A stretch of 32,906 nt of DNA from Desulfobacterales bacterium (GTDB lineage Bacteria > Desulfobacterota > Desulfobacteria > Desulfobacterales > Desulfatibacillaceae): contig JAGVAW010000094.1 in the NCBI GenBank assembly GCA_020060085.1, positions 1 through 32,906 on the forward strand, in the 5' to 3' direction. Made by a program: the position numbers and the translations under genes. The stretch's first letter is position 1. Every line of letters starts with the position of its first letter. Shown here one piece after another: positions 1-32,906 of the stretch. A model generated the notes under the pieces. It was not told the origin of the DNA and did not search any database. It saw only the letters and a list, made by a program, of their open reading frames with translations.

Positions 1-9
1 CACCCCCTC

Positions 10-1341
10 CTACTCCACAGTAAAATGGGCTTCCTCGTATTCGGGTTTTCCGGCGTAGCGGGCCATGAAAAAGCCGGGCAGCTCGTCCCGCTTGTCAAAC
101 AGGGTGGAATTTGCCTGTATTCCCGCCTTGTTTAGGGCTGCAACCACCTCATCCACATTGGGCGGGCATCCCTTTATGAGAATGGCTTCCTTGATGTTGG
201 GATGCTTCTTGTTGGCCTTCACCATGCACTGGCCCACCAGTATGGTCTTGTTCATGCCCGGTGCAGGCTCCATGGATTTGCCGGTTAGCACCTCCACCTT
301 GTCAAAAGGCCCGCCCTGCCAGGCAGCACGGATGGCTGTGAGCAGAAGCCCGTTCAATGCCGAGCAGTAGGTGCACATGGAAAGATCATACTTGCGGTAA
401 TACAGGCCTTTTATTCCCTGCTTGGCAAGGGGGGCTGGCATTTCCCCTTCATCGGTCACGGAGTAGGCAAAATCATGGCCGTGGGGCATGGTCACTTCAG
501 CAAGGCTCTCGCCCACAATCTCAACATCGGAAAGATCTGCAACCCTTCCCCTGTTTTCTGCTGCAAAGCGCAGGTGGGGAACTTCTTCAGGCTGGTAGCC
601 CAAAATGGCGGCCCCCACCTTGTCTACAGAAAGCACATCCTTTGAGGCCACAAGCAGGTTGGAGCGGTGTACCTTGCCGTCAAAGGCCGGGCCGCGCTCC
701 AGGGTGTATATGCCGTCAATTACCGTAACCACAGGCGGCAGCTTGTCTGCCAGCCGGGCCACCCACCAGTGCAGGTTCTTGTCCGGATCTGCGGAGTGAC
801 ACTTCTTTCTGCTGGGAATGTCTATGGTTCCTTTGAGATTTTTTATGCCCAGGCTCACCACGGTCTGGTTGTGGGTTTTTAGAACAGGCACATCCAGAAC
901 AAGGTCAGCCTCCACAGCGTGGGAGCAGAATTTTAAGGTGTCGCCGTCTCCCACATCAACTTTCACAAAAGGCTCATCCATTACATTGACGGCCTTTACT
1001 CCAAAGCGTTTGGCAAGCTTGCCGTAGCCCAGGCTTTCAAAGGCATGGGCCGGGGTTTTCTTGTCTTTGGGGTCAGAGACCACCACGCCCTCGCCAATGG
1101 TTATCTTTCCAGCCCCGCGCTCCTTTAGAATTGTCACCACATCCTCAATTACCCGCGAAGTGGTTATGACCCCCCATTTGGGAAAGTTCACGGCCATTGT
1201 CCAGAACACTATGTTGGGCTTCACAAAGACGCTGGCGTTATGGGGAAGTGAGTCCAGGGCCTTGCTCAAATCAAGGGCCTGGCGCACGGATTCCAAAGGT
1301 TTTTGATAGCGTACAATTGAAACCAAAGGCTTTATGGGCAT
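10..1341 (-). CDS. DUF362 domain-containing protein
   Basis: 443 aa ORF; N-terminal pattern (VFVKPNIVFW, VITTSRVIEDVVTILKERGAGKITIGEG, DVPVLKTHNQTVVSLGIKNLKG) typical of DUF362; Cys motifs CTYC, GQC and KGCPP near the C-terminus; RBS-like ggagag upstream on the minus strand. Confidence 0.85.
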   Translation of the reverse strand: MPIKPLVSIVRYQKPLESVRQALDLSKALDSLPHNASVFVKPNIVFWTMAVNFPKWGVITTSRVIEDVVTILKERGAGKITIGEGVVVSDPKDKKTPAHAFESLGYGKLAKRFGVKAVNVMDEPFVKVDVGDGDTLKFCSHAVEADLVLDVPVLKTHNQTVVSLGIKNLKGTIDIPSRKKCHSADPDKNLHWWVARLADKLPPVVTVIDGIYTLERGPAFDGKVHRSNLLVASKDVLSVDKVGAAILGYQPEEVPHLRFAAENRGRVADLSDVEIVGESLAEVTMPHGHDFAYSVTDEGEMPAPLAKQGIKGLYYRKYDLSMCTYCSALNGLLLTAIRAAWQGGPFDKVEVLTGKSMEPAPGMNKTILVGQCMVKANKKHPNIKEAILIKGCPPNVDEVVAALNKAGIQANSTLFDKRDELPGFFMARYAGKPEYEEAHFTVE

Positions 1342-1567
1342 GGCTGCTCTCCTTATTTGTTGAAATGAAAACCTCTTATATAATGGAACACCATATAAGC
1401 CCAGTTGTCAATTTGGGCCTGTCTTTACTTTTGGCGGAATTCTCATTTTCTTGGCTTTTGAATTTTGCTTTGCTATAACCCATGCAGAAAAGCTGCATTT
1501 AGCCGGGGTTTTACATAAAAGACCCTGCCTGCACACCTCAATTTAAAGCATAGAGGTAAAAAGACCA

Positions 1568-3076
1568 ATGAAAAAATCCCTCATTTTTGCCCTGGCCCTT
1601 TTTTGCTTCTCCCTGCCTGCCCTTGCAGGCACGGCCTCCCTTTCCGACTCCACCATGCAATGCCTTGACTGCCACATGGACATTCATCCGGGCATTTATG
1701 AAGACTGGCTGAGCAGCCGCCACGCAATCACCACGCCGGAGGCAGCAGGAAAAGCAAAGGGCCTTGGCCGCAAGGTTTCTTCAGAAAATGTTCCTTCCTC
1801 TCTTGCCCAAAATGCGGTTGGTTGCGCGGAATGCCACACCGCCAACCCCGGCAACCATGCAGACAGCTTTTATCACAACGGATTTGAGGTGCACACGGTT
1901 GTAACGCCGGAAAACTGCGCCATCTGCCATGTTGAGGAAAGAAGCCAGTTTTCGGAAAACATAATGGCCCATGCCTATGGCAACCTTATGAACAACCCGG
2001 TTTACGGCCTGCTCATCAACGCGACAATAGGCAAACCCCAGGTCACGGAAAAGGGCCTTGTTTTCGGCGAGCCGGATTCGGCAACCCTGGAGCAGAGCTG
2101 CCTTTACTGCCACGGCACAAAGCTATTGGTTACAGGGACAAAAACGCGGGATACGATACTTGGCGAAATGGAGTTTGCACAAATTGAGGGCTGGCCCAAC
2201 CAGGGAGTGGGCCGCATAAACCCGGACAACAGCATGGGCTCCTGCTCTGCCTGCCACCCGCGGCACAGCTTTTCCATGGCAGCAGCCCGCAAGCCATCCA
2301 CCTGCAAGCAGTGCCACATAGGGCCGGATGTCCCCTCATTCAAGGTCTATGACGCAAGCAAGCACGGCAACATCTATTCTGCCCAGGGCAGCAAATGGAA
2401 CTTTGACGCCACCCCCTGGGTGATTGGCGAGCATTTTACGGCTCCCACCTGTGCAGCCTGCCACATGAGCCTTCTGGCAGACGGGAGCGGCCAAAAGGTG
2501 GTGGAAAGAACCCACCGGATGAACGACAGGCTTTCCCACAGGCTTTTTGGGGTTATCTATGCCCATCCCCACCCCCAAAGCCCGGATGTCTCCACCCTTA
2601 AAAACAGCGATGGCCTGCCCCTGCCCGTTGACTTTGCAGGCAACTTTGCAAAAGAAGGCCTCATTGACCAGAAGGAGCAGCAGAAGCGAACGCAGAAGAT
2701 GAAAGCCTCCTGCATGAACTGCCATTCCGGCACATGGGTGGAAAAGCACTTTGAAAATCTGGCCCATGCCATCAAGGAAACCAACCGGGCCACCCTTGCT
2801 GCCACGCAACTGATGCAGCAGGCCTGGGACAAGGGCCTTTGCCAGGGTGTGGCCCAGGGTGCAAACCCCTTTGATGAAGGCCTGGAAAGAATGTGGACCT
2901 TGACTTGGCTCTTTTACGCCAACTCCGCCAGACTTGCAGCAGCAATGGCAGGGGGCGGGGATTATGGCACCTTTGCCAATGGCCGTTACCAGCTTTCCCA
3001 AACCTTATCGGAAATGCAGGACAGGATAAAAATGCTTGAAGGCACCCAGGGGGCATCTACCCGGAAAAAAAGGTAA
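1568..3076 (+). CDS. Octaheme c-type cytochrome, hydroxylamine oxidoreductase (HAO)-like
   Basis: 502 aa with signal peptide (MKKSLIFALALFCFSLPALA); eight CxxCH motifs (CLDCH, CAECH, CAICH, CLYCH, CSACH, CKQCH, CAACH, CMNCH); HAO-like spacing CSACHPRHSFSMAAARKPSTCKQCHIGPD...SKHGNIY. Confidence 0.85.
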   Translation: MKKSLIFALALFCFSLPALAGTASLSDSTMQCLDCHMDIHPGIYEDWLSSRHAITTPEAAGKAKGLGRKVSSENVPSSLAQNAVGCAECHTANPGNHADSFYHNGFEVHTVVTPENCAICHVEERSQFSENIMAHAYGNLMNNPVYGLLINATIGKPQVTEKGLVFGEPDSATLEQSCLYCHGTKLLVTGTKTRDTILGEMEFAQIEGWPNQGVGRINPDNSMGSCSACHPRHSFSMAAARKPSTCKQCHIGPDVPSFKVYDASKHGNIYSAQGSKWNFDATPWVIGEHFTAPTCAACHMSLLADGSGQKVVERTHRMNDRLSHRLFGVIYAHPHPQSPDVSTLKNSDGLPLPVDFAGNFAKEGLIDQKEQQKRTQKMKASCMNCHSGTWVEKHFENLAHAIKETNRATLAATQLMQQAWDKGLCQGVAQGANPFDEGLERMWTLTWLFYANSARLAAAMAGGGDYGTFANGRYQLSQTLSEMQDRIKMLEGTQGASTRKKR

Positions 3077-3086
3077 TGCAGTAAGC

Positions 3087-3169
3087 CAATTGCAAAACTG
3101 TTTTTTTTGCGGAGGAGGGCTTTTTTGGAAAAAGGCCCCCCTCGCAAGATATTTTTAAGTTTGCAATTG
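3087..3169. repeat. Nested long inverted repeat (REP-like hairpin) downstream of the cytochrome gene
   Basis: Outer arms CAATTGCAAAACT (3087-3099) and AGTTTGCAATTG (3158-3169); inner arms GCGGAGGAGGGCTTTTTT and AAAAAGGCCCCCCTCGC (3109-3145). Confidence 0.65.
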
Positions 3170-3371
3170 CCTCCAGGGGAAGAGTTAAGCTCTCACCCGA
3201 TTTTCGCCATGCAGCAAGCCCGATCCCCGGCCTTTGCTTGCGGCAGGTCAATGGTGATTTGGCGTATTATTTCCCACCTTCAAGCTTGTATTTTTCCGAT
3301 TTGCCATTATAAGTATTACTAGTTGTGTATTTTCAGCAAGCAACCGCAATCCCAACCACATGGAGGCAGTC

Positions 3372-3878
3372 ATGCAAAAAATGCTTTTGCCGCTCACCCT
3401 TTCCTGCTTTTTGCTTTTTGCCCCATCAGCATGGGCTCAAACAGACCACGACTCCCATCCTGGACACGGCGAGCCCCAGGTTCAGACGGATGCGGCCGGG
3501 CCGGATACATCCGGGCATGAGGCCCATGACATGGGACAGCATATGCAGATGATGCAGGAGCATATGCAGAAGATGAGGGCCCGCATGGAGACAATCAAAT
3601 CCACTGCCAGCGCCAGGCAAAAACGCTCACTGATGCAAGAGCAGATTGCAGACATGGAGAAGGGCATGGAAATGCTGACGGCCATGCCCATGTGCAAGAT
3701 GATGGCATCCAGCCAGGAGAACGGGCAAGAGAAACAGGGCATGATGGGCTCCGGCGGAATGGGATCCGGAATGATGGGGCCTGGCGGAATGGCGTGCTGC
3801 AAGATGATGCAGAGCAGGATGGAGATGATGCAGACGGTGGTTGAGGGCCTTGTGGAATCAAGCAAGATGAATAAATGA
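3372..3878 (+). CDS. Met/His-rich small periplasmic protein, putative metal (copper) binding
   Basis: ORF 3360-3878; start set at 3372 behind ggagg; signal peptide (MQKMLLPLTLSCFLLFAPSAWA); about 29 Met plus a His cluster HDSHPGHG...HEAHDMGQHMQMMQEHMQKM. Confidence 0.75.
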   Translation: MQKMLLPLTLSCFLLFAPSAWAQTDHDSHPGHGEPQVQTDAAGPDTSGHEAHDMGQHMQMMQEHMQKMRARMETIKSTASARQKRSLMQEQIADMEKGMEMLTAMPMCKMMASSQENGQEKQGMMGSGGMGSGMMGPGGMACCKMMQSRMEMMQTVVEGLVESSKMNK

Positions 3879-3891
3879 TGAAAACTTCGCA

Positions 3892-3941
3892 AGCAGCCTG
3901 AAACCACCAGGGTCAAACCCTTCAGCAGGCTGCTCCTTTTC
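3892..3941 (+). terminator. Hairpin, putative terminator
   Basis: AGCAGCCTG (3892-3900) / CAGGCTGCT (3926-3934), 9 bp perfect, nested GGGT/ACCC, followed by ccttttc. Confidence 0.5.
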
Positions 3942-3985
3942 AGGGCAAAAGCTGTTGAATCTCTGCAATGCAGGAGGAACGGGAG

Positions 3986-4564
3986 ATGAAAAGGCGTATT
4001 CTGGCTATTTTTTCCGGTCTTTTTTTGGGCCTGGCTCTGGCTACCATCCTAAATGGCGCCGAAAGTTCCGGTCGGCATGACCACGCCCATGCTGTGGCTG
4101 ATGAGCTGGAATTTCTGGTGGAGATGATTCCTCATCATCAGGAGGCTGTGGACAGCGCCAGTGTTATTTTAAAGGCAGGCAAACGCAAGGAGTTGCGGAG
4201 CTTTGCAAAGGAGATAATGCAGGTGCAGGCCCGTGAGATAGCCATGATGAAGCAGTGGCTGGTGCAATGGTACCCGGAGCACGAGAAGCAGGCTTCATAT
4301 AAGCCCATGATGCGGCAGTTGAAAGGCCTGCCTCCGGACAGGGCGGAAACCGTTTTCCTTGAGGACATGATCGAGCATCACCGTGCTGCGGTGAAAATGG
4401 CCCAGGAAGTTCTGGACAAAGGGCTTGCCAGGCATGACGAAGTGGACGCCCTGGCAAGGCAGATTCTCGCAACCCAGACCCAGGAGATAACCCGGATGCA
4501 GCAATGGCTTGAAGCCTGGCGGAAAGACACCCCGACTGCACCGGCAAAGCGCCATGGCCATTAG
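3986..4564 (+). CDS. DUF305 domain-containing protein
   Basis: DUF305 signatures MIPHHQEAVDSASVIL and MIEHHRAAVKMAQEVL, plus MMKQWL and MQQWLEAW; start at 3986 behind AGGAGG (3972-3977); N-terminal signal/anchor. Confidence 0.85.
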   Translation: MKRRILAIFSGLFLGLALATILNGAESSGRHDHAHAVADELEFLVEMIPHHQEAVDSASVILKAGKRKELRSFAKEIMQVQAREIAMMKQWLVQWYPEHEKQASYKPMMRQLKGLPPDRAETVFLEDMIEHHRAAVKMAQEVLDKGLARHDEVDALARQILATQTQEITRMQQWLEAWRKDTPTAPAKRHGH

Positions 4565-4655
4565 GCCTTTGTCCCTGCTCCATTGTTCGGGCAGGCGCTT
4601 TGGGGACTGATCGAGGGGATCCTTTCTTGCAGGCTGTTTCCGGAAAGGCCTTGCT

Positions 4656-5834
4656 TTAGCTTTCCCACGAGCGGGTAGTTAAGACAACGCTTTTTGCATC
4701 GGTTTTAGGCGTGGTGAACTGCCCGAATATCTGAAAAAAGGCGTCCGGCTCAATGGCTGCCTCCGGGGGCAGAACCCCCGGCCCGGCAAGCTTGCCCTGG
4801 GCGGCAAGAATTGCGCCTATGGCAAGTGGTATGCCCGTGGCAGGGCCCATTCCGCCTAAAGGGCCTGCTGCCAAAGCGCAGCCTACAGATGCGGGCTTTC
4901 CGTCCTTTTGGCCCTGGGCCAGGGCAAAGAGGGGCGGCAGAAATGTGGGACCTTTCTTTTTTAAAAGCTCACCAAGCAAAGAAGCCTCGCGCTTACCCAG
5001 GTTGGGGCCTTCCACCCGCTCGGAAAACCATGCAGCCCCCTCGTGGCTCACAAGGCCCTTGTCCACCAGAAATGTAAGCGCCTTGAGCGCCAGAATTATT
5101 GGAGATGGCGCAACCATTACATTGACGCTTGTTTTGATGCCGCTCAAAAAACGGGGCAGGGTCACAGGTTCCGGGTGGCCTATGGTGCAGACAATGTGGG
5201 AGCCAAAGCCCGGATAGTTTATTTTAAGCTTTTGGATGGGTTTTTCATCCACAAAAACGCCTTCGCGAAATACCCTTATGGTGCCCGTGAGCTGTTGCAT
5301 GCCGTGAATTGTGGCAGCAGACGGAGTTTTTTCGATTTTTTCGGGCAGGGCCTCGGAAAGCTGCCAGCCGGTGATGAGCGTACTTGCGCCCGGAAGAAGG
5401 GAAACAGCCTTGCGGGCAAGGAGATTGGAAATGCCCGGCGTTGCTCCAAGGCCCAGGATTGCGGTTATGCCTGCATCCTTTGCCTTTTCATGTCGAGATA
5501 GCATCTCTATGGTCGGCTCCCAGTCATCGCACACATCAAGATAATGCTTTTTTGCTGCAATTGCAGCATCCAGCACAAGAGGCCCGAAGCGGAAATAGGG
5601 GCCGACTGTGTTAATCACAATGTCTGCATTTTCAATGGCCCGTCCCAGGGCATCGGCATCTGTTATATCCAAAGCCTGCCAGGATGCTCGTGCCCCCAGG
5701 GTTTGGGCAAAGGCCTTTGCCCTGTCGCCGTCCCGGTCTGCAATTGCAACAGATTCCACAACCGGGTCTGCCAGAAGCGTCTTTGAGGCGTGGCGGCCTA
5801 TTTCACCGCATCCGCCTAGGGCAAGAATCTTCAT
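4656..5834 (-). CDS. Saccharopine dehydrogenase-family NAD(P)-binding oxidoreductase
   Basis: 392 aa; N-terminal MKILALGGCGEIGRHASKTLLADPVVESVAIADRD Rossmann motif and INTVGPYFRFGPLVLDAAIAAKKHYLDVCDD typical of the family. Confidence 0.85.
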   Translation of the reverse strand: MKILALGGCGEIGRHASKTLLADPVVESVAIADRDGDRAKAFAQTLGARASWQALDITDADALGRAIENADIVINTVGPYFRFGPLVLDAAIAAKKHYLDVCDDWEPTIEMLSRHEKAKDAGITAILGLGATPGISNLLARKAVSLLPGASTLITGWQLSEALPEKIEKTPSAATIHGMQQLTGTIRVFREGVFVDEKPIQKLKINYPGFGSHIVCTIGHPEPVTLPRFLSGIKTSVNVMVAPSPIILALKALTFLVDKGLVSHEGAAWFSERVEGPNLGKREASLLGELLKKKGPTFLPPLFALAQGQKDGKPASVGCALAAGPLGGMGPATGIPLAIGAILAAQGKLAGPGVLPPEAAIEPDAFFQIFGQFTTPKTDAKSVVLTTRSWES

Positions 5835-5963
5835 GGAAAAGGCCTTTCAGAAAGTAAGTTCTTAAATTGGAAAAAGGCGGGAATCTTCAAACAACCTGCA
5901 AATAAAGCGCCTTTGATTTATTGCCAGAATTTTTTTGCCAAAGCCATTTTTGCCCCTGCTTTT

Positions 5964-8900
5964 TTAAGTGGGTTCGCTTTCCATATCCTGCCTGGCTTTT
6001 TCCATCAACTCCTGGGCGGAAACGGGGTAGAGAGAATCAAACACGGCAAACCCAATGCGTATATCCACTTCCATGTCATCCTGGTTCATGCGCTCGAACA
6101 GGCTTTCGCACCTTCTGCGCAGAATCAGGGCTTCCTTGGCATCACTTTCAACAAGGAGCAGGGCGAAGCAGCGGGAGGTGAGGCGGCAGGCCGTATCGTA
6201 GCGCCTCAAGTTATTCTGGAGCATGACAGTCATCTGCGCCAGAATTCTGTCTCCTGCGGAAAAACCGTGTTTCTGGTTGATGCTGTCCAGGTTGGTTGCC
6301 TCCACAAGGGCCAGGGTAAGCTTGCCCTGGTGCCGGACACAGCGGGCCACCTCGTTTTCCAGTGCCTGCACAAAGGTAAGCGGGCTTAAAACGCCGGTTA
6401 CATCATCCCTGAAGCCGTTTTCGGCAAGATTTTGGGTTGCCTTTACAAGCCGCTGGGTAAGGATGGACATAAGGTTGTTCACAAAGCGGTAGGCAGTTGG
6501 CGGATATAGCCATTGCAGGCGTTTTATGCTTCTTGGGCTTATTGCCAGAAGGTCTGCGGTTGTGGAGGCCATGTATATGCAGCCTTCACTTATCTGGCAG
6601 CCCGAACCAAGACCTCCTATTACATCTCCGGCCCTCAAGGTTGCCACCCTTACCCTGTCGTGCTCTGGTCGCTCGATGTCCGAATGCCGGTACTGGGCCA
6701 CTTCTCCGCTTATCACGGCAAAAAGATACTGGTCATGATCATCATCTGGAAAAAGCATCTGCCCCGGCTCCATGCGATGGAGGGAGCCTGCCGCCAGAAG
6801 CGCGCGAATCTGCATTCTTCCCATTCCGTTGAAAAGCGGTATGCGCCGGGCCTGATCCCTGCCTATGCGGACATTGAGCAGATCCCAGGCTGTCACAAGC
6901 TCCACATGGGTCATCAGGGCTGGCAGAAGAAAGATGTCGCCGATAAGGGCCATCGTCATTGTCAGCATCATAAGGGCGCCAAAGGTGGCGGTGGGCGTGA
7001 ATGTGGAGAATGTGAGGATGAAAAAGCCCAGAACCAGGGTGATGCTTGTAAGAACGATGGGCCGGCCTACTGTGCGCACGGAATCGGCAAGGGCCCTTCT
7101 CCGGTCCAGATCCTTTCTGAACTCCCGATTATAGCGCACCATGTAATGGATGGCGTCATCCAGGGCCAGGCCTATGGCAATGGAGGCAATCATGACCGTG
7201 TTCATGGAAAGCTCAATGTCTGCCCATCCCATCACCCCGAACACGACAATCAAAGGAAAACAGTTGGGTATGAGAGTTACAAAGCCGGCTTTCACGGAAA
7301 CGAACAGGGCAAGCATCATCAACAGAACCAGAACCAGCACAACAGACATACTTTCAAGCAGGTTCTTGGTGATGACGCGGTTGCTGTGGGCGACAATGGT
7401 GCCCATGGAGGCCATCTGCACAGTAGCCGTGTCTCCGTAGAACTGCCGGCTCCATTCCAGAATCTGGGCTTCGGTTTCCAGCCACTCATAACCGCTGGAG
7501 ATGTGCATCATCATGAGGATAGCCGCCTTGGAGCGGTCCTCATTCATGAAGCGCCGGCTCATGTCCGGGCCTAAAAACATCTTGTAGAGGTTTAAAATGT
7601 TGCCAAGCTCCGCAGGGTCCTGGGGCAGGGCATAGAAAGTGGGTATGTAGTTGTTGATGGAGTAATAGATGAGCTGGACATAATTTGCAAAGCTCAAGGT
7701 CTTGTCTATGCCCGGAATGGATTCCAGATAGTCCTGAAGCTCCAGCAGCTTTGCAATGTTGTCCGGGTCCGAAAAATAATCTGCTGTCGGCCCGCCCACA
7801 ACCACATTTACGGGAAAGGCTCCGGCCATGTCCTGGTAAACATCGTGGAAATGCTGGGTAACCGGCTCGCTTTCCCGAAAATACCTTGTTGTGTCCGCAT
7901 CAATACGAAGCTGGGATATGCCCCATAATCCCAGGATTGTCAGGATGGCTGCCACTGTAAAAAGGGCCTTCTGGTGATTTAAATTAACCCTGACAACGAA
8001 TTTCAGCAGCCTGTCAAGAATGTCGCCCGATCGGGGGGCATTCTTCGGGTGCATCAGGGGCATAAGTGCCAGGATGGCCGGAAAAAGCGTAAACAGCAGA
8101 AGCATGAAGGAGAGCATTCCCACGCAGGCTGGGATGGCAAAGTCGAGGATGGTCTGGTTGGAGTTGAACACCAGGGCTGAAAGGCCTACAAGGGTGGTCC
8201 CAACAGCCAGGGCTGTTGGCAGACGCATATGACGAAGGGTGAATGCCGCAGCCTCCTTTGAATCCGTTGCCGTTCGGGCCAGATGGACATATTCAGAAAC
8301 AACATGAAGACAATAGGCAGTACCCACGGTCATAAGAAAGATGGGCACCACAAGTGTCATGGCAGAAACAGGGGTGTCTGTCCAGGCCATGACCCCAAAG
8401 GTCCAGATGAGGGTTACCAGCACGCAGGAAACGGGGGCTATAACAAGGCGTATGGATCCAAAAAGGAAAATCAGCGTAAGCACCATAACAGCAAAGGTTA
8501 TGGGCGGCAGCAGGGAGAAATCGCGCTTGATGGAGTTTAGCAGGGCCTGGGACACAAGGGGCATACCTATCTGGTAAACCTCAAGGTCGCCGGAATGGTT
8601 TTTTAATATCCACTCCACTGCCGCAACAATGGCCTCCTCCTGGCGGATGTCATCCAGAAGCATTGTAAAGGCTGTGGATTTCTTGTCTGAAGAAAAGACA
8701 TTTCTGTGGAAAAGGGTTACAGGGGTAACGATTTCTTCAAACTGGGCAAGGCTCCATTCATCCAGCAGGTCCATGTCCTGCTTTATTCCCGGAAGGCTTA
8801 TGACCTTGGAAACGCCCGGAACCTGCGAAAGCTTCTGGGCCATCACCTCAAGCTGGGAAAAAATCTCCGGGTCAAATACATTTTTGCCCTTGGCAATTAT

Positions 8901-9215
8901 CTGTATGTATTCCCCGCCGCCAAATTCCTCCAAAAAGGCTTCATAAACTGCAACAGACTCCAGGTCAGGCACCACAACTTCATAGGAGGTTGCATTAACG
9001 GTTAGGCTTGGAAGGCGGACCGCCATAATGACGGTGAAGCATAGGATTAAGGCAATGGTCAGCCAGGGCCGGGCAACAATGCGCTCCAGCCAGAAACGGT
9101 AATCAGATATGCCAAAGTTTTTTGGGGCGGTATTGGTCAATGCCTTATCAGTCCTCCAAACAACTGTCCATGCTTTTTGCCTGGCGCAAAAAACCGTTAC
9201 CCAAAAGGGCTTCAA
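5964..9215 (-). CDS. RND/MMPL-family transporter fused to a cNMP-binding-like domain and a degenerate GGDEF domain
   Basis: 1083 aa; two RND halves with TM bundles (e.g. FAVMVLTLIFLFGSIRLVIAPVSCVLVTLIWTFGVMAWT; GLALDDAIHYMVRYNREF); Crp-like IPLFNGMGRMQIRALLAAGSLHRMEPGQMLFPDDDHDQYLFAVISGEV; C-terminal GGDEF-like fold with TSRCF in place of GGDEF. Confidence 0.9.
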   Translation of the reverse strand: MKPFWVTVFCARQKAWTVVWRTDKALTNTAPKNFGISDYRFWLERIVARPWLTIALILCFTVIMAVRLPSLTVNATSYEVVVPDLESVAVYEAFLEEFGGGEYIQIIAKGKNVFDPEIFSQLEVMAQKLSQVPGVSKVISLPGIKQDMDLLDEWSLAQFEEIVTPVTLFHRNVFSSDKKSTAFTMLLDDIRQEEAIVAAVEWILKNHSGDLEVYQIGMPLVSQALLNSIKRDFSLLPPITFAVMVLTLIFLFGSIRLVIAPVSCVLVTLIWTFGVMAWTDTPVSAMTLVVPIFLMTVGTAYCLHVVSEYVHLARTATDSKEAAAFTLRHMRLPTALAVGTTLVGLSALVFNSNQTILDFAIPACVGMLSFMLLLFTLFPAILALMPLMHPKNAPRSGDILDRLLKFVVRVNLNHQKALFTVAAILTILGLWGISQLRIDADTTRYFRESEPVTQHFHDVYQDMAGAFPVNVVVGGPTADYFSDPDNIAKLLELQDYLESIPGIDKTLSFANYVQLIYYSINNYIPTFYALPQDPAELGNILNLYKMFLGPDMSRRFMNEDRSKAAILMMMHISSGYEWLETEAQILEWSRQFYGDTATVQMASMGTIVAHSNRVITKNLLESMSVVLVLVLLMMLALFVSVKAGFVTLIPNCFPLIVVFGVMGWADIELSMNTVMIASIAIGLALDDAIHYMVRYNREFRKDLDRRRALADSVRTVGRPIVLTSITLVLGFFILTFSTFTPTATFGALMMLTMTMALIGDIFLLPALMTHVELVTAWDLLNVRIGRDQARRIPLFNGMGRMQIRALLAAGSLHRMEPGQMLFPDDDHDQYLFAVISGEVAQYRHSDIERPEHDRVRVATLRAGDVIGGLGSGCQISEGCIYMASTTADLLAISPRSIKRLQWLYPPTAYRFVNNLMSILTQRLVKATQNLAENGFRDDVTGVLSPLTFVQALENEVARCVRHQGKLTLALVEATNLDSINQKHGFSAGDRILAQMTVMLQNNLRRYDTACRLTSRCFALLLVESDAKEALILRRRCESLFERMNQDDMEVDIRIGFAVFDSLYPVSAQELMEKARQDMESEPT

Positions 9216-9288
9216 ACAGATCTATATATTCTTAAAATGCAATAAGGGGGCTGGTTTGCAGCTCCCCCAAAAGCGCTGCAAGCCAGAT

Positions 9289-10362
9289 TCAAGGCCGGGC
9301 TGATGCCCGGTATTCTTCAAGAAGCTCCAGCACCTTATCAAGAAGGTCTTTTGGATACAGCCTTCCGGAAAGCTGATCCCAAAGGGGCCGGGTCAACTGG
9401 CGCATCATATCCAGCTCATTCTTTTCCAGGGCTGTTTCCTGGATGCCGTATTTTTGCAGCGCAATCATAAAGCGCCGGTTTTCCCTTCGCATGGCATCTG
9501 CAAAGTCCCTTTCCATGCTATCCTTGATCTGGAAATACTCGCCCTTGTACTTTTCCGGCAGTTTTTGCCAGTCTTCCGAATTTACGACAACAACCGCGGG
9601 CGAATAGCGCAGATGAACCGCATTCACGAACTTGAAGCGCATGAACATCTGGGTTCCCACCACCATGATTACCGGCCCTATCATGGAGTCAGCCAGATTC
9701 TGCTCAATGGTTGCGCCCATCTGGACGCTGCGCACAGGCAGAGGCTTTGCCCCCAGAGCCTTGAAGGTCTCCTCCTCAATGGCTCCATGCCATGTCATGA
9801 AGCGGGCCTTGCGGAAGTGCTCCAGCTTGGTCATGGGATAGGTGGCGGAATAAACCTGATCAAAGCCCTGATCTATCCATGCAAAAAGAAAAACATGGCT
9901 TTTGGCCATGTATTGCTGAAAAGCATCCCGCAGACGGGACTTTACAAAATCCACCTCTTCATAGCTGTTAAAAAGAAAGGGCAGTTCAAGGATGGCCATT
10001 TCAGGGCACAGCAGGGTGGCTCCAAAACCCGTGAGGCCTGCGCCATTAAGGTGCCCGAAGCGCATCTTGCGGATGATGTCAGTATCATCGCCCATTATGC
10101 CGCCCCAGAAAACCTTTACGGATATTTTGCCATCGCTCACTCTGTCCACAATCGGCAGGACAAGGTGCTCCAACTGTCTGGCATAACCTGCGCCCTTGGG
10201 TACCACGGTGGCAAACTGCCACTCAAGCTTTTCGGAGGAAGTGTCCGGCGTGGCTCTTGCTTCCTGCTCCGCACCCAGGGCAGGGCAGGCAAGCAAAAGA
10301 AGGAGCGCACAGGCTGTGGCAGCCAAAAAGTGCGCCCTGGAAAAAGGCTGAAAAAAGGTCAT
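9289..10362 (-). CDS. TRAP transporter DctP-type substrate-binding protein
   Basis: 357 aa with signal peptide; WQFATVVPKGAGYARQLEHLVLPIVDRVSDGKISVKVFWGGIMGDDTDIIRKMRFGHLNGAGLTGFG pattern typical of DctP. Confidence 0.85.
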   Translation of the reverse strand: MTFFQPFSRAHFLAATACALLLLLACPALGAEQEARATPDTSSEKLEWQFATVVPKGAGYARQLEHLVLPIVDRVSDGKISVKVFWGGIMGDDTDIIRKMRFGHLNGAGLTGFGATLLCPEMAILELPFLFNSYEEVDFVKSRLRDAFQQYMAKSHVFLFAWIDQGFDQVYSATYPMTKLEHFRKARFMTWHGAIEEETFKALGAKPLPVRSVQMGATIEQNLADSMIGPVIMVVGTQMFMRFKFVNAVHLRYSPAVVVVNSEDWQKLPEKYKGEYFQIKDSMERDFADAMRRENRRFMIALQKYGIQETALEKNELDMMRQLTRPLWDQLSGRLYPKDLLDKVLELLEEYRASARP

Positions 10363-10778
10363 GGATTTTCTTTCCCTGGCAGGCGGCAGATTGCCAGCCA
10401 GTTTTTTGATTATGCTTCAAGGGCAAGCCTGGCAGCAAGGTGTTTGTCCGCATCTGGCCGGGGCTTTGCCAACTGCATTTTCGGCATGGCTGTCTTTAAA
10501 TTTTGTTAAAGCTGCATTTTACAGTATGTACCAAAAATGCGGCAAAAGACAAGACTCAACAACCTTTCAGCAGCATATATTTTATCACAGAACTCCAAAC
10601 AGCGGCAAGAAAAGCCTCAATGGGGATTGTAATTATAAGGCGCATAACGGTTTTTTGTCAGCGTTGACATTCAAGCAATCTCTTTGTTAAAGTTCAAAAT
10701 AAGGGCATCCATTACTTTTGATCATTATTTTATGGAAATTGTCCGGTTTCCGGGGGATTTTCTTTTAGGGGGCGTTTA

Positions 10779-12074
10779 ATGAGAACGCAACTTTTCTGCG
10801 GCGTTTTGGCCATGTTTGCAGCGCTTTTCTTTTGCTTTGGCCCGGTCTCTGCCTGGGCTGCCAACAGCTCTATCAACAGCGCCGTGCTTTTAAGCGCCCT
10901 TGGGCCTGAAGAAGGGGCCGGGCATCCTTCTGCATCCCCTTCCGGCCAGGTAAGCACGCAAGAGCTTGACAGCCTGATTCAGGATGCAAGGGAGCAGCGT
11001 CAGGCTTCACTTGATCTTGCCAGCAAGGTGCAGGAGCAGGCGGAGAAAACCGTAGCTGCCCAAAAAGCCATAGAGGAAGCAGAGATGGAAGCCAGGCGCG
11101 CGGAGCTTGACGCCCAGGCCTATGTTGCCAGGGCGATTGAGCTTGAAAGAGAAGTCGCTGCCAGGCCGGATAACCAAAGGCTGGCCGATGAGTTTGCCCG
11201 TTTTCGGGATGTTGCTGCCCAGGCCCAGGCCCGTGCCAGCGAAGTTGCCGCTATGGTGCGTCAGGCGCAGATTGAGTATGAATTGCAGCAACAGGCTGAA
11301 GAAAGCTTAAGAAGGAATCTGGCAATCCAGAGGGAAATAGAAGTCGCTGCCCGCAAGAATCTGGCCGATTTTCTTGAGCGCGCCAGGGCTGCCGGGCTTG
11401 AGATGCCTGCCAGTATGGAGAGGGATGGGGCGGCCCTTGTGGGCCTGACCGGCGAAAGCGCCAACAGCCGCGCAGCTTTTCTGGCGCATCGTGATAAAAT
11501 CCGCAATTTTAACAACCTTGTTGGCCAAATGAAGGATGCCAGCCTAAAGGACGGGGATCTGGACAATGTAATGGGCCGTATGGGCAATGAGATAGTGGGC
11601 CTGGATCTGGAGAAAGCCATTGCCGAGCGCAAGGCCATTGAGCGGTCCACGGCATTTTTGCTGGATGGATTAAGGGCCGGCATTCCCCAAGAAGACGAAT
11701 CTCCCCTTCTCTATCTGGCAGACTACCAGGGCCCCGCGGCCATGGATTTCTGGACCACATATAATTCGGCCCAAAATATGGTGATGGTTAAAGGAAAATA
11801 TTATGTTGTTGCATCCCTGGACACCAAACCTCCCGTGGACTGGGAGTCGGATTTTTTTAGCTTCAGCTCGCCCCGCAGGTATTGGGTTGACCCCAAGGAG
11901 TACGACCCGGCCACAGGGGACACGCGGCCTGTGGGCTATTACCGGGATGATGGGGGATATGCCCTTGCAGGCCTTATAATCATAAGGCCAATGGTTTTTG
12001 AGAAAAGGGTCTCTTACCTCCACTACAATGACAACTGCATCAAACATGGCATGGTATGCGCCTATTGTGATTGA
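10779..12074 (+). CDS. Exported coiled-coil protein with uncharacterised C-terminal domain
   Basis: 431 aa; signal peptide; Ala/Glu/Gln-rich heptad-like region (about aa 50-200); C-terminal globular part rich in Tyr/Trp. Confidence 0.75.
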   Translation: MRTQLFCGVLAMFAALFFCFGPVSAWAANSSINSAVLLSALGPEEGAGHPSASPSGQVSTQELDSLIQDAREQRQASLDLASKVQEQAEKTVAAQKAIEEAEMEARRAELDAQAYVARAIELEREVAARPDNQRLADEFARFRDVAAQAQARASEVAAMVRQAQIEYELQQQAEESLRRNLAIQREIEVAARKNLADFLERARAAGLEMPASMERDGAALVGLTGESANSRAAFLAHRDKIRNFNNLVGQMKDASLKDGDLDNVMGRMGNEIVGLDLEKAIAERKAIERSTAFLLDGLRAGIPQEDESPLLYLADYQGPAAMDFWTTYNSAQNMVMVKGKYYVVASLDTKPPVDWESDFFSFSSPRRYWVDPKEYDPATGDTRPVGYYRDDGGYALAGLIIIRPMVFEKRVSYLHYNDNCIKHGMVCAYCD

Positions 12075-12125
12075 AGAGGCTGAAAAGGCCGGGGGGAAAT
12101 TTTGGTTTTGGAGGAGTTCCTTATT

Positions 12126-13499
12126 TTAAGGGGTGACCCCCAGGCTGGCATAAACCTTTTGCCTTGACGCAAAGGATGAGGCAAGAACCCCAGGCTCATC
12201 CACATAATCATAAATCCAGGCTGTTTCCTTGCCCGGAGCAGTACGGATAACCCTGCCCACCACCTGAAGCACCCTTCCTGAAAACCGCACAGGCGTTGCC
12301 AGAAAAAGCCCGGCAAGAGCAGAGCAGTCAAACCCCTCGCCAATGAGCTGAAGAGTTGCCACAAGCACGCCCAGGTCTCCGGCCCTGGCTTCCTCCACCA
12401 CGGTTTTGCGCTGAACAGCGCTGCAATCGCCGGTGAGCAGGGCAACCCTTTGGTCCATTGCTTCCACCAGACCGGCAAGGGTGCGGCAATGCTCCTTGCG
12501 GTCTGAAACCACAAGGGCCGTGCGGCCCGTTTTCTGGCGGAAAAGGGCTGCATCTTTAGCAATCATGCTGTTTCTTTGCCCGTCTTCAACAAGGGCGCAG
12601 ACAAGGGCCTGGTAGTCATCCTGATATGGGTAGTCAAACCCGGTTTTGCGCACCACAAGCCTAGCTCCGGTTATAACCCCCTGTCTGCGGACAATTTGCC
12701 TGGCGCAGCGGCCCACGGAATCGCCCATGTAAAGATGGATAAGCTCTGTGAGGCCATCCCGGCGGAAAGGCGTGGCGGAAAGCCCCAGCATATAGCGGCT
12801 GTTAAAGGCCTTAACCGCGTGGGTGAAGGTTTTTGCAGGAACCCGGTGGCATTCGTCCACCACAAGAAAGCCGGTATTGGCGGCCACATCTTTGGCGCAC
12901 TGATAAAGGGTGTTCACCAGACAAAGGGTAAGGGGTCGCCCCAGCTCACGACAGCCGTCCCCCACAAGGCCTATGCTGCTCCGGTCAAGGCCCAGAAAAT
13001 GCTGTGCCCTGTCCAGCCACTGTTGCAAAAGCTCGCGGGTGTGGACAATCACACAAGCTGGCTGCCTTCTTTGTGCAATGCAATAAAGGGCAATTACCGT
13101 CTTGCCCGCTCCGGTGGGAAGCTCAACAACGGCAAATCGCTTGCCAAGTATTTTGCCGGCTGCATCCTGCTGGAAGTCGAAAAGTTCTGCCTTGAAATCA
13201 AAGGCAACAGGTGGCAGTTGCCGGGTCATATCCTGTACAACAAAGTTGACCCCATGCTCTTTGAGCAGGCACAAAAGACTTCCTGCAAAGCCTCTAGGCA
13301 TCCACATAAAAGGTTCCCGGCGCACAAAAAAGGAAAGCCGCTTTGGAGTGTCGCGGCACCATCGCCCGTATTTGCGCTTTTCCATCCAGGCTGGGTTGGG
13401 CATGGAAAGACGGCGCACCAGGTCCACGCGAAGGGCAGAAGAAATCTCCCCATTCATGCGGATTTTGGAATCCACCAGTATTTCAAGGGGTTTTTCCAA
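12126..13499 (-). CDS. DEAD/DEAH-box helicase, XPB/RAD25-like (SF2)
   Basis: 457 aa; Walker A VELPTGAGKTV, DECH box VVDECHRVPA, motif III LGLSATPFRRDG, motif VI QVVGRVIRTAPGK. Confidence 0.9.
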   Translation of the reverse strand: MEKPLEILVDSKIRMNGEISSALRVDLVRRLSMPNPAWMEKRKYGRWCRDTPKRLSFFVRREPFMWMPRGFAGSLLCLLKEHGVNFVVQDMTRQLPPVAFDFKAELFDFQQDAAGKILGKRFAVVELPTGAGKTVIALYCIAQRRQPACVIVHTRELLQQWLDRAQHFLGLDRSSIGLVGDGCRELGRPLTLCLVNTLYQCAKDVAANTGFLVVDECHRVPAKTFTHAVKAFNSRYMLGLSATPFRRDGLTELIHLYMGDSVGRCARQIVRRQGVITGARLVVRKTGFDYPYQDDYQALVCALVEDGQRNSMIAKDAALFRQKTGRTALVVSDRKEHCRTLAGLVEAMDQRVALLTGDCSAVQRKTVVEEARAGDLGVLVATLQLIGEGFDCSALAGLFLATPVRFSGRVLQVVGRVIRTAPGKETAWIYDYVDEPGVLASSFASRQKVYASLGVTP

Positions 13500-13613
13500 G
13501 CAGGTAAAGCCTTATGCCTAATTTTGGGGCAAGTGCCTCCAATAACAGGCTTATTTCAATGCGCACATGGCAACTTTTATTCATCAAAACAGGGCTGCCA
13601 AACAGGACTGCTA

Positions 13614-13645
13614 TTGACTTGCCGGACTTTTGTGCACAATATATA
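13614..13645 (+). promoter_or_regulatory. Candidate sigma-70-like promoter upstream of the chalcone-isomerase-like gene
   Basis: TTGACT (13614-13619) followed by AT-rich AATATATATA around 13638-13645; spacing somewhat long. Confidence 0.3.
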
Positions 13646-13734
13646 TAGAGGCGCTGGCATGTCAATGCAGCGAATGACTAGTTCGTTTGACTATCTAACA
13701 GTTGTTGCGCAAAGAGGCGCCAAGAGGTGAAAAA

Positions 13735-14313
13735 ATGACCGTGAAAAAAATGCTTGTTCTGGCCTGCTGTCTTCTTCTGTTTTCCACTCCGGTATCCGCC
13801 CGCAGCCTTGGCGGAGTGGAGCTTCCCGAAATCATTGATGCAGAAGGGGTGACCCTGAATCTCAATGGCGCGGATGTAAGGAAAAAGTTCAAGTTTGTCA
13901 GCGTTTATGCTGGCGGGTTGTATCTGGCCCAAAAAGCCTCGGATGCAGCGGCAGTCATCAATGCAGATGAGCCCATGGCCATTGCAATGGCATGGATAAG
14001 GGGCAATACGCCCAATGCGGATGTTGCCGAGGCCTGGAAAGAAGGCTTTGGAAGGGCCACGGGCGGGGATCTGGCATCCATCAATGACGAGTTTAGTCGC
14101 TTTTTGGCCTTTTTCCCTGAAAAGTACGAAAAAAATGACCTCTTTGTTTTTGCTTACACACCGGAGCGGGGCACGGCCCTCATCTATAACGGTGTGGAAA
14201 AGGATGTTATTGAGGGCTTGGAGTTCAAGAAGGCCCTTTTCGGCAACTGGCTTGGGGAAAATCCGGGCGACAGCAGCCTGGAAAACCTCAAAAAAAGTAT
14301 GCTTGGCAACTGA
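13735..14313 (+). CDS. Chalcone isomerase-like domain exported protein
   Basis: ORF open from 13702 (TTG); ATG at 13735 preceded by aagaggtg; signal peptide; GVELPEIIDAEGVTLNLNGADVRKKFKFVSVYAGGLYL...FVFAYTPERGTALIYNGVEK typical of the CHI-like family. Confidence 0.85.
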   Translation: MTVKKMLVLACCLLLFSTPVSARSLGGVELPEIIDAEGVTLNLNGADVRKKFKFVSVYAGGLYLAQKASDAAAVINADEPMAIAMAWIRGNTPNADVAEAWKEGFGRATGGDLASINDEFSRFLAFFPEKYEKNDLFVFAYTPERGTALIYNGVEKDVIEGLEFKKALFGNWLGENPGDSSLENLKKSMLGN

Positions 14314-14340
14314 CGCCAACTGAAAGCTCAAAGATTTTAC

Positions 14341-14380
14341 CGGGGGGAGGCGCTCTTTTTAGGGTACCTCCCCCTTTTTG
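14341..14380 (+). terminator. Rho-independent terminator
   Basis: GGGGGAGG...CCTCCCCC stem followed by TTTTTG. Confidence 0.7.
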
Positions 14381-14690
14381 TTTGGCACAGCCCGAACCCG
14401 CCATAAAAAATATGGATAAGGGTTCAGGGCAAGGCCGGGAATCGGCCAAAAGCGCAACAAACCGGCCCGTGCGTTTTTGGCAAGGCCTAACATTGCCGGG
14501 CTTGTGGCGGCAGGCATTTCCGGCTTTGGGCATTCCTTGATTTTGCTCCTTTAACTTCCCTGTTAGCCCCCTGTTGTGCTCCTTGACATCCGAGCTGTCA
14601 CACTGTTAAGTTTTTATGGGGATAAAATTATAATTTTATGAAAAAACAACTTTCCACCATACAACCGCGCGTCTGCGTCATGAGCATTCC

Positions 14691-15644
14691 ATGAACAAAA
14701 ATTCCCAATTGCCGGGTCAATTCCAGGCGAACCAAGTCAAACTGGCGGATTTGGTTCCCATGCACGACCCGGAGGCAGTTCACAGGGAAGTCAGCCACAT
14801 AGCGCGGCTTATTTTCAAAGATCTGGATCTGACACTTGTTAACACTATTTTCAATGATATTTACGCGTTGTTTGAAGGGCATTACCCAAGCTTCCGCTGC
14901 TGCAACACACAGTTTCACGATTTCCAGCACACAACCGACTGCTACCTTGCAATGGCCCGGCTTATGCATGGGGCTGTTGTGCAGGGGGTGCGGTTCACCC
15001 GGCGCGAGGTGGTGCTGGGCCTGGTCACGGCCCTCATGCACGATACGGGCTATATTCAGGAGGACAATGACAGCCCGGAGCAGACTGGAGGGGCATACAC
15101 CCTTGTCCATGTTAGCCGAAGCATTGACTTTATGGATCGCTACTTTGCAAAAAAGGGCCTTGCCTTTGAAGATTTTGAGCTTTGCCGCCGCTGCGTGAAA
15201 TGCACGGGCCTGGATGTGACCATAAATGGCATAAAGTTCGAATCAAAGGAGCATGCCCTGCTGGGAAGGATGCTTGCCACAGCGGATCTTTTGGGCCAGA
15301 TTGCGGCCAGGACCTACCTAGAAAAACTGACCTTCCTTTACCGGGAGTTTGAGGAGGCCGGGGTCAGCGGATTTAAGAACGAGCTTGATCTGATGAACAA
15401 GACAGGGGCTTTTTACGCTGCCACCAAAAAGCGCCTGACAACCGAGCTTGAGGGCGTCTGCCAGTATTCCCGCAGCCATTTTGTTGCCCGCTGGGGAGTG
15501 GATGCCGACCTTTATGTCCAGGCCATGGACAGAAACATAGGTTATCTTGATTTTATTTTGAAAAACCACGAAAAGGAATATCGCTCCTTCCTCCGGCGCG
15601 GAGGAATCTTTGGGCAGGCCCAAAAAGAGTGCAGCCATAAATAG
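14691..15644 (+). CDS. HD-domain phosphohydrolase, possibly cyclic-nucleotide phosphodiesterase-like
   Basis: 317 aa; metal-binding patterns FHDFQHTTDC and ALMHDTGYIQEDND, resembling HNxxHxxD...HDxxH of HD/PDEase families. Confidence 0.75.
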   Translation: MNKNSQLPGQFQANQVKLADLVPMHDPEAVHREVSHIARLIFKDLDLTLVNTIFNDIYALFEGHYPSFRCCNTQFHDFQHTTDCYLAMARLMHGAVVQGVRFTRREVVLGLVTALMHDTGYIQEDNDSPEQTGGAYTLVHVSRSIDFMDRYFAKKGLAFEDFELCRRCVKCTGLDVTINGIKFESKEHALLGRMLATADLLGQIAARTYLEKLTFLYREFEEAGVSGFKNELDLMNKTGAFYAATKKRLTTELEGVCQYSRSHFVARWGVDADLYVQAMDRNIGYLDFILKNHEKEYRSFLRRGGIFGQAQKECSHK

Positions 15645-15646
15645 AC

Positions 15647-16645
15647 TTGCTCAAAAATTGCGCAAAAGTGGTGCTGCAACCACCCCCTTGCAGCAGACTC
15701 CTTGCAGGTAAGGCCATAAGGACATACATCTTGGATCTTGAAAACCCCCGGCTTGACGCAGATATTTTAAATTCCCTTTTTGACGGCCTTTATGTTGTTG
15801 ATTCTTCCAGAAGAATCCGCTTCTGGAGCAAGGGGGCCGAGCGCATTACAGGTTTTTTGGCCCATGAGGTTTTGGGAAGCTCATGTGCCGACAACATACT
15901 TGTCCATACCGATGCCTTTGGCAAAAGCCTTTGCGGTGAGGCCTGCCCCTTGAGCTATTCCCTTGCCAGCGGCAGCGAAAGGGAGTCTGTTGCTTTTGCG
16001 CGCCACAAAAAAGGGTACAGGGTTGCGGTGAGGATTCGCACAAGGCCCTTAAAGGACGGGCAGGGCAGGGTGATAGGCGCTGTGGAGATTTTCAACGACC
16101 ACCCTGAAGCCAAATCTGCCATGCAGGTTATTGCCGATCTGGAGAAGATGGCCCTTGTTGACATCCTGACCCAGCTTCCCAACAGGCGCTACCTGGAAGC
16201 CCAGATTGAGGCGGCCATAAACCGTTTTCAGCGCCTTGACATTCCCTTTGGCCTTCTTGTGATGGATCTGGACGGTTTCAAAACTGTGAACGATCGTGCA
16301 GGGCATGCAGCAGGGGACAGGATGCTCAAAACAGTTGCGCGCACCCTGGCAAACTCCATTCGCTCTTTTGACATGGTGGGCCGCTGGGGCGGAGACGAGT
16401 TCCTTGCCCTGGTTGCAGCAGACAGCCCCAATGCCCTCAAGCAGGTGGGAGAGCGATACAGGGCGCTTGTGGAGGCCACCATAACCCGCATTGCACAGGT
16501 GGATATCCACATCACCATTTCCGTGGGTGGCGCCCTCTGCCGTCATAACGACACGGCAGCCTCAATTTTTGCCCGCGCGGATGCCCTTCTTTACAAATGC
16601 AAAAACTCCGGCAAAAACTGCGTGCTTGTGGATGACGGGCAGTAA
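15647..16645 (+). CDS. PAS-GGDEF diguanylate cyclase
   Basis: 332 aa; PAS region (ILNSLFDGLYVVDSSRRIRFWSKGAERITGF); GGDEF core VDILTQLPNRRYLEAQI...DLDGFKTVNDRAGHAAGD...RSFDMVGRWGGDEFLALV, with intact GGDEF and RxxD I-site; probable TTG start. Confidence 0.9.
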   Translation: MLKNCAKVVLQPPPCSRLLAGKAIRTYILDLENPRLDADILNSLFDGLYVVDSSRRIRFWSKGAERITGFLAHEVLGSSCADNILVHTDAFGKSLCGEACPLSYSLASGSERESVAFARHKKGYRVAVRIRTRPLKDGQGRVIGAVEIFNDHPEAKSAMQVIADLEKMALVDILTQLPNRRYLEAQIEAAINRFQRLDIPFGLLVMDLDGFKTVNDRAGHAAGDRMLKTVARTLANSIRSFDMVGRWGGDEFLALVAADSPNALKQVGERYRALVEATITRIAQVDIHITISVGGALCRHNDTAASIFARADALLYKCKNSGKNCVLVDDGQ

Positions 16646-16696
16646 GGCCGGGTAACCGACGCCGGGGGCTGTGAAAAATTTAATTTCCTGAAACAA

Positions 16697-18016
16697 TTGC
16701 AAAAAGAGGCATTGAAATTGCTGAACACGGTTTTCCGCCTTGTTTTTATTCTCGCCCTGCTGCTGGCTGCTGCCCCGCCTTTGGCAGGGGCATCGGATAC
16801 GGATATTCCAACCCCTGTTCGGGCTGTGCTTAATCAGGCCTTTGAGCTTATTGAAAAGGGCAGGGCCAGCGAGGCTGCCGCGCTGCTGGAGGATTTTGCG
16901 GCAAAACCTGGCAATCGCCGCAGTATGGAGCAGGCCGGGCATCTTGTGGAATTCACCCTGGGTAATGCCCACCATGCTGCCGGAAACATTGCCAAGGCCA
17001 GGCAGGGTTTTGAGCGGGCGGTCAAGGTCAGGCCGGATTACCGGCCAGCATGGCAGAATCTGGCCATAACTGCCCACGAGGCAGGCAACTATGCGGATGC
17101 CGGGGAATCTTTTTTAAAGACTTATGAGCTTGGCGCAGAGCAGGGGCTGCTTGATGCGGATATGCTTTATTTTGCAGCGGTCGCCTTTGTCAGCGCCCAG
17201 AAATATGACAAGGCTGCCTCAATCCTGGAGCAGCTTTTTGCCGGGTACCCGGAAAAGGCTGCAAACAGGGAGCTAAAAAGCCTTCTTGTCCATGCCTATT
17301 TGGGGGCGCAGGCTTCCTTGAAGGCCATTGCCCTGCTGGAGGAGCTTGTTGCTTCATCCACAGGCGAGGAGCGCCGCCGCTTCGGCGAGCAGCTTCTGCA
17401 CCAGTATCTGGCCCTGGAGATGACCAAAAATGCCCTTGCCCTTGTGCGCCATCTTGTGGATGAGGATTCTTCCCATGCCCTGTGGTGGAAAAGCCTTGCC
17501 CACATTCTGCTCATGCAGGAGCGCTACGAGCAGGGGCTTGCCGCCATGTGGGCCTACGGCCAGTTACAGCCCTGGACTGTTGAGGAAAGGGTGCTTGTTG
17601 CAGACCTTTATCTGGCCCTGGACATTCCGGCAAAGGCCTTGGAGGCACTTTCAGGGCTGCCTGATGAGAATGTATTGGCAGACCGCTTGAAAAAGATGCT
17701 CTACTGCGCCCGAAGGCTTCTGGAACCCCAAAAGGCCCTTGAATTGCTGGAAAAGCATGGCCATGTGCTGGAAAAAGGCGAGAAGGATATAACCAGGGCT
17801 GACATACTTTACGAGCAGGGCGATTTTGCACAGGCAGAAAAAGCCTACGAAAAAGCGGCATTGGCAGGCTTTGCCCCAGGCAGGGCCTGGCTGATGGCCG
17901 GACACTCGGCCCTTGCTGCTGATGATAACCCGGAAAAGGCCCGGCAGGCCTTTACCAAGTCCGCCGGATTTGAGAGCCACCGCAAAGAGGCAAATGACAT
18001 GCTGGAAAGGTTTTGA
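16697..18016 (+). CDS. TPR-repeat exported protein
   Basis: 439 aa; N-terminal hydrophobic signal; TPR-like helices (AGNIAKARQGFERAVKVRPDYRPAWQNLAITAHEAGNYADAGESFLKTYELG); probable TTG start. Confidence 0.8.
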   Translation: MQKEALKLLNTVFRLVFILALLLAAAPPLAGASDTDIPTPVRAVLNQAFELIEKGRASEAAALLEDFAAKPGNRRSMEQAGHLVEFTLGNAHHAAGNIAKARQGFERAVKVRPDYRPAWQNLAITAHEAGNYADAGESFLKTYELGAEQGLLDADMLYFAAVAFVSAQKYDKAASILEQLFAGYPEKAANRELKSLLVHAYLGAQASLKAIALLEELVASSTGEERRRFGEQLLHQYLALEMTKNALALVRHLVDEDSSHALWWKSLAHILLMQERYEQGLAAMWAYGQLQPWTVEERVLVADLYLALDIPAKALEALSGLPDENVLADRLKKMLYCARRLLEPQKALELLEKHGHVLEKGEKDITRADILYEQGDFAQAEKAYEKAALAGFAPGRAWLMAGHSALAADDNPEKARQAFTKSAGFESHRKEANDMLERF

Positions 18017-18164
18017 GCAAAAGCCTTAAAGAAGTGGGAAGCCTTTTATCAGGCGGCTTTCCTGCTTTCCTGCGGTTTGATTGAAACCCTTGCTTTGGCC
18101 AAAACGCCAAGTTGAGCCATTGTCCTCAAGGCCTGCTGCTGACATCCGCTTCTGCTACCTGATT

Positions 18165-19304
18165 TTATCGTCTGGATCGGCTCCTGGTATTTTCCAGGTC
18201 CTGCTCCAGCCGGGTCATCAACTCCCGATAGGGGGCTTGGTCAGGCGCAAGCTCAATGGCCTTTATGACATCTGTCATTGCCTTGTCATACTCTGCTGTG
18301 GCCCGGTAGGCCAAAGCCCGCTGATAAAGGGCATCCGGCACCCAGGGATTTGTTTCCAGAAACTTCTTCAGCAGCGAATCGCTCAAGTGCCGGGCAAGGT
18401 GCAGAATTTTCAATGCATCGCTGTAGTCGGACTTTGCAGCAGCATAATTATTCAGCTTGGCGTTAACAGAACCCCGCGCATAAAATGCCCTGGAAAAATT
18501 CGAATCCAGCTTCACTGCATTATCCAAATCCTTCAGCGCGCCGTTAAGGTTGCCGGTTTTGCTCAAAAGCACTCCCCGGTGATAGTAGGACCTGGCGTTT
18601 GAAGGCTCTATGCGAATTGCCCTGGCAAGGCTTTCAATGGCCTGCGCATCCTGCCCCAAAGCTTCCAGGGCAAGGCCGCGGTGAAAAAGGGCCGGGGCAT
18701 TGCCGGGGGCAAGTTCAAGACTTTTGTCAAAATCTTTAAGGGCCTGGGCAAACTCGTTTTCAAACATCCACAAACGGCCCCGATAGGTATAGGCCTTTGC
18801 ATATTGAGGGTTTAAGGCTATGGCCTGGCTCATATCCTCAAGGGCGCGCCTGTATTCTCCTATCTGGCCCAGAATAAGCCCTCTGTTGAAAAAGGCCTCT
18901 GCATGGGCATCGTTGATGATAATGGCCATGTTAAGATCCTTGAGGGCAGCATCATGAAAACCCCGAATGCCCTCAATGACCCCCCGGTTAAGAAGCGCGG
19001 CCCAGTGGCGGGGATTCATGGTGAGGGCCAGCTCAAAGTCCTCCTTTGCCTTGTCATAAAGCTCCTTGCTGGCATAGGCCATGCCCCGCAGATAATAGGC
19101 ATGGGCATTTCTGTTGTCCTGCTCTATTATCTGCGTTTGGGCTGTTATTATTGCGTCTGCCTGGGCAAAAACTCCCTTTGCGTTCGCCTTGTGAGCCGAA
19201 ATGCCTGCTGGCGCAGGACTCTGGCTGGTTTTGCAACCTGTTGAAGCCAGCAGAATTGCAAGGGCAAGCCCAAGAATAGGCAGAAGACGGCCAGCAGGTT
19301 TCAT
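18165..19304 (-). CDS. TPR-repeat lipoprotein
   Basis: ORF to 19376; start set at 19304 behind ggag; lipobox-like LLASTGCKTS; many canonical TPR units (NAHAYYLRGMAYASKELYDKAKEDFELALTMNPRH...). Confidence 0.85.
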   Translation of the reverse strand: MKPAGRLLPILGLALAILLASTGCKTSQSPAPAGISAHKANAKGVFAQADAIITAQTQIIEQDNRNAHAYYLRGMAYASKELYDKAKEDFELALTMNPRHWAALLNRGVIEGIRGFHDAALKDLNMAIIINDAHAEAFFNRGLILGQIGEYRRALEDMSQAIALNPQYAKAYTYRGRLWMFENEFAQALKDFDKSLELAPGNAPALFHRGLALEALGQDAQAIESLARAIRIEPSNARSYYHRGVLLSKTGNLNGALKDLDNAVKLDSNFSRAFYARGSVNAKLNNYAAAKSDYSDALKILHLARHLSDSLLKKFLETNPWVPDALYQRALAYRATAEYDKAMTDVIKAIELAPDQAPYRELMTRLEQDLENTRSRSRR

Positions 19305-19405
19305 GGGCTTTTTCTCCATTTTTTGCATGGTACTCTTGTGCTCAATGCTTCGCGCCGCAAAGCCAGGCGTTGTCAACTGACTGTGCAGCGCGGATTTTTT
19401 GGATT

Positions 19406-19924
19406 TCAGTCAAGGTCTTTTTCATCAATGGTTTTGAATTTTTCCGGTGGTGCACCGCAAATGGGGCATTTGTCCGGGAGCTTCCTGTCTGTCACATATC
19501 CGCAGACCGTGCAGATGTGGTATTCCTTTACGATATCCTTGATAACATCGTAGATTGCCTTTTCGTAGAGCTTTGCATGAAAGCTTTCCGCATCCCTTGC
19601 CTGGCTGAAGGTCAGGGCAGCGGCCTCCTCGCCCTCGTCCTGGGCGTCCTTGATGAAATCAGGATACTCGTTTTCGCTTATGGACTGCTCTTTTTTGAAG
19701 GACTTCATAAGGTTGGTGTCAGTATCCTTGACGACAAGATCCTTTACCAGCCCAAGATGCCGGGAGGCGTGGACTTTTTCAGCTTCTGCTATTGCCCGGA
19801 AAAGAAGGGCTATCTGGGGCACTTCCTCTTCCTGGGCCTTTTTTGCAAAGGCCAGCAGCCGAAAGTAGGCCTTTGCCTCGCCGATGAACGCATTATAGAC
19901 ATTCTGCTTTGTTTTTTCCTTCAT
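19406..19924 (-). CDS. Rubrerythrin family protein
   Basis: NAFIGEAKAYFRLLAFAKKAQEEEVPQIALLFRAIAEAEKVHA di-iron helices; C-terminal rubredoxin-like CTVCGYVTDRKLPDKCPICGAP; start at 19924 behind ggagg. Confidence 0.93.
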   Translation of the reverse strand: MKEKTKQNVYNAFIGEAKAYFRLLAFAKKAQEEEVPQIALLFRAIAEAEKVHASRHLGLVKDLVVKDTDTNLMKSFKKEQSISENEYPDFIKDAQDEGEEAAALTFSQARDAESFHAKLYEKAIYDVIKDIVKEYHICTVCGYVTDRKLPDKCPICGAPPEKFKTIDEKDLD

Positions 19925-20230
19925 TACAGGCCCTCCATTGCTGGTGGAAAGTTTCATATAACCAAAAGAGCTTGCAGGCTCATCTTATATTACTGCCATA
20001 GCCTTGCAGCCCCGGACATTGCCAGAGCTGCCAAATGCAGCCGCAGTGCTCCCTATTAGATGTGGGTCATATGCAGGAAAAGACAGCACCTGACAGCCAA
20101 ACTTTTTTATATTAACCAACATGGCACCGGACTTCAATGCTTTTTACTGAAAAGCCCGTGCAAAAAAGCGGGGAAACAAGCGCCAATAAGCTCTTTACAA
20201 ACAGTTTTTTTAAGATATTATAAATTCAGG

Positions 20231-20310
20231 TTGGGGTGCCTGCCCATTATGGGTCGGCTGAGATCATACCCAATGAACCTGATCCGGATAATGCCGGCGT
20301 AGGGAACCGC
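20231..20310 (+). ncRNA. TPP (THI element) riboswitch
   Basis: Conserved ggggtgcc...ggctgagatcatacccaatgaacctgatccggataatgccggcgtagggaa directly upstream of thiamine genes. Confidence 0.95.
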
Positions 20311-20355
20311 ACCATAAAAGCCGGGCGTTTTGGGATGGCCCGGAAACCTCATGCG

Positions 20356-20386
20356 GCGGTCCCCCTTTTGGGAACCGCTTTTTTTA
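20356..20386 (+). terminator. Rho-independent terminator in the riboswitch expression platform
   Basis: GCGGTcCCC...GGGaACCGC stem followed by seven T, upstream of thi4. Confidence 0.75.
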
Positions 20387-20402
20387 TTGGGAGAGTTTTA
20401 AG

Positions 20403-21173
20403 ATGGAAGAGAAAATTTCAGCCTCCATTGTGGCAACCTTTTTCAAAAAGCTTCAGGATTACTTGAGTGTGGATGTTGCCATTGTAGGGGCAGGGCCTTC
20501 TGGCCTTGTTGCAGCAAGGGATCTGGCCCTGGCCGGAAAAAAGGTGGCCCTTTTCGAGCGCAGGCTTGCGCCGGGCGGCGGCATCTGGGGCGGAGGAATG
20601 CTTTTCAATGAAATCGTTTTCCAGCAGGAGGCGGCAGCGATTTTAGATGAAATGGAAATCGCCTATGCAGATGCAGGGGACGGCTACATAACCGCAGATT
20701 CCGTTTTGGTGGCCTCGGCCCTCATCTACCGGGCAAGGCAGGCAGGAGCCGTGATTTTCAACTCCGTTTCCGTGGAGGACATCGTGTGCCGCCACGAGGC
20801 TGTATGCGGGGTTGTGGTGAACTGGACCTCCGTGACCCGCCTTGCAATGCATGTTGATCCCCTGGTTATTATGGCAAAGGCCGTGCTGGACGGTACCGGC
20901 CACCCCAGCGAAATCATTCACCTTGCTTCCAAAAAGGCAGGCATGAGCCTGGACACGCCCACCGGCGCAGTTATGGGCGAAAAGCCCATGTGGATGGAAA
21001 AGGGCGAAGCCTCCACTGTGGAAAACACCAAGCGTCTGTATCCGGGCCTTTATGCATCGGGCATGGCTGCAAACAACGCAATGGGCGGCTTCCGCATGGG
21101 GCCCATCTTTGGCGGAATGCTCCAGTCCGGCAAAAAGGTGGCCAGACTCATTCTTGATGATTTGAACGAATAG
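20403..21173 (+). CDS. thi4: Thi4-family thiazole synthase (sulfide-dependent type inferred)
   Basis: 256 aa; [54 protein letters not shown] with His rather than Cys at the apparent sulfur-donor position; TPP riboswitch upstream. Confidence 0.9.
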
Positions 21174-21206
21174 GCAGGCTTTTGGGGCATAAAAAGGAGC
21201 GGGAAA

Positions 21207-21857
21207 ATGGAAGCCGGGCTGTTTCCTGACGATTTTGGGCTTTATCTGGTACTCACAAACCCTGTTGCCGGATATGAAAAATGCACGGAGCAGGCTGTGC
21301 GGCTGGGGGTGCGCCTTGTGCAGCTCCGCATGAAGAAGGCCTCTCCCGATGCCGTGCTGGAAAAGGCCCGGATTCTCAAAGGCATAACAGAAGGCTCAAA
21401 GACCCTCTTTATTGTCAATGACTGCGTTGAAACCGCCATGAAGGCAAATGCAGACGGCGTTCACCTGGGCCAGGAGGATATGCCCATTGATCAGGCCCGC
21501 AGGCTGTGGCCGGACAAGGGCAAGATTTTCGGCCTTTCCACCCACAACAGCCAGCAGGAGGCCGGAGCCAGGGAAGTATGCCCCCACTACATAGGAGTGG
21601 GGCCGGTTTTTGCAACCCCCACCAAGGATGTGCCGGACCCCACCCTGGGCCTTTTAATGATGGGCCGCATAATTGCCGCATCCCCCCTTGTGTGCGTTGC
21701 CATAGGCGGAATAGATGCAAACAACCTGGGTGCTGTGCTGGCGAATGGGGCAAAAAACTTTGCGGTTGTGCGGGCTGTGAACCAAAGCGCCAATCCGGGG
21801 CAGTCCATCATGGAGCTTATGGACATCTGGCAGGAGCACAGGGCAAAGGTTGGTTGA
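21207..21857 (+). CDS. thiE: Thiamine phosphate synthase
   Basis: 216 aa; VQLRMKKA, LFIVNDCVETAMKANADGVHLGQEDM, YIGVGPVFATPTK, VAIGGIDANNLGAVLANGAKNFAVV. Confidence 0.92.
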   Translation: MEAGLFPDDFGLYLVLTNPVAGYEKCTEQAVRLGVRLVQLRMKKASPDAVLEKARILKGITEGSKTLFIVNDCVETAMKANADGVHLGQEDMPIDQARRLWPDKGKIFGLSTHNSQQEAGAREVCPHYIGVGPVFATPTKDVPDPTLGLLMMGRIIAASPLVCVAIGGIDANNLGAVLANGAKNFAVVRAVNQSANPGQSIMELMDIWQEHRAKVG

Positions 21858-21982
21858 CCGCAATCTGCCGACTTTTGCCTTTCTCCCTGCCTGGCAATGC
21901 TGCTCTGCCGCGCAGCCTTGCCAGGGGCGTGTTGCATTATCATCTGCCGCGTGTTAATGTTGCATACAAAAGGGATGCAACA

Positions 21983-22459
21983 ATGCACCAAAAAACAGTC
22001 TTTGCATTGCGGATATGTTTTGGCGCAAGCCTTCTGCTTTTTTTCGCCTGTAGTGCGCCTGTTGTTTTGCAGGAATCAAAAGGTAATATGGCAGGAGGGC
22101 CATGCCAATACCAGAAGGTTATTGGCTTTGCCCGCATCACCTTTGTGGGGACTGCCGGTTCCCAGGAGTACAACTGCCCCAACCAGGCCCAAAAGGTGCT
22201 TTTCTCCTTTTATCCCGATAATGAAGGGGCAGTAAAAAATTACCTTTTTCCCGGCTGGGCTGATGAGGGCAACTCCCTTTCCGTGGCAGGGGGTGCAAAC
22301 CCGCCAGCAGCATGGGTGGCCAGCCAGGGCCTTGAGCCTGGGGTGCAGATACCCTGCATCCGGGCTGAAATTGTTTCAGGAACCTGCACTCCGGTTGTTT
22401 TTTCTTTTCCTGGTCTGGACATGGAAAGCGCCATAGAAGAATGCTGGCGGCAACACTGA
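21983..22459 (+). CDS. Small putative lipoprotein of unknown function
   Basis: In-frame ATG at 21983 inside ORF 21506-22459; MHQKTVFALRICFGASLLLFFACSAP signal/lipobox; 158 aa with several Cys. Confidence 0.6.
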   Translation: MHQKTVFALRICFGASLLLFFACSAPVVLQESKGNMAGGPCQYQKVIGFARITFVGTAGSQEYNCPNQAQKVLFSFYPDNEGAVKNYLFPGWADEGNSLSVAGGANPPAAWVASQGLEPGVQIPCIRAEIVSGTCTPVVFSFPGLDMESAIEECWRQH

Positions 22460-22705
22460 TATGGCCATATTTAATTTTATTCTTGCTTTTTTGTTCAAAA
22501 TAAATATTTTGCGGTTCGTCTGCTGCATCGCAACAACCCGTTGTGACTAAAAAAGCAAAAAAGCTGTTAACCCTGTTTAGGGGGGGCTTGACAGTGCGCT
22601 GACTGAAGGTCGCATTGTCAATGGCCAACCTGCTGTTTGTGTATCAGAAGAAACATCAACCATTTTTATGGCAATCGGGCATGAATCTCCTTTAAGGAGA
22701 GCGCC

Positions 22706-23356
22706 ATGCCGGATATGCCTGCCGGATATGCCATGCATAGACCCCTTGTGGAAAAAGCTGTTCAGATTGTGGCCAAGCAGGCTGCGGAAACACCAATGAC
22801 CCCGGCCCAGATATCTGCTGCCCTGAAAAAGACATATTATGAGCTTGCAAAAAATTATTCCCAGGACCTGCCCGAAGATTATGAGGAAGCCGCTGGTGCA
22901 GATATGGGCGGGCCTTTGGGAGGCAAAAAATCGACAGGGGTTTTGGTGAGCAGGCCGGCAGCCCCCCCCAAACCTTCCGAGCCGCCTGAAAGCCTGGACA
23001 GAAAGTTTGAAACCCTCACTTTTCTCCGGCGTCACCCGGAGCGCTCCATAAAAAAGGATGTAATCATTTGTCTTGAATGCGGCGGCAATTTCCAGCTTTT
23101 GGGCAATCATCACCTTAAAACCCACAATCTGGATAAAAAACGCTACCTTGAAAAATGGAGCCTTGCCTCTGAAACAAGCCTTGCCTCCGAGGCTTATTCT
23201 GACGCAAGAAGCAAGGCCATTGCCCAGTCGTGGGCCAGGCGCGGCGAGGATGATCCCGAAGAACAAGCCTCCATAGACCCCTTTGCCCACGAGCCTGCTC
23301 AGGAAAAGCCCAAGTTCGAGCCGAAAACAATCCGCAGGAAAAAGAGCAATCCCTGA
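22706..23356 (+). CDS. MucR/Ros-family zinc-finger transcriptional regulator
   Basis: 216 aa; RRHPERSIKKDVIICLECGGNFQLLGNHHLKTHNLDKKRYLEKWSL matches the MucR zinc-finger region; aaggagagcgccATG. Confidence 0.85.
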   Translation: MPDMPAGYAMHRPLVEKAVQIVAKQAAETPMTPAQISAALKKTYYELAKNYSQDLPEDYEEAAGADMGGPLGGKKSTGVLVSRPAAPPKPSEPPESLDRKFETLTFLRRHPERSIKKDVIICLECGGNFQLLGNHHLKTHNLDKKRYLEKWSLASETSLASEAYSDARSKAIAQSWARRGEDDPEEQASIDPFAHEPAQEKPKFEPKTIRRKKSNP

Positions 23357-23505
23357 TAAACAGCTTTTGCCTGCCGCAGTATTTCACCTTGACCGCCATC
23401 AAACAAATGCTCTAAAGTATTTTGTTTTGGTATGCTTATATGGGCCGCGAATGAATGCGGCCTTAAAAAAAACGCTCTCTAAAGGAGCCGGTCAGCGGAA
23501 GAGCC

Positions 23506-25425
23506 ATGATTACCATCACTCTGCCAGATAAAAGTCAGCGCACCTTCGAGACCCCGCCCACGGGCCTGGATATTGCCAAAAGCATTTCAGAGGGCTTTGC
23601 AGCCACCTGCGTGGCCATGAAGGCAAACAGCCGCCTCAAGGATATTTCGGCCTCCATTGATGAGGACTCGGATGTGGTTTTTCTAACCACCCGCGATGAG
23701 GAGGCCCTTGAGATAATGCGCCACAGCGCGGCCCATGTAATGGCCCAGGCTGTGCTGGCGCTCTACCCCAAGGCAAAACTCACCATAGGCCCGGTCATTG
23801 AAGGCGGGTTTTACTACGATTTTGATATGCAGCCTCTCTCCGAGGACGACTTTGCCCGCATTGAAGATGAAATGAGGCGCATAGTTAATTTGAAACTGCC
23901 CATAACCCGGCAGGAGATGAGCAAGGAAAAAGCCCTTGCCCTGTATGCGGGTGAGCCATACAAGCGCGAGATAGTCGAGCAGCTTGAAGACAGCACCGTT
24001 TCCGTTTACGCACAGGAGGGCTTTTTCGACCTTTGCCGCGGACCCCATGTGCCCCATACGGGTTTTGTAAAGGCCTTCAAGCTCATGAAGGTTTCCGGGG
24101 CCTACTGGCGGGGCGATTCCAGCAAGGCCCAGCTCCAGCGCATTTACGGCACAGCCTTTTTTGACAAGAAGGAGCTTAAAAAATATCTGGATTTTCTTGA
24201 GGAGGCCAAGAAACGCGACCACAGAAAATGGGGCCAGCGGCTCGACCTTTTTTCCTTTCACGAGGAAGCGCCGGGTATGCCGTTTTTCCACGCCAACGGC
24301 ATGGCTGTGTGGAATGCGCTCCTGGATTACTGGCGCCATGAGCACCGGGCCGCAGGATATGTTGAGACCAAGACCCCCCTGCTGCTCCAGAAAAGCCTTT
24401 GGGTAAAATCCGGCCACTGGGAAAACTACCGGGAGAATATGTACACCTCTGTCATTGACGAGGTGGAATACGCCATCAAGCCCATGAACTGCCCCGGCGG
24501 AATGCTGCTCTATGCTTCGGGCCATCACTCCTACAAGGATCTTCCTTTAAGGAGCGCGGAAATAGGTTTTGTTCACCGCCACGAGCTTAGCGGGGTCCTT
24601 TCAGGCCTTTTCCGGGTTAGGGCCTTTCACCAGGATGATGCCCACATTTTCATGACCCCGGAGCAGATGGAAAGTGAAATCCTTGGAGTTCTCCATCTTG
24701 TGGAGCGCATTTACTCCACCTTCGGGCTTGGCTTTCATCTTGAGCTTTCCACCCGCCCGGAAAAGTCCATCGGCACGGACGCCCACTGGGAGCGGGCAAC
24801 AAAGGGCCTTACGGATGCCCTGGCCGCTTACGGCCATGACTATAAGATAAATGAAGGGGACGGCGCATTTTACGGCCCCAAAATAGATATCCACATAAAA
24901 GACGCCATAGGACGCACCTGGCAATGCGCCACCGTGCAGCTTGACATGAGCCTTCCGGAAAGATTCGACCTTTATTACATAGGGCCGGACAACGAAAAGC
25001 ACAGGCCCATAATGATTCACCGGGTCATTTACGGCTCTGTGGAGAGGTTTTTCGGCATACTTGTGGAGCATTTTGCAGGCCGTTTTCCCCTTTGGATGGC
25101 TCCTGTCCAGGCATCCGTGCTTGCCATGAACGACTCAATTGTGCCTTATGCGGCAAAGGTTCGCGACCGTCTTGCCCAACAGGGCCTGCGGGCAGAGCTT
25201 GACGACCGGGCAGAGAGCATCAACAAAAAGGTTCGGGACGCCCAGTTGAAGGCCGTGCCTCTTATGCTGACCATCGGCGAAAAGGAAAAGGAGAATAATA
25301 CCCTTGCCCTTCGCACCCTGGACGGCAAGGTGCGCTACAACATGAATTGGGACAGCTTTATGGACAAGGTGCTTGCCCACATTGCCAAAAGGGGCATTGA
25401 GCCGGACCCGTTTGGGGAGGAATAA
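23506..25425 (+). CDS. thrS: Threonyl-tRNA synthetase
   Basis: 639 aa; TGS domain, RHSAAHVMAQAV, KPMNCPGGMLLY, class II motifs, C-terminal anticodon-binding domain. Confidence 0.98.
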   Translation: MITITLPDKSQRTFETPPTGLDIAKSISEGFAATCVAMKANSRLKDISASIDEDSDVVFLTTRDEEALEIMRHSAAHVMAQAVLALYPKAKLTIGPVIEGGFYYDFDMQPLSEDDFARIEDEMRRIVNLKLPITRQEMSKEKALALYAGEPYKREIVEQLEDSTVSVYAQEGFFDLCRGPHVPHTGFVKAFKLMKVSGAYWRGDSSKAQLQRIYGTAFFDKKELKKYLDFLEEAKKRDHRKWGQRLDLFSFHEEAPGMPFFHANGMAVWNALLDYWRHEHRAAGYVETKTPLLLQKSLWVKSGHWENYRENMYTSVIDEVEYAIKPMNCPGGMLLYASGHHSYKDLPLRSAEIGFVHRHELSGVLSGLFRVRAFHQDDAHIFMTPEQMESEILGVLHLVERIYSTFGLGFHLELSTRPEKSIGTDAHWERATKGLTDALAAYGHDYKINEGDGAFYGPKIDIHIKDAIGRTWQCATVQLDMSLPERFDLYYIGPDNEKHRPIMIHRVIYGSVERFFGILVEHFAGRFPLWMAPVQASVLAMNDSIVPYAAKVRDRLAQQGLRAELDDRAESINKKVRDAQLKAVPLMLTIGEKEKENNTLALRTLDGKVRYNMNWDSFMDKVLAHIAKRGIEPDPFGEE

Positions 25426-25746
25426 GGTTTTTTCGGACGGGGCAGGAGACCCCATGCCCAAACAGAGTTGAGGGGCCGTATTTCCCTTAAAATGAATAAA
25501 AAATGGCAAAAAAAGCGCTTTTGTCCTGTTTTGCCTTGAAATGGTCTTTTGTCTGTTGTATTAAGGGCGGTGTTTTTTTATCCGGATGGGGCTGAATGCT
25601 TTTTACCGGCCATAGAGGCCGGAAGCAAAAGCCCTTGTCCCATATTGCGGAAAGCGCGAATTGGCCGCGCGCCGTGCTTCTTTTCAGCCGAAGGCTCAAA
25701 GCTTGCGGCGGATAGGATACAAGCCTTGACAACAGGAGGTGAGTCG

Positions 25747-26253
25747 ATAGACAAGCGGGTCGGGATCAACAGGAACATCAAAGCAAAGGAAGTACGCCTA
25801 ATTGATGCGATTGGCGGCCAGTTGGGGGTAATGCCCCTGCATCAGGCGCTGGCAATTGCCGAAGCGGCAGGTCTGGATCTGGTTGAAGTTTCGCCCACGG
25901 CAAAGCCGCCGGTCTGCAAGATAATGGACTACGGCAAGTTCAAGTATCAGCAGACCAAAAAGCAGCAGGAGGCAAAGAAAAAGACCTCGACAGTTTCCAT
26001 AAAGGAAATCAAGGTGCGGCCCAAAACCGGGGATCACGATCTCATGACCAAGGTTGGCCACATAAAAAGGTTTCTGGAAGGCCGCGACAAGGTTAAGGTT
26101 ACTGTGCTTTTCAGGGGCAGGGAAATAGCCTTTGCCGACAGAGGCCGCACAATGCTGGAAAAGGTCAAGGACGCCACCCAGGAGTTTGCCGTGGTTGAGC
26201 AGATGCCCAAGTTCGAGGGCCGGACAATGGTGATGATTCTTGCGCCCAAGTGA
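25747..26253 (+). CDS. infC: Translation initiation factor IF-3
   Basis: GINRNIKAKEVRLIDAIGGQLGVM...DLVEVSPTAKPPVCKIMDYGKFKYQ; ORF open from 25549, but the strong SD AGGAGGTGA (25734-25742) indicates a start at ATA 25747. Confidence 0.93.
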   Translation: MDKRVGINRNIKAKEVRLIDAIGGQLGVMPLHQALAIAEAAGLDLVEVSPTAKPPVCKIMDYGKFKYQQTKKQQEAKKKTSTVSIKEIKVRPKTGDHDLMTKVGHIKRFLEGRDKVKVTVLFRGREIAFADRGRTMLEKVKDATQEFAVVEQMPKFEGRTMVMILAPK

Positions 26254-26330
26254 GTATCCGCATTTTGTGGGCTTAATGCGCTTAAAATAAGCAGCCTAAT
26301 AGGCCGTTCTTTGCCTGTTGGCTTTTTTTG

Positions 26331-26357
26331 CCCGTCAATTTGGCTTTAATTGACGGG
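26331..26357 (+). promoter_or_regulatory. Perfect 10-bp hairpin in the infC-rpmI intergenic region
   Basis: CCCGTCAATT (26331-26340) / AATTGACGGG (26348-26357), 7-nt loop. Confidence 0.55.
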
Positions 26358-26424
26358 AATTTGTTTTGCGAATCAATATTTGTTACAAAGGCTCGTCAGG
26401 CCTTTGGCCTTGGAGGCAAAACCC

Positions 26425-26622
26425 ATGCCGAAAATGAAAACAAACCGGAGCGCAGCAAAGCGCTTCAAGGCAACTGCAAGCGGGCGGGTGATTTTTCACA
26501 AGTCATGCGCAGGCCACATCCTTGCCAAAAAAACCCGGAAGCGCAAAAGACGGCTCCGCAAGACCCATTATGTGGACCCAACCAATATGGCTGGTTTGAG
26601 GCGTCTGTTGCCCTATATGTAA
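26425..26622 (+). CDS. rpmI: 50S ribosomal protein L35 (bL35)
   Basis: MPKMKTNRSAAKRFKATASGRVIFHKSCAGHILAKKTRKRKRRLRK; 65 aa. Confidence 0.96.
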   Translation: MPKMKTNRSAAKRFKATASGRVIFHKSCAGHILAKKTRKRKRRLRKTHYVDPTNMAGLRRLLPYM

Positions 26623-26657
26623 AAGAAAGAGCCTGCTCTTTTTAAGGAGAATGCACC

Positions 26658-27008
26658 ATGCGTGTAAAACGAGGATTCAAGGCCCGGCACCGCCGTAAAA
26701 AGGTGCTCAAGCTGGCCCGCGGTTTCAGAGGAGGCCACAGCAAGCTGTTCCGCACGGCTGCCGACACACTGGACAGGGCTCTTGCCTATGCCTATAGGGA
26801 CCGGCGGGTCCGCAAGCGCGAAATGCGCAGCCTGTGGATTGTGCGCGTCAATGCCGCTGCACGGGACAATGACATTTCCTACAGCAAGCTCATAGGCGGC
26901 CTCAAGAAGGCTGGCGTGGAGCTGGACCGCAAGGTGCTGGCGGAACTGGCCGTTTCCGATCCCAAGGCTTTTTCCCAGGTGGCCCGGTTGGCTGCTGCCA
27001 ACGCATAA
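26658..27008 (+). CDS. rplT: 50S ribosomal protein L20 (bL20)
   Basis: [34 protein letters not shown]... Confidence 0.98.
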
Positions 27009-27014
27009 ACTACA

Positions 27015-27075
27015 AGGCCCAAGGCGGATTGCTCCGGTAATTAAATCGGGCCTGTCTTGGGCTTTTTGCTTTTTG
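27015..27075 (+). terminator. Possible terminator/attenuator between rplT and pheS
   Basis: GCCCAAG...CTTGGGC stem followed by tttttgcttttt. Confidence 0.5.
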
Positions 27076-27088
27076 GGGCTCGCAAAAC

Positions 27089-28090
27089 TTGGATATTGAT
27101 AAGCTGAAAAGCGATGCTTCCGGTCAGATAGGCGCTGCCAAAGACCTTGACGAGCTTAATCAGGCTGCGGTCAAGTGGCTTGGCCGCAAGGGCGCTTTAA
27201 GTGAGTTCATGCGCCGCATACCGGAGCTTGAGCCAGATTTGCGGCGGGAGGCGGGCCAGAAGCTCAACGCCCTTAAAAAAGAGCTTGAGGCCTTGCTGGA
27301 AGAGGCTCGCGAGCGCATTTCCGGCAGCGCCCAGGCCCGTGACGAAGGCCTGGACATAAGCCTGCCGGGGCGTCCGGTGGCTGCCGGGTCCATCCATCCC
27401 ATAAACCAGGTCATGGAAGAGATCTGCGATATTTTTGTGCAGATGGGCTTTGATGTGGTTGAAGGGCCGGAGGTGGAGCTGGACTGGTACAACTTCGAGG
27501 CCTTGAACTTTCCGCCGGATCACCCTGCCCGCGATATGCAGGACACCTTTTTTATTTCCGGCGATGTGGTTCTTCGGACTCACACTTCCAGCCTCCAGAT
27601 ACGCACAATGGAGAATACGCCCCCGCCGGTTAAGGTCATTGCTCCGGGCAAGGTCTATCGCTGCGATTCGGATGTCACCCACACGCCCATGTTCCACCAG
27701 GTGGAGGGCCTGCTTGTGGGGGACGGCATCAGCTTTGCCGATTTAAAAGGAGCCCTCACCCTTTTTGTGCAGAAGATGTACGGCCCCAACACGCCCATTC
27801 GTTTGCGGCCCAGCTTTTTCCCCTTCACCGAGCCTTCGGCGGAGGTGGACATAGGCTGTGTCATCTGCCGTGGCAGCGGCTGCCGCGTGTGTTCGGGCAC
27901 CGGCTGGCTGGAGGTTTTGGGTTCAGGCATGGTTCATCCCAATGTTTTTAAAAATGTGGGCTACGATTCTTCACTCATCACAGGTTTTGCCTTTGGCCTT
28001 GGGGTGGAGCGCATTGCCATGCTCAAGTACGGGGTGGATGACCTGCGGCGCTTTTTTGAAAATGACCTGCGTTTTCTTTCCCAGTTTTAA
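27089..28090 (+). CDS. pheS: Phenylalanyl-tRNA synthetase alpha subunit
   Basis: 333 aa; HPINQVMEEICDIFVQMGFDVVEGPEVE, DTFFISGDVVLRTHTSSLQIRTM, FAFGLGVERIAMLKYG; probable TTG start. Confidence 0.97.
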   Translation: MDIDKLKSDASGQIGAAKDLDELNQAAVKWLGRKGALSEFMRRIPELEPDLRREAGQKLNALKKELEALLEEARERISGSAQARDEGLDISLPGRPVAAGSIHPINQVMEEICDIFVQMGFDVVEGPEVELDWYNFEALNFPPDHPARDMQDTFFISGDVVLRTHTSSLQIRTMENTPPPVKVIAPGKVYRCDSDVTHTPMFHQVEGLLVGDGISFADLKGALTLFVQKMYGPNTPIRLRPSFFPFTEPSAEVDIGCVICRGSGCRVCSGTGWLEVLGSGMVHPNVFKNVGYDSSLITGFAFGLGVERIAMLKYGVDDLRRFFENDLRFLSQF

Positions 28091-28138
28091 CAGTTTTTTC
28101 CAAAAGCCGGATTTTTGCCCGGCTGCCAGAGTGTTGTC

Positions 28139-30550
28139 ATGATTGTCAGTATAAACTGGCTGCGCCAATTCGTTGAAATAAACCTTGCACCCAGGGAGCT
28201 TGCCCATCGCCTTACAATGGCAGGCCTTGAAGTGGAAGGGGTTTCGGACCGCTATGCCTGGCTGGACAGCGTCAAGGCAGCGCGCGTGCTCTCTGTTGCC
28301 CCCCACCCGGCAGGCGAAAACCTCACAATCTGCACCCTGGATATGGGCAGCGGCCAGCCCTGCACAGTTGTCTGCGGCGCGCCCAATGTGAGGCAGGGAA
28401 TGCTTTCCGCCCTTGCCCTTCCCGGAACCGTGCTGCCCGGCGGGCGCACGGTGGCCCAAAGCGCCATAAGGGGTGTGGAGTCTTTTGGTATGCTCTGCTC
28501 TGCTGCGGAGCTTGGCACAGGCCCGGACAAATCCGGAATTGTAGAGCTTGAAAAAGGCGCGCCCGGCGAAAAAATCGCCCACCTGCTCAATCTGGCAGAC
28601 ACGGTGTTTGAGATCGGCGTGACCCCCAACCGGCCAGACTGCCTTTCTTTTCTGGGTGTTGCCCGCGAGGCTGCCGCTGTTTGCGGCACAAGGCTTGTCC
28701 GTCCTCAAATAATTCTGCCAAAGGGCGAAGGCACCATCGAAGAAATCACCTCTGTTGCCATTGAAGCCCCGGAGCACTGCCCCCGCTATGTGGCGCGCGT
28801 GATCCGCAATATCACAGTCGGCCCAAGCCCCTTCTGGCTTCAGGATCACCTTCTTTCTGTTGGACTGAGGCCCATAAACAACATTGTTGATGTAACAAAC
28901 TTTGTGATGATGGAAACCGGCCAGCCCCTTCATGCCTTTGATTTTGATTTGCTCGAAGAGGGCCGTATTGTTGTCCGCACTGCCCAAGAGGGGGAAAAAT
29001 TCACCACCCTGGACGGCAAGGAGAAAATCCTCTCCAGCAGCAACCTTATGATCTGCGATGGCAAAAAGCCTGTTGCACTGGCCGGGGTCATGGGCGGCGA
29101 AAATTCGGAGATAAACCCCAACACAAAAACCGTGCTTATTGAAAGCGCCTGCTTTTCGCCCATGAGTATCCGCAAAACCGCCAAGAGCCTTGGCTACCAC
29201 ACGGATGCCTCCCACCGCTTCGAGCGCGGGGTGGACCCAACCGGCTGCTCGGCTGCTGCTGCAAGGGCTGCCCAGCTCATGCTGGAAGTTGCAGGCGGAG
29301 TTCTGGTGGAAGGCGAAATTGACGCAAACCCGGTTCCCTGGGAGCCAAAGGAGGTTTGCCTTTCCGTCAAGCGGGCAAACGCTGTTTTAGGCACAGACCT
29401 TTCCTGCGGGCAGATGCAGGGCCTGCTTGCTTCTGTTGAGCTTGAAACAAAAACCTTGGATTCTGACACCCTTTCCGTTACCCCGCCGGGCTTTAGGGTG
29501 GATATATCTATCCCCGAAGACCTTGTGGAGGAAATAGCCCGGCTGTTCGGCTACGACAACATTCCGGTCACAGCCCCAAAACTGCCAATGGAGGTTCCGC
29601 CTCCGCGCCCGGCCATGAGCTTTCGCAAAAAGCTCCGTAACATTATGGTGAACCTGGGCTTTTTCGAGGCTGTCAATTACAGCTTTGTGGCCGCAGATAC
29701 CCCGGCACGCCTTGGCCTGTCCGAAGACGACCCCAGGCAGGCAACCCTTGCAGTTGCAAACCCCCTTTCCGAGGATCAGGCGGTCATGCGCACTTCCCTC
29801 TTGCCTGGGCTTCTTGCTGCCACAGGCAGGAATGTTAACCTGCAAAACCGCTCCGTGCGCCTTTTTGAACTGGGCAAGGTCTTTTTTGCCAGGGCCAATG
29901 AGCCCCTGCCATCAGAGCAATTCATGCTTGCAGCAATTTTGAGCGGAGAGCGAAACCCTCTCTCCTGGCACGAAAAGGCTGCCCCATGCGATTTTTACGA
30001 CATCAAGGGCGCGGCCCAGGCTCTTTTTGAAGCCCTCAAAATAAAGGCCGTGGATTTTGTCAGACCCGCTCCCGGCCAGGCAGATACCCTGCTTCCCGGC
30101 CATTGCGCGGCAATGATCTGCCAGAATAAGCTCCTGGGGATTTTGGGCCAGATCCGGCCCGAAGTCTGCACCAATTTCGACCTCAAACAAAGGGCCTTTC
30201 TGCTGGAAATGGATGTGGAAGCCCTGCGCGCTGTCACTCCCGATACAGTGGCCTTCTCCCCCCCGCCGCGCTATCCCTTTGTGCTGCGGGACATAACCCT
30301 TGTTCTGGATAAAGCCGTGCCGTCAGCAGAAATCCTTGAAAAAGTGCGGCAAATGAAGCACCCCTGGGTTGAATCTGTGTGGGTTTTTGATGTATATGAA
30401 GGAAAGCCCATTGAAAAAGGCAAAAAAAGCCTGTCCTTCCGCATAACCTACCGGGCGGACGACAAAACACTCACGGACGGGGAGGTCAACACCCTCCACG
30501 ACAATATCGGCAAAACGCTTTTGAATGCCTTTGACGCAACGCTCCCATAA
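28139..30550 (+). CDS. pheT: Phenylalanyl-tRNA synthetase beta subunit
   Basis: MIVSINWLRQFVEINLAPRELAHRLTMAGLEVEGV; tRNA-binding domain, B3/B4, FDX-ACB C-terminus; start at ATG 28139 within ORF 28115-30550. Confidence 0.97.
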   Translation: MIVSINWLRQFVEINLAPRELAHRLTMAGLEVEGVSDRYAWLDSVKAARVLSVAPHPAGENLTICTLDMGSGQPCTVVCGAPNVRQGMLSALALPGTVLPGGRTVAQSAIRGVESFGMLCSAAELGTGPDKSGIVELEKGAPGEKIAHLLNLADTVFEIGVTPNRPDCLSFLGVAREAAAVCGTRLVRPQIILPKGEGTIEEITSVAIEAPEHCPRYVARVIRNITVGPSPFWLQDHLLSVGLRPINNIVDVTNFVMMETGQPLHAFDFDLLEEGRIVVRTAQEGEKFTTLDGKEKILSSSNLMICDGKKPVALAGVMGGENSEINPNTKTVLIESACFSPMSIRKTAKSLGYHTDASHRFERGVDPTGCSAAAARAAQLMLEVAGGVLVEGEIDANPVPWEPKEVCLSVKRANAVLGTDLSCGQMQGLLASVELETKTLDSDTLSVTPPGFRVDISIPEDLVEEIARLFGYDNIPVTAPKLPMEVPPPRPAMSFRKKLRNIMVNLGFFEAVNYSFVAADTPARLGLSEDDPRQATLAVANPLSEDQAVMRTSLLPGLLAATGRNVNLQNRSVRLFELGKVFFARANEPLPSEQFMLAAILSGERNPLSWHEKAAPCDFYDIKGAAQALFEALKIKAVDFVRPAPGQADTLLPGHCAAMICQNKLLGILGQIRPEVCTNFDLKQRAFLLEMDVEALRAVTPDTVAFSPPPRYPFVLRDITLVLDKAVPSAEILEKVRQMKHPWVESVWVFDVYEGKPIEKGKKSLSFRITYRADDKTLTDGEVNTLHDNIGKTLLNAFDATLP

Positions 30551-30597
30551 CGCTTGGGAAATTGCGGAAACAAAAAAGATAAACTGAAAGTAATATA

Positions 30598-30641
30598 GTT
30601 GGGGGAGGGGGATTTTTTGAAAAAGATCCCCCTCCCCCAAC
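30598..30641. repeat. Long perfect hairpin (REP-like element, left copy)
   Basis: GTTGGGGGAGGGGGAT (30598-30613) / ATCCCCCTCCCCCAAC (30626-30641), 16 bp perfect, extended by T/A pairing in the centre. Confidence 0.8.
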
Positions 30642-30837
30642 CCCACCCCCAAAAACTTTTAGGTAATTATAACAGGTTATTATATGGCATAAGGGTAGTT
30701 ATTGCAAGCCTGTGGGCAATTGGCTTCAGATTAAAGGAAAGTTTTGATGTGTTTGAAAGCACTTTACTTTAATGGCAAGCATCTGCCTGATTGATTTGTA
30801 TAATAACCCTAAAATACTTTAAGTTTTTTGAAGGGGG

Positions 30838-30875
30838 TGTGGGGAAATCGTTTTTCCAAAAACGATTTCCCCACA
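30838..30875. repeat. Long perfect hairpin (REP-like element, right copy, inverted relative to the left)
   Basis: TGTGGGGAAATCGTTTTT (30838-30855) / AAAAACGATTTCCCCACA (30858-30875). Confidence 0.8.
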
Positions 30876-30946
30876 AAAAAGCAGTCTTTTCAATGGGTTT
30901 GTCTGAAATTTTTTTGGCCGCAGCAAAAAGCACAGGAGGGCAGCCG

Positions 30947-31291
30947 ATGGGGGGGCCGATCCTGGAACTATCCCCTGACAAGCGATTTTTCAAAATCGGC
31001 GAGGCTGCAAAAATCGCCGGCATAAAGCCCTATGTTCTGCGCTTCTGGGAGGGCGAATTCAAGGAGATCCGCCCCCACCGCAGCCTTTCAGGCCAGCGGG
31101 TTTACAGCCGGGAGGATGTTGATCTCATCCTGAAAATAAAAGAGCTTCTCTACGAGCAGAAGTTCACCATCCCCGGAGCCAAGGCCTTTCTTAAAGAGGA
31201 AAAGCTCTTGAATCAGACCGGGCAGCAGCCCCCCTTAACGCTTGCCCAGGTCCGCAGGGAGCTTGAGCTTATTCTGGAGATGTTGAAATAG
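30947..31291 (+). CDS. MerR-family transcriptional regulator
   Basis: KRFFKIGEAAKIAGIKPYVLRFWEGEFKEIRPHRSLSGQRVYSREDVDLILKIKELL; ATG 30947 behind AGGAGGG (30934-30940), not the ORF-track start at 30791. Confidence 0.88.
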   Translation: MGGPILELSPDKRFFKIGEAAKIAGIKPYVLRFWEGEFKEIRPHRSLSGQRVYSREDVDLILKIKELLYEQKFTIPGAKAFLKEEKLLNQTGQQPPLTLAQVRRELELILEMLK

Positions 31292-31593
31292 CAAAAAGAA
31301 GGCAGCCTCTTAAGCTTTGCTTGTCTGGCCGGTATAAATTTTTTGAACAAATTGTTTTGCCAATATCAAAGCAGCCTGCTTTTTTTAAGCAAGTCTGCTT
31401 TTAATTTTTTCCTTTTCCTTTTCTTGACTTATGGGGCAAAAGGATAGTATGAACAGCGCCACAAGTGTCAATTCGGCGCTTTTTTACCATGTTGGGCAAA
31501 GCGTTTTAACGATGCTCCGGCGTAAGCTTTTCCGGCTTCCCGGAGCCAGAGGATTTTTGGCATTCAACAACAAACTTGGAGGAGGAGGAAAAG

Positions 31594-32118
31594 ATGAAAA
31601 AGTTGGCTTTGGTTTTGGCTTTGCTTGCTGCGGTGTTCATGGTGGGTCCCCAGGCTGCTCTGGCGGCAAGCCCCATTCAGATCGCCCTTTTCAACCCCAT
31701 TCAGATCATCAATGAGAACAACTCCATTGCAGGTCTGCGCTTGAACTTCATCTACGGCGTGAACCAGGATGTCACCGGCCTGGATCTTGGCCTTATCAAT
31801 CAGGTTCATGGGGATTTCAAAGGCATCCAGTTTGGTCTGGCAAGCATTGTGGGCGGAGATGCAACCGGCTGGCAGGATAGCTGGATCAACATTGTTGAAG
31901 GAACCCAGAAGGGCCTTCAGTGGGGCATTTACAACCAGTCCAACGCAACTGTCGGCTGGCAGTGGGGCCTCATCAACAAGAGCTATGATGCACGGGGCCT
32001 TCAGCTTGGCCTGGTGAACTGGGCCGAGAAGCTTCACGGCCTGCAGATAGGCATTGCCAACATCAACAACACGCCCAACCCCTTCAGGTTCTTCCCCATT
32101 GTGAACTGGTCCTTCTAG
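31594..32118 (+). CDS. Secreted short-tandem-repeat protein (resembles LA_2272-type surface repeat proteins)
   Basis: Start at ATG 31594 behind ggaggaggaaaag; signal peptide MKKLALVLALLAAVFMVGPQAALA; about 7 tandem G-[LIW]-x-x-x-[LIW]-x-N-like units of 14-15 aa. Confidence 0.75.
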   Translation: MKKLALVLALLAAVFMVGPQAALAASPIQIALFNPIQIINENNSIAGLRLNFIYGVNQDVTGLDLGLINQVHGDFKGIQFGLASIVGGDATGWQDSWINIVEGTQKGLQWGIYNQSNATVGWQWGLINKSYDARGLQLGLVNWAEKLHGLQIGIANINNTPNPFRFFPIVNWSF

Positions 32119-32150
32119 TTCAACAGGCCAGCTTACAAACAGTATTTTAA

Positions 32151-32177
32151 GCCCGCCGGAAACGGCGGGCTTTTTTT
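32151..32177 (+). terminator. Rho-independent terminator
   Basis: GCCCGCCG gaaa CGGCGGGC TTTTTTT. Confidence 0.92.
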
Positions 32178-32327
32178 GTGCTGCCCGGAAAGCCAAAAAG
32201 CGCCTTGAGGCAGCCATGCTTTTCGTGTTAGCGTAATTTTGTCAAAATGGAGCCGGTGAATATATCCCGGCAGGTTTGGCAACCAAAACATTGTTCTTAA
32301 AACAACAAGTTATAAGGGCGGGGATAA

Positions 32328-32906
32328 ATGACAAAATACTTTATTGGCGGCAAGGAATACCACCCCGGCGATTATGAGGGCCACAAGCAGGATGCCCAAA
32401 ATCTGGCAGACAGGTACATAAGCCAGTGGGAGAAAACCCCTGCCAGAGATGCCTGTAGCCTTGTGGTGATTCCCCCTTCCATCTGCATTTCGCGCAAAAT
32501 AGGCTCCGGTGCGCTGGAAATTGCGGATATGGTGGGCCGCCAGCTTGGCCTTACGGTTGTGGATAGGGAGATTATTGACCACATTGCCCGCACCAGGGAG
32601 CTTTCCCGCAAAACGGTTGACTGCTTTGACGAGAAGTATCCCGGCAGAATAAAGGAGCTTTTAGGGGCCATTTTGGGGGAAAAGTCCTTTGTGATGAGCG
32701 ACTTCACCCGCCAGCTCTTTACCACGGTCTATTCCATTGCCGGGCTTAACAGCAGCATTTTCGTGGGCCGTGGCACACATCTTTTTCTGCCCAGAGAGAG
32801 GATTCTGGCGGTTCGCATTGTTGCTGGCCAGGAATTTCGGGCCAAGCGCCTTGCCCAGGTTTTGGATGTGCCCGAAAAGGAGGCCAGTGCCAAGCTGGAA
32901 AAGATC
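32328..32906 (+). CDS. Cytidylate kinase-like family protein (truncated by window end)
   Basis: SICISRKIGSGALEIADMVGRQLGLTVVDREIIDHIARTRELS; no stop before the window end. Confidence 0.8.
   Translation, partial: MTKYFIGGKEYHPGDYEGHKQDAQNLADRYISQWEKTPARDACSLVVIPPSICISRKIGSGALEIADMVGRQLGLTVVDREIIDHIARTRELSRKTVDCFDEKYPGRIKELLGAILGEKSFVMSDFTRQLFTTVYSIAGLNSSIFVGRGTHLFLPRERILAVRIVAGQEFRAKRLAQVLDVPEKEASAKLEKI

Follow-up and report, generated by a model that had tools for sequence, protein, structure and literature searches.

The 32,906-nt window, i.e. the whole stretch of DNA that was analysed, carries a gene whose product joins an RND-type membrane core to a CRP-like domain and a degenerate GGDEF domain. 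The gene, its parts and the neighbours that bear on its interpretation are as follows:

1568–3076, plus strand: multi-haem c-type cytochrome (Pfam Multi-haem_cyto, Cytochrome_C7)
4656–5834, minus strand: saccharopine-dehydrogenase-like oxidoreductase, downstream of the fusion gene (Pfam 2.9e-18), a neighbour otherwise seen only in the nearest relative, L038
5964–9215, minus strand: RND/MMPL, CRP-like and degenerate GGDEF fusion, a confirmed ORF of 1083 aa with a TTG start
5979–6410, minus strand: degenerate GGDEF domain, residues 936–1079 (Pfam 3.9e-19, well over the cut-off; AlphaFold2 model; Foldseek)
6111–6113, minus strand: R1035, secondary I-site arginine, equivalent in role to PelD R402
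6165–6179, minus strand: TSRCF, residues 1013–1017, replacing the GGDEF catalytic motif
6195–6206, minus strand: I-site RxxD, R1004-R-Y-D1007
6516–6848, minus strand: CRP/cNMP-like domain, about residues 790–900 (sub-threshold in Pfam; CRP-type in Foldseek)
6558–6629, minus strand: degenerate phosphate-binding cassette, GDVIGGLGSGCQISEGCIYMASTT, residues 863–886
6906–9083, minus strand: RND (HAE3/MMPL-type) membrane core, about residues 45–770 (Pfam MMPL twice, 1.1e-32)
7143–7169, minus strand: TM10 motif LALDDAIHY, residues 683–691, acidic pair retained
8304–8327, minus strand: TM4 motif VGTAYCLH, residues 297–304, acidic residue absent
9140: alternative TTG start of the fusion, residue 26
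9289–10362, minus strand: TRAP-type periplasmic solute-binding protein (DctP), directly upstream of the fusion gene (Pfam DctP 9e-30; NF037995 9.5e-49)
15647–16645, plus strand: PAS-GGDEF protein with an intact GGDEF motif and an RSFD I-site

The real start may be the TTG at residue 26, as the first 36 residues of the fusion protein show neither conservation nor a confident model. The host assembly, from a bacterium of the sulfate-reducer type, comprises 3.36 Mb in 349 contigs and is ~92% complete; statements on this genome as a whole are based on genome searches, and a contig scan covered five close relatives. The nearest named relative, the Desulfatibacillaceae MAG L038, encodes a protein that is 92% identical, followed by Desulfatibacillum proteins at 48–49%, and a plasmid search returned distant relatives only. 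In this low-coverage MAG (L038/L009), the orthologue is broken by an in-frame stop near residue 246, reflecting either an assembly error or a broken gene.

The membrane core has the two MMPL repeats and the fold of the MMPL/HAE3 branch of the RND superfamily: it matches TIGR00921 at 2.4e-64, under the family cut-off, and a full-length model of the fusion protein (pLDDT 81) retrieves MmpL4, MmpL5, MmpL3, HpnN and NPC1 in Foldseek searches. RND/MMPL proteins are expected to carry an acid in TM4 as well as in TM10, of which the window protein has lost the former. The first acidic residue of TM10 (D) is kept in 63/63 cores of the GGDEF class, to which the window protein belongs, and of a sister class carrying a histidine kinase (HK class), whereas D or E at the TM4 site—a residue common in other MMPLs—occurs in none of these 63. 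Since the TM4 acid is missing, proton-driven transport by the core appears doubtful. Around the genes of the close family, the conserved neighbours are hydrogenase genes, with no lipid genes among them; the core may serve transport or sensing.

The arrangement of MMPL, CRP and GGDEF domains recurs in 44 homologues from many families, collected by genome searches of relatives, the order and the phylum as sequences spanning the same domain order, which is therefore far beyond chance. An AlphaFold2 model of the C-terminal 310 aa, built with these 44 homologues, reached a pLDDT of 82 and matched c-di-GMP-bound GGDEF domains in Foldseek (5euh, TMt 0.80, rmsd 2.0 Å; 3ign, TMt 0.81). The succession of two RND halves, a Crp-type domain and a GGDEF-like fold, as laid out in the preliminary description of this DNA, is thus confirmed by Pfam, AlphaFold and Foldseek alike, including the structural check of the GGDEF fold that it had called for.

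Within this fold, the protein reads LRRYD-TACRL-TSRCF, placing RRYD exactly five residues upstream of TSRCF, as had been described. Neither GG(D/E)EF nor the metal-binding Asp of an active diguanylate cyclase is present. The GGDEF motif is likewise intact in 0/44 homologues, in which the site mostly reads D-x-x-x-F; the metal-site Asp is left in 5/44, and most carry E, K, R or G there. RxxD, in turn, is missing in only two of the 44, and R1004 and D1007 form the two lowest-entropy, i.e. most conserved, of the 146 GGDEF-domain columns. The predicted pattern of a retained RxxD next to a lost GGDEF motif therefore holds across the homologues (42/44 and 0/44, respectively). Part of the conservation in this region could be structural, because R1011 and D937 are conserved almost as strongly. 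As a control, RxxD was counted in the true catalytic GGDEF domains of ten related genomes (47 motif matches, two of them spurious) and found in 37 of 45. Given this frequency, RxxD in one protein would by itself be weak evidence for a receptor; its retention after catalytic loss appears to be the stronger argument. Coincidence in a single sequence was considered and, the high background rate notwithstanding, is ruled out by the conservation.

The spacing of R, D (+3) and R (+31) is that of R359, D362 and R390 in PleD, R1035 falling where PleD has R390. The domain thus combines a GGDEF fold and a lost catalytic motif with the I-site R and D and the secondary R, the hallmarks of a PelD-type receptor. 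When R363, D366 and R395 of Bacillus cereus PelD were replaced by alanine, c-di-GMP binding was no longer detectable by ITC (PMC7112168). PelD, which controls Pel secretion, is also a membrane-linked control protein whose degenerate GGDEF domain retains the I-site R and D and the downstream R (PMC7112168). It differs in having a GAF domain, whereas in the window protein the GGDEF domain follows an RND core and a CRP-like domain on one chain, and no exopolysaccharide genes were seen near the window gene. The PelD-like logic proposed earlier hence gains support from an active site that is dead in 44/44, an RxxD kept in 42/44 and a third I-site Arg, R1035, kept in 40/44 sequences.

For the domain between core and GGDEF, Pfam reports cNMP_binding at residues 814–898 with an E-value of 1.9e-4, below its cut-off, and the C-terminal model matches the CRP-type proteins GlxR and CAP in Foldseek, in keeping with a CRP fold. 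The preliminary description had noted that this domain lacks a phosphate-binding cassette and had doubted its ligand. The cassette is indeed missing in the window protein, but the pattern matches in 34/44 homologues and its textbook form, GEMGLLRxxPRSATV, is intact in most, which makes the absence a derived loss in this lineage. A second ligand, also raised at the time, is likely for the family, although its site has been lost here. Counted by pattern, cassette and I-site occur together in 32/44 homologues, the I-site only in 10/44 (eight of them the window's clade) and the cassette only in 2/44. The latter two are paralogues in two Desulfatibacillum genomes whose DctP-linked copies show the opposite loss (L043 and L044 versus L010 and L011): one pair keeps the cassette without RxxD, the other the reverse. 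Such reciprocal loss suggests that the tail holds two separable ligand sites. Four GGDEF-class loci have a gene for a class III cyclase nearby, the scanned example of which also encodes a CHASE2 domain, and the cyclic nucleotide could come from this cyclase.

In the window, the fusion gene is separated from dctP by 73 nt on the same strand, and this pairing recurs across the Desulfatibacillaceae. No DctQ or DctM gene lies beside dctP; a DctM match was found on another contig of the genome. A probable source of c-di-GMP is the nearby PAS-GGDEF protein, and the host genome does contain c-di-GMP machinery, with 7 GGDEF and 7 PilZ matches in the searches. Unlike many of its relatives (see below), the gene does not reside in a hydrogenase locus, the window's clade being flanked by DctP instead. 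Searches of the ~92%-complete genome yielded no full HynA-type large subunit, only a divergent 490-aa hydrogenase large-subunit-like protein encoded elsewhere; that the window's own copy has a hydrogenase role is thus unsupported.

The C-terminal module is not a fixed part of this core. In a sister set, the proteins are 40–43% identical up to about residue 782 and then continue into HisKA and HATPase_c in place of CRP and GGDEF, constituting complete histidine kinases (L045, L046 and L129–L146, e.g. L139:5388–8378), whose genes usually lie next to those for a hydrogenase, a PAS kinase and a response regulator. A more distant set (24–31% identity) ends in the CRP-like domain only, and its examined members adjoin LolA-like outer-membrane sorting proteins. 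Judged by these sequences, the core family carries exchangeable signalling modules: CRP alone, CRP with GGDEF, or a histidine kinase. In a tree of the core, the CRP-only set falls outside, while the kinase and GGDEF classes interleave; as the deep nodes are weakly supported, we make no claim on the number and direction of the swaps.

Outside the window's family, hydrogenase genes accompany 19/34 GGDEF-class loci (13/15 families), compared to 18/20 HK-class loci (12/12 families) and 1/19 CRP-only loci, where linkage means HynA, HynB, the protease, HypD, HypE or HypF in the fetched flanks and many negatives are short contigs. The linked enzymes are of the periplasmic [NiFe(Se)] type. In genomes G016, G024, G118 and G225, the linked HynA is the sole PF00374 match, and three of these four hynA genes contain an in-frame TGA, suggestive of selenocysteine and thus of [NiFeSe] hydrogenases linked to RND genes. 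The in-frame TGA was seen at G016:C163:88820–90307, G024:C5:34909–36399 and G118:C169:85005–86492 as well as in G010:C53 and G048:C192.

How might such a protein work? We favour a c-di-GMP-gated RND protein with a PelD-like dead GGDEF receptor as the best and a reasonably probable reading. The starting points are the observed domain order, catalytic motif loss, I-site conservation, module exchange and synteny; c-di-GMP binding, gating and any cargo of the core, the direction of signalling and the role of DctP we infer. The RND part would sit in the inner membrane, with the cytoplasmic tail as a ligand-binding control module whose catalytically dead GGDEF domain would, like PelD, bind c-di-GMP at the retained inhibitory site (R1004, D1007 and R1035) and in this state alter the activity of the core. 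The ancestral tail may have received two inputs, a cyclic nucleotide at the CRP-like domain and c-di-GMP at the GGDEF domain, the first of which the window's lineage would have lost, and on the periplasmic side a ligand is probably delivered by DctP. The preliminary interpretation, which had proposed a c-di-GMP-gated exporter of lipid or hydrophobic cargo, is partly supported as a whole, with gating of the RND part plausible and a lipid cargo finding no backing in the conserved gene neighbourhood of the close family. Extended to the family, the swappable modules—a cNMP and c-di-GMP receptor or a kinase—might connect hydrogen or redox metabolism in the periplasm of Desulfobacterota with second messengers and phosphorelay, with the window protein a branch re-tasked to a DctP-presented ligand and c-di-GMP its sole remaining cytoplasmic input; we put this forward tentatively, at somewhat less than even chances.

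The main rival to the gated pump is a transceptor, suggested by the fusions to a kinase and by a TM4 without its acid. Here, the RND core and its periplasmic binding protein would act as a sensor and the C-terminal module as an output or tunable relay, recruiting partners or reporting the ligand, with c-di-GMP possibly tuning the response. A core joined to an output domain (HisKA and HATPase_c, usually with response regulators and PAS kinases nearby) suits a sensor no less than a gated pump, the TM4 acid is absent in all 63 cores, and in two lineages the gene next to the core encodes a binding protein (DctP in one, Peripla_BP_6 in the other, L132). Yet no output domain is recognisable in the GGDEF class, whose two domains are of ligand-binding types, and the TM10 acidic residues are kept in essentially all proteins. 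We regard the transceptor as rather unlikely. The high RxxD background in related genomes could also mean that the GGDEF and CRP domains are relics serving structure or dimerisation, with RxxD, R1011 and D937 kept for folding and no nucleotide bound. GGDEF domains at large commonly have the Asp of RxxD and the Arg preceding the motif, and the CRP domain is already without its cassette in the window's clade, both of which would suit a relic. Such a relic would be at odds with an I-site Arg and a third I-site Arg that are more conserved than nearly all domain positions despite lost catalysis, and with a cassette that is intact in most relatives and paralogues that lose the two sites reciprocally; we consider it improbable. 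An unusual cyclase with a non-canonical motif is barely conceivable: a few degenerate motifs do stay active, such as the AGDEF of VCA0965 (PMC3974145), but TSRCF has lost both glycines, the Asp and the Glu, the metal Asp is replaced in most homologues, and we reject this reading on motif loss.

Degenerate-GGDEF receptors are already known as a kind; for the RND scaffold, the open-access literature searched offered no description. The same literature yielded neither a description of RND/MMPL proteins joined to GGDEF, cNMP, histidine kinase or hydrogenase nor a case of direct post-translational c-di-GMP control of an RND protein. The window family shares the two-halved RND fold of MmpL3/4/5 and HpnN but differs from these HAE3/MMPL proteins in its C-terminal CRP and GGDEF or histidine-kinase module, its lost TM4 acid and its hydrogenase or DctP context. 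Closer in build are the MMPL-cNMP proteins beside LolA-like genes (Thalassospira L218, L048 and L049), 24–31% identical and with both RND core and CRP-like domain, which nevertheless lack GGDEF, have a LolA-like neighbour and are hydrogenase-linked in the above 1/19 loci only. A transporter with a C-terminal nucleotide-binding regulatory domain has been described (PMC10710835), albeit from another superfamily and without a GGDEF receptor. If gating by c-di-GMP is true, a transporter superfamily would join the list of c-di-GMP effectors. The natural series of modules on one membrane core (CRP, CRP with GGDEF, kinase) could make the direction of signalling in RND proteins readable, and it puts a name to a part of hydrogenase loci that has gone unstudied, in anaerobes that matter for the turnover of hydrogen. 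Swapped tails beside hydrogenase clusters hint at a previously unnoticed link of signals to periplasmic metabolism.

To our knowledge, an RND-kinase fusion is not part of the described HoxBC-type H2-sensing system. HK-class loci, however, often contain a second hydrogenase without a Tat signal and mostly without the C-terminal extension, beside the PAS kinase and response regulator, an arrangement resembling the Ralstonia HoxBC regulatory hydrogenase system (PMC5665086). By this analogy it is a candidate H2-sensing hydrogenase in Desulfobacterota; such a system is absent at the window. Its large and small subunits are encoded at L131:1791–4246, with equivalents in L045, L046, L129 and L133–L141. 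Finally, an ApbE flavin transferase gene lies directly upstream of the RND gene in L095, L102, L103, L105–L107, L112, L118, L132 and L146, where it usually follows hypE, and ETF genes are often found downstream.
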